Source of the DNA: a virus
Length of the DNA stretch: 64,000 nt
IMG/VR virus record: IMGVR_UViG_3300035180_002599
Coordinates: 29,310-93,309 of that record
Strand: one strand, 5' to 3'
Each line of letters opens with the position of its first letter. Position 1 is the first letter of the stretch. The notes under the pieces were generated by a model, which was not told the DNA's origin, searched no databases, and worked only from the letters and a program-made list of their open reading frames with translations. Positions 1-64,000 of this stretch are shown piece by piece. The position numbers and the translations under genes were made by a program.

Positions 1-1490
1 TCAATGACGGTTATATCCGAGGTTTGGGTGCTGATATTGATAACGGTCGTATGGAACATACTGGAATACTTCCAATATTAAAAGCTCAAGAATCTGCAAC
101 CAAAGCATTCACTCAGGAGAGTAGAGGAGGTTCATCTACTAATTATTATCCTTTCTTTCATTATGAAGCTGAATTGATTATGCAATTGGGTAATGCTAAA
201 GGAACTGCAGACACTCGTGTTAGACATGCAGACCATACTATTGTATTCAATAAATTGTTTTTTGAGCGAATTGCAAATGGGCAAGATATTACATTATTTC
301 ACATAAATTCAGCTCCAAAATTGTATGACAATATTGGTTATAATGAAACATTTAAAGAGCTTTATGAACATTATGAAAGAACGGTTCCAGCAAAACATAA
401 AAAAACAATAAAAGCTTCTGCTTATAAAGACTTGTTTCATAATGAAAGATTTTTACAAGGTAGATTGTATTATATGTTTGCTGATAATGCAAACCAACAT
501 GGTATGTGGAAGATTCATGTAAATCAATCTAATCTTTGTTTAGAAATTATTGTTCCAGCTACACCTTTAGATTCAGAAACTCCAGAGGTTGGTGTTTGTA
601 TTTTAGCTGGATTACAACATGGATATTTAACAGATGAACGAGTTCCTGTAGCTTCAGAATTTTTAGTAAGATTCTTAGAAGAAATGATTGATTATATGGA
701 TTATACACATCCAGAGATTGAATACGCTGCAAAAAAACGTAGAACTTTAGGGATAGGACATTCAGATATTTTTCATTATTTAGCAAAAAACAAAATGTTT
801 TATAATACATTAGAAGGTCGAAATCTAATGCACAAACGTTATGAATTAGCTACATATTGGATGACCCGAACTAGTGTGGAAATAGCTAAAGAAAAAGGTC
901 CTTGTGAGTTATATAAAGACACCAAATATTCTGATGGTATGGTTACATTAGATGTGTATAAACGAACCGTAGATGAATTAGTAACAGAGCCTTTACATTG
1001 TGATTGGGATGGATTACGGGCAGATTTGAAAAAGTTTGGTATTAGACATAGCACATTGACTTCAAACCCACCTTTCGGTAATTCAGCTAAAACCGGAAAT
1101 GCAACATCAGGTGCAGAACCTCCTAGATTTTTGGCTACAGTTAAAGATGATAAAAAAGTTAAATTGACTCAATTGGTTCCTGAATATAATAAGCTCAAAA
1201 ATTATTATACTACGGCATGGGGAGAAGATTTCAATAATATTGATTACTTTAAGTTCATTGCAGTTCTTCAAAAATTCATAGATCAAAGTGTTAGCACTAA
1301 TCAATATACAAACCTATTGAGATATGAAGGTGGAAAAGTTCCAATGAGTGTATTGGAAGAAGAGTTTATCACTGCATATTATTATGGATTAAAAACCATG
1401 TATTATCAAAATTTTAGAAGCGATGATGGAGTTGATGGTATAGATGATGAAAAAGCAACAGGCTGCGGAAGCGGAGGGTGTGTCGTATAA
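1..1490 (+). CDS. nrdA: Ribonucleotide reductase class Ia, large subunit (5' truncated)
   Basis: This is the C-terminal part of the aerobic ribonucleoside-diphosphate reductase alpha chain, which makes deoxynucleotides for phage DNA synthesis. The frame is open to the left window edge (codons in phase with base 3), so the TTG at 24 is internal and not the real start. The motif SNLCLEI holds the thiyl-radical cysteine (codon 537-539) with the flanking Asn and Glu of the active site. The C-terminus CGSGGCVV matches the CxSGxC redox pair that exchanges electrons with thioredoxin or glutaredoxin (E. coli ends CESGACKI). The small subunit is not in this window. Confidence 0.93.
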   Translation, partial: NDGYIRGLGADIDNGRMEHTGILPILKAQESATKAFTQESRGGSSTNYYPFFHYEAELIMQLGNAKGTADTRVRHADHTIVFNKLFFERIANGQDITLFHINSAPKLYDNIGYNETFKELYEHYERTVPAKHKKTIKASAYKDLFHNERFLQGRLYYMFADNANQHGMWKIHVNQSNLCLEIIVPATPLDSETPEVGVCILAGLQHGYLTDERVPVASEFLVRFLEEMIDYMDYTHPEIEYAAKKRRTLGIGHSDIFHYLAKNKMFYNTLEGRNLMHKRYELATYWMTRTSVEIAKEKGPCELYKDTKYSDGMVTLDVYKRTVDELVTEPLHCDWDGLRADLKKFGIRHSTLTSNPPFGNSAKTGNATSGAEPPRFLATVKDDKKVKLTQLVPEYNKLKNYYTTAWGEDFNNIDYFKFIAVLQKFIDQSVSTNQYTNLLRYEGGKVPMSVLEEEFITAYYYGLKTMYYQNFRSDDGVDGIDDEKATGCGSGGCVV

Positions 1491-1506
1491 GGAAACCATA
1501 TTGGAA

Positions 1507-2010
1507 ATGAACAAGGAGAATTGGGATATCCTCCTTGAACGTATTCAATATTTAAAAAATGAAGTTAGAAAGTACAAATATGATTTTCTAACTGGTCTAA
1601 AAATGAGAAAAGATTTTGATGGATATTTGAGAATTTTGTTTGAAATGTGTGATTTTGAAAATAGAGATTTCACAATAATTCTTATAGATATTGATGGATT
1701 ACATGATTTGAATAGAAATTCAGGTTACTCTAAAGGTGATGAACTTATTAAAACTGTTGCTGATTCATTAATTGTTTTCAAAGAATGTAATGGAACTGAG
1801 ATTTTTAGGATAGGTGGTGATGAATTTGGAATTCTAGTAAAAGGTCATGATGAATCCAAATTAGAGCAAGCCTTAAATAAATTAGAAAAATGTACTTGGG
1901 CATATACTCATGTAACTCCTGATAAAGATTTTGGGTCTCCAGCTCATGTATTTAAAATTACAGACGATAAAATAATTGCTAAGAAACTTGACAAAAACAC
2001 ATCTAGGTGA
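1507..2010 (+). CDS. GGDEF-domain protein, possible diguanylate cyclase
   Basis: The protein has a short N-terminal helix, then DFLTGL, the metal-binding IDIDGLHDLN stretch and a perfect RIGGDEFG active-site motif (codons 1813-1827), as in enzymes that make cyclic di-GMP from GTP. The C-terminal GIA...AD..LY.AK part of the usual 170-residue domain is not recognisable, so the domain is minimal and may be inactive or only bind ligand. An alternative ATG at 1444 would overlap nrdA by 47 bases; ATG 1507 or TTG 1501, downstream of AGGA at 1490-1493, avoids that overlap. No sensor domain or membrane segment is present. The gene directly follows nrdA and is probably co-transcribed with it. Confidence 0.75.
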   Translation: MNKENWDILLERIQYLKNEVRKYKYDFLTGLKMRKDFDGYLRILFEMCDFENRDFTIILIDIDGLHDLNRNSGYSKGDELIKTVADSLIVFKECNGTEIFRIGGDEFGILVKGHDESKLEQALNKLEKCTWAYTHVTPDKDFGSPAHVFKITDDKIIAKKLDKNTSR

Positions 2011-2014
2011 TATA

Positions 2015-2236
2015 ATGATTAATAAACGAGAAGCGTTGCTTAATGAAATTATGAAAGATACACCGATAAGAAAAACCAAATTTAGGGATATATATCCTAA
2101 AGAAATAATTTTAGAAAAAGTCGTTGAACGAAGTTCATTTTGTTTAAATTGTCTATCAGCTAAAGAAATAGAGTTATTATGGAACGAAAATAGAAGGAGG
2201 ATAGATGAAAGATCTTTATCAGAAAATAAACAATAA
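2015..2236 (+). CDS. Hypothetical protein, 73 aa
   Basis: A small charged protein of unknown function. ATG 2015 is preceded by AGGTGA at 2005-2010, which overlaps the GGDEF gene stop, so the two are probably translationally coupled. A longer frame from 1976 exists but lies inside the GGDEF gene. It contains one CLNC cysteine pair, too little for a zinc ribbon by itself. The end overlaps the next gene by 32 bases. Confidence 0.6.
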   Translation: MINKREALLNEIMKDTPIRKTKFRDIYPKEIILEKVVERSSFCLNCLSAKEIELLWNENRRRIDERSLSENKQ

Positions 2237-2585
2237 AAACTATTTAGTTATTCATCTTAGAAGCTCATGGGCTAAAGCTAGAGGTTATTCTTCTTTTTAT
2301 AAAATAAGAAGCTTGGAGTACGTATCTGGAAATTTCGATACTGGGTTTTCTTATGGCCCTCCAATCTTATTATCAATGGCTAAATTGAAAATAAAAACTA
2401 GAATGGGTTGTATGTTTTTTAAATTGGATAAAATAGATATTGAATATTCATTATTTGAAAATTTTGATGATGCTGTAGAGTGTTTAGCAACTGAGAAAAA
2501 TTCTAGAATAGTTAGGTCTCCATTTGAATCTATTACAAAAATGAATAATTACCTTTATAAGCGAAGACCTTGGGTATTCCTTTAA
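2205..2585 (+). CDS. Hypothetical protein, 126 aa
   Basis: Not recognised. The start at 2205 has a strong ribosome binding site (GAAGGAGG) inside the previous gene. The protein is basic and soluble, with many aromatic residues and no membrane segment. It is the last gene of the nrdA-GGDEF transcription unit before a new promoter at 2597-2619. Confidence 0.65.
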   Translation: MKDLYQKINNKNYLVIHLRSSWAKARGYSSFYKIRSLEYVSGNFDTGFSYGPPILLSMAKLKIKTRMGCMFFKLDKIDIEYSLFENFDDAVECLATEKNSRIVRSPFESITKMNNYLYKRRPWVFL

Positions 2586-2596
2586 TTTAATCAGTT

Positions 2597-2619
2597 TTTA
2601 AGATAACTTATGTTATAAT
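2597..2619 (+). promoter_or_regulatory. Extended -10 promoter before the HU-like gene
   Basis: TTTAAG at 2597-2602 and TGTTATAAT at 2611-2619, eleven bases apart, 30 bases before the HU-like start. It matches the set of TGNTATAAT promoters in this window. Confidence 0.6.
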
Positions 2620-2648
2620 AATTATTCAATAAAACAAAAAGGATTCAA

Positions 2649-2924
2649 ATGAATAAAGCGCAACTAATCGAGACGTTGGCATCTAAACTTGATGTAAATA
2701 AAACAGAAGCGGGTCGTGTTCTTGACACAGTTCTTTCTACAATTATCGAAGGTACAAAAACTGACGGAGAATGTGTAGTTCCAGGTCTAGGTAAATTGGT
2801 AGTGACTGAAACTGCAGCACGTTCTGGTGTTTCAAAAATGGGCGGCGTTGAAAAAGCTTGGACAAAACCAGCTGGTAAAAAAATCAGTCTCAAATTGTCA
2901 AAAGAAGGAAAAGAAGCTCTCTAA
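2649..2924 (+). CDS. HU/IHF-family DNA-binding protein
   Basis: A 91-residue protein with the full histone-like fold: N-terminal helices (MNKAQLIETLASKLDVNKTE), the PGLGKLVV turn leading into the beta arms, and a basic C-terminus. Family members are dimers that bend DNA in replication, recombination or packaging. It has its own promoter (2597-2619) and AAAGGA ribosome binding site. GC content is higher and codon use more optimal than in nearby genes, as expected for a highly expressed protein. Confidence 0.9.
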   Translation: MNKAQLIETLASKLDVNKTEAGRVLDTVLSTIIEGTKTDGECVVPGLGKLVVTETAARSGVSKMGGVEKAWTKPAGKKISLKLSKEGKEAL

Positions 2925-2984
2925 GAGCTTCACGCTTATTTAAGGTTTATTAGTAAGTTTTAAATAATCGTAGAAGGAAAGAAT

Positions 2985-3794
2985 ATGACTGCAGAAAAGT
3001 TTTTTTGTATCAAATGCGAATATATAATGAAAGAACATAAATGTCCGCGTTGTAATCAGAATACATTTATTGTAGGTAAAAACACAAGATTTCCCTCTAA
3101 TCCTAGAACAGAGGATTATAGACATATTGCTTTGTGTTTAGATTCTTATATTGACTCATACAATTTAGATGATTTGCCTCGTGTTGAAGCTTATATTAAG
3201 AAATACAGAAAAGAAACTAAAACTGATTTTGAAAAATTACGTGAACAAAAAAAGAAAGAATTGAATGATAAGCTATTTACTATTAATGATTCATTTACTA
3301 CTAATTATTCATTAGACGGAATTAGAAGAGAAGCAATGTGGAGAGATGATGTTTATAAAATCCCTAAACATATTAGTGATTTTTTAAGAGATTCTATATT
3401 ACTACCTAACGTGAGAATACTTGATGAGAAAGAGGTATATTTTTCAAATATAGCATTCTTATATAATGAATATTCATATGAAGGTGATTTTTCTCCAAAA
3501 GATCTTTTCAAGATCTATAAATGTAAACCTTATTCTAAAAGTGGTGAGCTTATATTAACAAACGGGTTAAAAAACAGATCCCAGAATTATATAAATTTCT
3601 TCTTTAGAACAGAGTTAGAGGCTCAACTTGCAAATGAGTTAATTGCGGATGAATATAAAAATTTGTTAGCACATGTACCTGCAAAATTTAAGAAACATCC
3701 TGACTTATTGAAGTACATTCAACAATGTGATATTTTTACTAAAAAATATAATGGACCTAAATTACATGATTTAATGCCAGAATATTATCTATAA
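2985..3794 (+). CDS. N-terminal zinc-ribbon protein, 269 aa
   Basis: The first 25 residues contain CIKC and CPRC pairs about 13 residues apart, a small zinc-ribbon. The remaining ~240 residues are charged, largely helical and not recognised. The start has an AGAAGGAAAG ribosome binding site. It is one of several zinc-ribbon proteins in this phage. Function unknown. Confidence 0.65.
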   Translation: MTAEKFFCIKCEYIMKEHKCPRCNQNTFIVGKNTRFPSNPRTEDYRHIALCLDSYIDSYNLDDLPRVEAYIKKYRKETKTDFEKLREQKKKELNDKLFTINDSFTTNYSLDGIRREAMWRDDVYKIPKHISDFLRDSILLPNVRILDEKEVYFSNIAFLYNEYSYEGDFSPKDLFKIYKCKPYSKSGELILTNGLKNRSQNYINFFFRTELEAQLANELIADEYKNLLAHVPAKFKKHPDLLKYIQQCDIFTKKYNGPKLHDLMPEYYL

Positions 3795-3807
3795 TTAATT
3801 ATTAAAA

Positions 3808-3816
3808 TGATATAAT
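3808..3816 (+). promoter_or_regulatory. Extended -10 promoter TGATATAAT
   Basis: TGATATAAT at 3808-3816 after an AT-rich stretch, followed by the usual AAAAAGAAAGAAGGAG leader and the gene at 3840. Confidence 0.6.
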
Positions 3817-3839
3817 ACAAAAAGAAAGAAGGAGAGTTT

Positions 3840-4679
3840 ATGGAAGTAATAACTGTAGAAATGTATAAATGTAGCATTTGTAAAAAAACTCATACTACAA
3901 AAAAATCAGCATTATCTTGTCAGGTTAATTGTAGAAAGAAAGCTAAAGAAAATGAAAAAAGAAAAAAAGCTTTTGAAAAATCTGAATCCATTAGATTGAC
4001 TGCAACTTCTCTTAAAGACATTTTTGTAAAATTAAATGAATATCTAAGAGAATATCACCAAGTTCGGATAGATTTCGATTCTTATCCTTCTAGAATTGGT
4101 ATGCAATCAATAACACATAACGCTCCAATTGGGGTAAGAACCAGTTGGACTTCAAATGATTCAGAGGGAAAGCCAACGTCATATCTAGCATTTACAGGAA
4201 GATGGGAAGGAACTGTGTTTAATTTAGACGGAACATTAAGTTCCAAAACATTTGGAGAATTGATTGGAACCTTCAGCTCTAATTCATTTAGATTTTTACA
4301 TACCGGAACGGGTTCTTCTGGAACTAAATTTTCAATCGATGGGTGTATGTTTTTACAAGATTTCCCAATCATTCATAGTAAATATGAGTTGTTCATGCAA
4401 CTTAAAAGAGTTAAGGAAGATATTGAGTTAGCTAGAACTCAAGCAATAAAAACTCATGCATTTAATTTGAACAAAGCTATAACCGAAGACCCTGATGTTT
4501 TAGAATTAAAAAAAGTAGAGCAAGAATTACTTAGTAATTTGAGCTCTTTGCGGGGATATATTTCTGAGGTAATTGAAGAGAAGCGAGTTCAATATGAACC
4601 AGATTTTAAACATCTTTTGGAAATACAAGATAATTTTGATGAGGTGAAATTCAATGAACTTAAATACTCACTTATCTAA
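3840..4679 (+). CDS. N-terminal zinc-finger protein, 279 aa
   Basis: Residues ~9-31 hold CSIC and a C..C pair with a basic helix (CKKTHTTKKSALSCQ...C), resembling a C2H2/C4 finger. The middle region is rich in Ser, Thr and Gly and probably beta-structured; the last 90 residues look like a coiled coil. No family recognised. The 3' end overlaps the next gene by 26 bases. Confidence 0.65.
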   Translation: MEVITVEMYKCSICKKTHTTKKSALSCQVNCRKKAKENEKRKKAFEKSESIRLTATSLKDIFVKLNEYLREYHQVRIDFDSYPSRIGMQSITHNAPIGVRTSWTSNDSEGKPTSYLAFTGRWEGTVFNLDGTLSSKTFGELIGTFSSNSFRFLHTGTGSSGTKFSIDGCMFLQDFPIIHSKYELFMQLKRVKEDIELARTQAIKTHAFNLNKAITEDPDVLELKKVEQELLSNLSSLRGYISEVIEEKRVQYEPDFKHLLEIQDNFDEVKFNELKYSLI

Positions 4680-4899
4680 TTTATTAAAAAGCCCTTTATG
4701 GGATAAATTGATTGATGAGAAGCCTGAGATTCTTTTATATAAAGATCCTGTTGAGATAAAACTAATTAAAGTTCAATATTCTGGAACTAACATTAATAGT
4801 TCTGGAAATTCGTTATTAACTTCAGGAGATTTAGATATATCAGAATATTATAAATTTAAAAAGAATGAATCTAAAGGCCGTGTATTATACTTACAATAA
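4654..4899 (+). CDS. Hypothetical protein, 81 aa
   Basis: A small soluble protein of unknown function. ATG 4654 lies inside the previous gene behind a GATGAGGTG stretch that can serve as ribosome binding site; the overlap suggests coupled translation. It precedes the macro-domain gene by 12 bases. Confidence 0.55.
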   Translation: MNLNTHLSNLLKSPLWDKLIDEKPEILLYKDPVEIKLIKVQYSGTNINSSGNSLLTSGDLDISEYYKFKKNESKGRVLYLQ

Positions 4900-4911
4900 A
4901 AGGAAAATAAC

Positions 4912-5367
4912 ATGATTAATATCAAACAAGGTGATATAACTGAAGCTACAGAGGATTTGATAGCCCATCAAGTCAATTGTAAAAATGTTATGGGATCTGG
5001 AGTGGCTAAGGCTCTATTTACAAAATATCCAGATGTATTGGCTAAATATCGTTGGTTCAATGAAAGAACTGAAGAACATGAACTATTAGGGAAAGTTGAT
5101 ATTTTCACAGCATTCTCTAAAGATCATTCTACTTCCAAGAAAATAGCTAACTGTTATTCTCAATTTGATTATGGTTCAGATGGGAAATTATACACCGATT
5201 ATAATGCGGTTAACAAATGTTTCAAATATATTGCAGAGAACTTCAAAGGAACCGTTGCAGTCCCTTATCTTTATGGATGCGGATTAGGCGGAGGAGATTG
5301 GTCTATTGTGTATTCATTGATTGTAGCTAATCTTGGCAATCGAGTTACTTTTTATAAGTTGGATTAA
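4912..5367 (+). CDS. Macro-domain protein (ADP-ribose binding or hydrolase)
   Basis: A single macro domain of 151 residues: INIKQGDITE at the N-terminus, HQVNCKNVMGSGVAKAL for the ADP-ribose-binding loop, and VPYLYGCGLGGGDW for the second phosphate loop. It is closest in layout to Appr-1''-phosphate processing proteins, which remove the phosphate of ADP-ribose-1''-phosphate formed during tRNA repair; other family members remove ADP-ribose from proteins or bind NAD-derived signals. Which reaction applies here cannot be read from sequence. Its stop overlaps the next ATG. Confidence 0.87.
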   Translation: MINIKQGDITEATEDLIAHQVNCKNVMGSGVAKALFTKYPDVLAKYRWFNERTEEHELLGKVDIFTAFSKDHSTSKKIANCYSQFDYGSDGKLYTDYNAVNKCFKYIAENFKGTVAVPYLYGCGLGGGDWSIVYSLIVANLGNRVTFYKLD

Positions 5368-5774
5368 TGAAAGTTTTATATACAATCTATAGAGATCTTA
5401 GAAAAAGATTCAACAATTGCACATCAGTTAGCGTTGAAGTTTTTGTTGCTATTTTGTTGTTCGGTGTAGGTTCTTTATTTTTCTCTTTGGTTCAAATTAT
5501 AATACAATTGTTATACTTTATCATTGTTTTAGAAATTACCAGAATGGTGATTGAATACATAAAATCTAAAGAACATAGAGTAAAAATTAGGTATTTGATT
5601 GATGCAGCTATAATTGCTGGCATTAGAGAAATTATCATTATAGTTGTAGATTCTCACAAAATACAAGAACATGTCAATCAGTTGGTCATATATGGATTAA
5701 TCACTTTTGTTTTATTAATTATGCGAGTAATAGCTATATTTGGTTCTCCAGATGAAGTTAAATGTAACGTTTAA
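5367..5774 (+). CDS. PsiE-family membrane protein
   Basis: A 135-residue protein with four hydrophobic segments and the charged VIEYIKSKEHRVKIRYLIDA region between segments 2 and 3, typical of the phosphate-starvation-inducible PsiE family (PF06146). The biochemical role of the family is unknown. The ATG overlaps the macro-domain stop (TAATG-type coupling), which suggests joint expression. No pho box was seen; expression probably follows the phage promoter at 3808. Confidence 0.7.
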   Translation: MKVLYTIYRDLRKRFNNCTSVSVEVFVAILLFGVGSLFFSLVQIIIQLLYFIIVLEITRMVIEYIKSKEHRVKIRYLIDAAIIAGIREIIIIVVDSHKIQEHVNQLVIYGLITFVLLIMRVIAIFGSPDEVKCNV

Positions 5775-5794
5775 AAATTAATTAATGATTGTTT

Positions 5795-5803
5795 TGATAT
5801 AAT
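5795..5803 (+). promoter_or_regulatory. Extended -10 promoter TGATATAAT
   Basis: TGATATAAT 20 bases before the tiny zinc-ribbon gene at 5823, followed by AGAAGGATAG as ribosome binding site. Confidence 0.65.
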
Positions 5804-5822
5804 TATAAAAAGAAGGATAGAT

Positions 5823-5903
5823 ATGTTCAAATTTTGTTCTAAATGTTGTTCTATGGTATTAGTAAAAAACCATTCATGCACTGTATGTGGAAAGGTTTTG
5901 TAA
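5823..5903 (+). CDS. Tiny zinc-ribbon protein, 26 aa
   Basis: ATG 5823 follows a near-ideal ribosome binding site (AGAAGGATAG) and its own promoter. The 26-residue product carries CSKC and CTVC pairs, a complete four-cysteine zinc knuckle. Its stop TAA overlaps the next start (TAATG), so translation of the larger downstream gene is probably coupled to it. It could act as a leader as well as a protein. Similar mini-ribbons occur at 26971 and 47171. Confidence 0.6.
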   Translation: MFKFCSKCCSMVLVKNHSCTVCGKVL

Positions 5904-6328
5904 TGGCGAAATATATTGGAAATGTAGTTGTTATTGAAGAAACTAATCTTCCTGCGTTGTTTTATTTTAAGTATTTGGCTGAATCATATGATAAAGAAAC
6001 TAAATGTCCACCCGTTCAATATTATGACGAAATTGATAAACAAGGTTTGGACAAAACCTTCACAATGATGTTAGAAGAAACGGATTCAATAGATAAAACA
6101 TCTGAATCCGAAATTAGATCATCTATTATAAGAAAAATGAATACTATAATCCAAGACGTAACAAAAACTGTTTGGCACGGATTCAAATACAATGTAATTC
6201 ATGAAAATGTAAAAGATGAAGGTCTTGCAAAGAAGCAATCGCAAGTTATTGCTAAAATGATTAAAAATCATGAAGCTCCTTATGATGATATTTTTACAAA
6301 ATACACCGTAACTATTATTCAAGGATAA
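5903..6328 (+). CDS. Hypothetical protein, 141 aa
   Basis: Not recognised. The chosen start is ATG 5903, which overlaps the stop of the 26-aa gene; a longer frame from 5843 runs through that gene and is unlikely. The protein is charged and mostly helical, with no membrane segment. Confidence 0.65.
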   Translation: MAKYIGNVVVIEETNLPALFYFKYLAESYDKETKCPPVQYYDEIDKQGLDKTFTMMLEETDSIDKTSESEIRSSIIRKMNTIIQDVTKTVWHGFKYNVIHENVKDEGLAKKQSQVIAKMIKNHEAPYDDIFTKYTVTIIQG

Positions 6329-6333
6329 ACTGA

Positions 6334-6693
6334 ATGACTGAAATAACTAAAGAGATTGTAGTATATTTATCTGAAGATGGTAAAGAGTTTTTATCTAGAT
6401 ATGATTGTGTAAAACATGAGGAAAAAATGAAAGAGGTTGCAGAACGTTATGCATATCTTTCCGAATTCATAACAAAAGAAATGAATTATTTCTTTAAAAG
6501 AGATTCAACTAATTTATTTAAAGTTACGGCTTATGATGATGATCTTACAATAGAAACTTTATGGGACGGTCATTATAGTGAATTAGATGGGGATTTTGAT
6601 ATTGATTATAGTTTATGGGATCCATTTAAACGAATGATCCGGATAAAATATGGATATGATATAAAAACGCCTTCTTGGTATTGGGGAAAATAA
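6334..6693 (+). CDS. Hypothetical protein, 119 aa
   Basis: An acidic, aromatic-rich protein with a short charged helix (VKHEEKMKEVAERY) followed by a mixed region ending in SWYWGK. No family recognised. It sits five bases after the previous stop and overlaps the next start (TAATG). Confidence 0.6.
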   Translation: MTEITKEIVVYLSEDGKEFLSRYDCVKHEEKMKEVAERYAYLSEFITKEMNYFFKRDSTNLFKVTAYDDDLTIETLWDGHYSELDGDFDIDYSLWDPFKRMIRIKYGYDIKTPSWYWGK

Positions 6694-6818
6694 TGTCAAT
6701 ACAAAAAGAAGTATTTGAAATTTTAGAAAGAGATTCTACAATGAGATCTAAATTTACTTGGTATCGGTTCAATATTCAAGATGATTTTTTAATAATGGGT
6801 ATATACAATGAAAAATAA
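6693..6818 (+). CDS. Small hypothetical protein, 41 aa
   Basis: The ATG overlaps the preceding stop (AATAATG) and the end overlaps the next gene by 11 bases, so the frame fits tightly into the operon. The product is short, mixed charge, with no recognisable motif. It is supported only by the gene packing. Confidence 0.45.
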   Translation: MSIQKEVFEILERDSTMRSKFTWYRFNIQDDFLIMGIYNEK

Positions 6819-7209
6819 CATTTCTGACTTTAAGATAAACTCATTTGCCCAAGCAGTATATTTTTCAAATAATCAACGAACCCGATATGTTTTTAAAATA
6901 TCTTCTATAGGTGAAGAATATGATTACAAAACGTCAAAACCTTATATCGTTTTATATGATGGTGAATGGGATCATTATAATGATGAGCCGGTTTATTATG
7001 ATTTAAAGGATTGTGAGCCTTGGGTCCCAGAAAAAGGAGAATTTTGTTGGTTTTGGGATAATGATAAAAATATTTCACATCCTAGAAAATTTGATAAGAT
7101 GGATGAAACAAATCCTAAATTATATCAGCCTGAAGAATCCGTAATGGGGTTTAAATTCTGTGAGCCGTTTTTTGGAACTCTCCCTTCACCTTTAGATAAC
7201 ACTGATTAG
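6808..7209 (+). CDS. Hypothetical protein, 133 aa
   Basis: A soluble protein rich in Asp, Tyr and Trp (YDGEWDHYNDEPVYYD and FCWFWDND), suggesting a compact beta-rich fold. No family recognised. Last gene of the 5823-7209 unit. Confidence 0.6.
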   Translation: MKNNISDFKINSFAQAVYFSNNQRTRYVFKISSIGEEYDYKTSKPYIVLYDGEWDHYNDEPVYYDLKDCEPWVPEKGEFCWFWDNDKNISHPRKFDKMDETNPKLYQPEESVMGFKFCEPFFGTLPSPLDNTD

Positions 7210-7228
7210 TTGAAATATTTTATTTTTC

Positions 7229-7250
7229 TTTAAGTCTATTTTGATATAAT
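7229..7250 (+). promoter_or_regulatory. Extended -10 promoter with TTTAAG box
   Basis: TTTAAG at 7229-7234 and TGATATAAT at 7242-7250, followed by TATTGTATAAAAAGAAAAGAAGG. One of the best copies of the repeated promoter. Confidence 0.7.
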
Positions 7251-7280
7251 TATTGTATAAAAAGAAAAGAAGGATAGAAA

Positions 7281-7859
7281 ATGAGATTCAAATACACAAG
7301 AGAAATGTATGTTGGTGATGCGGTTAAATCAGTTGAAGATTTAGATACACAAGTAACAGCGTTTTATCGCCAATCAATTAACAATCAACCAGTAGCTATT
7401 GTATTTGTTGGAAAATCAACTAAACCCTTCGCAAGATATGCATTTAAAAATGAACAAGAACGTTCTAAATATGTTCAAGATATCATTGATGCAAGAGCAG
7501 CTCGTATTAAAGAAAATCAAGTATACAAAGCTGAACAAAAAGCTAAAAATGTTGTAAAAGCACAAGAAGTTCAAGTCGGTGACATTTTTCATTGTGGCTG
7601 GGGTTATTCAATGTCGTTGAATGATTTCTATCAAGTCATTGCTAAAAAAGGTAACAAAGTAACTGTTCGAGAAATTGGTTCTGAATATGTTAGCGGTGAC
7701 TGGATGGGCGGACAAGTTAAATGTATTCCAAATTCATTCGCTTCAGGAAGCGAAGAAATGACAAAATTGTTAAAAGGTGACTCATTTAAAGTTTCAGATT
7801 CGCGATATGCTTATAAATTCGACCCATCACAAACTTGTTATGAAAGTCATGCAGACTAA
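7281..7859 (+). CDS. Conserved phage-type hypothetical protein, 192 aa
   Basis: Two parts: residues 1-100 are charged and helical, while residues ~100-190 carry VGDIFHCGWGYSMSLNDFYQVIAKKGNKVTVREI, a pattern I know from uncharacterised proteins of phages and plasmids (a small beta-barrel-like domain). Codon choice is closer to optimal than in its neighbours, hinting at good expression. No function is known to me. Confidence 0.65.
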   Translation: MRFKYTREMYVGDAVKSVEDLDTQVTAFYRQSINNQPVAIVFVGKSTKPFARYAFKNEQERSKYVQDIIDARAARIKENQVYKAEQKAKNVVKAQEVQVGDIFHCGWGYSMSLNDFYQVIAKKGNKVTVREIGSEYVSGDWMGGQVKCIPNSFASGSEEMTKLLKGDSFKVSDSRYAYKFDPSQTCYESHAD

Positions 7860-7868
7860 GGGATAAAA

Positions 7869-8246
7869 ATGAAATTGGCAGTAATAGGTAGTCGGGGTTT
7901 CAATGATTATGAATTATTGAAACTTCATTTAAATAACGTTATTCAAAATAACAGAGTAACTCATATTGTTTCTGGCGGAGCTTTAGGTGCGGATAGTTTA
8001 GCTGAAAGATTTGCCAAAGAAAATAATATTGAAACTCTTATATTTTTGCCCGATTGGAAAACACACGGAAAAGCTGCGGGATTTATCCGAAACAAAGATA
8101 TAGTTTCTAACGCAGATATGGTAGTTGCTTTTTGGGATGGAAAATCTAAAGGGACTAAACATTCAATTGATTTAGCTAATAAATCAAAAACACCGTTGCT
8201 TATTGTTGAAACTTCTAATAATTTAGGTTTGTTTGATATGTTCTGA
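7869..8246 (+). CDS. SLOG-family protein (DUF2493/YspA-like)
   Basis: The 125-residue protein has the signature of the cpYpsA-related SLOG family: VIGSRGFNDYELL at the N-terminus, HIVSGGALGADSLAERFA as the nucleotide-binding loop and RNKDIVSNADMVVAFWDGKSKGT. SLOG domains are Rossmann-like folds that bind or process nucleotide-derived ligands. The phage role is unknown. It follows the 7281 gene by nine bases and shares its promoter. Confidence 0.82.
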   Translation: MKLAVIGSRGFNDYELLKLHLNNVIQNNRVTHIVSGGALGADSLAERFAKENNIETLIFLPDWKTHGKAAGFIRNKDIVSNADMVVAFWDGKSKGTKHSIDLANKSKTPLLIVETSNNLGLFDMF

Positions 8247-8252
8247 TAAATA
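8245..8252 (+). promoter_or_regulatory. Candidate T4-type late promoter GATAAATA
   Basis: GATAAATA 24 bases before the start at 8277. It resembles the T4 late box TATAAATA and recurs before other genes whose products begin with a KFS motif. Confidence 0.5.
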
Positions 8253-8276
8253 CCATAAAATATCTGGATATAACAA

Positions 8277-9044
8277 ATGAAATTTAGCGAATTTGAATCT
8301 ACACTAAACCTTCTAGAAAAAATCAAGGTAGATAATGGTTCTTTGGTATTTGATTACAAAGATAAAGGTAAAGGTGTAAGCAAAACATCTATAGGTACTA
8401 GTTTTGGAAAATCCAAACTAAAACCTTATGCAAAATCAGACTCCATATTGAACGGCAAAACTGTGTTTAGTGTATATCAATCTTCAGGAGCTACTGAGAT
8501 AATGGCTGCACTGAAAGGTAAAAATGATATAAATGTAGATTCTGAAGATTATGTTCATTTTATAAATCGAACGGCAATTTATCTTTATAAAGTTCTACAA
8601 GATAAAAAAATTGACATAATTATGTCGCCTAAATCTAGTTCGCCTTTGGTTGATGATTTATTAGATGCAGTAAAAGAAAGATTGCCCCATATAATAACAT
8701 ATAAAGCTGTATTTGAAAAAATTCCTAAAGAAGCTATAAAAGATGTTTATATGGAAGATGATCCAAGGGTTACTGATAAAATTAGAAAATCTTTTGAAGC
8801 TATTAAGAAAGCCGCAATTAAAAAGGGATATTTTGCAATGGTTAAAATAGATCCGCCGTTTCGTAGATTTGTTAGAGGTTTTTTTCAAGAAATTGACCCA
8901 AAAATCGTAGCTAAGTGTGAAGATAAAAATGTAGCTTTATTAGATGATGTTATAGCTTCAGGTACAACTATTTCAGAAATGATGAGAATGATAGGGGCGG
9001 CAGGAGCTAAAGATGTCATGGGTATTACTATTTTTAAATCTTAA
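8277..9044 (+). CDS. Phosphoribosyltransferase-like protein with KFS N-terminus
   Basis: The C-terminal half carries VALLDDVIASGTTISEMM, the PRPP-binding loop of type I phosphoribosyltransferases (two acidic residues then SGTT). The first ~70 residues, beginning MKFSEFE, are extra to the catalytic domain and resemble the N-terminal tags of other proteins in this window that may be packaged into the head. The substrate base cannot be told. The gene has its own candidate late promoter (8245-8252), unlike a typical early nucleotide-metabolism gene. Confidence 0.75.
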   Translation: MKFSEFESTLNLLEKIKVDNGSLVFDYKDKGKGVSKTSIGTSFGKSKLKPYAKSDSILNGKTVFSVYQSSGATEIMAALKGKNDINVDSEDYVHFINRTAIYLYKVLQDKKIDIIMSPKSSSPLVDDLLDAVKERLPHIITYKAVFEKIPKEAIKDVYMEDDPRVTDKIRKSFEAIKKAAIKKGYFAMVKIDPPFRRFVRGFFQEIDPKIVAKCEDKNVALLDDVIASGTTISEMMRMIGAAGAKDVMGITIFKS

Positions 9045-9053
9045 AGGGTTTAA

Positions 9054-9305
9054 ATGCTTTTTAATATAAAATTATCACCATTAACGGACAAATATTATTT
9101 CTCTACAGAAAATTATGAAATAGAAGCTAAAAATAAAAAAGAAGCTTTTAAAATAATTAATAAAGATTCTAGAGTTAAACATTTATTGGATAATGAGTTT
9201 GCAGAAGTTTCTATCACCAAAAAAAGTTTATCTTTTGGTGATATTTTATTGAAGAAATATGGATCCGAAATAAAATTTAGAGATTTATTATTCAGTGTCA
9301 ATTGA
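9054..9305 (+). CDS. Hypothetical protein, 83 aa
   Basis: A small, lysine-rich soluble protein starting nine bases after the phosphoribosyltransferase gene. No family recognised. Its 3' end overlaps the convergent gene 9288-9731 by 18 bases. Confidence 0.55.
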   Translation: MLFNIKLSPLTDKYYFSTENYEIEAKNKKEAFKIINKDSRVKHLLDNEFAEVSITKKSLSFGDILLKKYGSEIKFRDLLFSVN

Positions 9306-9731
9306 AAATTTTCTTTTCATATATCTAATAGCAGGCAATAATCCTTCTTCTCCCTCTGCTTCTAAATTCCTCATAGCTTCCAAAGTTTTTTGTTTTTGAA
9401 TATCATCCAGTTTATTAAATAATTCATCATATTCATCTTGTAGAGATCTAGAAGCTTTGCTAGATTGTTTCAAGTATTTGAGCCACAATTTTGAAAGCTC
9501 CACAGTTGCGGCTGTTTTGGAATGAAATGGTTCAGTTTCATATTCTCCAGTATAATATTTGTCTTTGAAAATTCTACCTACGTACATACCTTGATCGTCT
9601 TTAAATATTTCAGCGTTTATTTGTTTATTGTTGTTAAACACATCAAATACTTCTTGATTGGTGATAAATTTATTTTTCTTAATAGTTAAACTAACCTCGG
9701 GATTTACCTTTACAAAGTCACTAAAATTCAT
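9288..9731 (-). CDS. Hypothetical protein with KFS-like N-terminus, paralogue of 9731-10165
   Basis: 147 residues beginning MNFSDF. It aligns with the upstream gene over its length: a shared YTGEYET/YSGKKST segment, then a helical region with LQDEYDELFNKLDD versus LKNEYADLIKLLDS and a C-terminal IRYMKRK/IDYIKQN helix. The pair probably arose by tandem duplication. Function unknown; the N-terminus suggests a packaged head protein. Confidence 0.65.
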   Translation of the reverse strand: MNFSDFVKVNPEVSLTIKKNKFITNQEVFDVFNNNKQINAEIFKDDQGMYVGRIFKDKYYTGEYETEPFHSKTAATVELSKLWLKYLKQSSKASRSLQDEYDELFNKLDDIQKQKTLEAMRNLEAEGEEGLLPAIRYMKRKFSIDTE

Positions 9732-10165
9732 TATTCTTCCTTTTTTATTTTTATTAAATTTTGCTTAATATAATCTATTGCTTTTTGTAATGCAACATTA
9801 TCTTCAGTTTTCAGAGATTTTAAAAATTCATTAGCTTTAGTTTTATCATCAGAATCCAATAATTTTATCAAATCAGCATATTCATTTTTAAGCGTATCAG
9901 TTTTATCTACATAATCATTTAATGAATCTTTGTATTTTTTATACAAAGATTTTGTTTTTATTAATGCAGAAGAGATTGACATTTCTTCATCCGTAGATTT
10001 TTTTCCAGAATAGTGAGGATTAGCTATAATTGAACCTTTAAAATAAGTCCCTTTATCATCTGTTTTCTTTACAATCTTTCCTACTTCTTCATCTCCATCA
10101 AATAAAGTAATTCCAGAATCTGTTTCTATGACTGATAAACTTTCTAAAAATAATGAAAATTTCAC
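9731..10165 (-). CDS. Hypothetical protein with KFS N-terminus (MKFSLF)
   Basis: 144 residues, starting MKFSLFLES with a possible VIE/T processing site near residue 14 by analogy to T4 prohead protease sites. The middle is beta-like, the last 80 residues helical. First gene of a two-gene reverse unit driven by a perfect TATAAATA box at 10208-10215. The start codon is read as ATG at 10165. Confidence 0.65.
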   Translation of the reverse strand: MKFSLFLESLSVIETDSGITLFDGDEEVGKIVKKTDDKGTYFKGSIIANPHYSGKKSTDEEMSISSALIKTKSLYKKYKDSLNDYVDKTDTLKNEYADLIKLLDSDDKTKANEFLKSLKTEDNVALQKAIDYIKQNLIKIKKEE

Positions 10166-10198
10166 GATTCTTCCTTAATGTTATTTTTATGCAAGTTG

Positions 10199-10207
10199 TG
10201 TTATAAT
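10199..10207 (+). promoter_or_regulatory. Extended -10 promoter TGTTATAAT
   Basis: TGTTATAAT 30 bases before the gene at 10238; it abuts the divergent late box at 10208-10215, so early-type and late-type promoters lie back to back. Confidence 0.6.
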
Positions 10208-10215
10208 TATTTATA
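10208..10215 (-). promoter_or_regulatory. T4-type late promoter TATAAATA
   Basis: On the reverse strand the sequence is exactly TATAAATA, the T4 late consensus recognised by gp55, 43 bases upstream of the start at 10165. Confidence 0.6.
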
Positions 10216-10237
10216 AGAAATATAACTAAGGAAAAAT

Positions 10238-10447
10238 ATGAGCTTCAAAATCATAGATGAAGATATTGTAATTACTAAAACACTAATACATGAATTAATG
10301 AATGAAGTGGGAACTAAAACTGGATTTGATTATATGCCGTATAATGAAGATGAAAATTGTTTAGGAAACCTAAAAGGTTTCATTTATTCATTAGTAGATA
10401 GCGCTTATAATAAAGGATATCTACAAGGGGTGTCTGAATGCGATTAA
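10238..10447 (+). CDS. Hypothetical protein, 69 aa
   Basis: Small acidic protein with an AAGGAA ribosome binding site and its own promoter. The end overlaps the next gene by 10 bases. No recognised family. Confidence 0.6.
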   Translation: MSFKIIDEDIVITKTLIHELMNEVGTKTGFDYMPYNEDENCLGNLKGFIYSLVDSAYNKGYLQGVSECD

Positions 10448-10632
10448 TTATATTACTAGTTTTAGTTACTAATATATATGCAACAGAAATTTGTATTGTT
10501 CCTGCTCCTGTAGGAACATTTACTACTCATGCTGATAATCATAGCAACGTTATTCAAACTATAAAATATGAAAACTGTCTGACTAGAAAAAAACTAGATG
10601 AAGTTTTAAAAGCATTAAATAAACACAAATAA
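10438..10632 (+). CDS. Small secreted protein, 64 aa
   Basis: The N-terminus MRLIILLVLVTNIYATE is a short signal peptide with a possible cut after YA. The mature part has two cysteines (about residues 19 and 47) that could form a disulfide in the periplasm. Function unknown; it overlaps the preceding gene and is followed by a small membrane protein, so the unit may act at the cell envelope. Confidence 0.55.
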   Translation: MRLIILLVLVTNIYATEICIVPAPVGTFTTHADNHSNVIQTIKYENCLTRKKLDEVLKALNKHK

Positions 10633-10644
10633 TAAAGGATTTTT

Positions 10645-10743
10645 ATGTTAGTATTACATGGTATGGTTTTTTCTGGGACTCAGATATCATTAATAATGAT
10701 AGCAATTTTTATAATTATGCTCATACCTTATTTAGATAATTAA
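10645..10743 (+). CDS. Single-span membrane peptide, 32 aa
   Basis: ATG 10645 follows AAAGGAT with good spacing. The product is almost entirely hydrophobic from residue 12 to 30 and ends YLDN, fitting one transmembrane helix. No homologue recognised. Supported by ribosome binding site and operon position only. Confidence 0.45.
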   Translation: MLVLHGMVFSGTQISLIMIAIFIIMLIPYLDN

Positions 10744-10771
10744 AAACATTAATATTCTTTTAATTTTTTTC

Positions 10772-10780
10772 TGATATAAT
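10772..10780 (+). promoter_or_regulatory. Extended -10 promoter TGATATAAT
   Basis: TGATATAAT followed by TATTGTATCAAAAGAAAGAA, nearly identical to the copies at 37145, 40978 and 57901. Confidence 0.7.
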
Positions 10781-10813
10781 TATTGTATCAAAAGAAAGAA
10801 AGAAGGATTTATT

Positions 10814-11065
10814 ATGTCAACAGGATTAAAAGTTACATTAGTTGCGGTTATTGCATTGTTAGTAGCTGGATGGGCAGATGCCCCATTAACACAAACTAAA
10901 CCGGAATATAGGGTTGTTTGTGTTAATCCAGAAGTGGATGACCGTTGCGAAATTTTGAATTCTAATGATATTAAAGTTGATGAAGTAAATTTTGAAATTG
11001 CTTCTGAAAACAATATGATGTCCGATGAATCTCAAGTTAAATTGTGGGTAGAAGGTAAAAAATAA
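10814..11065 (+). CDS. Small membrane-anchored or secreted protein, 83 aa
   Basis: The N-terminal 20 residues (LKVTLVAVIALLVAGWA) form a signal anchor or signal peptide. The rest is soluble, acidic and contains two cysteines (VCVNPEVDDRCE). Its stop overlaps the ATG of the next gene. Function unknown. Confidence 0.55.
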   Translation: MSTGLKVTLVAVIALLVAGWADAPLTQTKPEYRVVCVNPEVDDRCEILNSNDIKVDEVNFEIASENNMMSDESQVKLWVEGKK

Positions 11066-11493
11066 TGTATTGTCCGCCTATTGGTGGCACTATACCCAAA
11101 TGGGAACATGCTTCAGATGTTTCTATAACAATAACATTAAAAAGGAAAAAGTTCATCAGTAATGATTTACTCAGTTCAGATAAAGATTATAAACCAAATA
11201 ATGAATTTTATTTTTTAAAAGATGATTTAATATCAATTGGATATTTTGAAAAAACTAAAATGGGAAATTTTTATTTGACTTCGGAGAAATATGATTCATT
11301 AATGATTATGTATCCATCAATAGAGGAAGAATTCAGTTCAGTAACGTTTCAAAGTAATAAAACCGTTAATTATGTTTCTACTAGTTATGCTAAATTGGCT
11401 ACGTTTTTGTATGTGAATAAGATTTTGTGTAATAATATAAATGAAGAAATAGTAGATATGTATTTAAAGGAGCACCCTGAAGTGCTCCTTTAA
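11065..11493 (+). CDS. Hypothetical protein, 142 aa
   Basis: Soluble protein with no recognised domain. The last codons and the stop lie inside a terminator hairpin (11466-11503), which ends this forward unit before the convergent tail genes. Confidence 0.6.
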   Translation: MYCPPIGGTIPKWEHASDVSITITLKRKKFISNDLLSSDKDYKPNNEFYFLKDDLISIGYFEKTKMGNFYLTSEKYDSLMIMYPSIEEEFSSVTFQSNKTVNYVSTSYAKLATFLYVNKILCNNINEEIVDMYLKEHPEVLL

Positions 11494-11503
11494 ATTATTT
11501 TTA
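11466..11503 (+). terminator. Rho-independent terminator
   Basis: Perfect 10-bp stem AAAGGAGCAC / GTGCTCCTTT with a 6-base loop, followed by TAAATTATTTTT. It covers the stop of the 11065 gene. Confidence 0.75.
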
Positions 11504-11594
11504 TGGCTTTTAGCAGATTGGTTATATTGATTACTTTTAATATTTAATGTGTATTCATTTTTAATGAAATAAAAATATCATTAAAAATAATTAC

Positions 11595-11627
11595 TTTAAA
11601 GGGCTGAGCCCTTTAAAATTTATTTTA
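11595..11627. terminator. Bidirectional terminator hairpin
   Basis: Perfect 10-bp stem TTTAAAGGGC / GCCCTTTAAA with a TGA loop, U-rich on both sides, between the forward unit and the end of the reverse-strand sheath gene. Confidence 0.65.
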
Positions 11628-11636
11628 GATCAACGC

Positions 11637-11965
11637 TTATGCGAAGATCTCTTTAAAATCTACTCCTGTACCCACTGCTATAAAGTTTAGTACTAAAAAC
11701 TCTGCGGTTCTTGCTGGTTTAATAGCAATGTCTGCAATGAATTGATTAGAATCAATAACATAAGGAGTATTGTTTGTTTCATCACAACGAACGTAGAAGT
11801 CGAAAATACCTCTGTTTGCTTTGATGTTTCTCAAATATGGTTCGATTGTAGATTTGAATCTAGCACGGGTATAAACATCATTGTTTTTGAAAACATAATA
11901 TTTTGCCATACGAGAAATTGCTCTTTCCATTTGATTGAAAAGACCTCTAACGTTAATCCGGTCAA
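11637..11965 (-). CDS. Tail sheath protein, 3' exon (C-terminal domain)
   Basis: This exon encodes the last ~109 residues of a T4 gp18-type contractile tail sheath: VDRINVRGLFNQMERAI, then TRARFKSTIEPYLRNIKA, CDETNNTPYVID and a final TGVDFKEIF, all typical of the conserved sheath C-terminus. An unspliced frame could start at ATG 11978, but that start has no clear ribosome binding site. Joined to the 5' exon at 12589, the gene gives SAFDRINVR across the junction, matching T4 gp18 SPFDRINVR, and a 555-residue protein in frame. Confidence 0.88.
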
Positions 11966-12588
11966 CATTTATTTTCACAAAATTCGTTACATTTTGTCGT
12001 TATTTGCGAGGACAAATAACTGCTTAATATTTCTATTAAGGGAAGACTATATCACCACTTTTTAATTCAAATTTGGTAGGGAATTAAAAAGGCTCACCAC
12101 TTCGGATTCACTTGAATCCTACTCTACTAAGGCATTACCCGTTCGATAGTCGTTGGACCTTCACCTATACGGTGCTTGGATGCTGATTGTCCAATACTAA
12201 TAATTTTTAAACATTCACGCTTACCTTTTCAAGTTACGTTGTAGTTTATTAGTCTCTAAGGATTTTCCAGCAGTTCAATGAGTTTTATGTGCGCCTGAAC
12301 CGTTTAACGTTTTTATTTATTAAAAAAAGATTCCAACAAATCCATTATTTCTTACCTTGGAATATATCTCAAATTGTTTATTATGTATGTGGGTATGTTG
12401 TCTTGGAACCCGTCATACACTATGGTTTTTGTTGCTTATGTTAAATATTCTTTACCGACTAATATTACTTTACGCTGCTTTAAAATGATCGTAGTTTGTG
12501 TCCCAACCATAAAATTCTTTATTACCGATAACATATTCACCTACCACAATGTTTATGTTATTTATTAATGCAAAACCAATATTTTTTG
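11966..12588 (-). ncRNA. Group I self-splicing intron in the tail sheath gene
   Basis: The 623-base insertion separates the two sheath exons. The 5' exon ends GUGCGU, which pairs perfectly with GCGCAC in the intron (12289-12294) including the required U-G wobble at the splice site (P1). Just before that guide lies UCAG, which pairs with UUGA at the start of the 3' exon (P10). GGTCCAACGACTAT (12146-12159) and GATATAGTCTTCCC (12040-12053) form P7 through GACUAU/AUAGUC. The intron ends in G. An 8-bp hairpin near the 3' end (11999-12020) fits P9. No homing endonuclease gene is evident; the long P1 loop holds a 39-codon frame open from the exon. Confidence 0.85.
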
Positions 12589-13927
12589 ACGCACTTGGTT
12601 TGCTTTGCAATGTTTTTTGACCCCAAACTACTGTACCTTGACCGTTAAAAGAAACGATTGGGTTAATCATGTTTTTGTATAAGATATCTCTCATACCTTG
12701 ATTAGGATTGATTGCCAATTTGATACAATTTCTTAAAGAACCATTATCAATACCTGCAGATGCGTCCCATGTGTTCAATGCAGTGTTTGCTAAAGCTCTA
12801 AGACCCGCAACGTCACCAGCAATGTTAACCCACATATATTCATCTAACTCTGTTGAGTATTGATATTTGTAGTTTCCGAAATATGCATTATATTTACCAA
12901 TAGCATCACCGATATTGAGATCTACAGTTACGTACTGAACCATGTTTTCTACAGCAATTGAAGGTTTAATACCAACAACATCATCTCTCAATGCACCTAA
13001 AAACCCGATACAATCTTTTCTTTGTCCACATAATGTAGCAACTTCACGATGCGCTTTTTCATTAGCAATAACAATATCAATATCTAAGTCTTCAATGTTA
13101 GCGAAAACGTCATATGCTAATCCATATTTTCCAGTCAAATCTCCATTAGCACCTTGTGTAAGAACTAAGTCTTTGATTACTGCATTTACATCAGTTACTG
13201 GGTATGTCAATGATACGTTGTCTTTTACATAAATGTAAGAACTTGCACGATTGATTACTTTCTCAATATACAATGATTTCCCATTTTTTGAATCTAATGC
13301 TGTTGGATTTACAGATACTATGAATCGCTCTACAATAGTTGTTCCATCCATAACTACTACAACAATTTCGCCATTAGTTTGGTCAATATTTTGTTGGAAA
13401 AGATCACCTAAAACTATACCTGAATTTGGATATAATTCTTGTCCTTTTTTGCTCAATGCAGCTTCATTCGCTACTATAACACGAATGTTGTTTCCCCAAG
13501 TTCCTGGAGTTCTAGCAAAAAATTTAAATTTAGATGTAGCAACGTCTACAAATGGGTATGATGTTTCTGATAACTCATAATCTTCGTCATTCATTACTAA
13601 ATTTGGAACCGCAGTCAAAATTGTAGCACCATCAGAAGCTAATTCCCCAACTGCATTTTTCATAGCTTGTTCATCGCCTACACGAGAAACATAACATTTG
13701 TCTGCATATTGTAAAAAGTTATAAACCTGATACCAGTCATTATAATTGCTAGAATTTGGTTTACCAAAATAAAGTTTAAGATCGTCTACATTTGTGATTA
13801 ACACATATTGATTTAACGGACCTTTAACAAACTCACCGCTGAATGCCCCAATAGCAGTGCTAACTGTAGGTACTATGATGCTTAAGTCAATTTCATTAAC
13901 TTGTACACCAGCCGATAATTGTGCCAT
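12470..13927 (-). CDS. Tail sheath protein, 5' exon and read-through into intron
   Basis: N-terminal and central part of the contractile tail sheath, starting MAQLSAGVQVNEID, with GAFSGEFVKGPLNQ early, NKMINP-type core (YKNMINPIVSFNGQG) and TVVWGQKTLQSKPSA at the exon end, all typical of the gp18 family. The exon proper runs 13927 to 12589; the frame then continues 39 codons into the intron and stops at 12470. Without splicing the product would lack its C-terminal domain. The start has AGGAGAT as ribosome binding site. The tube-like gene lies just upstream, as in the T4 18-19 pair but in swapped order. Confidence 0.92.
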   Translation of the reverse strand: MAQLSAGVQVNEIDLSIIVPTVSTAIGAFSGEFVKGPLNQYVLITNVDDLKLYFGKPNSSNYNDWYQVYNFLQYADKCYVSRVGDEQAMKNAVGELASDGATILTAVPNLVMNDEDYELSETSYPFVDVATSKFKFFARTPGTWGNNIRVIVANEAALSKKGQELYPNSGIVLGDLFQQNIDQTNGEIVVVVMDGTTIVERFIVSVNPTALDSKNGKSLYIEKVINRASSYIYVKDNVSLTYPVTDVNAVIKDLVLTQGANGDLTGKYGLAYDVFANIEDLDIDIVIANEKAHREVATLCGQRKDCIGFLGALRDDVVGIKPSIAVENMVQYVTVDLNIGDAIGKYNAYFGNYKYQYSTELDEYMWVNIAGDVAGLRALANTALNTWDASAGIDNGSLRNCIKLAINPNQGMRDILYKNMINPIVSFNGQGTVVWGQKTLQSKPSASKNIGFALINNINIVVGEYVIGNKEFYGWDTNYDHFKAA

Positions 13928-14006
13928 ATAATCTCCTTTAATCTCCGAGTGAAATAATTGATTATTTAGTTTTTCGACTTTCCCGGTCGTAGTAATAATC
14001 TTTCTT

Positions 14007-14014
14007 TATTTATG
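14007..14014 (-). promoter_or_regulatory. Candidate late promoter CATAAATA for the sheath
   Basis: Reverse-strand CATAAATA overlapping the tube stop codon, 80 bases upstream of the sheath start. The leader between them has a short CGAC/GTCG hairpin. Confidence 0.4.
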
Positions 14015-14585
14015 TTTCAGAAGAAGAAGTAGTAATAATATCTGTAGGTTTGTTGTTCAAATCAAATACGGCATCCGCTCTAACTATAGCTTGAGGATTT
14101 GAACTAATTAATTGACCATTGAACTCAATATCCATATAATCATATTTTAAAGCTAAGTCCAAAACTAATACATTATTATCATTTGAACTAGAATAATTCA
14201 AGTCACCAATATTTAATATTTTTGAGTTTCTATACCATACTTTTAGCAATGTATTACCTTGAGAATCTGTAATTAAAATAAACGAATCTCCTTCATTTTT
14301 AGAGAAATTAGCATCGGGAACAGTAACCATACTGAACGCTTTAGCCATTAATTTTAACCAAATTGAAAAGCTTTCATCTAATAATATAGTCAATTGTAAA
14401 TCATTGAATGTTATTTGATCTGAAGTATTGTTTAAATAAGCCCCAGTTCTAGATGGAATCTGAGGATGAGAAAAATCTATCCCAGGCAAATTTACGTTCT
14501 GTACATTATAAACAATTTCATCATCAAACAAAGTACTTCCAAAATATATAGAAGTATCTAGTGCAAAATTTTTAGATCCAAACAT
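14010..14585 (-). CDS. Putative tail tube protein (gp19-like)
   Basis: A 191-residue protein beginning MFGSKNFALD, with YNVQNVNLPGIDFSHPQI, TGAYLNN, then ITFNDLQLTILLDESF and SWL-type repeats, and a C-terminal LVLDLALKYDYMDIEF. The length, beta-rich pattern and position next to the sheath fit a T4-type tail tube monomer. A baseplate tube-initiator protein (gp54/gp48-like) has a related fold and cannot be ruled out. It precedes the sheath in transcription and has its own candidate late promoter. Confidence 0.6.
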   Translation of the reverse strand: MFGSKNFALDTSIYFGSTLFDDEIVYNVQNVNLPGIDFSHPQIPSRTGAYLNNTSDQITFNDLQLTILLDESFSIWLKLMAKAFSMVTVPDANFSKNEGDSFILITDSQGNTLLKVWYRNSKILNIGDLNYSSSNDNNVLVLDLALKYDYMDIEFNGQLISSNPQAIVRADAVFDLNNKPTDIITTSSSET

Positions 14586-14606
14586 AATTCATTCCTTTAA
14601 AGTGGT

Positions 14607-14629
14607 TTTAAGTATACTTGTGATATAAT
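14607..14629 (+). promoter_or_regulatory. Extended -10 promoter before gp55
   Basis: TTTAAG at 14607-14612 and TGATATAAT at 14621-14629, 34 bases before the gp55 start; it overlaps the divergent late box of the tube gene by one base. Confidence 0.65.
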
Positions 14630-14636
14630 ATTTATT
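14629..14636 (-). promoter_or_regulatory. Candidate late promoter AATAAATA for the tube
   Basis: Reverse-strand AATAAATA 44 bases upstream of the start at 14585. Confidence 0.4.
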
Positions 14637-14662
14637 GTTTAAAACAATAAGGAATAGTTATA

Positions 14663-15535
14663 ATGGCAACGAATTATGTCGATAAAGATGAAATTACTGC
14701 CGAAATAATTAATATTCAGCTAAGAGAGAAGATAAGACAGGTAAACAAGAGTATTGAAGAAGTCGGAGCGATTTTAAAAAAAACACCTGAACATGAACCC
14801 AATTGGGAACTTAGAGAGAAATATGAAAAATTATTGGCCGAACAAAAAGCACTAATAGAAAAGGGTGCGGACCCAGAATATAGTAGGCAAAAATTTGGAG
14901 AAATTGTATTACTGATTAATGAAAATTTATTGAAAAAACCTTGTTTTAGGAATTATTCAGAAAATTGGACAGAAGATTTTAAAAGTAATGCAATTTATAA
15001 GATATTCAAATATATAAACAATTTTGACCCCGAAAAAATAAGTAAAGTTACTGGACGCAAAATCAGTTCTTTCGCTTATTTGACTCAAATTACATATATG
15101 GCTTTTGTTGAAGTAATAAACAAAAGGAAAAAAGATAACTCTGATTTAATGGATAATATGATTCCATTACAAGATTTAAAACCTGAACATTTTGGATATA
15201 GTAAATTTGAGAGATCCAGCTCTTATTACCCAAATGAAGAAGATGAGCGAACATATTTTATAATTGACAATGTGAAAACTTCTTTATATGACCAATTAAA
15301 AATTATAAGAGAAACTAATGACGCTGTTCATGTTACATACCCAGCAAACTACTCATTAAGTATAGATGAATTTACCTTAATAGATTCATTGAAATTTGAT
15401 AAGCTGACTTTAATCAAACAAAAAGAAGCTGAAGAATGTTTTAACTCTTCAGATGATGAAGATACTTGTTTTGCATTCGCAGATGAGGAATTTGAGGACT
15501 GGGGAGAGTGGTCTGAAAAGGATGCTAATGATTGA
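14663..15535 (+). CDS. 55: Late-transcription sigma factor (T4 gp55-like)
   Basis: gp55 replaces the host sigma factor and directs RNA polymerase to late promoters. Similarity to T4 gp55 runs through FGEIVLLINENLLKKPCF, YSENWTEDFKSNAIYKI, INNFDPEK and SFAYLTQITYMAFVEVINKRKKD, the sigma region 2-like core. At 290 residues it is longer than T4 gp55 (185), with an N-terminal coiled coil and a longer C-terminal part. The acidic, aromatic C-terminus DWGEWSEKDAND parallels the clamp-binding tail of T4 gp55 (ends LYEAND). The end overlaps gene 47 by eight bases. Confidence 0.82.
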   Translation: MATNYVDKDEITAEIINIQLREKIRQVNKSIEEVGAILKKTPEHEPNWELREKYEKLLAEQKALIEKGADPEYSRQKFGEIVLLINENLLKKPCFRNYSENWTEDFKSNAIYKIFKYINNFDPEKISKVTGRKISSFAYLTQITYMAFVEVINKRKKDNSDLMDNMIPLQDLKPEHFGYSKFERSSSYYPNEEDERTYFIIDNVKTSLYDQLKIIRETNDAVHVTYPANYSLSIDEFTLIDSLKFDKLTLIKQKEAEECFNSSDDEDTCFAFADEEFEDWGEWSEKDAND

Positions 15536-16652
15536 TTTAACTTTTTCTGGAAAACAAATTATCTTAGGGGATTGTCATTTCGGAAAAGGGAAATTTTCTC
15601 AAGCGTTATTTGAATCTCAAATGGATTTTTTTGAAAAACAATTATTTCCATATATGAAAGCTAATAATATTGATACCATAATCCAATTAGGTGACTTTTT
15701 TGATAACAGAAAAAATATGGATATCAATTTTTTCAATCAGTTAGTTGATAGATTTTTTAATAAAATGAAGTCGGAAAATTTTAAAATGATAGAGATCTTG
15801 GGCAATCATGATATTTATTTTAAAAATACCCGAGATGTCAATATGATTAAAATGTTGGAAATGATGTTTCCAAGTAATCTTAGAGTAATATCTGAGAGAG
15901 AATATGCTTATATTAATGAGAAAAAATGTTATTTTGTTCCTTGGATATTAGATCATGAGACTTTGAAAGCTTCTGAGCTAAAAGGAGTTGAATATCTGTT
16001 TGGTCATTTTGAGATTAAAAACTTTCAAATGACCAAAGGACATTTTGATGAACATTCTACATTAACTCAAGATTTTTTTAAGAAATCAAAAATTAAAAGA
16101 GTATTTAGCGGACATTATCATCTAGTAGATCATAAAGCAAACATTTCATATGTAGGTACACCATTTCCTTTAGATTGGGGAGATTTTGATGACTTTAAAT
16201 TCTTTTATGTCATAGATACCGAAAATGAAACTTTAGATCGTATTTACAATGAAGAATCTAAAAAATATGTAAAAATAAAATATAATTCAGATTGTAAAGA
16301 TGGATGTATTGAGATACATGGGTTAGAACCTGAAAGAGGTTTTTATTCAAAGGTTGATGATATTAATACTTCAGAATTGAAAAAACATTATCTAAAAGCA
16401 TATATTAATAAAAAAGATGAAACTAAATATCATGAAGAGGTTATGTTTTTGCTTAGAGAAAAAGGTTGTGAATTTACAGTAACGGATAATCAAGAAATAA
16501 GTAACCTTATAGGAACTGATTACATAGCTGAAGAACATCTTGAAGATCATTCAAGCACTAAAGAAATTATTTTGAAAACTATTAAATCAGAAGCACCTGA
16601 ATTGCTTGAATTAGTTAATGAATTATTGAATGAAATTGTAATAGAAGATTAA
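15528..16652 (+). CDS. 47: Recombination nuclease subunit gp47 (Mre11/SbcD-like)
   Basis: A calcineurin-like phosphoesterase that pairs with gp46 to resect DNA ends during recombination-dependent replication. All metal-site motifs are in order: GDCHFGKG near residue 15, QLGDFFDNR, ILGNHD, FGHFE and FSGHYH. ATG 15528 with AAAAGGA upstream was chosen over ATG 15522 and the longer frame from 15453, which overlaps gene 55 deeply. Gene 46 follows after eight bases. Confidence 0.92.
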   Translation: MIDLTFSGKQIILGDCHFGKGKFSQALFESQMDFFEKQLFPYMKANNIDTIIQLGDFFDNRKNMDINFFNQLVDRFFNKMKSENFKMIEILGNHDIYFKNTRDVNMIKMLEMMFPSNLRVISEREYAYINEKKCYFVPWILDHETLKASELKGVEYLFGHFEIKNFQMTKGHFDEHSTLTQDFFKKSKIKRVFSGHYHLVDHKANISYVGTPFPLDWGDFDDFKFFYVIDTENETLDRIYNEESKKYVKIKYNSDCKDGCIEIHGLEPERGFYSKVDDINTSELKKHYLKAYINKKDETKYHEEVMFLLREKGCEFTVTDNQEISNLIGTDYIAEEHLEDHSSTKEIILKTIKSEAPELLELVNELLNEIVIED

Positions 16653-16660
16653 GGAGTTTA

Positions 16661-18400
16661 ATGTTTATTAGGTTTAAACGATTAGCATTTAAAAATGTGT
16701 TATCTTATGGTAACATAATGTCCGAATTTAATTTTAAAACGGGAATAGATATAATAACGGCATCTAATGGAAATGGAAAATCTTCCATTATAGATGCATT
16801 GACTTATAATTTATTTGGAAAACCTTATAGAAAAATAAAATTGGGAAATCTAATCAATAACAAAAATGGAAAAGAGCTTTACACAGAGCTAGAATTTGAT
16901 GTAGATGATATTTCATACAAAATAGTAAGAGGTATGCGCCCTAACATTTTTGAAATAAGTACGTTTATAGACGGTGAATATAAATTAATAAATCAAGACA
17001 GTACATCTAAAGATTATCAAAATATATTAGAGAATGAGATTTTGATGATTAATGAAACTGTATTTAGACAACTTATTGTTTTGGGTGCTAATGTTAGTAA
17101 CTCTAGAAATTTTATGGATTTAAATCCTACAGAAAAAGAAGAAGTATTTCAAGTAGTAACTGATACATCATTATTTAAACATCTGAATGATATTATAAAA
17201 AGCAAAAGAAATGAATTAAAAACAATACTTACTGAGCACAATTATCAATTTGATATCTTATCTAGCACTATAGAATCTGAAAGACAAACTGTAGTATCCA
17301 TGCAAAAACAAAACGCTTTTTTACAACAAAACAAAGACAACCGTATAAACGAAATGAAAAAATTCATTGAAGAGGGTAAACTTAAGCTTTTGGATTATGA
17401 TAAAGCTATTGAAAAACTAAAAGAGTTAAAATCCAAGTATGATGATTACATGTCCGATTTAGAGTTAGTAAAAACCGATATTAAAAATCTTAAAGATGAA
17501 TCCGCGTTAGTAACTGGTAAAAAAATAGCTTTTGAACATATGAAAGAAGCTAGTATAATTTGTGACAGATGTGAGCATGAAATTCTTCCAGAAGGATATG
17601 ATGATGTAGAATATCAAGAGGCTTTAAAAAGATTAGATATAATTAATGAGTCGTTGAAGAAAAAACAAGAAGTTTATGTTTCATTGATTGAAAAAACAGA
17701 TTCTTTGAAAGAGAAATTATTAAACAGCAAACGAATTACTCAAAATAGATCTGAGTTAATATCTTCTTTAGAAAAAAAAGAAAATGAATTAAAAGATATA
17801 GAAACTTGGGAAATTGTAGAGATTGATACTTCTTCTATAGAGGCTAAAGAGAAAGAACTAACAAAAGTCAAATCCATTATATCTGATGCAGAAAATAAAC
17901 ACGCTGCCTTAAATCAATTGATGAAGTTAATTGGTGGAGACAATTTGAAAGGATATATTTTATCTAAGCAAATTCCATTATTGAACAAATACATTAATGG
18001 TTTCATTGAGAAATTTAGTGATTTTAATTTCAATTTTGTAATAGATAACAATTTTAAAGAACAATTTATTTCTCGTAATGAATCCCAAGAGTTTCATTCT
18101 TTCTCAAATGGACAAAAACAAAGATTTACTTTTGCTATTTTGTTTGCTTTTCTAAAACTTATTGAAGAACGATCTGGTGTTAGTACGAATTTATTAGCTA
18201 TGGATGAAATTTTGGATTCTAGTGCAGATAGCTCTGGAAGATCTGAATTGCTTGATATTTTGTATAATAATTTCTCAGATAAAAAGAATATCATTATAAT
18301 ATCACATCAACCAGAAATACGCGAAAGAACAGAAATCATAAATAGAACCTTTGAAGTTCACAATAATGGTTTTTCAAAGTTGGTTGAAGTAACTTCTTAA
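16661..18400 (+). CDS. 46: Recombination nuclease subunit gp46 (Rad50/SbcC-like)
   Basis: ATPase partner of gp47. Walker A SNGNGKSS is at residues 35-42, a long coiled coil spans ~170-440 and is broken by the zinc hook CDRCEHE near residue 300, the ABC signature FSNGQKQR is near 484 and Walker B LLAMDEILDSS near 512. The length of 579 is close to T4 gp46 (560). Confidence 0.94.
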   Translation: MFIRFKRLAFKNVLSYGNIMSEFNFKTGIDIITASNGNGKSSIIDALTYNLFGKPYRKIKLGNLINNKNGKELYTELEFDVDDISYKIVRGMRPNIFEISTFIDGEYKLINQDSTSKDYQNILENEILMINETVFRQLIVLGANVSNSRNFMDLNPTEKEEVFQVVTDTSLFKHLNDIIKSKRNELKTILTEHNYQFDILSSTIESERQTVVSMQKQNAFLQQNKDNRINEMKKFIEEGKLKLLDYDKAIEKLKELKSKYDDYMSDLELVKTDIKNLKDESALVTGKKIAFEHMKEASIICDRCEHEILPEGYDDVEYQEALKRLDIINESLKKKQEVYVSLIEKTDSLKEKLLNSKRITQNRSELISSLEKKENELKDIETWEIVEIDTSSIEAKEKELTKVKSIISDAENKHAALNQLMKLIGGDNLKGYILSKQIPLLNKYINGFIEKFSDFNFNFVIDNNFKEQFISRNESQEFHSFSNGQKQRFTFAILFAFLKLIEERSGVSTNLLAMDEILDSSADSSGRSELLDILYNNFSDKKNIIIISHQPEIRERTEIINRTFEVHNNGFSKLVEVTS

Positions 18401-18420
18401 TAAGTTTATAAGATTAATTA

Positions 18421-18429
18421 TGATATAAT
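18421..18429 (+). promoter_or_regulatory. Extended -10 promoter TGATATAAT
   Basis: TGATATAAT 20 bases before the gp33-like gene; the upstream sequence has TATAAG instead of TTTAAG. Confidence 0.55.
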
Positions 18430-18449
18430 AAAACAATTAAAGGAACTGC

Positions 18450-18710
18450 ATGAAGAAGATTAACCCCTCTAATGATAGTACCTCATTGCTTAATGATATA
18501 TGGCGCCTGAAAGAAGAATTGAATGATCCTAATTTGTCAATGTTGGACATCATAACAGAATATATTGAAAGACACAATTTAGACCCAGATGATATTGGGG
18601 AAATTTTAGCACAAAATAAAAACTTTGTAAAAATATTAGAAAATGAATTGATAAAAGCTAAAGTTTTTAAATCAAAAAAAGAAATAAATTCTTTTGATTG
18701 TTGGGAGTAA
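18450..18710 (+). CDS. 33: Probable late-transcription coactivator gp33
   Basis: T4 gp33 bridges RNA polymerase and the sliding clamp to activate late promoters. This 86-residue protein shares its core pattern: LSMLDIITEYIERHNLDPDDI followed by VKILENELIKAKVF, parallel to T4 SYLEATTAFLEENSIPETQF and IEKIQSEAIDENLL. The C-terminus SFDCWE is hydrophobic and acidic like the clamp-binding end of gp33 (TLDFLL). Similarity is short, but the neighbours (55, 47, 46, 44) fit. Confidence 0.6.
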   Translation: MKKINPSNDSTSLLNDIWRLKEELNDPNLSMLDIITEYIERHNLDPDDIGEILAQNKNFVKILENELIKAKVFKSKKEINSFDCWE

Positions 18711-18713
18711 ATT

Positions 18714-19283
18714 ATGCTTCATTATAATAATCAATATGATATAGCTAATGGAATATTTTTGACATTTGATAAGAATTTAGCTAATAGAAAAATGACTTCT
18801 AATCACTCTATTCAAGTAAGAGAAAAAACAAAAAGCTCATTTCCTTATATGAAATATAGTGACTGGACCAAAGAGCGATTTGCTATTTCTATTATTTACT
18901 TGATGTATAAGAAAAAACCTCCATCTTTTAAAAACTTAATACAAATGCTTTATGATTTAGATGAAAAAGAAGTTAAAAAATTCAAAGCTGAAATTATAAA
19001 TTATGAAGTACTTGTTTCTAGAGATGTTGAATTTTTAGTACAAAAGTATGGATCCAAACCTTCAGAAGAAGATATGTTTTTTGAATATTCTTTAGGAAAC
19101 ATTAAATTTTACACATTATGGTTTTATTTGAAAAAAATAAATGCTGATATAGATAATATTATGAATTCTCGTATAAAAGGAGTCATCATAAGAAGAATCA
19201 AAACTTTATTGTTATTTGTTTCATTCAGCGAAGAGAAGCTTAAAAAAATTGATATTTTATTAAAAGAGAGGTTAGACATTTGA
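18714..19283 (+). CDS. Possible clamp-loader small subunit (gp62 position)
   Basis: A 189-residue helical, lysine-rich protein whose end overlaps the clamp-loader gene 44 by four bases. T4 gp62 has nearly the same length (187) and is the obligate partner of gp44, but I see no convincing sequence match, so the name rests on size and position only. Confidence 0.4.
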   Translation: MLHYNNQYDIANGIFLTFDKNLANRKMTSNHSIQVREKTKSSFPYMKYSDWTKERFAISIIYLMYKKKPPSFKNLIQMLYDLDEKEVKKFKAEIINYEVLVSRDVEFLVQKYGSKPSEEDMFFEYSLGNIKFYTLWFYLKKINADIDNIMNSRIKGVIIRRIKTLLLFVSFSEEKLKKIDILLKERLDI

Positions 19284-20266
19284 AAAAAATTGACACGAAA
19301 CATTATCTATGGGCGGAGAAATATAGACCTCAATTGGTTGAAGATATTATTATGCCAGATAGTGTTAAAAAACAAATGATGACTTGGGTTAAAACGGGTC
19401 AAATTCCAAATATAGGATTGTTTGGTTCTGTTCCTGGAACGGGAAAATCAACATTTGCTAATGTAATTCTTAAAGAATTAGATGCGGATTTTCTTTGGAT
19501 TAACGCTTCAGCGGATGGTGGTATTGATAAAATGCGAACGGAAATTCCTAAGTTTGCACAAAGCGTTTCCATAAATGGACGTCCTAAGATAGTTGTATTG
19601 GATGAAGCAGATAACCTTACAGCGGTTACAAACGGTGCTCAATTTGCTATCCGTGGTATTATAGAAAAGTATGCATCCAATTGTCGTTTCATGTTAACTG
19701 GAAACTATAAAGAACGTATCATTGAACCTATTTTAAATCGTTTGGTTAATTTTGATTTGGATGAACTTGCACAAGTTTACAAACAAGAAAATGCTAAAGA
19801 AATTTTCCGAAGATTAAAATTCATTTTAGATAATGAAGGTGTAAAATATGATTCAAAAGCTTTAGGTCCTATTATTACAGCATCATACCCGAGCATTCGT
19901 GAAATGACGGTAACTTTACAGAAATTGACTGTAGAAAATGATGATGGTGAACTTGAATTGCTTACAAATGATAAAGTATTTGAAAGCTCTCAATTAATGC
20001 GTAAATTTTGTGATACTTTAGTACAAAAAGATTTCTTTGAAGCTAGAAAAATAATCACAGAGCTTGCAGATCATGATGCCGTTTATTCATACCTTTGGAA
20101 ACATATAGAAACTTATGTAGAAGAATCCAGTATCCCACAATTTGTTTTGATTTTGGCTAATTTTCAAGATCAATCTTTGCGAGCTCGTGACAAGTCGGTC
20201 ACTTTAGCAGCGTTTGTAGCAACCGTTATCATGACAGCTAACATTAAATTAATAACCAAGGAATAA
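19280..20266 (+). CDS. 44: Sliding-clamp loader ATPase gp44
   Basis: An AAA+ protein of the RFC type that opens and loads the sliding clamp. The N-terminus WAEKYRPQLVEDIIMPD is the RFC box, Walker A GSVPGTGKST is at 49-58, Walker B VVLDEAD at 105-111, and an NRLVNFDL sensor region follows. The length of 328 equals that of the T4 protein (319) within a few residues. It starts within the stop of the upstream candidate gp62 gene. Confidence 0.94.
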   Translation: MKKIDTKHYLWAEKYRPQLVEDIIMPDSVKKQMMTWVKTGQIPNIGLFGSVPGTGKSTFANVILKELDADFLWINASADGGIDKMRTEIPKFAQSVSINGRPKIVVLDEADNLTAVTNGAQFAIRGIIEKYASNCRFMLTGNYKERIIEPILNRLVNFDLDELAQVYKQENAKEIFRRLKFILDNEGVKYDSKALGPIITASYPSIREMTVTLQKLTVENDDGELELLTNDKVFESSQLMRKFCDTLVQKDFFEARKIITELADHDAVYSYLWKHIETYVEESSIPQFVLILANFQDQSLRARDKSVTLAAFVATVIMTANIKLITKE

Positions 20267-20267
20267 A

Positions 20268-20666
20268 GTGACACCATCAGAATATATTAAATTAGTTTTA
20301 AAAACAGAAAGTACAAAAGATCCAGTCAAATCAGAATATGGTGTTAATTCCCGTATTCTTCATGCATGTATGGGAACGGTTACAGAATCCGCAGAATTAA
20401 TAGATGCTTGTAAAAAGTCTATGTTTTATGGAAAGACTTTAGATAAAGTAAATTTAGCAGAAGAAGCTGGTGATATTTTATGGTATATAGCTGTATTATG
20501 TGATGAGCTTAATATTACGTTTGAAGAATTATTTGAGGTGAATATTAATAAATTGAAAAAACGTTACGGTGACAAATTCAGTGATGAAAAAGCAGAAAAC
20601 CGTGATATTGACTCCGAAAGAAAAATTCTAGAAGATGGACATTCATCTTTAATAAAAGGCTCATAA
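20268..20666 (+). CDS. MazG-like nucleotide pyrophosphohydrolase
   Basis: A 132-residue all-alpha NTP pyrophosphatase with the metal-binding pattern TESAELIDACKK and LAEEAGDILWYIAVLCDEL (EExxE...ExxD). Such enzymes cleave NTPs, dNTPs or alarmones to monophosphates; a role in ppGpp control or dNTP clean-up is possible. The start is GTG 20268, one base after the gene 44 stop; the end overlaps the next ATG. Confidence 0.85.
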   Translation: MTPSEYIKLVLKTESTKDPVKSEYGVNSRILHACMGTVTESAELIDACKKSMFYGKTLDKVNLAEEAGDILWYIAVLCDELNITFEELFEVNINKLKKRYGDKFSDEKAENRDIDSERKILEDGHSSLIKGS

Positions 20667-21517
20667 TGAAAAAAGTTAAAAACGATTTCTTCCCAATTGT
20701 TTCACCAAAACCAGATGACAACATGAAAAATAATGAACATCATACATTGTTCATTAAACAAGAAGAAGGTGAATCTGTAAAGATTTCTCCTGATTATAAA
20801 AGATTCATTATGTATCTAACTGATTTTGCTGAAGATTCACGAGGACTACATGAAACTTATAATGTTCTAAGAGAAGCCGGAGATGATGATATATTAGAGA
20901 TTAGAATAAGCTCTCATGGCGGTTTTATCAAAGAAGGACAAATTTTACACAATATTATAACAGAAATATTTGATGGCAGATGTGTAACTGTATTGGATCC
21001 TATGGGGTATTCAATGGGTGCGCTTGCATTTTGTATGGGAGATTATCGTTTAGTATATGAATCTTCAGAAATTATGTTCCATAATTACAGCACCGGGTTG
21101 TGGGGTAAAGGTAATGAAATTTTAGCTCATATGAAACATACAGATAAAAGTATTAAAGACTTTTTTGATTCTGTAGTAATTGGTTTGACTGATGCAGAAA
21201 AAGAAACGTTGTATGCTGGCGGAGATTTTTGGTTTAATGCTAAAGAGATGTGTCAACGAGGTATAGCAACTTCAGTTTCTGTAGGGCCACATGTATTTGA
21301 TGCTGAAGATTATCTTGAATTGTTGAAGCGTATGGGAAAAGAAGCTAAAGCAAAAGGTATCAAAAAACGTATTAAAACTTTGCGAGAAGCTCAAAAGATT
21401 TATGAAATTGATGTGGTTACTCCATTCATTGAAGAAAAAATGAAAGAAGAAGCAGAAGCATCAAAAGAATCAGAAGAAGTTAATAAAAAAGAAACAAAAA
21501 AAGGAAAAACAAAATGA
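20666..21517 (+). CDS. ClpP-like serine protease
   Basis: The central 180 residues have the ClpP/crotonase protease pattern: ISSHGGFIKEG as the oxyanion strand, nucleophile serine in MGYSMGALAF (about residue 114), histidine in IMFHNYSTG (about 138) and aspartate in GGDFWFNAKEM (about 187). The C-terminal 60 residues are a charged tail (KESEEVNKKETKKGK) not found in ClpP. It may be a peptidase working with the host Clp ATPase or a phage-specific processing enzyme; the prohead protease in T4-like phages is a different family. The stop overlaps the next gene by four bases. Confidence 0.75.
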   Translation: MKKVKNDFFPIVSPKPDDNMKNNEHHTLFIKQEEGESVKISPDYKRFIMYLTDFAEDSRGLHETYNVLREAGDDDILEIRISSHGGFIKEGQILHNIITEIFDGRCVTVLDPMGYSMGALAFCMGDYRLVYESSEIMFHNYSTGLWGKGNEILAHMKHTDKSIKDFFDSVVIGLTDAEKETLYAGGDFWFNAKEMCQRGIATSVSVGPHVFDAEDYLELLKRMGKEAKAKGIKKRIKTLREAQKIYEIDVVTPFIEEKMKEEAEASKESEEVNKKETKKGKTK

Positions 21518-22113
21518 GTATTATAGAACCAGAATCAATTACACCAGAACCAGTACAAATTATTTGTATTCTTGACCGTTCTGGGTCAATGTCATCTTTA
21601 GTGTCCGATGTTATCGGATCTTACAACACGTTTATTGAGAAACAAAAATCTGAACCGGGTGAAGCTGAAGTAACTCTTGTTTTGTTTGATACTCAGTATG
21701 AAGAAGTTTACAGCAAAGTTAATGTTAAAGAAGTTCCTTTGTTGGATAACAAAACTTATTTTGCTAGAGGAGGTACGGCACTATTAGATGCCGTTGGTAG
21801 AGCTATTTCTTCTTGTAATGCAGAAGATGCTATTGTGTTGATTCAAACAGATGGTGAAGAAAACTCTAGCAGAGAGTTCACTAAAGAAAAATTAAAAGAA
21901 CTGATTTCCAAAAAAGAAAAAGCCGGCTGGGATTTCATTTTCTTAGGCGCTAATATTGATGCCTTTTCTACAGGGGCTTCATTTGGATTGTCCCCTTCAA
22001 AATCTGTTCAATATACGGCAAATTCAGCTGGTATTGACCAAGCATTCATGGCTATGAGTACTGGTACCGCAAATTACAGAGCTAGTAAGCTTGGTAAATT
22101 TAACATATCTTAA
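21514..22113 (+). CDS. VWA-domain protein
   Basis: A von Willebrand factor A domain with a complete metal-ion-dependent adhesion site: DRSGSMS near residue 20, TALLDA near 90 and QTDGEENS near 110. No signal peptide is present, so it acts in the cytoplasm or virion. In phage and bacterial operons such domains often accompany ter genes and ATPases; here it overlaps the protease gene, suggesting joint action. Confidence 0.85.
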   Translation: MSIIEPESITPEPVQIICILDRSGSMSSLVSDVIGSYNTFIEKQKSEPGEAEVTLVLFDTQYEEVYSKVNVKEVPLLDNKTYFARGGTALLDAVGRAISSCNAEDAIVLIQTDGEENSSREFTKEKLKELISKKEKAGWDFIFLGANIDAFSTGASFGLSPSKSVQYTANSAGIDQAFMAMSTGTANYRASKLGKFNIS

Positions 22114-22129
22114 TCAAAGATATGTTAAA
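22099..22129 (+). terminator. Terminator-like hairpin at VWA stop
   Basis: Perfect 13-bp stem TTTAACATATCTT / AAGATATGTTAAA with a 5-base loop. It spans the VWA stop codon; the tail is A/T-rich rather than a pure U-tract, so it may be a weak terminator or protect the mRNA end. Confidence 0.55.
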
Positions 22130-22147
22130 ATATTAAAAAGGTAATAT

Positions 22148-22747
22148 ATGATAATAAGAAAATTATTTAAATTTGAAGGTGCTCATATTGTTAGAAATTG
22201 TTCATCTGATAGATGTAAGAGATCTTTACATGGTCATAGCTATGTAGTAGAATGTTTTTTCTCTTCTAAAGGATTAGATCAAGGACAAATGGTCATGGAT
22301 TTTGGTTTAATGAAAGGTACTGTAAAAGATCTAATTGATTCATTTGACCACGCTTATAGTATGTGGAATAAAGAATCTGAGGATTTTAAAAATTTCATTT
22401 ATGAAAATTCAGCTAGATGGATTTCAATGCCAGTTTCTCCTAGTGCAGAAGCTTATTCTTTAATGTTATTTTATATCATTGATAAAATTGTAAAAGCTAC
22501 AGAATTCAATAACGGTGAAAAAGAAGTAGAGCTGGTTTCGGTTAGAGTACATGAGACAACCACTGGATATGCAGAATCGTTTAGAGCTGATTTAGAATAT
22601 TTCCCATTTAATTTGATGGATATAACATTTAGTGAGCAAATAAAATCAGAATGGCACGATCCGGAAATGTATGATAAATTGATTCAATATAATCAACGAC
22701 CTATGAAAAAACCGTTTGTCAACCCTATAGTTGTTCAGCAAGTTTAA
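22148..22747 (+). CDS. queD: 6-carboxy-tetrahydropterin synthase QueD
   Basis: Makes 6-carboxytetrahydropterin, the second step towards preQ0. The N-terminal FKFEGAHIV, the zinc motif LHGHSYVVE, catalytic region MVMDFGLMKGTVKDLID, FDHAYS and C-terminal VRVHETTTGYAES are all present. It is longer (199 residues) than bacterial QueD (about 120), with an insert at residues 85-125 and a C-terminal extension. It is separated by 38 kb from queC/queE/dpdA but belongs to the same pathway. Confidence 0.9.
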   Translation: MIIRKLFKFEGAHIVRNCSSDRCKRSLHGHSYVVECFFSSKGLDQGQMVMDFGLMKGTVKDLIDSFDHAYSMWNKESEDFKNFIYENSARWISMPVSPSAEAYSLMLFYIIDKIVKATEFNNGEKEVELVSVRVHETTTGYAESFRADLEYFPFNLMDITFSEQIKSEWHDPEMYDKLIQYNQRPMKKPFVNPIVVQQV

Positions 22748-23040
22748 TGAAAGTATCCGAGTTTGAAACCATTTTTGCTAAGGAGTTATCCTTAGCAATG
22801 TCCCATATCTTGGGGTATGATGTTAAAATCACTGCGTTTCATGATACTAATCATTATGAAGATATGATAATTATTCAATTGTATTGTCCAAATCAATTTA
22901 AAGCAATTGACGGTACAGTAAAAGAGTTTAAAAATTTTGCTATTTCTCATAAAATTAAAGAGTTAAAATGGGAAGATTGTTATAATCATACCCAATGGTG
23001 TTTAAATTTTCTGGACATATATCCAGAAATTTTGTTATAA
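22747..23040 (+). CDS. Hypothetical protein, 97 aa
   Basis: Soluble protein starting MKVSEFE, with mixed charge and several histidines. No recognised family. The ATG overlaps the QueD stop (TAATG). Confidence 0.55.
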   Translation: MKVSEFETIFAKELSLAMSHILGYDVKITAFHDTNHYEDMIIIQLYCPNQFKAIDGTVKEFKNFAISHKIKELKWEDCYNHTQWCLNFLDIYPEILL

Positions 23041-23092
23041 ATATTTTACAGGTTATCCTGAAAATAAAAAAATCGTTGAAAAAGGTAAAAAA

Positions 23093-24142
23093 ATGTCGTT
23101 GATTGATAAATTAAGAAAAAACTCTACTATTAAAGAAGCGTCGGTTCTAAGCGAATCTAAATTCTTCACAGAAAAAGAACAAATCCCTACAGATATTCCT
23201 ATGTTAAATGTTGCATTGGGTGGAAGTATTCAAGGTGGTCTAGGTGCGGGTTTGACCATGATTGCCGGTCCGTCTAAACACTTTAAATCAAATTTTGCAT
23301 TGAAAATGGTCAGCACTTTTTTAGCAAAGAAAAAAGATGGCGTTGTAATGTTTTATGATTCAGAGTTCGGCTCTCCTGATAGTTACTTCAAAAGTTTTGG
23401 CATTAATACAGATAATGTTTTGCATCTCCCTATTAAAAATGTAGAGGAATTGAAATTTGACATTGTGAAACAACTTGAAGAATTGGATAAAAAAGATAAT
23501 GTAATGATTCTAATTGACTCGATTGGGAATCTTGCAAGCAAAAAAGAAATTGATGATGCATTGAAAGAAAATGCGGCTGCGGATATGTCAAGAGCTAAAC
23601 AATTGAAATCTTTGTTCCGTATGGTAACTCCATATCTTACATTCAAAGATATTCCTATGATTGTTATTAATCATACTTATCAAGAGATTGGATTGTTTCC
23701 GAAACAAATAGTTGGCGGAGGTACTGGGTCTACTTATTCTGCAAATGCTGTTTGGATTGTTGGTCGTTCACAAGAAAAAACAGGTACTGAGATTACTGGA
23801 TGGAACTTCACTATCAATATTGAAAAATCACGGTTTGTTAAAGAAAAATCTAAAATTGAAATTAATGTTACTTATGATGGTGGTATTGATAAATTTTCAG
23901 GACTTTTGGATAATGCATTGGAAGGTGGATATGTAATTAAACCATCGAATGGATGGTATTCACGCGCGCATATTCCAGATGATAAAAAATTCCGAGAAAA
24001 AGATACTCATACTGATGATTTTTGGAACACTATTCTTAATGATACGAACTTTCCTTCATATCTTGAGAAAAAATATAAACTAGTTACGGATATAAGTTTT
24101 GATAACGTTTTGGTTGAAGAACCAGATGAAGATGACGTTTGA
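23093..24142 (+). CDS. uvsX: UvsX RecA-like recombinase
   Basis: Catalyses strand exchange in phage recombination and recombination-dependent replication. It has the UvsX type of Walker A, GPSKHFKS (residues 59-66), followed by VMFYDSEFGSP, Walker B VMILIDSIGNL and the DNA-binding loops with FRMVTPYL and VINHTYQEIG. Length 349 versus 391 in T4. A TATAAATA at 23036-23043 lies 50 bases upstream but overlaps the previous stop and may be chance. Confidence 0.94.
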   Translation: MSLIDKLRKNSTIKEASVLSESKFFTEKEQIPTDIPMLNVALGGSIQGGLGAGLTMIAGPSKHFKSNFALKMVSTFLAKKKDGVVMFYDSEFGSPDSYFKSFGINTDNVLHLPIKNVEELKFDIVKQLEELDKKDNVMILIDSIGNLASKKEIDDALKENAAADMSRAKQLKSLFRMVTPYLTFKDIPMIVINHTYQEIGLFPKQIVGGGTGSTYSANAVWIVGRSQEKTGTEITGWNFTINIEKSRFVKEKSKIEINVTYDGGIDKFSGLLDNALEGGYVIKPSNGWYSRAHIPDDKKFREKDTHTDDFWNTILNDTNFPSYLEKKYKLVTDISFDNVLVEEPDEDDV

Positions 24143-24611
24143 TTCTTTCATAAATCCTCTTGAAAAAAGAGGTACATATTCTGCAATAAAATTTTCTAAA
24201 GAATCCGTAGAAACGCTCATTAACAAAATAAATGATTTACAAATACCGAACCCAATAGATAAAGAAGATATTCATTGCACTTTAATATACAGCAGAAAAT
24301 ATTTACCTTATTATGAAGCTACCACTCCTATGAAATTTGAATTCCCTATTTCATGCGGGGATTTAGATTTATTTGGAGAAAATAGAAATATATTAGTTCT
24401 TAAATTGAATTCTAAGATATTGACGTTCAGACATAATGAAATAATGTCAGATTATTCGGGTGTTTATGACTACGATGAGTATATTCCTCATATAACTTTA
24501 TCTTATGATGTTGGAAACTTTGATATTTCTTCAATCAAAGCAGCATTCAAAAATATAAAATTAAAATCACAAATCGAATATTCAGAACCGCTAGATTTAT
24601 CTGATAAATAA
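24126..24611 (+). CDS. acb1: Acb1-like anti-CBASS 2H phosphodiesterase
   Basis: A 2H phosphoesterase with both catalytic tetrads, HCTL (H50, T52) and HITL (H122, T124), in IHCTLIYSRKYLPYY and YIPHITLSYDVG. These contexts match T4 Acb1 (gp57B), which cleaves cyclic di- and trinucleotides and so blocks CBASS immunity. T4 gene 57B is the known counterpart; other 2H enzymes act on tRNA-splicing products, so function is inferred. ATG 24126 was chosen because GAAGA lies five bases upstream; ATG 24132 is possible. It overlaps uvsX by 17 bases. Confidence 0.72.
   Translation: MKMTFDSFINPLEKRGTYSAIKFSKESVETLINKINDLQIPNPIDKEDIHCTLIYSRKYLPYYEATTPMKFEFPISCGDLDLFGENRNILVLKLNSKILTFRHNEIMSDYSGVYDYDEYIPHITLSYDVGNFDISSIKAAFKNIKLKSQIEYSEPLDLSDK
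24603..24610 (+). promoter_or_regulatory. Candidate late promoter GATAAATA
   Basis: TGATAAATA at the acb1 stop, 26 bases before the KFS-type gene at 24637. Confidence 0.5.
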
Positions 24612-24636
24612 GATTAGATAAACAATCGAGGTAAAT

Positions 24637-25182
24637 ATGGAAAAATTTAGTAAATACAATGCTCAATTAGAACTTAATGAAGCTATGTTCAATTTGGTGG
24701 TTGCCATGAGTTTTAATGAAGATCTAAATGAAGGTAAAATTGATAATTTTGCTAATAAATTTGGAATGAAAATTCATAAAAGCAACGGGTTAATAGATTA
24801 TATAAAAAAATTCACTATGGCTACGGGAAAATTACTTTTAGCCGCTATAAAAGGTGACGCTGAAACTGTTAAAAAAATTGCTACGTCAGTTACAAAAGAA
24901 GAATTTATTGACTTTCTTTTAAAACTAGATATGGCTACATTGCATTTGATTACTGGACCTATTCACATGATTGATGCAATAACTGGATGGGATCTTTCAG
25001 CAAACCTTCAACACTATACTGGACATGTTAAAGATGTGGTTGTTAAATCTGTTAAAGATGCTTTAGATTATGTAAAAGATAAAATAGATAACTTCATGGC
25101 TCCTGGTGAAAAACGGGAAGAGATGGAAAAACACGTAATAACTTTACAAAAATTAGCAGATCCTGCTTTATTGGCAGCTTAG
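24637..25182 (+). CDS. Putative packaged head protein with KFS leader, 181 aa
   Basis: Begins MEKFSKY and contains LNEA at residues 13-16 and LNEG at 31-34, both matching the LxE-A/G sites cut by the T4 prohead protease. After the second site the protein is helical with two amphipathic to hydrophobic stretches. By analogy with T4 internal proteins it may be targeted to the prohead, trimmed and injected with DNA. No enzymatic domain was seen. A candidate late promoter precedes it. Confidence 0.6.
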   Translation: MEKFSKYNAQLELNEAMFNLVVAMSFNEDLNEGKIDNFANKFGMKIHKSNGLIDYIKKFTMATGKLLLAAIKGDAETVKKIATSVTKEEFIDFLLKLDMATLHLITGPIHMIDAITGWDLSANLQHYTGHVKDVVVKSVKDALDYVKDKIDNFMAPGEKREEMEKHVITLQKLADPALLAA

Positions 25183-25193
25183 GAGAAAAATAT

Positions 25194-26192
25194 ATGTGTG
25201 TTATAGTAGCAGCGAAATTACCAAGAAATAAAAAAACAGGCTTACCAGAAAAAGACGCTCAATGGCGTTTAGCAAAAATTAGAGATAGAACATATTCCCC
25301 TACTTATAAATTGAAACGTTATACAGTAAATGAAGTAGGTGCATCTCAAATATTTCTTGTAGACCTTGACACGGATTGGACTGAAGGATTATCTATTCAC
25401 CCAGATGGATCTTATATGGGAATGGTAAATTCAGCTCTTAATAATTCAAGCGATAAGAAAGACGATGGAAGTAAATCATCTTCAGAAGGTTCTATTTCTG
25501 TAAATGGTAAAGCTATTAGAAGAGCTTTAAAACTTCATAATATCGAAAAAGCAGTTGAACTATTAAAAGAATATAAATTTGATGGAAATACATTCCTTAC
25601 AGATGGTGATCGTTTGTTCATCATGGAGACATACCTTCCTGCTGAAGTTAAAGACAAATACCGTTCTAAAATAGAAGGAACAAACAAACGTTTTGAAGAT
25701 GTAGTTCCTCCCGAGGAATATGTAGTAAGCACTAAAGAAATTAAAAAAGATTATTTAGTTGTAAGAGCTAATTCTGGAGTATTAGATCCAGACGGTGGTT
25801 ATGTAGAAGTTGATGGTGATAGTTATGAGTCTTCTCAAAAAAGAAGAGAATACACTATGAAGTTCATTGAAGAATCTGTTTATGAACCAATTGAATTAAT
25901 AACTAAATTATCTAGACTAGGACGAGATGATATAGACAAAAATCCGTTTTTCAGACCAATTAGATTGAAAGGAAAAGCTAAATCAAAAGACAATCCAAAC
26001 GTTGAAATATTTAGCACATCTATTATCCAATTGGACCCAGCAGGAACTATGATCTTAAAACCAATAGAATGTAAAGTTGAGGATGTAAGTGTCAATAAAT
26101 TAGTTTCTGGTAAATATTTAGCAAATCTTGTAATTTTACCAGAAAGTTCACCAATGTTTGAAAATTTCAGAACATTTGTATTACAAAAATAA
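25194..26192 (+). CDS. Possible N-terminal-nucleophile hydrolase, 332 aa
   Basis: Starts MCVIVAAKLP, with cysteine directly after the initiator Met, then WRLAKIRDRTYSPTYKL, a pattern (MC.I...K.RDR.Y.P) seen in uncharacterised phage proteins with an Ntn-hydrolase fold, where Cys2 is the nucleophile after Met removal. A serine-rich linker is at residues 83-105. The substrate is unknown. It lies between two KFS-type head protein candidates and shares their late promoter. Confidence 0.5.
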   Translation: MCVIVAAKLPRNKKTGLPEKDAQWRLAKIRDRTYSPTYKLKRYTVNEVGASQIFLVDLDTDWTEGLSIHPDGSYMGMVNSALNNSSDKKDDGSKSSSEGSISVNGKAIRRALKLHNIEKAVELLKEYKFDGNTFLTDGDRLFIMETYLPAEVKDKYRSKIEGTNKRFEDVVPPEEYVVSTKEIKKDYLVVRANSGVLDPDGGYVEVDGDSYESSQKRREYTMKFIEESVYEPIELITKLSRLGRDDIDKNPFFRPIRLKGKAKSKDNPNVEIFSTSIIQLDPAGTMILKPIECKVEDVSVNKLVSGKYLANLVILPESSPMFENFRTFVLQK

Positions 26193-26208
26193 GGGCATAG
26201 CCCTTATT
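26188..26208 (+). terminator. Stop-codon hairpin without U-tract
   Basis: Perfect 9-bp stem AATAAGGGC / GCCCTTATT with ATA loop over the stop of the 25194 gene. No U-run follows, so it may be an mRNA-stability or attenuation element rather than a full terminator. Confidence 0.45.
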
Positions 26209-26221
26209 GAGAGAAAACCTA

Positions 26222-26974
26222 ATGAATAAATTTAGCCAATTTGTAAATGAAAATGATTATAACTTGTTTGTAAAAACTGCAGATCTTTATATAGAAAATC
26301 CGTTTTTATATCAACAACAATTAAATGAGGGTATTCTAGACTTTTTTAAAGATAAAATACAATTTATAAAAGACTTGGCTGAAAAATTTTCAATTGATGT
26401 AGTAAATCTGTTGAAAATCTTCAAAGAAAAATATGTATTTGGTTTTTTCTCAAAAATAGGTTGGTCTATGGCTAAACTAGTTGAACTAGTGCAAAAAGGT
26501 CATAAAATACAAAAGAATTTACATGATATTATTTTTAAATGGGCTAAAGAACACGGAGTAACGAAATGGACTGATGATAAAATCAAGTTACTAGATGAGT
26601 ATTTAAATCATCACCCTTATTTAAAAACTGTAACAGGACTTGCTGTTGCTGGTTTTTTGATTTATCAATGGACTAATTTAATTTCATTTACGGGTGAAGT
26701 AGATTTTGATTTTGACCAAACATCTTTATTTCAAGCATTAACAGGGTCATTTTCTTTAACTGATATATTTGGTGGAGAAAATGGATTAAAATTATTAACT
26801 TTTATAACCACAGGAACATTATTTAATATATCTCTTCCGTATCCAGGAGGAACTTGGGTCTTATTCGTGTTTAGCATTATTTACACAGTATCTAAATACA
26901 AATTCCCTCAAATCGCTAATTCAATGAAACCGATGCTGAAAAAAGTATCAGTTCTTAAAAAAGAGAAAATATGA
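26222..26974 (+). CDS. Putative packaged head or membrane-active protein with KFS leader
   Basis: Starts MNKFSQF; LNEG occurs at residues ~35-38, a good match to a T4-type prohead protease site, followed by GILDFFKDK. Two to three hydrophobic segments lie in residues 140-240. ATG 26222 was chosen over a TTG at 26207. If processed and injected it could act at the host membrane; this is inference from the leader and composition. Confidence 0.55.
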   Translation: MNKFSQFVNENDYNLFVKTADLYIENPFLYQQQLNEGILDFFKDKIQFIKDLAEKFSIDVVNLLKIFKEKYVFGFFSKIGWSMAKLVELVQKGHKIQKNLHDIIFKWAKEHGVTKWTDDKIKLLDEYLNHHPYLKTVTGLAVAGFLIYQWTNLISFTGEVDFDFDQTSLFQALTGSFSLTDIFGGENGLKLLTFITTGTLFNISLPYPGGTWVLFVFSIIYTVSKYKFPQIANSMKPMLKKVSVLKKEKI

Positions 26975-27060
26975 CATTCAATATATGCCCAATATGTGGT
27001 TCAGTTTATTCTGATATTATTTGTTTTAAATGTGCCAAAAATAATTTTATTTTAAGATAG
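26971..27060 (+). CDS. Tiny zinc-ribbon protein, 29 aa
   Basis: Overlaps the previous stop by ATGA. The product has CPIC and CFKC pairs 11 residues apart, a complete zinc ribbon in 29 residues. No ribosome binding site of its own is evident (GAGAAAAT), so expression probably relies on coupling. Confidence 0.5.
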   Translation: MTFNICPICGSVYSDIICFKCAKNNFILR

Positions 27061-27086
27061 CTATGATTATATAAAGGAAAAAGAAT

Positions 27087-28097
27087 ATGAATTATGATTT
27101 ACAAACTTTCAAAAATATGTTACCAGATGGATATACGCTTTTGTATGTAACAAAATCTGGATCTCAGTTGTACGGGACAAATACACCAAGATCCGATACC
27201 GATTATAAAGGTGTTTATGCACCATCTGTTTATAGTTTAGTAACCAAAACAGATTTAGAAGAAGTTAAAAACGACACCGGAAATGACAAAACAAAAAACA
27301 GTGCAGATGATGTGGATTGTACTTTAGATTCATTAGGTAAATTTTTTCTATTGCTCTCTAAAGGTGAAACTGGAGCATTGGACGTATTATTCTCTATGTT
27401 TCGTGAGGATACTATAGTTTATGCAGAGCCAACATTTTTAGAACACATGAAAACTGTGTATAAAGGTTTTTTAAGCTCAAACACTAAAGCGTTCATGGGA
27501 TATTGTTTTCAACAAGCTACGAAATACGGCCTTAAAGGTAAACGATATGATTCATTGATGAAATTATTCAATGAAGCGTCTCCTTTAAATTCATCTAAAG
27601 ATCTTACCGTTGCTGATTGGTTGGGAAATTTAGACTTTTCTACATTTGATGAAGCTCACGTAAAAGTAACTAGCAAAGATAATGGTGAATATTTGTATGT
27701 TCTGGGGCGGGAATTTCATATGAAAATGCCCATGAAAGATGCGGGTCCCGTTTTGGAGAAAATGAAAGGAATGTATGGTGAAAGAACCAAACAAGCATCA
27801 GAATCAGCTAATGGATCCACTGATTGGAAAGCCTTATCTCATGCAGTTCGTGTTGTTGAAGAAGCAAAAGAATTATTGACAGATGAGTTCATAACGTTTC
27901 CATTAAAAAATGCAGAATATGTTAAACTTGTCAAACAAGGAAAATGTTCTGTAGAAAATGTAATGGAAACATTAGAACAAGAAATGAACACAGTAGAAAA
28001 TTTGCTACTAAGTACTAAATTACCTTCAGAAGTTGATAAGAATTTTGTGGATACAACTTTGTATTCAATAATAGATTTTTACAAAGCTCAAGCCTGA
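27087..28097 (+). CDS. RlaP-type nucleotidyltransferase
   Basis: A polymerase-beta-superfamily enzyme: the N-terminal GSQLYGTNTPRSDTDYKGV holds the GS...DxD catalytic motif typical of the RlaP family (PF10127), predicted to add nucleotides to RNA ends and often linked to RNA ligation and repair. A helical C-terminal domain follows. Strong AAAGGAAA ribosome binding site. In this genome it would fit with the RNA ligase at 54563 and kinase at 56260. Confidence 0.75.
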   Translation: MNYDLQTFKNMLPDGYTLLYVTKSGSQLYGTNTPRSDTDYKGVYAPSVYSLVTKTDLEEVKNDTGNDKTKNSADDVDCTLDSLGKFFLLLSKGETGALDVLFSMFREDTIVYAEPTFLEHMKTVYKGFLSSNTKAFMGYCFQQATKYGLKGKRYDSLMKLFNEASPLNSSKDLTVADWLGNLDFSTFDEAHVKVTSKDNGEYLYVLGREFHMKMPMKDAGPVLEKMKGMYGERTKQASESANGSTDWKALSHAVRVVEEAKELLTDEFITFPLKNAEYVKLVKQGKCSVENVMETLEQEMNTVENLLLSTKLPSEVDKNFVDTTLYSIIDFYKAQA

Positions 28098-28200
28098 TTA
28101 ACTCATGTAGCCCATCCCGCCAATTTTTTGGTTGGGTTTTTTGAACTATGTTATTTAAAAAATTTAATCTAGCTTTTTTGTAAGCCAGAACAAATGTCAT
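28098..28200 (-). pseudogene. 3' remnant of a duplicated endolysin gene
   Basis: The reverse-strand frame from 28200 reads AYKKARLNFLNNIVQ, which matches REYKKARMDFLYKIVQ near the end of the intact endolysin at 29963-30499. After a frameshift the sequence continues as NPTKKLAGWAT, matching NPSQKMFLAGWTS. Only this last ~30-residue part of the gene is left, directly after the decayed ADP-ribosyltransferase-like copy. It has no start signal and is not expected to be functional. Confidence 0.7.
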
Positions 28201-28934
28201 TGTTGCCCCATTCCTTCTAATATTTTTAATAAGTCTTTATATGTTCTTATAACCGAAAAAGATGTAATAATATGATTCTGCTGTAATCATTATTTCATTA
28301 TTTTTATATGTACTATAATCAGGCATTGAACCGGATTTTGTATATGTATCCACCACAGTTGTTAACCATTTAGTTGAAGGTTCTTCATTAAATTTAGATG
28401 CAGTATTATTTTTTTAATCTGTGTACAGTTGGCCAAAACTATTATTTCCAAGAAAATCAGGTACTGTTAAACCAAACGAATCTGCAAGATCCTTTACAAC
28501 ATCATCCTTATAAGTATAACCAAGTGTTGTAATCATTTCTACTGATTTTGGGAGATAAAGTAATCTTGTCATATCTTTTACTACTTTTGAAAAATAGAAA
28601 GTTGAACCTGGTTTAGGTATAATAATTGCAGTCTCCCCAAGTTGTTTAAATGAGTTAGCAAGACTAATTGAATATGTACAAAATAATGATGATCGAAGTT
28701 TTACACCGAACTTTTTATTAAACAAAGAATCCATTTTCTCTGATAGTTCTTTTGATGTGTTTAACGGGGCCCTATCTGTCCTAATTTTAAACTCACCAAA
28801 TGTATCAAGTTTTTTTTGCAAATCCTCGAAACAAACAATGATTTTTTTCTAATTTTTGTGAGAATAATTTGTTGACGGATAGTATCAAAATTGTCTGTAA
28901 AATCATTTTCCAATACAAATCGTCTAAAATTCAT
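28197..28934 (-). pseudogene. Decayed paralogue of the ADP-ribosyltransferase-like gene
   Basis: Aligns along its length with the intact gene at 28959-29741. It starts MNFRRFVLEN (intact: MHFKRFVLET), shifts frame before KLEKNHCLFRGFA, shifts again at an 8-A run (reverse strand of 28810-28817), continues as TFGEFKIRTDRAPLNTSKELS, meets an in-frame TAA after FGQLYTD, and shifts once more before TYKDLLKILEGM. The open stretch 28414-28821 is the longest surviving piece. Several independent lesions argue against a simple sequencing error, though homopolymer errors could add to it. Confidence 0.78.
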
Positions 28935-28958
28935 TGCTTTATCGGCTTTACTTTTAAT

Positions 28959-29741
28959 TTAATCATTGGATACATCATTAAAGGCTTTTTTCATATCTTC
29001 TAGAAATACTAGTAGATTTGCATATGTATCAATACCTGAATAATTTGGCACTTTTACATAATAATATGAGTCATTTTCAATCATAATTTCATTAGACTTG
29101 TATTGGTTATATGGAGGAAAGCTGGAAAATTTTTTATATGTCTCAGCAGTTCTTTTAAATACTTCGTTGATTAAACTAAAATCTATATTCTTATTTTTTG
29201 AAGCTATTATCTTCATATATAAGTTAGAAAATCTACTACTACCTAAATCCATAGGTTTCATACCAACACTCTTAGCAAGCTCATCTTGCTCATCTTTTGA
29301 AAATCCTATTTTATCTAACATAACATCCATATTAAGATCATAAAAAAATTGTGTCATATCAGGGATTATTGAAGATGCATAAAATGTACTTCCAGCTTTT
29401 GGTACAACTATACCAATATTTCCCATATTAAAACTAAGACCAGTATAAGACATTGCAATTTTAGGTGAAAATGTGGCGAATGTTGTTGATGAACGAATGG
29501 GTTTATTGAATAATTTAACAAATTCTTCATCCATTTTTGTAGATAAAACTTTACCGGTATCTAATGGTTTTCTAAATTGTCTAATCGTTTTTTCTCCAAC
29601 TGGGTCGATAGGTTTTAAGAAACCACGATAAAGACAATGAGTTTTTTCTAATTTTTGAGACTTAATAGATTCTATAATTTGTAACAGAATACCTTCAAAT
29701 TTATTATTTTTAGTCTCCAGTACAAATCGTTTAAAATGCAT
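28959..29741 (-). CDS. ADP-ribosyltransferase-like protein with head-type leader
   Basis: 260 residues starting MHFKRFVLET. It carries LYRGF near residue 42, QFRKPLDTGKVLSTKMDEEF and RSSTTFATFSPKIAMSY, then IVVPKAGSTFYASSI. These follow the R / S-T-S order of the R-S-E class of ADP-ribosyltransferases, and the RKPLDT...RSS pattern occurs in uncharacterised phage proteins I recall. The ExE catalytic glutamates expected before VVP-GSTF are not visible, so activity is doubtful or altered. By position and leader it could be a packaged protein like T4 Alt. The start overlaps the stop of the 66-aa gene. Confidence 0.5.
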   Translation of the reverse strand: MHFKRFVLETKNNKFEGILLQIIESIKSQKLEKTHCLYRGFLKPIDPVGEKTIRQFRKPLDTGKVLSTKMDEEFVKLFNKPIRSSTTFATFSPKIAMSYTGLSFNMGNIGIVVPKAGSTFYASSIIPDMTQFFYDLNMDVMLDKIGFSKDEQDELAKSVGMKPMDLGSSRFSNLYMKIIASKNKNIDFSLINEVFKRTAETYKKFSSFPPYNQYKSNEIMIENDSYYYVKVPNYSGIDTYANLLVFLEDMKKAFNDVSND

Positions 29742-29941
29742 TATTTCTTTCCTTTACCTTTAATCCAACCATCAGAAACATCATTAAAGAATTTCTTCAT
29801 CTCTTCTTCATCAAGTTCGGCAGGAGAACTAACATTATATTTTTTCAGCATATCTTGAAAGTATTCTTGATACTCATCTTGAAGTGATTTTTCCTCTACA
29901 ACGATTTCATCGCTAATATAATCTGAAAACTTAAAACTCAT
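29741..29941 (-). CDS. Small acidic KFS-type protein, 66 aa
   Basis: Begins MSFKFSDY and has SLQDEYQEYFQDML, the same helix type as in the 9288 protein (SLQDEYDELF). The C-terminus FNDVSDGWIKGKGKK resembles the end of the next gene (FNDVSND), suggesting that the two may share an origin. Preceded by AAAAAGGAAT and a candidate late box. Function unknown. Confidence 0.6.
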   Translation of the reverse strand: MSFKFSDYISDEIVVEEKSLQDEYQEYFQDMLKKYNVSSPAELDEEEMKKFFNDVSDGWIKGKGKK

Positions 29942-29959
29942 ATTAATTCCTTTTTCTTT

Positions 29960-29967
29960 TATTTATG
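29960..29967 (-). promoter_or_regulatory. Candidate late promoter CATAAATA
   Basis: Reverse-strand CATAAATA over the endolysin stop, 19-26 bases upstream of the start at 29941. Confidence 0.45.
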
Positions 29968-30499
29968 CGTTTTGTGCTCTTGATGTCCAACCAGCAAGAA
30001 ACATCTTTTGTGAGGGGTTATCTTGTACGATTTTATATAGGAAATCCATACGTGCTTTCTTATATTCACGAACAAATGACTCAGCACCAAATGTATTAAT
30101 TGCATCAACTGTATGAGGACCCATCTGACCATCAACTGTTGATTTTACAATCGTCTGTGCATATTTCACTGCACGGCTAACACCACTATTAACGGCAAAA
30201 TCATACATATTATTTGCGACGTTTTGATCGGTAATTAGATCACCCATTATCATATCCCAGAAATTTTTCTTATAGAAGTTCATAACACTATTAGTTAATT
30301 CAACATCGCTCATAAGCAATTTATCGAAATTAGTAGGGTTAGATTTTTTCATTTTATCAATTATTGTCCATCCGTCCCATTTAGGAAAGAAATTTCGTGC
30401 AATACCACGAAAAGTCTCACCACCTTTATCATTAGGGTTATTAACATACCCACCTTCAAATACAGAAGTTTTTTCAAATGCTATTTTAAAATCAGCCAT
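29963..30499 (-). CDS. Endolysin, glycoside hydrolase family 108 muramidase
   Basis: Cleaves peptidoglycan for lysis. The N-terminal FEGGYVNNPNDKGGETFRGIA holds the catalytic Glu of the GH108 (ZliS-type) family, and residues ~95-178 with NSGVSRAVKYAQ and VDGQMGPHTVDAIN form the peptidoglycan-binding domain 3. The 178-residue length is normal. No signal peptide, so a holin elsewhere is needed. It is the first gene of a reverse late unit with an AAAGGAGC ribosome binding site. Confidence 0.9.
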   Translation of the reverse strand: MADFKIAFEKTSVFEGGYVNNPNDKGGETFRGIARNFFPKWDGWTIIDKMKKSNPTNFDKLLMSDVELTNSVMNFYKKNFWDMIMGDLITDQNVANNMYDFAVNSGVSRAVKYAQTIVKSTVDGQMGPHTVDAINTFGAESFVREYKKARMDFLYKIVQDNPSQKMFLAGWTSRAQNA

Positions 30500-30524
30500 A
30501 TGTGCTCCTTTGTTTATATTTAAA

Positions 30525-30532
30525 TATTTATT
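30525..30532 (-). promoter_or_regulatory. Candidate late promoter AATAAATA for the endolysin
   Basis: Reverse-strand AATAAATA 26 bases upstream of the endolysin start. Confidence 0.5.
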
Positions 30533-30540
30533 AATAAGAG

Positions 30541-30563
30541 TTTAAGGTTATTTTTGTTATAAT
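30541..30563 (+). promoter_or_regulatory. Promoter of the tmRNA gene
   Basis: TTTAAG at 30541-30546 and TGTTATAAT at 30555-30563, 19 bases before the predicted tmRNA 5' end. Confidence 0.65.
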
Positions 30564-30581
30564 CATAAATACAAAATATAT

Positions 30582-30948
30582 GGGGTCGAAATAGGATTCG
30601 ACATTTTTTCTGTGTAATATAACAATCAAGCAATCTGGGAAGATTTTAAATATCCAACAAATAATAACAGCAAACTCAACTAGCTATAATACATCTTACG
30701 CACTAGCTGCGTAATGTACGGGGTTGTCAAGACTCGCCCTGTTACCTAAATCTTGACTCCTTGTTTACATAGGATAAAATGTAAGTTGTTCGATATGCAA
30801 TTCATAATCGCGAGTATTAGAAAGTAATACAATCATTATACAATGAATAAATGTTTTGATTTTCGGTTTTTAAGAAAGCCGTCTAAGCTTGTATTAAATT
30901 GTTATGTGAAGGATGAAATGGAACTCGGGGCAGTACCGAGCGACTCCA
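30582..30948 (+). ncRNA. ssrA: Transfer-messenger RNA (tmRNA)
   Basis: The 5' end GGGGUCG pairs with CGACUCC at 30941-30947 to form a 7-bp acceptor stem, and GGATTCGACATTT matches the conserved tmRNA D-region. The tag frame at 30670-30714 reads ANSTSYNTSYALAA then stop, ending in the ALAA signal that directs tagged proteins to ClpXP and other proteases. Downstream stems fit pseudoknots (for example TTTACAT/ATGTAAG near 30773-30793 and CGGTTT/AAAGCCG). The CCA end is not encoded as CCACCA and would be added. The T-arm has a 5-bp stem (CUCGG/CCGAG) but its loop GGCAGUA lacks the usual UUCRA. Confidence 0.9.
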
Positions 30949-31215
30949 ATCTTTCTAAGAATTAACCTTCACGCGGTGAAAGATGTAAGTACTCGATAGA
31001 GGAAACTAATAATTCTAAAATAAAGTATGAAATGAATATCTTTGAAAAAGAAATAATTTTCCTAGAGGTTTCTTCAGGTATAATGGATAGAATTTATGTT
31101 GGTTGATATACCTGAGTGTTGATTATCAATAAAGGATTTTAGAGGATACAACATCCTCTAAAGTGTAGTTTATAGAAATTAATGGATTTTTATAAAATAC
31201 ATTTGAAAGGTTCTT
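30949..31215 (+). other. Structured non-coding stretch after the tmRNA
   Basis: No gene was found. Two perfect 9-bp stems are present: TCAGGTATA (31074-31082) with TATACCTGA (31107-31115), and TTTAGAGGA (31138-31146) with TCCTCTAAA (31154-31162). A further pairing GTGAAGG (30906-30912) with CCTTCAC (30966-30972) would enclose the tmRNA 3' end. These may be processing or termination structures, or a second small RNA. Confidence 0.45.
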
Positions 31216-32028
31216 ATGACAAAAAACTTAATGGAAATTCTGGACTCTTGTGAATTTGTAACCAAACACGTAACAATAAATGAAGAATTATTATATTCAT
31301 TTTCTAATAAAATGATTAAACCTATCCCGGTTACACCTAAACATTCCAAAAACTTGAAAATAGATATATACAATAGCATAATGGATTCTGCATTACAATT
31401 CTGTTTTTGGTATGGAAATTCCTCTATTAGAATCAATAATCATTCTAGTTCAGAAATTACTAGATTGGTAAAAGAATATAGTTATGATATTGAGCTATTA
31501 AAGAAGCATATTAGATTAGCTCGATTCCCTAATATCGAGTCCAGAACAAAAATTATAGATGAAATTGGGCCTATTAACACTAACAGAATGAGAAGAATAA
31601 TTTCTATTATATCAAACACTAGAGATGTTGATTCTATATTGAGTACATTAACTGCAGAATTTGATTCATTCGCAAATGATATACTTCTCAAAAAAGCTTT
31701 ATTAACCGTTATGTCTATCCATTTTAAAACTGGAATAATAAAAGATCCAGAAAAGATATTAATTCCTGCTGACTATCAAATTCCTAAAATGCTTAGACAT
31801 TTTGGTATTCTTAAATATTCAAATGAATTAGCATATAAAGTTGACAATAACATACTTCTCCTAGAAAATTCAGAAGAAGAATTAGCTATTCGTATTCAAG
31901 CTATAAAAGCGGTTAAACGGATACAAGATTTATCTCAAGTTCCTTCATATATGATAGATCAAATACTTTTTCATTCTAGAAAAAATATAACATCAAATCA
32001 TCATCTAACAATTACCACGAGTTATTAA
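31216..32028 (+). CDS. Queuosine-salvage-like protein (DUF2419 family)
   Basis: 270 residues with features of the queuosine salvage glycohydrolase family (Qng1, PF10343): DSALQFCFWYGNSS near residue 55, ADYQIPKMLRHFGILKYS in the C-terminal half and EELAIRIQAIKAVKRI near the end. The family frees queuine from queuosine nucleosides. In a phage that makes 7-deazaguanine for DNA, it could recycle or redirect deazapurine bases; this is inference. Similarity is to patterns I remember, not a computed match. Confidence 0.6.
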   Translation: MTKNLMEILDSCEFVTKHVTINEELLYSFSNKMIKPIPVTPKHSKNLKIDIYNSIMDSALQFCFWYGNSSIRINNHSSSEITRLVKEYSYDIELLKKHIRLARFPNIESRTKIIDEIGPINTNRMRRIISIISNTRDVDSILSTLTAEFDSFANDILLKKALLTVMSIHFKTGIIKDPEKILIPADYQIPKMLRHFGILKYSNELAYKVDNNILLLENSEEELAIRIQAIKAVKRIQDLSQVPSYMIDQILFHSRKNITSNHHLTITTSY

Positions 32029-32033
32029 TATTA

Positions 32034-32056
32034 TTTTAAGAATAGTTTGATATAAT
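32034..32056 (+). promoter_or_regulatory. Extended -10 promoter with TTTTAAG box
   Basis: TTTTAAG at 32034-32040 and TGATATAAT at 32048-32056 before the gene at 32082; probably starts the ter cluster transcript. Confidence 0.65.
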
Positions 32057-32081
32057 TAGATATTCAACACGAAGGAAAAAA

Positions 32082-32333
32082 ATGTTTGTAAATCTAATTT
32101 CAACAACAAACGCTAAATTTCAAAAATATGTTTGTGACGAGTCTTTAGAACCGAAAGGTCACTTGATATGTCAAACGGGTATATCGTTTTTATACACCCC
32201 TTATTTTCAAAACAATCGGGCTGGTATTTACAAAGGGCTTTTGTCTTCTGTGGTTGACACTATAACAGTTTCTGGAGATATATGTACGGTAAAAACCTTG
32301 AATTCCGTATATGTATTTAAAATGTATGCTTAA
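32082..32333 (+). CDS. Hypothetical protein, 83 aa
   Basis: Small soluble protein with three cysteines, starting after ACGAAGGA. No family recognised. First gene before the TerD genes, with a 62-base gap. Confidence 0.55.
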   Translation: MFVNLISTTNAKFQKYVCDESLEPKGHLICQTGISFLYTPYFQNNRAGIYKGLLSSVVDTITVSGDICTVKTLNSVYVFKMYA

Positions 32334-32395
32334 AGAAAATTTAAGCATTTTATTCTGTGTAATTAAACTACAAAAACAAAATATAAAGGAAAGAG

Positions 32396-32992
32396 ATGAT
32401 TAATTTACAAAAAGGTCAGTCAATCAATTTGTCAAAAGAAGTGAATGCTCAAGGATTACAAAATCTTCGTGCAAGTATCGGATGGGATCCAAATAAGTTT
32501 AACACTGGTGGAAAATTTGATTTGGATATCAGTTGTTTCGCTTTGGCAGATTTGGGCGGAGGTTCTTATAAACTTCAAAAAGGTTCTGATTTCTGTTTTT
32601 ATAATGCACCAATTTCAGCAAACGGAGCTTTGAAATATAGTGGAGATAACACTACAGGTGGGGGAGAAGGTGATGATGAGTACATCGATATTGATTTGAG
32701 CAAAGCTGAAGCTGGCATTACAAACTTTTCAATTGTCGTTAGTATTCCAGAGCCACTTAACAGAACATTAAACTTTGGTATGGTTAGTAACTCATATGTA
32801 AGAATTACAAACACATTGACTGGTGAAGAAATTGCCCGATATGATCTCGGAGAAGATTTCAGCACAGAAACGGCAGTCCAATTCGGTTCAATTTACCTTT
32901 ATAACAATGAATGGAAATTCAAAGCAATCGGGCAAGGGTTTCAAGCAGGTCTTAGTGAATTTTTGGAAGAATACAAATACGATAACAACTAA
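32396..32992 (+). CDS. TerD-family protein (1 of 4)
   Basis: A 198-residue TerD domain protein, part of tellurite/stress resistance systems. It shows the N-terminal INLQKGQSINLSKE, RASIGWDPN, DLDISCFALAD with calcium-binding aspartates, SGDNTTGGGEGDDE and the C-terminal FKAIGQGFQ. TerD proteins bind calcium and cluster near membranes with TerC. Codon use is more optimal than in most neighbours, suggesting high expression. Confidence 0.9.
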   Translation: MINLQKGQSINLSKEVNAQGLQNLRASIGWDPNKFNTGGKFDLDISCFALADLGGGSYKLQKGSDFCFYNAPISANGALKYSGDNTTGGGEGDDEYIDIDLSKAEAGITNFSIVVSIPEPLNRTLNFGMVSNSYVRITNTLTGEEIARYDLGEDFSTETAVQFGSIYLYNNEWKFKAIGQGFQAGLSEFLEEYKYDNN

Positions 32993-33036
32993 GTTGTTCT
33001 AAACTATTCAATAAAACATAATTAAAAAGGAATAAC

Positions 33037-33666
33037 GTGGCAGGTATTAATTTAACTAAAGGCCAAATAATCAATTTAAGCAAAGCTCCTGCAGCTTTGA
33101 ATGAGTCAACCGGACTTCGTAAGGTGTCATTTGGTTTGGATTGGGGAATGATTTCTCGTGGTGGTATACTAGGATTTGGTAAAACTAAAGAAAAGGTCGA
33201 TTTGGATGCAAGTGCAGTTCTGATGGATGCCAACAAAAACATTGTCGAAATTGTGTATTTTGGAAACCAAACAAGTTCAAAAGGAACTGTAAGACATTCA
33301 GGTGATGACCGTGGCGGTGATGATGCGGATGATGGAAAAGATAATGAAGTAATTAAAGTTAATTTGGAGTGTATGACTGAAGCAACTCACGTAGCTTTTG
33401 TACTTAACAGTTATTCTGGTCAAGATTTTGGTCAATTGCCATATGTTCGTATTCGTGCATATACAGGAGACCGTGAAGTTCCTTTAGAATCACAAATTCT
33501 TGGTAAAATGGAACTGTCTAAAGATCCTTCTTACAACGGCAAAACCTCAATGGTTATGGGTATCGTTTCAAAAGTAGGTAATGAATGGACATTTAAAGCA
33601 GTTGGTCAAGCAACATCAGATCGCGATGTTCGTGACTTAGCAAGATCATCTCGTAATTTCGTTTAA
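33037..33666 (+). CDS. TerD-family protein (2 of 4)
   Basis: 209 residues starting at GTG 33037 (AAAAAGGAATAAC upstream). Typical features are INLTKGQIINLSK, SFGLDWG, KVDLDASAVLMD, and the calcium-site stretch SGDDRGGDDADDGKDNE, which is the canonical TerD metal motif, followed by FVLNSYSGQDF and FKAVGQA. It is the most canonical TerD of the four. Confidence 0.93.
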   Translation: MAGINLTKGQIINLSKAPAALNESTGLRKVSFGLDWGMISRGGILGFGKTKEKVDLDASAVLMDANKNIVEIVYFGNQTSSKGTVRHSGDDRGGDDADDGKDNEVIKVNLECMTEATHVAFVLNSYSGQDFGQLPYVRIRAYTGDREVPLESQILGKMELSKDPSYNGKTSMVMGIVSKVGNEWTFKAVGQATSDRDVRDLARSSRNFV

Positions 33667-33686
33667 TTTTAAAAAAGGATAGAAAG

Positions 33687-34820
33687 ATGGCATTAACACC
33701 AACAAGAGTTGCAGCACCTGCAACTCAATCAACAACTTCGTTTCCACAAACAACAGAAGTTTTAGAAACTGAAATTTCTTCATATATGAATAATATTCCC
33801 CCAGAATATCGAGATGAAGTTTTAGCTAAAAAAGATCAAATTGTTTTTGGTGATATTTCAACCATTCAAAAATTCGGTTCAGAGATTGCTACAGCTAGTG
33901 CAAAATTTACAGCCGAGAGTACAAACGCTATCAAACTGGGTAATGCTGGAGATATTGGTGATAAAATTAATGAGATGATGAGAATTTCTAAGAAATTAGA
34001 TCCATCTAAACTGCTTGACAACAAAGATCCAGGATTTTTTGGTAAACTTTTCGGAAAAACAAAAGACAAAATAATTGAATTTAAAAATGACCAAATGAGC
34101 ATTAATGAATCATTAAAACAACTTGGTAATTCACTTCTTGCTGATGCAAAGTCTTTAGAAAATGAAAATAAAAAACTTGAGGGCATGTACCAACAAAACT
34201 CAGAAAATATCAAACTGTATGACGTTATTTTAGCTGCGGGTATGATTAAGAAACATGAGATTGAATCTCAAATTATTCCACGATTAGTAGAAAAAGCTCA
34301 AGAATCTGGAAAACCTGAAGATGCTAATGAAGTCCGTGCTGGACAAAATTTCCTACGACAATTGGATGTTCGTATAGCAAACATAAATTCAGCACGTTCA
34401 GTTGCAATTCTTCAAGCTCCTGCTCTAAAAGATATGCAAGATAGCAATGCTATGCAAATTGAAAACATTCAAACTATGATTACAATTGGTTTACCAGCAT
34501 GGCACCAACAAATTGCGATGTATATCAGTCAAATGGAAACTCGTCGATCTGTAGAAATTACAAATCAATTGTCTCAAGGTATTAATGAAACAATGAGAGC
34601 TACCGCAGCTTTACAAGGTCAAAATGCAGTTATGATTGCAGAAGCGGCGAACAAAGCTATTATTGATGTTGAAACTATTCAAACTATTCAAACAGAATTG
34701 TTTTCTAGTATGGACAAAGTTAAACAAATCAATGACGCTGGAAAAACAAAACGTGCTGAAACTGCACAGAAACTTCTTTCAATGGAAAGTGAATTGAAGC
34801 AAAAATTGCTTGCTTCATAA
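33687..34820 (+). CDS. TelA-family toxic-anion resistance protein
   Basis: A 377-residue, almost entirely helical protein of the TelA/KlaA family: residues 120-160 with KIIEFKNDQMSINESLKQLG, then a long helical region ending with QNAVMIAEAANKAIIDVETIQ and RAETAQKLLSME. The family is linked to tellurite resistance, phage and colicin resistance; the mechanism is unknown. It follows TerD 2 by 20 bases and ends at a terminator. Confidence 0.87.
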   Translation: MALTPTRVAAPATQSTTSFPQTTEVLETEISSYMNNIPPEYRDEVLAKKDQIVFGDISTIQKFGSEIATASAKFTAESTNAIKLGNAGDIGDKINEMMRISKKLDPSKLLDNKDPGFFGKLFGKTKDKIIEFKNDQMSINESLKQLGNSLLADAKSLENENKKLEGMYQQNSENIKLYDVILAAGMIKKHEIESQIIPRLVEKAQESGKPEDANEVRAGQNFLRQLDVRIANINSARSVAILQAPALKDMQDSNAMQIENIQTMITIGLPAWHQQIAMYISQMETRRSVEITNQLSQGINETMRATAALQGQNAVMIAEAANKAIIDVETIQTIQTELFSSMDKVKQINDAGKTKRAETAQKLLSMESELKQKLLAS

Positions 34821-34845
34821 TTGAGGGGTTACCCTCAATTTTTAA
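34820..34845 (+). terminator. Rho-independent terminator after telA
   Basis: TTGAGGG / CCCTCAA stem with GTTA loop followed by TTTTT, directly at the TelA stop. Confidence 0.8.
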
Positions 34846-34953
34846 ATATAAAAATGTAATTATGGGTGAGAGCATAATGATTGGATCTAACTAATTCAGT
34901 TAAACGAACGGTGTCTTGGGCGGAGGCGCTTAGTAAACATTTTTATATTTAAA
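34841..34953 (+). ncRNA. Candidate structured RNA closed by a 17-bp stem
   Basis: TTTAAATATAAAAATGT (34841-34857) is perfectly complementary to ACATTTTTATATTTAAA (34937-34953). The 79 bases between hold three hairpins: ATTATG/CATAAT (34859-34878), AACT/AGTT (34889-34901) and GTGTCT/AGGCGC (34911-34929). The layout is cloverleaf-like but there is no T-loop or anticodon arm of tRNA type. No coding frame fits. Function unknown. Confidence 0.5.
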
Positions 34954-35027
34954 AGTTGTGTAACTTACAAAAAGCTTGAAATAAAACTAGTCTCTCCATT
35001 TAGGAAAGAAAGATTTTTAATTTTTAA

Positions 35028-35048
35028 TTAAGATTAGTCTGATATAAT
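35028..35048 (+). promoter_or_regulatory. Extended -10 promoter with TTAAG box
   Basis: TTAAG at 35028-35032 and TGATATAAT at 35040-35048, before the secreted protein at 35076. Confidence 0.65.
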
Positions 35049-35075
35049 TATACATATGAAAATGAAGGATTTAAT

Positions 35076-35363
35076 ATGAAGAAATTGATGATAATAATTA
35101 GTTTGTGTTCTTTGTTATCGGCAAACATCAATCATAAGAAACCCGAAATTCCTGTGAACAAAATACAGCTATGTTCCATGTATGAGGGTTCATTTATCAC
35201 TTCTGCAGACGTGTATGAAGATACTAAAAGTTGTTATGATTTGAAATATAGTATTTTGAGTTTCAAGCAAATGATTTTAGCTGAATGTGATATAGATCCA
35301 GAATACATTAAAGTGATTTGGTATTTACAAAAAACATATGAGAAAAACTGCGGTGCTGAATAA
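35076..35363 (+). CDS. Small secreted protein, 95 aa
   Basis: A clear signal peptide (MKKLMIIISLCSLLSANI) with a cut near SA-N. The mature part has four cysteines that could form two disulfides. Function unknown; within the ter cluster, so an envelope role is plausible. The stop overlaps the next ATG. Confidence 0.6.
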   Translation: MKKLMIIISLCSLLSANINHKKPEIPVNKIQLCSMYEGSFITSADVYEDTKSCYDLKYSILSFKQMILAECDIDPEYIKVIWYLQKTYEKNCGAE

Positions 35364-35533
35364 TGTACTACATGCGAATTCAAAAATCAAAAGGACCTGA
35401 TTCAGAATTCTCTGAAAAAACTTTAGGGCTTTTAATTAAAAGACTAATTGATTGCTGTTATAAAAAATACAGATTATGTCGGTCATTTTATATTAAAGAA
35501 GGAATGATATGGAACCTCAAGCGTTGTCGATAA
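35363..35533 (+). CDS. Small basic protein, 56 aa
   Basis: Starts in a TAATG overlap with the secreted protein and ends 25 bases inside the next gene. The product is basic with four cysteines in its second half (DCCYKKYRLC...RC). No family recognised; no separate ribosome binding site, so it may depend on coupling. Confidence 0.4.
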   Translation: MYYMRIQKSKGPDSEFSEKTLGLLIKRLIDCCYKKYRLCRSFYIKEGMIWNLKRCR

Positions 35534-36390
35534 AATCAAAACCTAAATTAGAACCCACAGCTTTATCAATTAAAGCTAAGCCAAAAATTGAGGACCAGCC
35601 AAAAGCTCTTAATATTAAATCATCTAGAACTATAATGCCAATTGTACAAGACAAATTTGATTTCAGTTTTGAATATCTTAAATCAAAAATACCAGAAATA
35701 ACTACGTTCATGTTTTCTGAAATAAATAAAACTTTATCAAACGTAGAACAACAAAACCCGCTTGATAATGATATTCTTCTTTTGGGAAAAAAGCTTCAAG
35801 AACGTATAGCAGAAAAATCGGTCCAGGCTTCATCTATTCAGGGCGGTGCGTTGATTGAGCGTGTTTCTAATTCACACAAAATTATTGCTATGAATATAGA
35901 AACTGCAGATAAAGGTTTTTCTGGTTTTTTCAAGAAACTTTTGGGAACTGAAAAAAATAAAGAAGAAATTATTCAAGCTATAAAACATGAACTAAATGTT
36001 AACAAAACATTCAAAAATGATATTTCACAATTTACCGAAAATTATCCTAGATTGTTGAACCAATTTGAGTCTTTGCGAACGGAACTACATGTTAATATTG
36101 AAGTCCTAAAATTAATGCTAGAAGAGTTTTCTATTAAAGATCAAACTAACAATATTGATTTAGTCAACAGACGAATTTCTTCTTTAAATCAGTCTAGAAT
36201 AATTATAGAAACTGCGTCCAATATGATTAAAGCTCAAGAATCAAAAATGGCCTTGTTACAAGATACTATTGATAACGTAGTTAATATATTAGTTCCAATA
36301 TTGCTTAACAAAATGACATTTGAGGATATGAGAGATTCATCCTTTCATGATTTGAGTCAAGATATTATTAAAAAATTACAAACTATGTAA
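35509..36390 (+). CDS. TelA-like helical protein, 293 aa
   Basis: The first 40 residues contain three tandem copies of a P/K-A-L-x-I-K-x-K/S unit (QALSIKSK, TALSIKAK, KALNIKSS). The remaining 240 residues are helical and resemble TelA in pattern: SGFFKKLLGTEKNKEEI parallels FFGKLFGKTKDKIIEF in the TelA protein upstream, and RRISSLNQSRIIIETA parallels RIANINSARSVAILQA. It is probably a diverged TelA paralogue acting with the TerD proteins. Confidence 0.6.
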   Translation: MEPQALSIKSKPKLEPTALSIKAKPKIEDQPKALNIKSSRTIMPIVQDKFDFSFEYLKSKIPEITTFMFSEINKTLSNVEQQNPLDNDILLLGKKLQERIAEKSVQASSIQGGALIERVSNSHKIIAMNIETADKGFSGFFKKLLGTEKNKEEIIQAIKHELNVNKTFKNDISQFTENYPRLLNQFESLRTELHVNIEVLKLMLEEFSIKDQTNNIDLVNRRISSLNQSRIIIETASNMIKAQESKMALLQDTIDNVVNILVPILLNKMTFEDMRDSSFHDLSQDIIKKLQTM

Positions 36391-36391
36391 C

Positions 36392-36613
36392 ATGAGATTA
36401 TTATTAGTTTTACTTATTTTTATTATAAGTTACTCTTAAGATGTAGAAATAAACACAATAAATCGAGTACATGATGGAGATATTTTTTTTTCGATTAAAT
36501 CAAAACCGTAGATTGGAGCAAATTCTGAATTCATTGAAAGATTTTACATTAATAGATACTTCTTATAAAGATATAAGGCTCAAACTTTAGATTTCTTGGA
36601 ATCAGAAATCTGA
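36392..36613 (+). pseudogene. Degraded secreted nuclease-like gene (SNase-type remnant)
   Basis: One frame reads MRLLLVLLIFIISYS, a signal peptide, then stop, then DVEINTINRVHDGDIFFSIKSKP, stop, and further pieces up to AQTLDFLESEI. The NRVHDGD..F.. pattern is the first strand and metal-site region of staphylococcal-nuclease-like proteins (VxDGDTxxV). At least four stops interrupt it, so it is not functional. The assignment rests on a short motif. Confidence 0.4.
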
Positions 36614-36637
36614 TACTATAGGTGTAAAGTAGCGAAT

Positions 36638-36680
36638 GATTTTAAATGAGAACATTTTCAGTATATGCTCATTTAAAATC
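36638..36680 (+). terminator. 13-bp inverted repeat, possible terminator
   Basis: GATTTTAAATGAG (36638-36650) pairs perfectly with CTCATTTAAAATC (36668-36680) around a 17-base loop. No U-tract follows. Lies between the decayed nuclease-like gene and the gene at 36745. Confidence 0.4.
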
Positions 36681-36744
36681 AAGAGAAATATGAGAAATTT
36701 ATTTCTAATTACAAACAAATTATTACCACGATAAAGGACAGAAA

Positions 36745-37137
36745 ATGAAGACACCTTGGGATGAAATGATAGATATCTCTTCTTTTGAAAAAAATGAGGC
36801 ATCTAAACTTTTTATGAAGAAAAGAGATGACCAAATTTTTGAATATAAAATTTCCTATTGTTGGCCTGAAAAATGTAGAACTGAATCAGAGGCGTCAAAC
36901 TTCGTTTTCACATCCATAGGGTTCTATAGAAGCATAGGTGAATTTTTGATGTGGAATGAAGGATTTTCTGATAAATGGTCAGATTTTCTTTTGATAGAAG
37001 AAACAAAAAAAGAACGTAATTCTCTTAGAAATGAATTCTTAAAAAACAAATATTACAATTTAAAAGAAAATAATCATCAGGTGAACATAGAAGAAGATTT
37101 GCAATCTCATTTAATATCTATTCAAATGAATTCTTAA
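36745..37137 (+). CDS. Hypothetical protein, 130 aa
   Basis: Soluble, charged protein with a TESEASNFVFTSIGFYRS segment and a helical C-terminus. Ribosome binding site AAAGGACAG. No family recognised. Confidence 0.6.
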   Translation: MKTPWDEMIDISSFEKNEASKLFMKKRDDQIFEYKISYCWPEKCRTESEASNFVFTSIGFYRSIGEFLMWNEGFSDKWSDFLLIEETKKERNSLRNEFLKNKYYNLKENNHQVNIEEDLQSHLISIQMNS

Positions 37138-37144
37138 TATTACT

Positions 37145-37165
37145 CTAAGGTTATTCTGATATAAT
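37145..37165 (+). promoter_or_regulatory. Consensus promoter copy (CTAAG + TGATATAAT)
   Basis: CTAAGGTTATTCTGATATAAT followed by TATTGTATCAAAAGAAAAGAAGG; nearly identical to 40978 and 57901. Confidence 0.75.
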
Positions 37166-37196
37166 TATTGTATCAAAAGAAAAGAAGGAAAAAAAG

Positions 37197-37367
37197 ATGG
37201 AAGCTTTAGCAAATATTGGTATTAGTTGGTCATTGTGGGTGACATGTGTATTTTGGTTTTTGATTGTAATTGTTAATTGGGGAGTACCAAAGTTAGATAT
37301 AGGAAAATTGTTTTTCTTTATCTTTGCACCGGTTCCACTAATTTTATTGGATTTTCTATTGGGTTAA
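37197..37367 (+). CDS. Small membrane protein, 56 aa
   Basis: ATG 37197 follows GAAGGAAAAAAAG and a consensus promoter. Two hydrophobic segments (residues ~11-30 and ~38-55) separated by PKLDIGK fit a two-helix hairpin in the inner membrane. No family recognised. Confidence 0.6.
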   Translation: MEALANIGISWSLWVTCVFWFLIVIVNWGVPKLDIGKLFFFIFAPVPLILLDFLLG

Positions 37368-37496
37368 TTAAATAAAATCTAGTGTAATTGAAGCTTTAGG
37401 TGAATCTAAATTACTCACTCTTGCGAAAGAATGATAATTTTGGATTTGGTGATGTATCATTAATGATGAATACATTAAAACGAAAAAAGGAACAGA

Positions 37497-38156
37497 ATGA
37501 AATTAACAAAAGGCGCTAGCATTTCATTATCTAAAGATGATGATGTTTTAAAAGAAATTACCGTAGGATGTTCTTGGGGAACTTTAAATAAAAATATTGA
37601 TATTGATGTTATGTTATTTTTGGTAAATTCTACAACTAAACAATTAGTAGAAAAAATTTATTACGGTCATCAAATAGCCCGGAATGATTCTGTTATTCAT
37701 TATGGTGATGATACTACTGGATTTAACAAACAACATGAGTCCGACAATGAAGTTATTTTCATTGACTTGAATAAAATGGATAATGGTGTCGATCGAATTT
37801 TGATTTATGTTGATTCTTATTCAGGTTATAAATTGAGCAAAGTCCCTAATTTGAAAGTTAGAGTTTACTCCGGAAAACCAGGTAGAATCAATGAAGTTTT
37901 GTGTTCTTATGAAGTAACTTCAGATTCATCATCTTCTTATTCAATGCACATTGGTGAAATTTACAAAACCATTGCAGGAGAATGGGAATTTAAAGCGGTG
38001 GGTGAATACCGAAAAGAAAACCGTTTAGATCAGATTTTACAATATGTATTATCTACTCTAGATAAACCAGTTGATTCAAAGAACGAACTAGCTGAGATGT
38101 GGAATCGTATATTTTATGGATGGATTAACCCATTTTTCAAACGGATGGCTTCATGA
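37497..38156 (+). CDS. TerD-family protein (3 of 4)
   Basis: The TerD domain spans residues 1-170: KLTKGASISLSKD, CSWGT, DIDVMLFLVN and GDDTTGFNKQHESDNE as calcium site, then YVDSYSGYKL and FKAVGEY. The last 50 residues are an extra helical tail ending in a hydrophobic, aromatic stretch (WNRIFYGWINPFFKRM). It overlaps the next gene by four bases. Confidence 0.88.
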   Translation: MKLTKGASISLSKDDDVLKEITVGCSWGTLNKNIDIDVMLFLVNSTTKQLVEKIYYGHQIARNDSVIHYGDDTTGFNKQHESDNEVIFIDLNKMDNGVDRILIYVDSYSGYKLSKVPNLKVRVYSGKPGRINEVLCSYEVTSDSSSSYSMHIGEIYKTIAGEWEFKAVGEYRKENRLDQILQYVLSTLDKPVDSKNELAEMWNRIFYGWINPFFKRMAS

Positions 38157-38623
38157 ATATCTATAAACCTCCATATGAATTACCTAAAGACGAAAGATTA
38201 TCAATCTTTCTAGCAGGTAGCATTGACATGGGAAATGCTACAAATTGGCAAGAAATGATTCAAAATAAATTGCAAATGTTCGATATTAATGTATTCAATC
38301 CTCGAAGAGATGATTGGGATAATTTACAAGAACAATCCGCTAATAATGAATATTTCAAAAAGCAAGTGAACTGGGAATTAGATGCTCTAGATAAAAGTAC
38401 GTGGATTTTAATGTATTTAGAACCGGGGTCTTTAGCTCCAATTAGTTTACTTGAGCTAGGATTATATTCAGACACTTCAAAATTACATGTAGTTTGTCCA
38501 GATGGTTTTTATAGAAAAGGTAATGTTCAGATAGTATGTGAACGTTATGGCATAAAGTTATATAATGATTTGGATAGTTTTATGAATCTATTAATTACAG
38601 CTTTAACAATGTTTGAAAAATAA
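38153..38623 (+). CDS. Nucleoside 2-deoxyribosyltransferase-like protein
   Basis: A 156-residue Rossmann-type protein of the Nuc_deoxyri_tr2 family (PF15891): SIFLAGSIDMGNATNWQ, VFNPRRDDWD and APISLLELGLY with the catalytic-type Glu. Classical members exchange bases on deoxyribonucleosides; this branch is common next to phage and bacterial stress genes with unknown ligand. It sits between two TerD genes and overlaps the first, so it may be part of the ter system. Confidence 0.78.
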   Translation: MNIYKPPYELPKDERLSIFLAGSIDMGNATNWQEMIQNKLQMFDINVFNPRRDDWDNLQEQSANNEYFKKQVNWELDALDKSTWILMYLEPGSLAPISLLELGLYSDTSKLHVVCPDGFYRKGNVQIVCERYGIKLYNDLDSFMNLLITALTMFEK

Positions 38624-38632
38624 AGGAAAGAC

Positions 38633-39214
38633 ATGAAAAAATTAACAAAAAGCTCTATCATCGATCTTAAAAAAGATGGTGATGATTTAAAGAATATCAG
38701 AGTACAATTGGATTGGGAAACTCCAGAGAATTCCCCATATGGTAGTTTTGATCTGGACGGAAGCGTTTTTGGATTGGTAAAAAGCGAAATTGAAAGTGGT
38801 TATGAATTGTTTGATGAAGATTATTTCATTTATTACAAACATACTGAAACTGAAAATAAAAGTATCGTTCACTCTGGAGACGACAAAACTGGAGAAACCG
38901 GAGAATCTATTGTAATTAAATTAGATTTGATTCCAATTCCAATTTCCCATATTTCATTTTTTGTAACCATCCATCGTGCCATTAAAAAAATGCAAAATTT
39001 TGGAATGGTAAAAAATTCAGTTATTCGTCTTTGGAATGAAGACAATGGTGAATTGATTGCAGAATACAAACTAAATGAATCTTTTTCAGATGAAACTGCG
39101 GTTCATTTTGGAACCATCTATCGAGGAGCCGAAGGTTGGGAATTCAAAGCAATCGGCCAAGGTTATAAACGAGATCTTGCTGATATTTTGTATTCATATG
39201 GTGTCGAAGTTTAA
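38633..39214 (+). CDS. TerD-family protein (4 of 4)
   Basis: 193 residues, most similar to the first TerD (32396): SIIDLKKDGDDLKNIRVQLDW, FDLDGSVFGLV, SGDDKTGETGE, NFGMVKNSVIRLWN and FKAIGQGYKRDLADIL match the same positions there (NFGMVSNSYVRITN, FKAIGQGFQAGLSEFL). The pair probably stems from a duplication. A hairpin follows the gene. Confidence 0.88.
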   Translation: MKKLTKSSIIDLKKDGDDLKNIRVQLDWETPENSPYGSFDLDGSVFGLVKSEIESGYELFDEDYFIYYKHTETENKSIVHSGDDKTGETGESIVIKLDLIPIPISHISFFVTIHRAIKKMQNFGMVKNSVIRLWNEDNGELIAEYKLNESFSDETAVHFGTIYRGAEGWEFKAIGQGYKRDLADILYSYGVEV

Positions 39215-39234
39215 GTCATGAATTACTAAATTAC

Positions 39235-39255
39235 AACGGATTTTATATGTCCGTT
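39235..39255 (+). terminator. Hairpin after TerD 4
   Basis: AACGGA / TCCGTT 6-bp stem with a 9-base loop, followed by GAATGTAGTTTTTG. Weak candidate terminator in the 138-base gap before 39353, which holds no gene. Confidence 0.4.
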
Positions 39256-39352
39256 TGAATGTAGTTTTTGCATAACTAAGTCTAAAAAAGTAAAAAATCA
39301 TATGTTTTATGATTCTAAAATATTTGACTAATCAAAAAATGAAAGGTAATTT

Positions 39353-39784
39353 ATGAAAAAAGTATTATGGATATGTGCTTTATTTGGCACATTGATTTCG
39401 GCAGATGAGCACACTTTGGGTCTATACTGTTCTGATGAACAAGTAGGAATTTCAATAAGTGAAGATTCATATGTTCAAAGTTCAGTTAATTGGGCGGCGT
39501 GTTTAAACAAATCCACAATCAAATTTAACAAGAAAACAAAAACGTATTCGGTTTGGACTACATTTTTAGCAACCAATAAGAATGTTAATATGATTAATTC
39601 TAACGCTGGTTATATGAGAGTTCTTAAAGAGTTTAATCCAAAAACTAAACAAGTTCGTGCAATTGAAGCTAACATTTATAGTTGCAATGGTACATATATG
39701 ACCAGTTTTGATATAGAGCCTTGGTATAATATTGTTCCAAACTCACTTGATGAAGAAATCTTAACAGCAATGTTATCTAAATAA
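39353..39784 (+). CDS. Secreted protein, surface-adhesin-E-like fold
   Basis: Signal peptide MKKVLWICALFGTLISA, then a domain with TKTYSVWTTFLATNKN, QVRAIEANIYSCNGTYMTSFDIEPWYNIVPNSLDEEIL. The order (xVWxx..., Sxx Y..., W..I.P.S..E) resembles the surface-adhesin protein E family of periplasmic or outer-membrane lipoproteins. Here it would be exported to the periplasm. Role in the ter cluster unknown. Confidence 0.55.
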   Translation: MKKVLWICALFGTLISADEHTLGLYCSDEQVGISISEDSYVQSSVNWAACLNKSTIKFNKKTKTYSVWTTFLATNKNVNMINSNAGYMRVLKEFNPKTKQVRAIEANIYSCNGTYMTSFDIEPWYNIVPNSLDEEILTAMLSK

Positions 39785-39794
39785 AAGGAAGAAA

Positions 39795-40823
39795 ATGAAA
39801 GCTAATATGAAATACTTCACAGGAAGTTTTTGGTTTACTGTAATTGCAATGGTGTTGGGTTATGTATATGGTATGTATACTACAGGTTCTGTAGCGGCAT
39901 CTATGAGTATGGTTGCCGTTATTGGTATTTTGAGCGTTCTTGAGGTGTCATTATCATTCGATAATGCAATTGTCAATGCTAAAATTTTAAAAGATATGGA
40001 CGAGGTATGGCGCAAACGTTTTGTTACCTGGGGAATGGTGATTGCGGTTTTAGGAATGCGTTTAATATTTCCAGTAGTTATTGTATCACTTGCCGGTTCT
40101 ATGGGAATGTGGGAAGCGTTTAGTTTAGGATTTTCAAATCCAACTGAATATTCTCGAATTTTAAATGAAAGTCATACAAGCGTAGCTGGATTTGGTGGGG
40201 CCTTTTTGTTATTGGTTTCATTAGGTTTCTTTTTTGATTATGAAAAAGATGTCCATTGGGTTAAACATGTTGAATATTATCTATCTAAAATTGGTGCGGT
40301 AAAATCATCAGAAGTTTTAGTAACATTATCCGCATTGGTTGGCATTACATATATGTTACCAGAAACAGAACAAATGGCGTTTTTGATTGCAGGTATAGCG
40401 GGTGTTATTACGCATGAAGTGGTTAAAGGTCTTGGTGATCTTATGGAAGCAGGTGAAGAAGCGACCATTAGTGTTGCCAAAGCAGGATTAATGAGTTTAC
40501 TTTACCTTGAAGTTTTAGATGCATCATTTAGTTTTGATGGTGTAGTAGCCTCATTCGTTATCACTAAAGATATTATTATTATCGCATTGGGTCTTGGGGT
40601 TGGTGCAATGTTTGTTCGTTCATTGACATTGTTCTTCGTAGCAAAAGATACATTAGGTGAGTTCAAATATTTGGAACATGGCGCATTTTGGGCAATTTTG
40701 TCATTGGCTGTTATTATGTTTATGAGCACAATGTGTCATATTCCAGAATTGGTATCTGGGTCTATTGCAGTGGTTCTTATTGGTGCAAGTTTAATTTCAT
40801 CAGTTCTTCACAAAGAAGAATAA
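39795..40823 (+). CDS. TerC/DUF475-family integral membrane protein
   Basis: 342 residues with nine or so hydrophobic segments. The motif EVSLSFDNAIVNAKIL near residue 50 and the second EVLDASFSFDGVVASF near 235 are the paired acidic repeats that define TerC-like transporters, here of the DUF475 type. TerC is the membrane centre of tellurite resistance complexes and binds TerD-type proteins; metal export (Mn) is reported for relatives. A terminator follows. Confidence 0.88.
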   Translation: MKANMKYFTGSFWFTVIAMVLGYVYGMYTTGSVAASMSMVAVIGILSVLEVSLSFDNAIVNAKILKDMDEVWRKRFVTWGMVIAVLGMRLIFPVVIVSLAGSMGMWEAFSLGFSNPTEYSRILNESHTSVAGFGGAFLLLVSLGFFFDYEKDVHWVKHVEYYLSKIGAVKSSEVLVTLSALVGITYMLPETEQMAFLIAGIAGVITHEVVKGLGDLMEAGEEATISVAKAGLMSLLYLEVLDASFSFDGVVASFVITKDIIIIALGLGVGAMFVRSLTLFFVAKDTLGEFKYLEHGAFWAILSLAVIMFMSTMCHIPELVSGSIAVVLIGASLISSVLHKEE

Positions 40824-40830
40824 ATTGAAT

Positions 40831-40850
40831 CTTATCCTTTAGGGGATAAG
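40831..40850 (+). terminator. Terminator after TerC/DUF475
   Basis: CTTATCC / GGATAAG 7-bp stem, 8 bases after the stop. The remaining 178 bases to 41029 hold only a promoter. Confidence 0.5.
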
Positions 40851-40977
40851 AGTTGAGTTTATAAAAAGGAAAGCCAAAATGTTTCAATGATTCAAAAAAA
40901 AATTATTTTTACCTACAGAAAAATATCTAACGTCAAAAATACTGTAAAAGAAGATTGTTTTAATAATTAATCTTATT

Positions 40978-40998
40978 CTAAGGTTATTCTGATATAAT
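40978..40998 (+). promoter_or_regulatory. Consensus promoter copy (CTAAG + TGATATAAT)
   Basis: CTAAGGTTATTCTGATATAAT then TATTGTATCAAAAGAAAAGAAGG, identical to the 37145 copy through the core. Confidence 0.75.
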
Positions 40999-41028
40999 TA
41001 TTGTATCAAAAGAAAAGAAGGATAGAAA

Positions 41029-41256
41029 ATGATTCAAGTTACAAATGCAGGAAAAGCAGAATTAGGTTCATTGAAATTAGACTTTAGTCATGTGACTAAA
41101 GGAAAAGTTTATTTCTATGTAATTGACACGTCTAAGTTTTGTTATGATTCAAATTATGAGGTTTTAGAATCTCGTAAAGTAGCAAAAAATAAAACTATTC
41201 GTTACGGCGGTGCTACATTTGATCTTTCATCTGTAGCCGGCATTCAAAATATTTAA
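41029..41256 (+). CDS. Hypothetical protein, 75 aa
   Basis: Small basic protein with alternating beta-type pattern (GKVYFYVIDTSKFCYD). It has a consensus promoter and AGAAGGATAG ribosome binding site, so it is likely well expressed. No family recognised. Confidence 0.6.
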   Translation: MIQVTNAGKAELGSLKLDFSHVTKGKVYFYVIDTSKFCYDSNYEVLESRKVAKNKTIRYGGATFDLSSVAGIQNI

Positions 41257-41266
41257 AGGTATAAAA

Positions 41267-41437
41267 ATGAACATTGGATTTTTGGGCTTATTGGCTGTTG
41301 TGTTTATCACATTAAAATTGATTGGGTATATTGCGTGGTCATGGATTTGGGTTTTGAGCCCTATTTGGATTCCATGGTTGTTTATTATTGTTGTTGGCGT
41401 ATTGTTCAGCTGGACTTCATTTAAAACTAAACATTAA
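41267..41437 (+). CDS. Small two-helix membrane protein, 56 aa
   Basis: ATG 41267 after AAAGGTATAAAA. Two hydrophobic helices separated by a Trp-rich turn (WSWIWVLSPIWIPW). The pattern resembles small uncharacterised membrane proteins found in bacteria and phages. Part of a unit with the anchored protein at 41449. Confidence 0.6.
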   Translation: MNIGFLGLLAVVFITLKLIGYIAWSWIWVLSPIWIPWLFIIVVGVLFSWTSFKTKH

Positions 41438-41448
41438 AAGGAAACGAA

Positions 41449-42021
41449 ATGTCTACAGGAATGAAAATTGGTTTAGGATTTATGTTCGCATTTATTATGG
41501 GAACATTCGGTTTGGTAGTTATGGTTATTAGTTCAAAATTCACAGCAAATGAATTTGAGACGGCAATTCATTACTCATATAAAGATCAGCAAAACATTTA
41601 CAGCAACATGAACAAAAACATGGAAGCTGCAGGATTAACTGTTGAAAATTATGGTGAGACCGCAATCAATGCTATTAAAGAAAAAGCGAAACAATATGCA
41701 GACAAGCCAGAATTAGTAGCACAGTTTGTTTCCGAAAAACCTCAGAATATTGATTCTGCAATTTGGATGAAATTCATGGACTCTTATAAACAAGACTCTA
41801 TTGCAATTCAAAATGCCCAAACCGCACGATTGAGCAAAGCGGAAGCGTATCAAACATGGTTAGGTTCTAGCGCAAAAGGTTTCATTGCTGGAACGGTATT
41901 CAATTATCCAACCCCATCAATAAAAGAAGAAATGGAAAAAGTTGTTATTACCTCAAAAACAACCAAAGCATTTGAAACAGGTGTAGATGAAGATGCAAAA
42001 GTATTTGGAGGTTCTAAATGA
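41449..42021 (+). CDS. Membrane-anchored helical protein, 190 aa
   Basis: N-terminal transmembrane segment (residues 5-28) and a helical soluble domain rich in Ala, Gln and Asn. The architecture recalls LemA-type proteins, but the LemA motifs are not clear. Good AAAGGAAAC ribosome binding site. The stop overlaps the next gene by four bases. Confidence 0.6.
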   Translation: MSTGMKIGLGFMFAFIMGTFGLVVMVISSKFTANEFETAIHYSYKDQQNIYSNMNKNMEAAGLTVENYGETAINAIKEKAKQYADKPELVAQFVSEKPQNIDSAIWMKFMDSYKQDSIAIQNAQTARLSKAEAYQTWLGSSAKGFIAGTVFNYPTPSIKEEMEKVVITSKTTKAFETGVDEDAKVFGGSK

Positions 42022-42302
42022 TTCTCCCAGCTTCTAAGTTAGAAGGTTTTCTTTATTTCACTTATGATGATTACATAAAATCAACTCCCGTTACAAAAGT
42101 CAAAGTTTTTAGAGAAGTTAAAGCTAAATGGTTCAGTTTTTGGAAAAAAGAAATTTGTGATGTTTATTCTTTTAACATGATTCAAGTTGATAATGACAAA
42201 ATTACAACTTATTATAAATCAGAACCTTGTAATGAATTGATTGAACAATTGAATAAACTCCAATTATCTAAAAATTCATCAATAAATTTAAAAAAATCTT
42301 AA
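42018..42302 (+). CDS. Hypothetical protein, 94 aa
   Basis: Lysine-rich soluble protein with KVKVFREVKAKWFSFWKKEI in the middle. No family recognised. Translation coupled to the anchored protein upstream by ATGA overlap. Confidence 0.55.
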   Translation: MILPASKLEGFLYFTYDDYIKSTPVTKVKVFREVKAKWFSFWKKEICDVYSFNMIQVDNDKITTYYKSEPCNELIEQLNKLQLSKNSSINLKKS

Positions 42303-42310
42303 GACTATTA

Positions 42311-42319
42311 TGATATAAT
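42311..42319 (+). promoter_or_regulatory. Extended -10 promoter TGATATAAT
   Basis: TGATATAAT preceded by CTTAAG at 42298-42303; 26 bases before 42345. Confidence 0.65.
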
Positions 42320-42344
42320 ATGTTATTAAAAAGAAGGATGGAAA

Positions 42345-43556
42345 ATGTTCGACGTTCTTGTTATGGTAATAGCAAATCCATTGTTATGGGTTAATATAAC
42401 AATCCCGTTTATGATTGGAGTGTTTTTAGTTTTTTCTAAAATTGATTATACCCCCAAAGAATTCGCAATTCAATTTTCAGTTACATTTGTGTTTTTGTTT
42501 ATTGTTTATTTGATTGCTTTTGGAACCACCGCTAATTTGTTTCATAAAGTGTATTACAACACTTCAGTAAATTCTATTACTTATTATGAAGCATGGGATG
42601 AAGAAGTTCATTACACAGAAGAAGAATGTTCAGGAACTGGAAATAAAAAATCATGCACAACTGTTTACAGAACTCGAATAGATCATCACCCAAAATATTG
42701 GGAATTAGTTGATAATTTAAATGGATCTATGAATGTTGATGAATCTGATTATATAAAAGCACGTAACAAATACGGTGCAAAGAAAGAATATCTTCATCAT
42801 TCAGGTCAAGTGTCTTACGGAGATGGGAACGCTTTTAAAGTCACGGTTACAGATATTGTTCCTCATGTTCAAACACATGAAGAAGTTAATTATGTAAAAG
42901 CAGTCAAATACAATATTGTTAAATCCGAAACATTCCCTAAAAAGATTGAAGCCTATAAAAAGTCAGGTCAATTATTGGAATACCCATCAATCATGTTGGG
43001 TGATATTGGAAATTATTATATAGAACGAGTACTAAAAGCCAAAAATGTACTAATAAATGATTCAAATATGACTAAACAATTGGAAGAATATGCATCAATT
43101 GCTGGATCTTCCAAACAAGTAAATCCTTTGGTTTATATTGTAAAAAATCAAAGTCCGGAATTTACAGAGGTATTAAAAGCTTATTGGGTTAATGGTTCTA
43201 AAAATGATGCTATATTGATTTTAAATATCAATGATGATAATATTATCACTTGGAGTGATACTATTTCATGGACTAAAAATCCTAAATTTTTAGTGCAAAA
43301 TCAAACCATTTACACTGGATTGAATATCAATGACCCAAAAGTAACCGAGTTGTTTATATCACAAATTCAATCAAATTTCAAACGGGTTTCTATGAAAGAA
43401 TATGAATATTTGAAAAACAATATAGATTTATCAATTACAGCTGAATTAGTGATAATTGTTATAAACTTGATATTGTCTGGAATTGTATTCTTTTATTTTT
43501 CAACACAAAATCCATTTAATTCAACTAAAAATTATGGAGAAAATAGATGGAGATAA
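42345..43556 (+). CDS. Large membrane protein, 403 aa
   Basis: Two N-terminal hydrophobic segments (residues ~5-27 and ~43-63), a ~290-residue soluble domain with TYYEAWDEEVHYTEEECSG and a CSGTGNKKSC cysteine pair, and one C-terminal hydrophobic segment (~365-390). The soluble part would face the periplasm. I recall similar uncharacterised proteins in other large phages, with no known function. It overlaps smpB by ten bases. Confidence 0.6.
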   Translation: MFDVLVMVIANPLLWVNITIPFMIGVFLVFSKIDYTPKEFAIQFSVTFVFLFIVYLIAFGTTANLFHKVYYNTSVNSITYYEAWDEEVHYTEEECSGTGNKKSCTTVYRTRIDHHPKYWELVDNLNGSMNVDESDYIKARNKYGAKKEYLHHSGQVSYGDGNAFKVTVTDIVPHVQTHEEVNYVKAVKYNIVKSETFPKKIEAYKKSGQLLEYPSIMLGDIGNYYIERVLKAKNVLINDSNMTKQLEEYASIAGSSKQVNPLVYIVKNQSPEFTEVLKAYWVNGSKNDAILILNINDDNIITWSDTISWTKNPKFLVQNQTIYTGLNINDPKVTELFISQIQSNFKRVSMKEYEYLKNNIDLSITAELVIIVINLILSGIVFFYFSTQNPFNSTKNYGENRWR

Positions 43557-43996
43557 AAGAAATTCAGAACAATCCGTCTGTAAATTTTGAGTACATTATT
43601 ATTGATACATTAGAGGTAGGTATAGAACTTAAATCATTTGAGATCAAACAAATAGCTCTTAAAAAATGCAATATTAAAGGGTCTTTTTGTAAAATAATAA
43701 AAGGCGAAGTAATTTTGTTTGATATGAATATTGAACAATACAAAGATGCCGTATTTTATGATAAGATAGAACCGAAACGTCAAAGAAAGATCCTTATGCA
43801 TAAAAAGCAAATCAAACGTTGGAAACAAGAGATGGATTTAAATCAACATTACTCCATTGTTCCTCAGAAGATTTATATCAACTCAGAAGGTCGTTGTAAA
43901 ATATTGATGTGTTTGTGTAAAGGTAAAAAATTACACGATAAAAGAAATTCAATCAAAGATAGAGATATCTCAAGAAAGGTAAAAAATGATTTCTAA
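43547..43996 (+). CDS. smpB: SmpB, tmRNA-binding protein
   Basis: 149 residues matching SmpB in order: NFEYIIIDTLEVGIELKSFEI at the N-terminus (bacterial: YFILETYEAGIVLTGTEVK), GSFCKIIKGEVILFDM, then IEPKRQRKILMHKKQIKRW, and CKGKKLHDKRNSIKDRDI, the tmRNA-binding and decoding-centre parts. The C-terminal tail that follows the helix in the ribosome is short but basic. SmpB delivers tmRNA to stalled ribosomes. The gene lies 12.6 kb from the phage tmRNA, between membrane protein genes. Confidence 0.9.
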   Translation: MEIKEIQNNPSVNFEYIIIDTLEVGIELKSFEIKQIALKKCNIKGSFCKIIKGEVILFDMNIEQYKDAVFYDKIEPKRQRKILMHKKQIKRWKQEMDLNQHYSIVPQKIYINSEGRCKILMCLCKGKKLHDKRNSIKDRDISRKVKNDF

Positions 43997-44435
43997 TAAT
44001 AAAATGGCTCTGCTTTTAACAGTATTGTTCTTCGTTGGTGTATATTATCAATTTACAGCAATTTTCTTCGTGGTTGTAATTATTGCCCTTGGTTTAGTGA
44101 TATTTAGAGAGACCACTATTCATCCAGCTGTATCCATATTTTTGGCTTCAGTAATAGCATTTATTGGACTTCTAATGTTTATTGTAATAACCAAGGTGTT
44201 TGCTCATGATGTAGTAACTGAAACTGTTATTAATGTAAAATCATTTAGTGATGATACGTTATCAATACATTATACAATCGGTAATGATGAAAATGTAAGA
44301 TCAGAAATATTAACTAATAACAATTATTATCATGAAAAGGCAGAGTTTTTGGAAAATGGGACTTGTTATCTTCAGAAAATTACAAATACATTGGGAAATC
44401 TTGAACTAAAATCCACAAAGGTTGATTGTCATTAA
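43986..44435 (+). CDS. Membrane protein, 149 aa
   Basis: Three N-terminal hydrophobic segments up to residue ~75, followed by a soluble domain with two cysteines likely outside the membrane (NGTCYLQK...VDCH). Function unknown. It overlaps the smpB end by 11 bases. Confidence 0.6.
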   Translation: MISNNKMALLLTVLFFVGVYYQFTAIFFVVVIIALGLVIFRETTIHPAVSIFLASVIAFIGLLMFIVITKVFAHDVVTETVINVKSFSDDTLSIHYTIGNDENVRSEILTNNNYYHEKAEFLENGTCYLQKITNTLGNLELKSTKVDCH

Positions 44436-44436
44436 A

Positions 44437-44697
44437 ATGAAATCTAAAGCATCTGATTTATTACCTTTGTATAAAACAATACAAAATCTGTTAAATGATA
44501 ATGATTTTTTGAAAGTAACTGAAATTGTAGATGAATATATTCAGAAGGATGATATGGTATTATGGGTTGGTTTACCTAGATTGACGTTCGTATGGAGAAA
44601 ATCTTTACCTAAATGGGATTCATGGGTTGCAGACAGCATCAAGAAATTTGATGAGTCTGGAGAAAACGGTCGCAAAATAATGCGCGGTTTATATTAA
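44437..44697 (+). CDS. Hypothetical protein, 86 aa
   Basis: Soluble, Trp- and Lys-rich protein. ATG 44437 starts one base after the previous stop; a TTG at 44422 would overlap. No family recognised. Confidence 0.55.
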   Translation: MKSKASDLLPLYKTIQNLLNDNDFLKVTEIVDEYIQKDDMVLWVGLPRLTFVWRKSLPKWDSWVADSIKKFDESGENGRKIMRGLY

Positions 44698-44709
44698 AAA
44701 AGGATTTAT

Positions 44710-45198
44710 ATGGAATTTATGTTAGGTTTTTTTGCAGGTTTGTCCTTGCAGTATTGGATTTTGTTGGCAGTAATATGTGGATCTTTGATCTTAACCGTTT
44801 ATAATGAACAATTTCAAGCTGAATTTTTGTTTGCTGTAGGTGCTTTTGGTTATTTTGCATATCATTTGATTAAACCAGAATATATTGATTGGGTTTCTTT
44901 AGCATATTTTGTTGTAGTTTATTTACTTATTGGATTAGTGTGGTCATTTAAAAAATGGTTTTCCTTTGCTAGAGTCAAATACAAAGAACATATTGACCGT
45001 GAGAAAAGAATGGAACAAGAATATCCATTTAAGCTTAATGTTAAAGATCATAAAGAGAGATTGATTATTTGGATTTTATACTGGCCTTTATCTATGATTG
45101 GTTACATAATTGGAGATTTGTTTAGAGATTTAATTGATTGGATAATTTCCCGATTTAGTGGGTTTTACAACTACTTAACTGAAAAAGCTAAGTTTTAA
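44710..45198 (+). CDS. Membrane protein, 162 aa
   Basis: Three hydrophobic segments in the first 80 residues, a charged cytoplasmic stretch (ARVKYKEHIDREKRMEQEYP), and a fourth hydrophobic segment near 120-140. Ribosome binding site AAAAAGGAT. No family recognised. Confidence 0.6.
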   Translation: MEFMLGFFAGLSLQYWILLAVICGSLILTVYNEQFQAEFLFAVGAFGYFAYHLIKPEYIDWVSLAYFVVVYLLIGLVWSFKKWFSFARVKYKEHIDREKRMEQEYPFKLNVKDHKERLIIWILYWPLSMIGYIIGDLFRDLIDWIISRFSGFYNYLTEKAKF

Positions 45199-45320
45199 TT
45201 AAGAATCTTTTTATCATTAGCTCTTTCAAAATCAATAAAGTTATTGTTTTAGGTAAAATTTTGTTTATGTACCTTATGATATTATTAATTCCTAAATTTT
45301 ATAAAAACAAAAGAATAAAA

Positions 45321-45329
45321 TGTTATAAT
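45321..45329 (+). promoter_or_regulatory. Extended -10 promoter TGTTATAAT
   Basis: TGTTATAAT 22 bases before the gene at 45352, followed by AGAAGGAG. Confidence 0.6.
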
Positions 45330-45351
45330 ATACAAAATAGAAGGAGAGCTT

Positions 45352-45618
45352 ATGTTAAAAGTTATTTTAGATGCTATTCATGAATTAGCGTTTGTAAACA
45401 TTGGTAATAAAAATGCAGAAATATCAATTAAGGTTTCTGATTTGGAATTATTGCGTTTGAGAATCTTGGAGCTTGAAAAAGAAAACAAACGTTTGAAAAA
45501 TGATAATGAAACAAAAACTACAAAGTTAGATGTCATTAGAGAGCAGTTAAATATCTTAGACGCTAAACTTACTATGCGTACAACATTTGATGATTATAAA
45601 AAAAGATATAATAGATAG
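45352..45618 (+). CDS. Coiled-coil protein, 88 aa
   Basis: Residues ~28-75 show heptads (LELLRLRILELEKENKRLKND...KLDVIREQLNIL), a likely dimeric coiled coil. Function unknown. Confidence 0.6.
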   Translation: MLKVILDAIHELAFVNIGNKNAEISIKVSDLELLRLRILELEKENKRLKNDNETKTTKLDVIREQLNILDAKLTMRTTFDDYKKRYNR

Positions 45619-45625
45619 GAATAAT

Positions 45626-45895
45626 ATGAAATTACAAGCCGTTTTCAAAACTATTAAAAACAATAAAGATTTAATAGCTTTTCCTATTGTATTAGCATTG
45701 ATGTTGCTTATTCCAAGTCATAAATTTTTATATTCAGATACTCCGGATTTCGTTATTCAAATGATGGACAACCTTGCTATTAATACTATTGTGTTGATGG
45801 TAATTATAATTTCTCCTATGATTTGGGTAATATTGAAAGAAAATGTAAACAAGATATTAGATGATTATAAATATTTTTCTGAGGAGATCAAATGA
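45626..45895 (+). CDS. Two-span membrane protein, 89 aa
   Basis: ATG 45626 after ATAGGA; a longer frame from 45587 lies in the previous gene. Two hydrophobic helices (about 16-32 and 53-75), both termini cytoplasmic by charge. Overlaps the next gene by four bases. Confidence 0.55.
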   Translation: MKLQAVFKTIKNNKDLIAFPIVLALMLLIPSHKFLYSDTPDFVIQMMDNLAINTIVLMVIIISPMIWVILKENVNKILDDYKYFSEEIK

Positions 45896-46266
45896 AAGAG
45901 CTTATTGAATTTAACATGAGTTATTTTAACATATTGAGCTGTTGTGATTATCATCATAAGATATTACGTATTGAAGAACTAAAACTTTCTTTCAAAAATT
46001 CAAAGAACAAAATAATTGAGTTAAGATTCAGCGAATCTGATATTAAACAATTTAGGCATAAATCACATTATATAGACATGACCAAATTGAAAGATATTCC
46101 ACGAGATTACAAGTTATTTTGTGTAAGACGTAATGTTGTTACTCCTGGTGTTTTCCGAAATGAGACGGAATCTGTTGATAACGTACTCATTCATATTACA
46201 AAACCAGTACCAATAAGTATACTAAATAGACAGTATGATGAATTCATAAAGAGTTATACTTGGTAA
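45892..46266 (+). CDS. Hypothetical protein, 124 aa
   Basis: Soluble mixed-charge protein, no recognised family. Last gene before the promoter at 46292. Confidence 0.55.
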   Translation: MKELIEFNMSYFNILSCCDYHHKILRIEELKLSFKNSKNKIIELRFSESDIKQFRHKSHYIDMTKLKDIPRDYKLFCVRRNVVTPGVFRNETESVDNVLIHITKPVPISILNRQYDEFIKSYTW

Positions 46267-46291
46267 TTTTAATGTTACTATAAGTTTATTA

Positions 46292-46300
46292 TGTTATAAT
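46292..46300 (+). promoter_or_regulatory. Extended -10 promoter TGTTATAAT
   Basis: TGTTATAAT 25 bases before the HD hydrolase gene. Confidence 0.6.
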
Positions 46301-46325
46301 ATAAAAATTAAAACAAGGAAAGAAA

Positions 46326-46862
46326 ATGTCAGCTATGATTTTAAAAGCTATTAATTTTGCTACATCAAAGCATGAAGGGAAAAAACGAAAAGGTTCAGGT
46401 GAGCCATATATTGTTCATTCCATCATGGTAAGTTATATTCTTGCTGAATACAAACAATCAAAAAACATTGAAGAACTGGTTTGTGCTGCTTTACTTCATG
46501 ACACACTAGAGGAAACAGAAACAACTTTCAATGAAATAGTGAATGAATTCACTCCTTTGGTAGCTTCACTTGTAATGGAATTAACTTCAGATAGTGCTCT
46601 TATTAAACAAATAGGCAAAAATGAGTACCTTAAAATCAAACTTTGTGGAATTTCTAATTATGGTTTGATTTTGAAGTTTGCTGACTTACTTGGACATATC
46701 TCTTATAACCCATCTATAAAAATGGTAGATGATGCTATTGATTTGATTAATCATGTTCGTAAAAATAGAAAACTCACATCAGCTCAAGAGTCTATTGCTA
46801 TGGACATTTTAGCCAAATGTAAGGTTATAACAAATCAACGCAAAGTGGAGTCAGAAAAATGA
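46326..46862 (+). CDS. MESH1-like small alarmone hydrolase (HD domain)
   Basis: 178 residues: KAINFATSKHEGKKRKGSGEPYIVHSIMV, then AALLHDTLEETETT with the HD metal pair near residue 57, and KFADLLGHI with the second aspartate. This is the SpoT/RelA-type HD hydrolase domain without synthetase, as in MESH1, which removes the pyrophosphate from ppGpp. The phage could use it to lower the stringent response. Other HD substrates such as NADPH are possible. Confidence 0.82.
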   Translation: MSAMILKAINFATSKHEGKKRKGSGEPYIVHSIMVSYILAEYKQSKNIEELVCAALLHDTLEETETTFNEIVNEFTPLVASLVMELTSDSALIKQIGKNEYLKIKLCGISNYGLILKFADLLGHISYNPSIKMVDDAIDLINHVRKNRKLTSAQESIAMDILAKCKVITNQRKVESEK

Positions 46863-47152
46863 ATAAAGTAAAATTTATAATCAAATCATTGATAGATGAA
46901 AATACCGAGCTTCCCTTTTTATTTTTAATTGTGTGGTGTTTATTAGGAGTTGCATTTTTTCCTTGGGTTCCATTTCCCCATAATGTAGACTGGTTTCTTG
47001 GATATGTTATTAAATTTTGGATGATGTTTATTGGAACGGTTTTTTTCCTTAGTGGCATTTGGGTTATTTACTTTTCAATGAAGTATATATTATATATATG
47101 GAATAAAGTGAAAATCTTATCATCACAATATGATAAAAATCAAAGATCTTGA
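46859..47152 (+). CDS. Membrane protein, 97 aa
   Basis: Two strongly hydrophobic, aromatic helices (residues ~20-36 and ~48-75). Overlaps the HD hydrolase stop by ATGA. Function unknown. Confidence 0.55.
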   Translation: MNKVKFIIKSLIDENTELPFLFLIVWCLLGVAFFPWVPFPHNVDWFLGYVIKFWMMFIGTVFFLSGIWVIYFSMKYILYIWNKVKILSSQYDKNQRS

Positions 47153-47170
47153 AAATGTAAAGGATAAAAA

Positions 47171-47347
47171 ATGTATTATGAATTTAAATGTGAAAATAAT
47201 AATTGTGAGCTTTTTGAACAAACTGTAGAGAAAAATATCTCATATAAAGACTTGGATAGTCAAGTTTGTGAAAAATGCGGAGATCCATTAAAACGGATCT
47301 GGAATACCAATGTTGGTATTAAAACCTCAGATGGATATAAATCATGA
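47171..47347 (+). CDS. FmdB-like zinc-ribbon protein, 58 aa
   Basis: ATG 47171 follows AAAGGATAAAAA. The product starts MYYEFKC and has CENNNC and CEKC pairs with RIW after the second, as in FmdB-type putative regulatory zinc ribbons (YxFxCxxC...CpxCg). The first pair has four residues between cysteines instead of two. The stop overlaps the next ATG. Confidence 0.6.
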   Translation: MYYEFKCENNNCELFEQTVEKNISYKDLDSQVCEKCGDPLKRIWNTNVGIKTSDGYKS

Positions 47348-47589
47348 AAAAAACTAATTTATTAATAGCGTCGTTGATAACAGCGTATTATGAAAAAAAT
47401 AAAATTCTTCCTTTCACTGCTTTAGAATCAGATGAAGATACAGATGTAATATCTTTTGATGTCCAATCAGATTTTATAGATGAATTTAAAAAACATTCCA
47501 CAAAAAATTTCAATAAATCATTTGAGGATTTTGTAAATGAAACTTTAGAAAAAACATTAAAGGATATAAAAGATGGAATCGAACTTTGA
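47344..47589 (+). CDS. Hypothetical protein, 81 aa
   Basis: Acidic helical protein. The ATGA overlap with the zinc-ribbon gene and a 17-base overlap with the following gene place it in a tight operon. No family recognised. Confidence 0.55.
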   Translation: MKKTNLLIASLITAYYEKNKILPFTALESDEDTDVISFDVQSDFIDEFKKHSTKNFNKSFEDFVNETLEKTLKDIKDGIEL

Positions 47590-47866
47590 TCCTCAAGCTG
47601 TACTAAAATCATTAGAAACATGGAGAGAGTTTTATGATGATGAACCTCCATTTATGGTAGTTAAAGATCCTATAGGAAATAAGAGTATATCCTCTGCTGA
47701 TTTGCAAGATATTGAAAATGCTGTAATTTCATTTAGAAATGAATTCCTTAGTCTTGTGGAATCTAATCTACAAAGAAAAATGAACAAAGCTGAATTAGAC
47801 GAACTTAGCTATGGCGTGTATTTCGTTTATAAGTTAATTCAGGGTTCTCACAATGAGCATTTTTGA
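47573..47866 (+). CDS. Hypothetical protein, 97 aa
   Basis: Helical soluble protein, start preceded by AAAGGATATAAAAG inside the previous gene. No family recognised. Confidence 0.55.
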   Translation: MESNFDPQAVLKSLETWREFYDDEPPFMVVKDPIGNKSISSADLQDIENAVISFRNEFLSLVESNLQRKMNKAELDELSYGVYFVYKLIQGSHNEHF

Positions 47867-48059
47867 TTATAAATTTTCTGTAAGTTACAATCCAAAGGCA
47901 GATTGTTTTATTATAAAAATGAATGGAACTAATAATATCTTGGTTACAATAGCTACGGAATTTGAAAATATTAAATCTGAAATAACATATCTAAATGAGA
48001 AAGATTTCATCGATTATTCATCGAAATATATCATTGGATCTTATACTCTTGATAAATAA
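47853..48059 (+). CDS. Hypothetical protein, 68 aa
   Basis: Small beta-type protein overlapping the previous gene by 14 bases. The stop overlaps the late box at 48051. No family recognised. Confidence 0.5.
   Translation: MSIFDYKFSVSYNPKADCFIIKMNGTNNILVTIATEFENIKSEITYLNEKDFIDYSSKYIIGSYTLDK
48051..48058 (+). promoter_or_regulatory. Candidate late promoter GATAAATA
   Basis: TTGATAAATA 25 bases before the KFS-type gene at 48084. Confidence 0.5.
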
Positions 48060-48083
48060 TAATAAAGCACACTGGAGAATATT

Positions 48084-48341
48084 ATGAAATTCAGCACTAT
48101 GGTTAACATTAACGAAACGGCTAAAGATGTTATTAAAGGTGTAAATTCACCTGAAGCTTACGATTTATTAAAAGGATTTGATAGATACGCTGCTTATATA
48201 GATGACGGCGATACGCATCGTAGAGTACAAGCTCAAAATCATGAGATTTTGCAAAAACTAAAAGAAATGGGTGCAACTGAAGTTGACTTGCAAATTATGA
48301 AATATGATGGATCTAATGATATCTGGAAAATAAAACTATAA
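48084..48341 (+). CDS. Small KFS-type protein, 85 aa
   Basis: Begins MKFSTMVNINETAKD; INE-T at residues 9-12 resembles a T4-type processing site. The rest is a small mixed alpha/beta domain with YAAYIDDGDTHRRVQAQ. Own candidate late promoter and AGAATATT leader with GGAGA ribosome binding site. Possible packaged protein. Confidence 0.55.
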   Translation: MKFSTMVNINETAKDVIKGVNSPEAYDLLKGFDRYAAYIDDGDTHRRVQAQNHEILQKLKEMGATEVDLQIMKYDGSNDIWKIKL

Positions 48342-48351
48342 GGAATAACAT

Positions 48352-48753
48352 ATGTCTAAATATGTGGAAATTCCTCTAAAAGATGAGTGGTTTATACATA
48401 TAACCACTAAAGAAAATGCCGAATTGATATTAAAATCAAAGAAGCTATTCGCATCAAAATCAAAATTAGGAATCGGAGAAACATTTGCTTTAAGTACATC
48501 ATTTGGGATATGGTCAAACTCCTTGCCTTTGGATATTTTAAAAGCAACAGACAGCACTCATTCAGCTATAATGTTTCAAGTGACTACTAAACCAAACATT
48601 GCGGAAATTAATCAAATTGTTTGGAAAAAAGATATTTCTATAAAAAAAGCTAAAATGATAAAATTATCAAAAGCTAAAAATGAATTGTCATCTAAAAGGG
48701 TTAGGAAATATTCAATTCCTACATCGAATACACCCCCGATAAAATATATCTAA
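48352..48753 (+). CDS. Possible ADP-ribosyltransferase-fold protein, 133 aa
   Basis: Residues 12-36 read DEWFIHITTKENAELILKSKKLFAS, the HxT...N...IL..k.l pattern seen in DarT-like and related ADP-ribosyltransferase folds, and AIMFQV...IVWKKDISIKKAKMI fits the closing strands. A catalytic Glu is not clear. It follows the KFS-type gene by 10 bases and would be co-expressed late. Low certainty. Confidence 0.35.
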   Translation: MSKYVEIPLKDEWFIHITTKENAELILKSKKLFASKSKLGIGETFALSTSFGIWSNSLPLDILKATDSTHSAIMFQVTTKPNIAEINQIVWKKDISIKKAKMIKLSKAKNELSSKRVRKYSIPTSNTPPIKYI

Positions 48754-48762
48754 AGGAAAGAG

Positions 48763-49176
48763 ATGATTTCTAAACAAGTCATTGTTGTTAGAAAAGATTT
48801 AAATATGCCCGAAGGAAAGTTAGCTGCTCAAGTTTCTCATGCTTCCATGGCCCCTCTCATTGAAAAATTGAGAGGATTCTCTCACGATTTAGTAACCCCC
48901 ACAGATACAGAACAAAGACTTTTTATAGATTTAATACCAGGAGATGCTTGGAAAGATTGGATTGATGGAAGATTTCGCAAAATTGTAGTTTATGTAAAAT
49001 CAGAACAAAAACTCTTAGATATTTTTAACAAAGCTAAAGAGGCTAAATTACCTTGCTCTTTAATTAAAGATGCAGGATTTACGGTTTTTAATGAACCTAC
49101 TTATACTTGTGTTGGTATAGGACCTTGCTGGGCTGAGGATGTTGATAAAATAACAGGAAAACTAAGATTACTTTAA
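48763..49176 (+). CDS. pth2: Peptidyl-tRNA hydrolase 2
   Basis: Releases tRNA from peptidyl-tRNA that drops off the ribosome. The Pth2 family features are complete: KQVIVVRKDLNMPEGKLAAQVSHASM at the N-terminus with the catalytic Lys and His, and C-terminal LIKDAGFTVFNEPTYTCVGIGP. Pth2 is typical of archaea and eukaryotes and sporadic in bacteria and phages. It would complement the phage tmRNA and SmpB. Confidence 0.88.
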   Translation: MISKQVIVVRKDLNMPEGKLAAQVSHASMAPLIEKLRGFSHDLVTPTDTEQRLFIDLIPGDAWKDWIDGRFRKIVVYVKSEQKLLDIFNKAKEAKLPCSLIKDAGFTVFNEPTYTCVGIGPCWAEDVDKITGKLRLL

Positions 49177-49185
49177 AGGAAGAGA

Positions 49186-50178
49186 ATGATTGATGAAAAA
49201 ACATTAAAGATGAAAATTGATGATAGAGTTGCTCCTGAAAAAATGGTAGTTGGTATATCTGGAGAATTATGTTATGTTACTTATTACCAGATGAAGGGTA
49301 ATAAAAAAGTTCTAAATTCAGAAACTTCTTGGACTAATTGGTCTAAAAATGCAAGCGATCCATTGATTGTTGAAAATCAATTCTCATATGGATTTAAGTT
49401 AGCTGGTGTAAATGGGCGATGGTCTAGAAACGCAGCTAACGCAGACAACTTACTCATTGAGCATCCATTGATAGGTAAATCTTTTGAATTAAGCTTAAGT
49501 AGATTTTTAGAAATAGCTGGTGAAATTACCATTGAAAAAGGTGAGCTTCTAGAACAGTTCATAATGACCAATGATAGAAATATTGTAACTAGAGAAGAAT
49601 ACGATAACATTATTCTGGAATTAAATCAAAAAGAGTTAGAACTAAAGAAAACTCAGGAAAAGCTGAAATCTGTTAAAGTTTCTTCTAAAGATCAACTACC
49701 AGGTCATGTTTATGCTGAAAGCAAAACTGGAAAGAAACTTCTTTATATTGGAACCGTAAGTGTTGATGAGGGTGCAGACACTGTAATTAAATATTGTTAC
49801 ATATCTATGGAAGGTTCGCCTGTACAACGATTAACTGTAGCAGAATGTACTGAATGGACAGGTAGCGGAATTAAATTTATTGAATCCAAAACTTTTCCAG
49901 GATTAGTAAAAGCATATGGATCTATAGACAGATTCTCAAAAAAAATTTCATATTCAACTTATACACATTCTTGTTATGTGACAAAAAGTCCAAAGAGCTT
50001 AAGCTCTTTGGATATTTCAAACGAAGATTTGTTTAGTGAATACACAGATGATGATTGGAAAGTAATTGAAGAAACATATAATTTCAGAGCTAGCAAAAAT
50101 CTTTGGAATAGAAACTTTTTTAATACTTACGATTCCGTAACTTGTAATTTTAAAGCTGATTATTTAAACAAACATTAA
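49186..50178 (+). CDS. Conserved phage-type hypothetical protein, paralogue A
   Basis: 330 residues: N-terminal domain to ~115, LEQFIMTNDRNIVTREEYDNI, a coiled coil (~135-165), then QLPGHVYAESKTGKKLLYIG, and a C-terminal beta domain. It shares these landmarks with the next gene. Function unknown. Confidence 0.6.
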   Translation: MIDEKTLKMKIDDRVAPEKMVVGISGELCYVTYYQMKGNKKVLNSETSWTNWSKNASDPLIVENQFSYGFKLAGVNGRWSRNAANADNLLIEHPLIGKSFELSLSRFLEIAGEITIEKGELLEQFIMTNDRNIVTREEYDNIILELNQKELELKKTQEKLKSVKVSSKDQLPGHVYAESKTGKKLLYIGTVSVDEGADTVIKYCYISMEGSPVQRLTVAECTEWTGSGIKFIESKTFPGLVKAYGSIDRFSKKISYSTYTHSCYVTKSPKSLSSLDISNEDLFSEYTDDDWKVIEETYNFRASKNLWNRNFFNTYDSVTCNFKADYLNKH

Positions 50179-50196
50179 TATTAAAAAGGAAAGACT

Positions 50197-51135
50197 ATGA
50201 GTTATTGTGATTACAATCCTCGACTATTCAAAGAGTTCACTTCTATGAAAACCAAGATTAAACCTACATTTTCAGAAACTTGGTCTATAACTGCACAAAG
50301 TTATAATAAAAATGAAACATGTATTTTAAGCAATGAAGAAGGTGTAAGCATTGCTGATATTAGTATAAAGAGATTTTTTCAGTTTATGAAAGAACAAAAC
50401 CTAACTATGATTGGGAACAAACTAGTTGGTAAATTCATTATTGGAAATGATCGAAGCCTATATACTGAAGAAATGTTTAATATCTGGAAAGAGAAATTTG
50501 ATAAACGTGTAGAATCAGAGATTGATAAAAAAGACCTTAAAGAGGGGTATATCTATCAAACTGTTTGTGGGAGTCATTTGCTTTTCTTAGGAAAACGTTA
50601 TTATATGACCGGAACTATTAAAGGTGATATTGTAAAAATAAACAAACCAGGTTATGATTATTTTTGCATTTCTAACTATCAACAAGATGGTTTATTTAGA
50701 TCTAATTTATATACATCACGATTGAATCAGAGACTGGTAAAGGAGATTGGCCCCGGAACATTGAATATTGAAAATTGGGAAACCAAAGTATTGACTAAGT
50801 CTCAAATATGGGGTAGATATACGCCAAATTCTCCTGTTTATTTCCATCTAGGAACATCTCCTATTAAAGCTGATAATTATGTTATAGTTCCAGAAGCCAC
50901 CACAAGCGTAACCAATACTTGTATTGTAAACGAAACTCCCCGGCAGATAATGTGTATCGAAGATAGATATTCTAGAAATTCAAATCTAGGTTATGTATAT
51001 GGAGCAGAGCTTAAAGTAGAAGATAATATAATTACCAATTTCCCTAAAGGTCCTAGCGTTTTGAGCAAAGTAGGTACAAAAATTTTGTCAAGTGAAATTA
51101 AATATTGTGTATTAAAAGCTATTCCTAATATATAA
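50197..51135 (+). CDS. Conserved phage-type hypothetical protein, paralogue B
   Basis: 312 residues. GKFIIGNDRSLYTEEMFNIW and DLKEGYIYQTVCGSHLLFLG match the corresponding landmarks of the upstream gene, while the coiled coil is shorter. A tandem duplication is likely. Function unknown. Confidence 0.6.
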   Translation: MSYCDYNPRLFKEFTSMKTKIKPTFSETWSITAQSYNKNETCILSNEEGVSIADISIKRFFQFMKEQNLTMIGNKLVGKFIIGNDRSLYTEEMFNIWKEKFDKRVESEIDKKDLKEGYIYQTVCGSHLLFLGKRYYMTGTIKGDIVKINKPGYDYFCISNYQQDGLFRSNLYTSRLNQRLVKEIGPGTLNIENWETKVLTKSQIWGRYTPNSPVYFHLGTSPIKADNYVIVPEATTSVTNTCIVNETPRQIMCIEDRYSRNSNLGYVYGAELKVEDNIITNFPKGPSVLSKVGTKILSSEIKYCVLKAIPNI

Positions 51136-51148
51136 TTAATATTTCTTT

Positions 51149-51157
51149 TGATATAAT
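51149..51157 (+). promoter_or_regulatory. Extended -10 promoter TGATATAAT
   Basis: TGATATAAT 19 bases before the gene at 51177. Confidence 0.65.
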
Positions 51158-51176
51158 TATACATAAGGAGTTCATC

Positions 51177-51479
51177 ATGAAGTTATTTACATTACTATTG
51201 ATTGGAACAATTTCATTTGCTGATGGTTTTTATTATCACGGAGCTCAAAGTTACCGAGGAGCAATGAATCATCACACAGTTAACCATGGAACTTGGGTTG
51301 TTCCATTGGCTATAGGTGGAATTATCGGTTATGTAGTCGGACGGGAACAAGATGACATTTACAAACCTATTCCGGTTTATAATGTTTATTTAGATAAGAA
51401 CAGAAACACTTCATATGTAGAAGAAGTAGTTTACATAGAAAGCTGTGATTGTTATAAAAAAGTATTAATCAAAGAATAA
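51177..51479 (+). CDS. Secreted or membrane protein with glycine zipper, 100 aa
   Basis: Signal peptide MKLFTLLLIGTISFADG, His-rich segment (YYHGAQSYRGAMNHHTVNHG), then a hydrophobic glycine-rich helix (VVPLAIGGIIGYVVGREQD) of glycine-zipper type, and a C-terminal CDC pair. Probably in the periplasm or outer membrane. Eight bases before rIIB. Confidence 0.6.
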   Translation: MKLFTLLLIGTISFADGFYYHGAQSYRGAMNHHTVNHGTWVVPLAIGGIIGYVVGREQDDIYKPIPVYNVYLDKNRNTSYVEEVVYIESCDCYKKVLIKE

Positions 51480-51487
51480 GGAAAGAT

Positions 51488-52453
51488 ATGCAAGTAAGTT
51501 ATATAATGAAGCCAAATGGCACAATAAGTCTAATGATTGATGGAAAAATGAAATCCGTGGAAAACACTCATGTGAATTATAAAGCCATTGTTGACAAATT
51601 GAATAAAGAAGATTATGAAAATTTGTTAGAGTTAGTAGATATGATTACAGCTGTAAAAGAAAAACTACAAGCTCAAAGCGAAGAGTTGTTTAAACTTGAT
51701 TCTAATGTAATCATTTACAAAGATTATACCTTGAATGACTTTATGAGCCAAAGAATCATATCTATGATGAATGAATCAATGAATCTAAAACCTTTGGCTA
51801 ATTTCATTGATAAGTTATTTGAAAACCCATCATATCGTGCAGTAAATTCGTTGTATGAATTCTTAGAGTTTGGCGGAATTCCATTATCACCAAACGGAAA
51901 CTTTTTAGTTTACAAAAAAGTAAGACAAGATTATAAAGATATCCATTCTGGAAAATTTGATAATTCTCCAGGAGCAGTTGTTAAAATGCCTAGATATGCT
52001 GTAGATGAAAATCCCGATAATACTTGTTCTCATGGACTACACGTTTGTAGTTTTGATTATTTAAAACATTTCGGAAGCGGTTCTTTTGATAGAATTGTAA
52101 TATGTGAAGTTAACCCAAAAGATGTAGTTGCAATCCCTAAAGATTATAATAACACTAAAATGCGAGTATGTGAATACAAAGTTGTAGGTGAATTGGAATC
52201 GGATATTGTTGACTCATTGCGAGATACTTATTGTGTTGATAGTTATTGTGATTATGAAGATGAGTTTGATGATGATTTTGATTTAGACAAAGATGATGAA
52301 ATTATAGATGAATTGAATGTGTCTAAAGAAGACATAAAAGAAGTTATAACTTCTGAAGTTACTAAACTAGGAGAAAATATTTCAAAATCATCGACAGTTG
52401 AATCAAAATCTAGTTATATGAACACATTCTTAGAACTATTTAAAAAAGATTAG
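51488..52453 (+). CDS. rIIB: rIIB-like protein
   Basis: Matches T4 rIIB in its central domain: GIPLSPNGNFLVYKKVRQDYKDIHSGKFDNSPG, VKMPRYAVDENPDNTCSHGLHVCS, VNPKDVVAIPKDYNNTKMRVCEYKVV. In T4, rIIA and rIIB act at the membrane and prevent exclusion by lambda prophage Rex; the mechanism is unclear. The C-terminal part is highly acidic (DDDFDLDKDDE). In T4 the order is rIIA-rIIB; here rIIB comes first and a terminator separates them. Confidence 0.88.
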   Translation: MQVSYIMKPNGTISLMIDGKMKSVENTHVNYKAIVDKLNKEDYENLLELVDMITAVKEKLQAQSEELFKLDSNVIIYKDYTLNDFMSQRIISMMNESMNLKPLANFIDKLFENPSYRAVNSLYEFLEFGGIPLSPNGNFLVYKKVRQDYKDIHSGKFDNSPGAVVKMPRYAVDENPDNTCSHGLHVCSFDYLKHFGSGSFDRIVICEVNPKDVVAIPKDYNNTKMRVCEYKVVGELESDIVDSLRDTYCVDSYCDYEDEFDDDFDLDKDDEIIDELNVSKEDIKEVITSEVTKLGENISKSSTVESKSSYMNTFLELFKKD

Positions 52454-52482
52454 TAGGCTCAATGAGCCTACGTTTGTTTCTT
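52453..52482 (+). terminator. Rho-independent terminator after rIIB
   Basis: GTAGGCTC / GAGCCTAC 8-bp stem, AAT loop, then GTTTGTTTCTTAATTTT. Confidence 0.75.
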
Positions 52483-52491
52483 AATTTTATA

Positions 52492-52512
52492 CTAAGAATA
52501 AAATGATATAAT
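52492..52512 (+). promoter_or_regulatory. Promoter before rIIA
   Basis: CTAAG at 52492-52496 and TGATATAAT at 52504-52512. Confidence 0.65.
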
Positions 52513-52535
52513 ATTACAAAAAAGAAGGATAGCTT

Positions 52536-54515
52536 ATGATTATGCAAGAAAAAGAAAATGATGTTATTGTAAAAGGATTAGGTGAAACGTCCGAGTTTAC
52601 TATCAAAACATCAGCAAAAGCTTTTAAGATTTTGAGTCAAAATCTTTATTCAAATCCAGTTGGGGCGGTAATTAGAGAATTAAGTACTAATGCTTATGAT
52701 TCTCATGTGATGGCTGGTTGTCCTGAACGCCCTTTTAAAATAAAAATTCCATCTATTTTAGATCCAGAATTTAGCATTCGTGATTATGGAACCGGATTGG
52801 CTCACGATGATGTTATTGGATTATATAGCACATTTTTTGAAAGCACAAAAACTCAATCTAATGATATGGTCGGCTGTTTGGGTTTAGGTTCAAAATCTCC
52901 CTTCGCAATAACAGATAGTTTCTTCGTAATAAGTTACTTTAATGGAGTAAAATCAGTATATTCAGTTTTTACCGATAAAAATTTTATTCCAAGTATTTCA
53001 TTATTTGGATCCGAAGATACAGAAGAAGAAAATGGTTTGGAATTACAGATTGCAATAAAAAACAATCTTATCAGCTCATTTCCTTATGAACTAAAAAAAC
53101 AGCTTCATTTTTTCAAAACTAAACCTATTGTAGAAGGTTATAACAACTTTTCCTTTAACAATTTTGAAATAAAATTGTCCGGGGACGGTTGGTATTATAG
53201 CCCTGGATTCAATTCATCTTATGTTGTTCAAGGACAGATTGCATATCCTTTAGATTCCAATTTAGTACGTTCTATCAATATTTTGCCATCAAAATTCATC
53301 AACTGTAGCAAGTTAGCAAGTCGTGGGTATGCATTTGAAATGCCAATTGGTTCAGTTGACATTGCTCCTTCTAGAGAAGCGTTGAGTTATGATGAAAATA
53401 CAATTAACGCTATAGTTAAAAAAGCTCAAAGCGTTATCAATGATATTGAGACAAACATCATCAAAGACATCAACGAATCAGAAACTAGATGGGAAGCTAT
53501 TAATAAAAAGTATGATTTAGATGACGGCGGGTTTCTGAAATCTAATGCAGACTTTTCATCATGTAAATGGGATGTTAGTAATCAATATGTCAGAACTGAT
53601 ATAGAAATTAAGAAGTTCTGGAATAAAACTTCCGTAAGTGTAAAGAATATGGAAAGTAAAGATTATATCGGATATTATGTAAGAGTAAGAGAAAATGCTA
53701 GATTTATTCGAGTAAAATCAACAGAACACAAAGGACATGATTATAAAGTTAGACAATTTGTGTTAGATAAACATTGTTCAGCATATGTTTTATATACAGA
53801 TTTGAGCATCGAAGATATTCAGAAAAAATTAGATAATAAGAATCTGAAAGTAATTGAAATTAGTTCATTATCTTACAAACAAAATAAATCTACCACTTCT
53901 ATCAAAAAAGAAGTAAATGAATGTAAAGTGTTATCAACTTATACTTATAAGAAATCTGCTTGTTGGAATGATTCTCAAACAGATAGAGCTACAGAAGAAG
54001 ATTTTTATGTTCCTATTGTTAGATATGATGTTGTTTTTAATGAAAAACAAGTAGGTGTTGAATATTTAATTAAAGCTATGGAATATTTAAAAGACAAAAA
54101 TATTATTCCTAAAGGTTCTAAAATATACGGATTGAATAAAGCTCAGGAAAAAACAACAACTCTTAGAAATTTATTTGATTACATCTCAGAATATTTTAAA
54201 AATCAAAAACGTTATAAATTGCCAAATCATCCGGTAGCTGATTTGAGCCCCGAATATGTCGAAGGTCTCAGTATTTCTAAAAAATTGAAGCTAATTAAAG
54301 AAATGAGAGATAATAATCATAAATTCAATGATTATAGATTTTCTGAATATGTTTCCAAATTTTTGAAGAAAGAAATTGTTTTAGAAGACGTTTCAGAAGT
54401 AGATCCAGAGTTTGATAAGTATTTACTATTGACTAAAATTAATTCTAGTGTTATTCCAGAAGTTTTGAACATGATGAAATTTTGTGAAGAAAATGGATAT
54501 AATCCTAAAATCTAA
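52536..54515 (+). CDS. rIIA: rIIA-like GHKL ATPase
   Basis: 659 residues. The N-terminal GHKL ATP-binding fold shows the N-box VIRELSTNAYDSH, FSIRDYGTGL and GCLGLGSKSPFAIT, followed by a transducer-like region with GSVDIAPSREALSYD. This is the organisation of T4 rIIA (725 residues). It would work with rIIB. Confidence 0.88.
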   Translation: MIMQEKENDVIVKGLGETSEFTIKTSAKAFKILSQNLYSNPVGAVIRELSTNAYDSHVMAGCPERPFKIKIPSILDPEFSIRDYGTGLAHDDVIGLYSTFFESTKTQSNDMVGCLGLGSKSPFAITDSFFVISYFNGVKSVYSVFTDKNFIPSISLFGSEDTEEENGLELQIAIKNNLISSFPYELKKQLHFFKTKPIVEGYNNFSFNNFEIKLSGDGWYYSPGFNSSYVVQGQIAYPLDSNLVRSINILPSKFINCSKLASRGYAFEMPIGSVDIAPSREALSYDENTINAIVKKAQSVINDIETNIIKDINESETRWEAINKKYDLDDGGFLKSNADFSSCKWDVSNQYVRTDIEIKKFWNKTSVSVKNMESKDYIGYYVRVRENARFIRVKSTEHKGHDYKVRQFVLDKHCSAYVLYTDLSIEDIQKKLDNKNLKVIEISSLSYKQNKSTTSIKKEVNECKVLSTYTYKKSACWNDSQTDRATEEDFYVPIVRYDVVFNEKQVGVEYLIKAMEYLKDKNIIPKGSKIYGLNKAQEKTTTLRNLFDYISEYFKNQKRYKLPNHPVADLSPEYVEGLSISKKLKLIKEMRDNNHKFNDYRFSEYVSKFLKKEIVLEDVSEVDPEFDKYLLLTKINSSVIPEVLNMMKFCEENGYNPKI

Positions 54516-54520
54516 AAAAT

Positions 54521-54542
54521 TTTAAGGTTATTCTGTATAAAT
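54521..54542 (+). promoter_or_regulatory. Variant promoter before RNA ligase
   Basis: TTTAAGGTTATTCTGTATAAAT: the TTTAAG box is intact but the -10 is TGTATAAAT, lacking the base between TG and TATAA. Confidence 0.45.
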
Positions 54543-54562
54543 TGTATAAAAAGGAAAGAAAA

Positions 54563-55765
54563 ATGTTACCAACGCTAGAACAATGTTTAACAATTTGTGA
54601 AAATAATATATCTTTTAAATTTAAAGTAGAAAATATTGAGGGCAAAAAAGTATATCAGTTCAATTATTTTTTAGCCAAACATAATGATTTTATTAATCCA
54701 TTGAATCAACCTGAAGATAACATAACAGTAACCGCCGAAGAGCTTCGTGGTTTAACTTTTGTGGAACAAGATGATGGTTCTTTTAAACGGTATCTAATGC
54801 TTCACAAATTCTTCAACTTAAATCAGGTTCCTGGCTATCAATATACAGATGTAAAAGATAAAAAAATATCTAGCGTTGCAGACAAACGTGATGGATCTAT
54901 GATAACATTCGTTAAAATTAATGGGAAAGTTTTCGCTAAAACAAAATTTTCATTTCAGTCTGAACAAGCATTGATAGCTCAAGAATTTTATGAAAAAGAT
55001 TCTGGTATAAAAGCATTAGTTGATGAGTTCTTAGCTTATGATGTTCAGCCATTTTTTGAACTTACTGGACCTATGAATCAAATAGTTTTGCGATATAGCA
55101 AAACAGAGCTAAAAATAATTCAAGTCAGAGATAATCGAGATGGTTCTTATATAACATTAAATGAACGTTACAGAGAGTATTTGTTTACTAAATTTAAAGT
55201 GTTGACTGCCGATAGTTATAATAACAATGATTACACATTTGAAAAAATGATAGAACTTCGTGAAACTATTAAAGGTATTGAAGGATGGGTCGTTACTACA
55301 GAATGTGGTATGATGATAAAAATCAAAACTGAAGAATATATGAAATTACATCATTTAATGACAGATGCAGTCACTAGAGAAGATGAAGTTATTCGTATGA
55401 CTTTAGATGAAGAAATTGATGATGTTTTAGCAGAAATTCCTATGGATGCACTTGAGTTGCGTTTCTTCGTTGAAACAATTTCAGACGGAATAGTTGACCA
55501 TGTTAACGAACTTTCTGAAAAAATCAAGGAAATGTATATTGATATGAAAACCTTATATCCTGAAAGAAAAGATTTTGCAATTGCATGTAAACCATCAGAA
55601 TATTTTGGTTTATTGATGAGAGCTTATCAAGATCCCTCAGATGAAGCAATTGAAAAAGAAGTAATCAATTATGTTAAATCAAAAACAAATAAATTAGGTA
55701 TTGCTAAAGAATACCTAAAATCATTGGGAATCAATGCACAATTTGAATCTAAGGATGAAGATTAA
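54563..55765 (+). CDS. rnlA: RNA ligase 1 (T4 RnlA-like)
   Basis: Joins RNA ends to repair tRNA cut by host anticodon nucleases. Nucleotidyl-transfer motif I is ADKRDGS with the adenylated lysine at K108; ELRGLTFV and HKFFNLNQ precede it, FELTGP and EGWVV and IKIKT follow as motifs III-V. Length 400 versus 374 in T4 Rnl1. Start ATG 54563 after AAAGGAAAG; an ATT-frame upstream at 54542 is not needed. Confidence 0.88.
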   Translation: MLPTLEQCLTICENNISFKFKVENIEGKKVYQFNYFLAKHNDFINPLNQPEDNITVTAEELRGLTFVEQDDGSFKRYLMLHKFFNLNQVPGYQYTDVKDKKISSVADKRDGSMITFVKINGKVFAKTKFSFQSEQALIAQEFYEKDSGIKALVDEFLAYDVQPFFELTGPMNQIVLRYSKTELKIIQVRDNRDGSYITLNERYREYLFTKFKVLTADSYNNNDYTFEKMIELRETIKGIEGWVVTTECGMMIKIKTEEYMKLHHLMTDAVTREDEVIRMTLDEEIDDVLAEIPMDALELRFFVETISDGIVDHVNELSEKIKEMYIDMKTLYPERKDFAIACKPSEYFGLLMRAYQDPSDEAIEKEVINYVKSKTNKLGIAKEYLKSLGINAQFESKDED

Positions 55766-55766
55766 A

Positions 55767-56000
55767 ATGATTTACCATATCATAAAAGAAGACGCAATAA
55801 ACAACACTCATGCTTCTATCATCTTGAATGAAATTCATGTTTTTGCTAATAAACATTCTCATTGTGTGTTTGAACCGGGAGAGATAACTAAGAAAGTGTT
55901 AGAAAACATAACTTCTTGTATTATGGATACTCATGAGCTTCCAGAAAATGTGACTTGTTTTGAAATCAAACAATTGGCTAAAAAATATTTAGAGGTATAA
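55767..56000 (+). CDS. Hypothetical protein, 77 aa
   Basis: Small soluble protein, start ATG 55767 (AAAATG) directly after the ligase stop. Several histidines and cysteines, no clear motif. Confidence 0.55.
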   Translation: MIYHIIKEDAINNTHASIILNEIHVFANKHSHCVFEPGEITKKVLENITSCIMDTHELPENVTCFEIKQLAKKYLEV

Positions 56001-56002
56001 AA

Positions 56003-56206
56003 ATGTTAAAAAGAAAAATTGCAGATTATGTAAAAGCTAAAGCTGAATCTAAAGCTGAGGAAATAACTCAAAGCGTGACAAATGAAGTCAAATCTCAATA
56101 CAAATTCGTTTTGTTTATGGGAAAATTGTACTTATATTTAGGGGTTGCTTTTGCAGTTTCTTTAATTGCTTTGGTCGGTTTTGGAATTTATTCTTTAGTT
56201 TCTTAA
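56003..56206 (+). CDS. Single-span membrane protein, 67 aa
   Basis: Basic amphipathic N-terminal helix (KRKIADYVKAKAESKAEEIT) and one hydrophobic helix at 36-64. Function unknown. Confidence 0.55.
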   Translation: MLKRKIADYVKAKAESKAEEITQSVTNEVKSQYKFVLFMGKLYLYLGVAFAVSLIALVGFGIYSLVS

Positions 56207-56225
56207 TCTTATATAAAGGTTTTTA

Positions 56226-56234
56226 TGATATAAT
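56226..56234 (+). promoter_or_regulatory. Extended -10 promoter TGATATAAT
   Basis: TGATATAAT 25 bases before the kinase gene at 56260. Confidence 0.65.
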
Positions 56235-56259
56235 TATCATATAATAAGAAGGAAAATTT

Positions 56260-57345
56260 ATGAATCTAAAAGACTCAAATGAATTAATTACATGGTTTCA
56301 ATTAAACTATCCCCATCATGTAAAAGCTATGAAAGAGAGCAACCATCATTATAATGAAACTGAGCTTAATCCATTTCACGGAGAAGGGGATATCTGGACT
56401 CACACATGTATGGTATTAAATACTGCTAAGCTTATGAAATATTCTGATGTTATTCTTATGAGTGCATTACTTCATGATCTTGGAAAGCCTTACGTTTCAG
56501 AAATCAATGACGAAAAACAAAAAGTATATTTTAAAAACCATGAAGGTGTATCATTTTGGTACGCTATCGAAGTTGTTAAAAAATTGACTAAAGATCCTAA
56601 AAAAATTGAAACAGTTCTAAAATTAATATCATTACATTCTGTTATTTTTGATAATTACAAAGATGGTAAATTTTCTTCGGATTTTCAGAAAAAATTCAAG
56701 AAAGATCAACACTTTTTGGAGCTAATCAAACAACAAGTTATATCTGATTCTATGGGCCGATTTTGTTTAGATTTAGCAGATGTTCGCGATACCTTTGAAG
56801 AAATTTTTGATGAAAATTTCTATAACTCATTTAATGAGTTAGTTAACACGGATGTTGCCCCTAAGAAAACTAACAAAATTACGGTTTTAGTTGGATTGCC
56901 TCGATCTGGCAAGTCAACATGGATTGCCAAAAACAAAACTTCAGAGGTGTTAATTTGTCGAGATGATGAAGTTATGAAATTAGCTAAATCAAAATACGGG
57001 AAAGAAACATATTCAGAATGTTTTCGTGCATTAACGGATGAAGATCAAAAAGAAGTAGATAAAATTTTGGATACAAAATACTTGAATGCGATTAGAGAAA
57101 ATTCAGACATTATTGTAGATATGACTAATATGTCAAAAAAATCTAGAAAACGTTGGTTGTCTCCTTTTCAAGGACATAAAACTATTTTAGTATTTGCTAC
57201 GGAATATAATGAATGTTTAAGACGAAATTCAGTATGTAAAGAAACTGAAGGAAAATTTATTCCAGAATATGTGTTCTTTAATATGGCTAAAAGTTTCACT
57301 TATCCTCAATATGATGAAGCGGATGTAATTAAAATTGTATTATAA
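56260..57345 (+). CDS. HD phosphohydrolase-polynucleotide kinase fusion
   Basis: The N-terminal half (1-190) is an HD domain: FHGEGDIWTHT and ALLHDLGKP with the HD pair near residue 73, plus distal SLHS. The C-terminal half is a P-loop kinase: VGLPRSGKST near 212, CRDDEVM and DMTNMSKKSRKRW, as in the kinase domain of T4 Pnk. T4 Pnk pairs its kinase with a C-terminal HAD phosphatase; here an N-terminal HD domain may take over 3'-phosphate or 2',3'-cyclic phosphate removal. It follows RNA ligase closely, supporting a role in RNA repair. Confidence 0.8.
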   Translation: MNLKDSNELITWFQLNYPHHVKAMKESNHHYNETELNPFHGEGDIWTHTCMVLNTAKLMKYSDVILMSALLHDLGKPYVSEINDEKQKVYFKNHEGVSFWYAIEVVKKLTKDPKKIETVLKLISLHSVIFDNYKDGKFSSDFQKKFKKDQHFLELIKQQVISDSMGRFCLDLADVRDTFEEIFDENFYNSFNELVNTDVAPKKTNKITVLVGLPRSGKSTWIAKNKTSEVLICRDDEVMKLAKSKYGKETYSECFRALTDEDQKEVDKILDTKYLNAIRENSDIIVDMTNMSKKSRKRWLSPFQGHKTILVFATEYNECLRRNSVCKETEGKFIPEYVFFNMAKSFTYPQYDEADVIKIVL

Positions 57346-57479
57346 CCATAAACCATTAATATCTTCAGAGAGTATGGATAGATTATTCATGCTCCAAGGA
57401 CATAATTTATGAGGAACTCCTGATAAAGGATATATTGTTTTAGCTAATGAATTTTTAATAAAAGAATTCACATAGCGGA

Positions 57480-57671
57480 ATGATAGTGGACATATTAGGA
57501 AATTGTTACCACCCATCAAACTGGGGAATACCAAAATTTTTCAAAGAGTATTTTTCATGTGTTTCTTATGCAAGAACTCAAGAGAACAAATCTAAAGATA
57601 TTAAATTTAATGATATTCTTAAAAATCAATTACATTATAATTACAAAAAGGATCCAGAATGTCTTTTATAA
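57480..57671 (+). CDS. Small hypothetical protein, 63 aa
   Basis: Frame from ATG 57480 with only GCGGA directly upstream, so the start is weak. Product basic and aromatic, no motif. The end overlaps the next gene by 13 bases. The 134 bases before it (57346-57479) hold no good gene. Confidence 0.4.
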   Translation: MIVDILGNCYHPSNWGIPKFFKEYFSCVSYARTQENKSKDIKFNDILKNQLHYNYKKDPECLL

Positions 57672-57904
57672 CAGATAGATGCAGATCTATGGCTATGACA
57701 CATACTAAGAATATAACGGAAAGCTTAATAATTGCTAGATATATATACTTGGCTCTGAAATTAGCTGAGAAAGAAAAGAAAGATCAGGATTATGTTCATA
57801 TTCAAGAATCTATGAATATATTTACCACTAGAAATTCTTTTTATTTCATGGAAATGCCCCTTATAGATGAAGCATATAGACCTATTAATTTAAATTTATT
57901 CTAA
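57659..57904 (+). CDS. Hypothetical protein, 81 aa
   Basis: Helical soluble protein with a strong AAAAGGAT ribosome binding site. No family recognised. Its stop overlaps the CTAAG box of the next promoter. Confidence 0.55.
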   Translation: MSFITDRCRSMAMTHTKNITESLIIARYIYLALKLAEKEKKDQDYVHIQESMNIFTTRNSFYFMEMPLIDEAYRPINLNLF

Positions 57905-57921
57905 GGTTGTTCTGATATAAT
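57901..57921 (+). promoter_or_regulatory. Consensus promoter copy (CTAAG + TGATATAAT)
   Basis: CTAAGGTTGTTCTGATATAAT followed by AATTGTATCAAAAGAATGAAGG. Confidence 0.75.
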
Positions 57922-57950
57922 AATTGTATCAAAAGAATGAAGGATAATAA

Positions 57951-58814
57951 ATGAAACAAGGTATTTTAGTAGAAAACGATGGTCGTTTTGAAGTTATTGT
58001 TGACGGTGAAGTTGTTTTTTCACGTAGCACTCGTTCAAATGCAGTAACATCAGCAAAAAATTTAGACATTTCATTATTATCAACAACACCAGAATCATCA
58101 TATGTGCCTATGATTGATAAACCCCATTTTAGTATCAATGCCCGATTTGGATTTTATGAAAACTTTCTAGGAATGGTTATGGATGGAGTTAATAACTCAA
58201 TTGTAGTATCCGGAAAAGGCGGATTGGGTAAATCATTTACGTTGCAAAAAATGCTAGATAAAAAAGGTTTAGAAGAAGATATTGATTACACTATAATCAA
58301 AGGTTATTCTACAGCGAAAGCAATGTACCGTACATTATTTGAAAATAACGGAAAAATTGTTATTTTTGATGATTGTGATAGCGTTCTTCAAGATAAAGTT
58401 TCATTGAATATTTTAAAAGGTGCTTTAGATAGTTACGAGAAGCGTATAATTCATTGGAATTCCGAAGGTTTTGGAGGAGATGATGATTTGCCATCATGTT
58501 TTGAATTTAAAGGACAAGTTATTTTCATTAGCAACATGGAACGTTCTAAAATCAACCAAGCAATTTTGAGCCGTTCATTGAATGTAGATTTATCTATGAC
58601 AAAAAGCGAAGCTATAGAACGTATGTGGACAATTTTACCAGATATTTTAACAGAGTACAGCATCAGCATCAAAGAAGATGCATTGAATTTTCTTGAAGAA
58701 AATCAACAAATCGTTAAAGATTTGAATATGCGAACATTATTAGATGTCACAAAAGTTAGAGCTAATATTCCTGAAAATTGGGAAGATGCCGCAAAATATT
58801 TAGTTATGCAATAA
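57951..58814 (+). CDS. AAA-type ATPase
   Basis: 287 residues. The first 50 form a small beta domain; the ATPase core has Walker A VSGKGGLGKSFT near residue 88, Walker B KIVIFDDCDS near 137, SNMERSKINQAILSR as sensor/arginine region. It resembles AAA ATPases found in large T4-like phages with unknown role. It has a consensus promoter and optimal codons, suggesting strong early or middle expression. Confidence 0.75.
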   Translation: MKQGILVENDGRFEVIVDGEVVFSRSTRSNAVTSAKNLDISLLSTTPESSYVPMIDKPHFSINARFGFYENFLGMVMDGVNNSIVVSGKGGLGKSFTLQKMLDKKGLEEDIDYTIIKGYSTAKAMYRTLFENNGKIVIFDDCDSVLQDKVSLNILKGALDSYEKRIIHWNSEGFGGDDDLPSCFEFKGQVIFISNMERSKINQAILSRSLNVDLSMTKSEAIERMWTILPDILTEYSISIKEDALNFLEENQQIVKDLNMRTLLDVTKVRANIPENWEDAAKYLVMQ

Positions 58815-58823
58815 AGGACCACT

Positions 58824-60047
58824 TTGTTAGTTTTAAATACAAATTCTTTTTCTTCTCAATTATCTCAGATAGCATCTGAGAGTATTTTATATCAAATCAA
58901 ATCACTAAATCTTAATTCTAAAAATACCGCATCTTTAGTTAATTCAGTTTCATTTAGTGTACGGAAAACCTTTTTAGATAAATTACTTCTCAATTCTAGA
59001 AAAATAGATTTTTCAGCTGATGTTGTAAAACATGCAGACTTTGAGCTTAGAAATAATATATTTTTATTCTATAAGAGAGTTCATTTAATAGACTCAAACA
59101 ATATCCTTCCAGGAACTAACAAAAAATTTACTAAATCCAAATCTGGAACATATATTGAGTTTAGGTTCGCTGGGGAATCAAATGATTCTGGGAATTGGTA
59201 TATTCATGAACTAGATGTAGAAAATTTCATCTCGCTTAATTATACCAAACAACAATTAACGGATTCAATAAAAGATGGATCTTTTAAACATTTAAAAATA
59301 GACATTCTGTTTGACTATACAAATAATACTGGACCTTTAAGAAATGTGAATGATTCTTATGTAAAATATAAGAAAAAAACTGGAACTTATAACATAGCTA
59401 GGTCACCTAATTGGTATGATAAAAAACTAGTTTATCAAAATGTAATGAGTGATGAGCTAAAAGAGTTACTAGAAAATGTTTCTTCATTTTGGACTAAGTA
59501 TAGATTACATTCTGTTAAAACCGAAAATATGAGAGATTTTAAATTCTTAATGTACGGTAACGAATTTACCCCTATCATAGATATGGTAACAAAAATGCCT
59601 ATAAATGTAGTTCCTGAGTTATTTTTTAACTCAGTAGTAGAAACGTTAATTAATTCTGAGGAATCTTCTTTTTACATCCATCATATTAAAGTTTTTGACA
59701 ATGCTAGCGTTCATAAAGAAGATGTTGAACCTAGTTCTTATTTAAGAAGTCAGTTGATAAAGAATAGTAAATCCATTCTTTTGGAATTGTTGAAATGTGT
59801 AGTTCTTTCAGATGATACTCATAAAAAAATACATAGGCTAAATTATTCTGATGGTATGTTGTATATGGATAAAAACAATAAACCATATGCTTTACCTTGG
59901 GGAATAAGCAATAAGAAAAATTTCAATGCTTTAAAGAAAAGATTTAAAGTTTTGAAAGACGTGGATTATGAAAGTCTTTATAATGAGTTATTTTTTACTA
60001 TTGATGAGATGATTGAAATAAAAGAAAAACTTAAACTTGATATTTAG
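58824..60047 (+). CDS. Hypothetical protein, 407 aa
   Basis: Starts at TTG 58824 after AAAGGACC. Soluble, Ser- and Asn-rich protein with VRKTFLDKLLLNSRKIDFSAD and a C-terminal part with HKKIHRLNYSDGMLYMDK. No domain recognised. Nine bases after the ATPase, so the two may act together. Confidence 0.6.
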   Translation: MLVLNTNSFSSQLSQIASESILYQIKSLNLNSKNTASLVNSVSFSVRKTFLDKLLLNSRKIDFSADVVKHADFELRNNIFLFYKRVHLIDSNNILPGTNKKFTKSKSGTYIEFRFAGESNDSGNWYIHELDVENFISLNYTKQQLTDSIKDGSFKHLKIDILFDYTNNTGPLRNVNDSYVKYKKKTGTYNIARSPNWYDKKLVYQNVMSDELKELLENVSSFWTKYRLHSVKTENMRDFKFLMYGNEFTPIIDMVTKMPINVVPELFFNSVVETLINSEESSFYIHHIKVFDNASVHKEDVEPSSYLRSQLIKNSKSILLELLKCVVLSDDTHKKIHRLNYSDGMLYMDKNNKPYALPWGISNKKNFNALKKRFKVLKDVDYESLYNELFFTIDEMIEIKEKLKLDI

Positions 60048-60051
60048 AAAA

Positions 60052-60059
60052 GATAAATA
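60052..60059 (+). promoter_or_regulatory. GATAAATA box, possible late promoter
   Basis: GATAAATA 68 bases before 60128, but a TGTTATAAT promoter lies between; its use is uncertain. Confidence 0.3.
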
Positions 60060-60093
60060 AATTTACAAATTAAACAAGATTTAATGATAATTT

Positions 60094-60102
60094 TGTTATA
60101 AT
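60094..60102 (+). promoter_or_regulatory. Extended -10 promoter of the 7-deazaguanine operon
   Basis: TGTTATAAT 25 bases before the methyltransferase gene; probably drives methyltransferase-queC-queE-dpdA-folE. Confidence 0.6.
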
Positions 60103-60127
60103 ATACAATAAGAATAAAAGGAAGACA

Positions 60128-60766
60128 ATGGCTAAAACAGTAAGACGTAAATTTTGGGGCATTGATTGTATTATCAGACATGACTACGAGGATTTAGAAA
60201 TTTCTAAAAAATTGCAAGATTATCAAACTAAAAGTGTCAATACTTTTAAACATTTTTTAACAAACGTACCTGATTTTCCTAATTTTAGATCATTATTAGA
60301 TATTGGTTGTGGTGATGATTTTTGTATTAATCAATTTCGAGATACTTTTGAAGAAGTTAAAGGTATTGATTTGTATGTAAACCCAGGAGAATATCAAGAT
60401 GTAGTTGTGTCCGATTGGTACACAATGGCTGAAGATGTATTCAAAGATAAGAAATTTGATGCAGTGTTTATGAATCACTCTATGGAACATGCAGAAAACA
60501 TTTATGCATTGATGCAACAAACATCCGCATTACAAAATAAAGGCGGAGCTATTTTCGTAGCAGTTCCAGACGGTGTAGACCCATTCGGTTTCGCAATCAC
60601 AAGCTCAACTACACATTTTTCTGTAGTAACAGAAGGGTTTTTACGAACTACACTACAACGTTTTGGATATAATGTAGAAGTTGTTAAAAAAGAATTGCGC
60701 CCAGGAGCACCTGAATTGTGGGCTTACGGAATCAAGCAGTATGATTCTTTTAGTTTGGAGAAATAA
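60128..60766 (+). CDS. SAM-dependent methyltransferase
   Basis: 212 residues with a class I methyltransferase core: LLDIGCGDD as SAM-binding motif near residue 58, VKGIDLYVN, FDAVFMNHSMEHAEN and GGAIFVAVPDG. The MNHSMEH motif is typical of type 11 methyltransferases acting on small molecules or modified bases. Its ATG-overlapped position before queC (stop TAATG) links it to 7-deazaguanine synthesis; it may methylate a deazaguanine derivative or its carboxyl group. Substrate is inference. Confidence 0.75.
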   Translation: MAKTVRRKFWGIDCIIRHDYEDLEISKKLQDYQTKSVNTFKHFLTNVPDFPNFRSLLDIGCGDDFCINQFRDTFEEVKGIDLYVNPGEYQDVVVSDWYTMAEDVFKDKKFDAVFMNHSMEHAENIYALMQQTSALQNKGGAIFVAVPDGVDPFGFAITSSTTHFSVVTEGFLRTTLQRFGYNVEVVKKELRPGAPELWAYGIKQYDSFSLEK

Positions 60767-61515
60767 TGACTGATTTAACCATTATGTATTCAGGTGGTTT
60801 GGATTCGTTTATTGCTTGGCATTACGCTAAAAAAATTGGGTTTAATCCCCAAGCAATTTATGTTAATTTAGGTCACCCATATGCTCACAAAGAATTAGAT
60901 TCCATGAACCGTTTATCTGAAAAATTTGGAATTTCTATTGATTATTTGGATATGACTACATTATACAATCTCATTCAAAACAAATTAAACAATCAAATTA
61001 TTCCTAGCCGCAATGTAATGTTAGCTACGATTGGAGCTATGTTTAACCCAATCGTTTGGATTAATGCTTTAGATGGTGAACAAAATGGTAAAGAACATGA
61101 TAAAAGTTATAGATTCTTTGCAGATACTACTGAATTGTTGAGTTTTACTAATGAGTTCTTTCAAGAAAGAACTACAATAACTTCACCGTTTGCTCATATG
61201 TCAAAGGCAGAGACAATTAAATGGGCTTTAGCCAATGGATTATCTAAAGAAGATTTATTTGAAACGACATCTTGTTATGATGGTGAAGAAACTAAATGTG
61301 GAAAATGCTTGACTTGTTATAAACGAAAAGTTGCATTTTTGCTAAATGGCGTAGATGAACCTGGATATAAACAAGATCCGTTGAATTCTTCATATGCTAA
61401 AGAAGTAGATGCCGAAATAACTAAAGCTATTGAAAATAATGATTATACAAGATTCACAAGAAAACGTATAAAAGAACATCAGGAATTGAAAGATATTCTT
61501 AATAAAAGGGGTTAA
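60766..61515 (+). CDS. queC: 7-cyano-7-deazaguanine synthase QueC
   Basis: Converts 7-carboxy-7-deazaguanine to preQ0 with ATP and ammonia. PP-loop YSGGLDSF is at residues 8-15, SRNVML follows near 85, and the zinc site CYDGEETKCGKCLTCYKR is near 171. Normal family length (249). No glutamine amidotransferase domain is fused, unlike the Gat-QueC of some phages. Confidence 0.92.
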   Translation: MTDLTIMYSGGLDSFIAWHYAKKIGFNPQAIYVNLGHPYAHKELDSMNRLSEKFGISIDYLDMTTLYNLIQNKLNNQIIPSRNVMLATIGAMFNPIVWINALDGEQNGKEHDKSYRFFADTTELLSFTNEFFQERTTITSPFAHMSKAETIKWALANGLSKEDLFETTSCYDGEETKCGKCLTCYKRKVAFLLNGVDEPGYKQDPLNSSYAKEVDAEITKAIENNDYTRFTRKRIKEHQELKDILNKRG

Positions 61516-62280
61516 ATGTTACCATTAGTAGAAACGTTCTACAGTATTCAAGGAGAAGGTCGAAGAGCCGGTTACAATTCATTATTCATAAGATTTGGTG
61601 GATGTAATTTTAGATGCCCTGGATTTGGTGTTAAATACACTACTCCAGATGGAGTAGAAAAATTTGGTTGTGACACTTGGATGGGAGTAGACCCTGCATT
61701 CAAAAAACAATGGGATAATAAAGATTCATATAAAGAGATTATATCTCAAGCAAATGATAGTATTCCTTCATCATCTAAATATCACAAATATGATGTCGTA
61801 ATTACTGGTGGTGAACCTACAATGTTTTGGAAGAATCAAGAATTTCAAAATTTATTAATCCATTACATTTCTAGAGGACATAAAGTAACCATTGAAACTA
61901 ATGCCTCATTAGATATTGAATTCACTAAAGATTATCAATCTGAAATTATGTTTAGTATGAGCGTAAAATTATCAAATTCTGGAGAGCCAGAAAGTAAAAG
62001 AATCAATATTGACAATATTTCCAATATTGCAGAAAACACAAAAGATAGCTATTTCAAATTTGTTATCAATGCTGAAACTAAAAACCAAGACATGAAAGAA
62101 ATCATGAATATTTTGGAAAGTGTTCCTAATTATTTAGATGTATTTTTGATGCCATTGGGTGATACAATGATTGAAGTTCATAAAAACAGAGGGGTTACCG
62201 CCGAATTGTGTGTAGCCAATGGATTTATGTATTCAGATCGTATGCATATAGCCATCTGGGATAATAAAAAAGGTGTTTAA
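61516..62280 (+). CDS. queE: 7-carboxy-7-deazaguanine synthase QueE
   Basis: Radical SAM enzyme that contracts the pterin ring. SIQGEGRRAGYNSLFIRFGGCNFRC is the start of the cluster loop; the third cysteine (CDTW) lies 17 residues after the second, so the motif is CX3CX17C instead of CX3CX2C. The CPGFG insert is a known QueE variant type. VITGGEPTMF binds SAM and VTIETNAS follows. The ATG is one base after queC stop. Confidence 0.9.
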   Translation: MLPLVETFYSIQGEGRRAGYNSLFIRFGGCNFRCPGFGVKYTTPDGVEKFGCDTWMGVDPAFKKQWDNKDSYKEIISQANDSIPSSSKYHKYDVVITGGEPTMFWKNQEFQNLLIHYISRGHKVTIETNASLDIEFTKDYQSEIMFSMSVKLSNSGEPESKRINIDNISNIAENTKDSYFKFVINAETKNQDMKEIMNILESVPNYLDVFLMPLGDTMIEVHKNRGVTAELCVANGFMYSDRMHIAIWDNKKGV

Positions 62281-63713
62281 TGGCTAAGAAGAAAAAAGAA
62301 AATCAAATTAAGATAGATTACTGTGCCAGCGGATTCTTAGGATATTCTGGTGCTGAAGCTATCATCCGTTACGCTTTAGAGAACGGAAAAGATGAGTACA
62401 TTGATTATATTGTAGCAGTAATGCATTATTTAAGAGACCAATTCAACAAAGTTGGCATTCATATGTCAGTCATGTTTAACGCACAATACGAACAAAAGAA
62501 CGCTTATATGATTGATATTCTAAGACAACATGGGTTTGATATGGAAGTTCATGCAGACTCTGGTGGATTACAAGTTATGACTCGTGGTTTGGATTTAGAA
62601 AAAGAAAAACCTGGTATTTTTGAATGTCAAGGAAAATATGCAGACTTAGCAATGTCATTTGATGAAATGCCAAATATAAAAGTAAATGAAGAAAAAAACA
62701 AATCTTTCCATTTTGGTCCTAAAAAAATTGAGAATATGTACTTTGTAAAAGAATTGGCGTTTATTAAAGGTGAGAAATCATCTAAAAATATTGTAGATCA
62801 AATTGAAGAGTTTATCAAACAAGGAACCAAAGCTCGTATCATTGTAATTTTACAAGGTCACACCATTGAAGATTATAATAATTATGCTCGTGGAGTGTAT
62901 TCATTAATACCTGAGAAATATTATAAGTATATCCATGGAATTTCATTAGGGGGAACTGGGTTTCAATCATTCGATGATTTGGTCGATGTATATCTTAGAA
63001 TACAAAGAGATTTAACTGCAGTTCCTAAAGATCATTTGAAACAAATTCATATTTTGGGTACAGGTACATTGGAAAGAATTTTTCCATTCTTGATTCTAGC
63101 AAATAAAGATTATTACGATTTTCCATTTACTTTTAGTTTTGATGCTACAACGCATGCTTCAGCAAGTACATGGGGAAAATGGTCAGAGTTAAAAGATAAC
63201 GGTGGGATAACTGTACACACTGTGGGTGGATACAAAATGAATAAACTTATTTTGAAACACACCACTCATATGTATGAAGAGTTAGCAGAATATTTGAAAA
63301 TTGTAGGAATTAATTCTTATGATGAAATGTTAGAACAAATGACTCCATATAATTCAACAGGAAAACGATTATCTGCAGATTTTGGAGCAGATAAAGAAGG
63401 TTACTTGAAAGTAGCTAATTTTTATTCATTTAACACATTTATTTTAGAATCTAGCACTTATTTGAAATTAATGGATAAAATAGTTAACGGTAATTTATAT
63501 GATGCTTCAACAAAAAACAAATATAGAAAAATTGCAGGCTCATTGATTAGTGAATTGAAATCTTATGAAGATTACATCTCTAAAGAAAAAGAAATTAGAA
63601 AAGTTTTAAAACATTTGAGACCTAGAAAAATCAATTATGTTAATACTTTAAAAGAAATTGAACATTTGATGACCGGAGAAATTCCGAAACATGAATGGGA
63701 TGAATGGGAGTAA
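62280..63713 (+). CDS. dpdA: DpdA-like DNA-guanine transglycosylase
   Basis: 477 residues related to tRNA-guanine transglycosylase: EVHADSGGLQVMTRG (nucleophile-region DSGGxQ) near residue 92, MSFDEMP, VILQGHTIEDY, HGISLGGTGFQSFDD and FSFDATTHAS as further active-site landmarks. Phage DpdA exchanges guanine in DNA for preQ0 or relatives. It overlaps queE by one base. No separate PUA domain is seen, which favours DNA over tRNA as the substrate. Confidence 0.87.
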   Translation: MAKKKKENQIKIDYCASGFLGYSGAEAIIRYALENGKDEYIDYIVAVMHYLRDQFNKVGIHMSVMFNAQYEQKNAYMIDILRQHGFDMEVHADSGGLQVMTRGLDLEKEKPGIFECQGKYADLAMSFDEMPNIKVNEEKNKSFHFGPKKIENMYFVKELAFIKGEKSSKNIVDQIEEFIKQGTKARIIVILQGHTIEDYNNYARGVYSLIPEKYYKYIHGISLGGTGFQSFDDLVDVYLRIQRDLTAVPKDHLKQIHILGTGTLERIFPFLILANKDYYDFPFTFSFDATTHASASTWGKWSELKDNGGITVHTVGGYKMNKLILKHTTHMYEELAEYLKIVGINSYDEMLEQMTPYNSTGKRLSADFGADKEGYLKVANFYSFNTFILESSTYLKLMDKIVNGNLYDASTKNKYRKIAGSLISELKSYEDYISKEKEIRKVLKHLRPRKINYVNTLKEIEHLMTGEIPKHEWDEWE

Positions 63714-63714
63714 A

Positions 63715-64000
63715 ATGAATAAAAAAGTAATAGAATTTATCAAACCTAGATATGTTATGAAATATAACGAAGAATCTTTTGCGGAAGCTTTAGCAGAATA
63801 CATGGATTTGCGTCCATTCAAAGCAAATGAAAATGTATGGGAAACAAATCAAAATGTTCCAGATGATGTTCATTTAATTGCTAGATTGGTAACTCAATAT
63901 CATCTAACCGAAGCATTTAAAGCTATGAAAATTGACATGTCTGATGATAATGTAATGGAAGATTTATCATCTGGAAATATTGGCACTCCTGGACGTATAG
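63715..64000 (+). CDS. folE: GTP cyclohydrolase I, FolE-type (3' truncated)
   Basis: The window ends after 95 codons. The visible part ends with LTEAFKAMKIDMSDDNVMEDLSS then NIGTPGRI, which matches the FolE stretch with D..DDSLMETPHRI before the catalytic core; a ~10-residue insert separates the two. FolE makes dihydroneopterin triphosphate, first step of the pathway. The catalytic Cys and His residues lie beyond the window edge, so confirmation needs the next bases. Confidence 0.65.
   Translation, partial: MNKKVIEFIKPRYVMKYNEESFAEALAEYMDLRPFKANENVWETNQNVPDDVHLIARLVTQYHLTEAFKAMKIDMSDDNVMEDLSSGNIGTPGRI

Follow-up and report, generated by a model that had tools for sequence, protein, structure and literature searches.

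A divergent QueC adjoining a methyltransferase gene in the predicted 7-deazaguanine DNA modification locus of a T4-like phage

In a virus that we classify from its gene content as a T4-like phage, genes for a QueC, a QueE, a DpdA and a FolE follow directly on a gene for a class I methyltransferase, and the QueC departs from the canonical enzyme at two tyrosines. It is very probable that this phage modifies its DNA with a 7-deazaguanine, as a preliminary description of the locus had proposed; the full gene set, the homology of the DpdA to DpdA2, its TGT fold and the T4-like context all support that reading. The final base is likely to be something other than plain dPreQ0, while the idea of a new, methylated base is tentative. 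These likelihoods are our judgements and were not computed. Phage 7-deazaguanine bases protect DNA against many nucleases, host restriction enzymes among them, and reportedly only some eight such bases have been described. A divergent QueC tied to a methyltransferase in six viral lineages is a lead to a further DNA base, and to QueC chemistry beyond preQ0, Cap9 and QatC.

The window, by which we mean the whole stretch of 64,000 nucleotides analyzed, covers positions 29310-93309 of a 93309-bp IMG/VR record. Its right end is the end of the contig, which stops within folE and leaves the viral genome incomplete. An IMG/VR contig of a nearly identical virus (L005; 11.7 kb overlap, 2 mismatches) supplied the complete folE and the gene after it (Table 1). 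Genes marking a T4-like phage in the window encode a tail sheath, rIIA, an SbcC/SbcD-type recombination nuclease, NrdA and a sigma factor, and an overlapping contig adds a DnaB-type replicative helicase and a topoisomerase II. The G+C content is 30%. Elsewhere in the window is a GGDEF (diguanylate cyclase-type) domain with an intact RIGGDEF motif, whose match stops short of the profile C-terminus. To the left of the window on the same contig, NadR-like and nicotinamide phosphoribosyltransferase-like genes recognized by eye (L002, 7881-10648) suggest NAD salvage.

Table 1. Genes of the predicted modification locus and other features named in the text. Positions are those of the window unless L005 is given.
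Feature	Location	Strand	Evidence or remark
GGDEF (diguanylate cyclase-type) domain	1444-2010	+	PF00990 E=3e-16
QueD, 6-carboxytetrahydropterin synthase	22148-22747	+	PTPS PF01242 E=7.9e-22
407-aa protein, family unassigned	58824-60047	+	Adjoins locus
Class I SAM-dependent methyltransferase, 212 aa	60128-60766	+	PF13489 E=4.5e-14
QueC, divergent, D-K group, 249 aa	60766-61515	+	PF06508 E=2e-21
QueE, radical-SAM 7-carboxy-7-deazaguanine synthase	61516-62280	+	phrog_2076 E=4.5e-60
DpdA2-type DNA guanine transglycosylase (predicted), 477 aa	62280-63713	+	phrog_10773 E=7e-48
FolE, GTP cyclohydrolase I, N-terminal part only	63691-64000	+	Full copy in L005
FolE complete, 263 aa	L005 11412-12203		PF01227 E=2.3e-26
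Phosphoribosyltransferase	L005 12233-12664		PF00156 E=2e-10; ~30 bp after folE

The queC, queE and dpdA reading frames abut or overlap and folE begins inside dpdA. The contiguity reported earlier for these four genes, with a separate queD, was borne out, as all five are real reading frames with family matches. The QueE match to phrog_2076 spans 254 residues, with NCBIfam scores below their cut-offs; its radical-SAM cysteines C30, C34 and C52 are present, with an insert before the last, and its nearest relative among named phages is the QueE of Campylobacter phage CP220 (48% identity). QueD contains a PTPS domain and matches TIGR03367 below its cut-off (E=3e-17), and the full L005 copy of FolE contains the GTP cyclohydrolase I domain. 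No GATase_6 domain was found in the contig or in the other sequence searched, nor did the rest of that sequence yield a separate amidotransferase, a QueF or a glycosyltransferase among the kinds looked for. Weak QueF matches in two relatives proved by position to be their FolE genes, which have a related fold. Because neither a GATase_6 domain nor a true QueF was found, dG+ and dPreQ1 are unlikely products unless the enzymes are encoded in the missing sequence.

The transglycosylase matches the product of VPFG_00171 of Vibrio phage nt-1 by tblastn (protein YP_008125322, E=8e-25), which was named DpdA2 by Hutinet et al. 2019 (PMC6884629). A Pfam search of DpdA returned no TGT match. A profile search against PDB sequences gave chance matches only, and fold comparison was therefore used. 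The AlphaFold2 model (pLDDT 84.7) had as its two best PDB matches 1j2b (ArcTGT, E=7e-7) and 7ui4 (the DNA preQ0 insertase DpdA, E=2e-5), both with low TM-scores of 0.33-0.38. As modeled, the fold shows that DpdA belongs to the TGT superfamily and does not imply close kinship to either structure. D93 (in DSGG) and D288 (in SFD) are invariant in alignments of 8 and of 15 sequences; by analogy to TGT, we take them to be the catalytic aspartates. Judged by homology, the protein is a DpdA2, and it is predicted to exchange guanine in DNA. In a separate 224-kb viral contig, four DpdA2-like reading frames lie within a 21-kb stretch (L056, 5930-20893).

To place the window QueC, it was compared with those of E. 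coli, B. subtilis, nt-1, pf16 and CP220, with the NP1 Gat-QueC and with Cap9. It scores 76.8 bits against PF06508, where the cut-off is 22, and 65 bits against the NCBIfam equivalog TIGR00364, where the cut-off is 150. In E. coli numbering, it keeps SGGxDS (as SGGLDS), PSRN, R99, D133, K165, Y189 and the zinc cysteines, and it carries leucine for Y35, glutamate for Y131 and lysine for C134; the canonical motifs YxQxHxxE (containing Y35) and YPDC (containing Y131) are lacking. In E. coli QueC, Y35A, R99A and Y131A each abolish preQ0 synthesis, and Libby et al. 2026 found that alanine at Y35, R99, Y131 or Y189 kills the pathway in cells (PMC13329287). A preQ0 product is unsafe to assume for the window enzyme because it has neither Y35 nor Y131. 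The route had been described as complete, and this holds in that every gene family is present, but the QueC lacks two residues of the canonical signature. The placing of the product at the preQ0 or carboxy stage likewise stands in part: the carboxy stage still fits and dG+ is unlikely, whereas preQ0 is in doubt. The window protein begins at the QueC domain and, as noted earlier, has no N-terminal glutamine amidotransferase domain of the Gat-QueC kind.

These substitutions define a group that we call D-K QueCs. All 17 sequences (the window QueC and 16 others) are without Y35, have a non-aromatic residue at 131 followed by D133-K134, and retain R99, D133 and the zinc cysteines. In a tree, the group stands apart from canonical QueC plus Gat-QueC with support of 97/95, some branches being long. 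In Cap9, the Watson-Crick edge of the base is recognized by the aspartate corresponding to D133, while the tyrosine stacks on the base (PMC13279940). Since D133 is kept, D-K QueCs may by analogy still recognize the base in a remade pocket, and preQ0 could still be formed in a pocket so changed.

The span originally described opens with a gene that went unmentioned there, encoding a methyltransferase that matches Rossmann-type Methyltransf_23 (PF13489). Its relatives were counted in a viral contig collection with copies of the same virus left out; few were found, and none was matched in named phages. Relatives beside a D-K QueC are found in L096, L099, L100/L110 and L109/L115 (51-60% identity) and in L113 (35%), such that the two genes adjoin in six viral lineages, window included, either overlapping or at most ~820 bp apart. 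In L100, a homing-endonuclease-like reading frame, seen by eye, lies between them. The accompanying transglycosylase is a DpdA2 in the window, L096 and L100 and another TGT-like protein in L099, L115 and L113, and because it differs between lineages the methyltransferase-QueC pair appears to travel as a unit. The possibility that the methyltransferase is a chance neighbor was considered and dropped, as every relative detected with at least 35% identity sits beside the rare D-K QueC; the most distant match (L114, 25%) has no pathway gene nearby. The methyltransferase is not obligatory, since it is absent near the D-K QueC of L095, L097, L098, L116 and L117. In L006 and L007, whose DpdA is 60% identical to that of the window, the queE-dpdA-folE-phosphoribosyltransferase order is intact, with neither the methyltransferase nor QueC in the sequence searched. 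A structure model of the methyltransferase (pLDDT 51.5) was too poor for fold search. DpdM, the dPreQ1 methyltransferase, reportedly has its own, non-Rossmann fold. Around these loci we also observed reading frames resembling a glycosyltransferase, a HAD protein and a short-chain dehydrogenase between dpdA and queC of L095 (5425-7979; by eye, without Pfam match). The 407-aa protein has relatives in L006, directly upstream of queE, and in L095, where the phosphoribosyltransferase precedes it.

Of 44 non-redundant DpdA2 loci, 17 have a phosphoribosyltransferase gene, many of them without QueC, and in almost every case the gene overlaps or abuts folE, queE, queD, queC or a HAD gene. No match was found by tblastn in named phages; a more distant phosphoribosyltransferase is annotated in BUCT-ZZ01, where it resembles xanthine and hypoxanthine-guanine enzymes and scores below their cut-offs. 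On the simplest reading of this gene association, the enzyme probably recycles guanine freed by DpdA. If a genome of 150 kb and a burst size of 100 are assumed, the 30% G+C content gives ~45,000 guanines for each genome, and we estimate that replacing all of them would bring released guanine to several mM in a 1-fL cell, far above its solubility. The recurring phosphoribosyltransferase suggests where displaced guanine goes, a question rarely asked. Recycling does not explain the Azospirillum picis chromosome (L117, 7986-9183), because the D-K QueC there overlaps a phosphoribosyltransferase in a genome where no DpdA was found, only a canonical TGT elsewhere. In the same set of DpdA2 loci, a GT4-type glycosyltransferase (ACP17-like, weak Pfam matches) is present in 25 of the 44, for example L009, L011, L050 and L070. 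QueC is nearby in 0/25 loci with the glycosyltransferase and in 15/19 without it (Fisher p=2e-8, uncorrected for kinship), an exclusion suggestive of a sugar branch leading off CDG.

From the gene identities, their contiguity, the residue changes in QueC and the conserved pairing, we infer the last-step chemistry, the order of steps, the recycling role and the shielding that follow. FolE, QueD and QueE would convert GTP to 7-carboxy-7-deazaguanine (CDG), and the divergent QueC would use ATP to activate the CDG carboxylate, giving an amide-type product that is probably not plain preQ0. DpdA2 would exchange guanine in DNA for this base, the methyltransferase would add a methyl to it before or after insertion, and the phosphoribosyltransferase downstream of folE would convert released guanine to GMP, with the modified DNA shielded from host nucleases. 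We give the scheme as a whole, with an altered base (methylated or otherwise), DpdA2 insertion, guanine recycling and shielding, slightly less than an even chance. With modest confidence, we favor a methylated or otherwise altered 7-carboxy- or 7-amido-7-deazaguanine over plain preQ0. It is possible, though we propose it only tentatively, that D-K QueC and the methyltransferase together constitute a new terminal branch of 7-deazaguanine synthesis, yielding an undescribed base such as a methylated CDG amide or ester, with a dedicated phosphoribosyltransferase recycling guanine.

Two other readings keep the modification on DNA. The DNA may simply carry dPreQ0, as in CAjan or Rosebush, with preQ0 made by QueC and inserted by DpdA2 and with the methyltransferase an unrelated neighbor. 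The retention of R99, Y189 and D133 is consistent with this, but Y35 and Y131 are lost, and the substitutions Y35A and Y131A abolish preQ0 synthesis in the E. coli enzyme (PMC13329287); the recurrence of the methyltransferase-QueC pairing in six lineages also argues against it, and we consider it unlikely. Were QueC instead to stop at the amide (ADG), DpdA2 would insert ADG unmethylated, giving the base of the Campylobacter phages, whose DNA is 100% dADG (PMC8306585). The QueE of those phages and the window QueE share 48% identity. Loss of the tyrosines could halt the second ATP step in such an enzyme. The CP220 QueC differs, however, in having Y35 and F131, and this reading assigns no role to the methyltransferase, making a dADG phage a rather improbable explanation. 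That the genes modify tRNA with a queuosine or archaeosine type of base seems very improbable: the first steps also serve queuosine synthesis and the DpdA is related to TGT, but the transglycosylase is a DpdA2, a family found from the DNA-modified phage nt-1, and gives no Pfam TGT match.

The favored reading, an altered base made by the D-K QueC and inserted by DpdA2, can be set against known systems. Like the window phage, nt-1 is T4-like, with FolE and QueC beside its DpdA2 and a PTPS (QueD-like) gene ~1.5 kb upstream. The DpdA2 proteins share only 23% identity, and the nt-1 QueC, unlike that of the window, is canonical at Y35 and Y131; no relative of the methyltransferase or the phosphoribosyltransferase was found in the nt-1 stretch read. 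nt-1 also carries ArcS (PMC6884629). Campylobacter phages CP220 and CPt10 are likewise T4-like and have the nearest QueE, and in CP220 dADG replaces 100% of G (PMC8306585), but their QueE has other neighbors, their QueC groups with the canonical enzymes in the tree and no DpdA2 match was found in them. The Gat-QueC loci of Escherichia phage 9g and Pseudomonas phage NP1 share the first steps and a DpdA; there, a single protein joins a glutamine amidotransferase to QueC and the DpdA belongs to another type, with dG+ the base in 9g. In Stenotrophomonas phages Moby and Marzo, as in the window, a D-K QueC adjoins DpdA2, with FolE and QueE close by. Instead of a methyltransferase relative, the stretch read has an inositol-1-phosphate synthase homologue, which in Marzo lies two genes upstream of the D-K QueC (L012, 3337-4587; PF01658). 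Outside DNA modification, Cap9 of type IV CBASS and QatC resemble the D-K QueC, as read here, in being QueC-fold enzymes turned to a different acceptor for CDG or a related substrate. Both are defense proteins whose target, established or proposed, is a protein, and Cap9 retains the Y-x-D-C residues.
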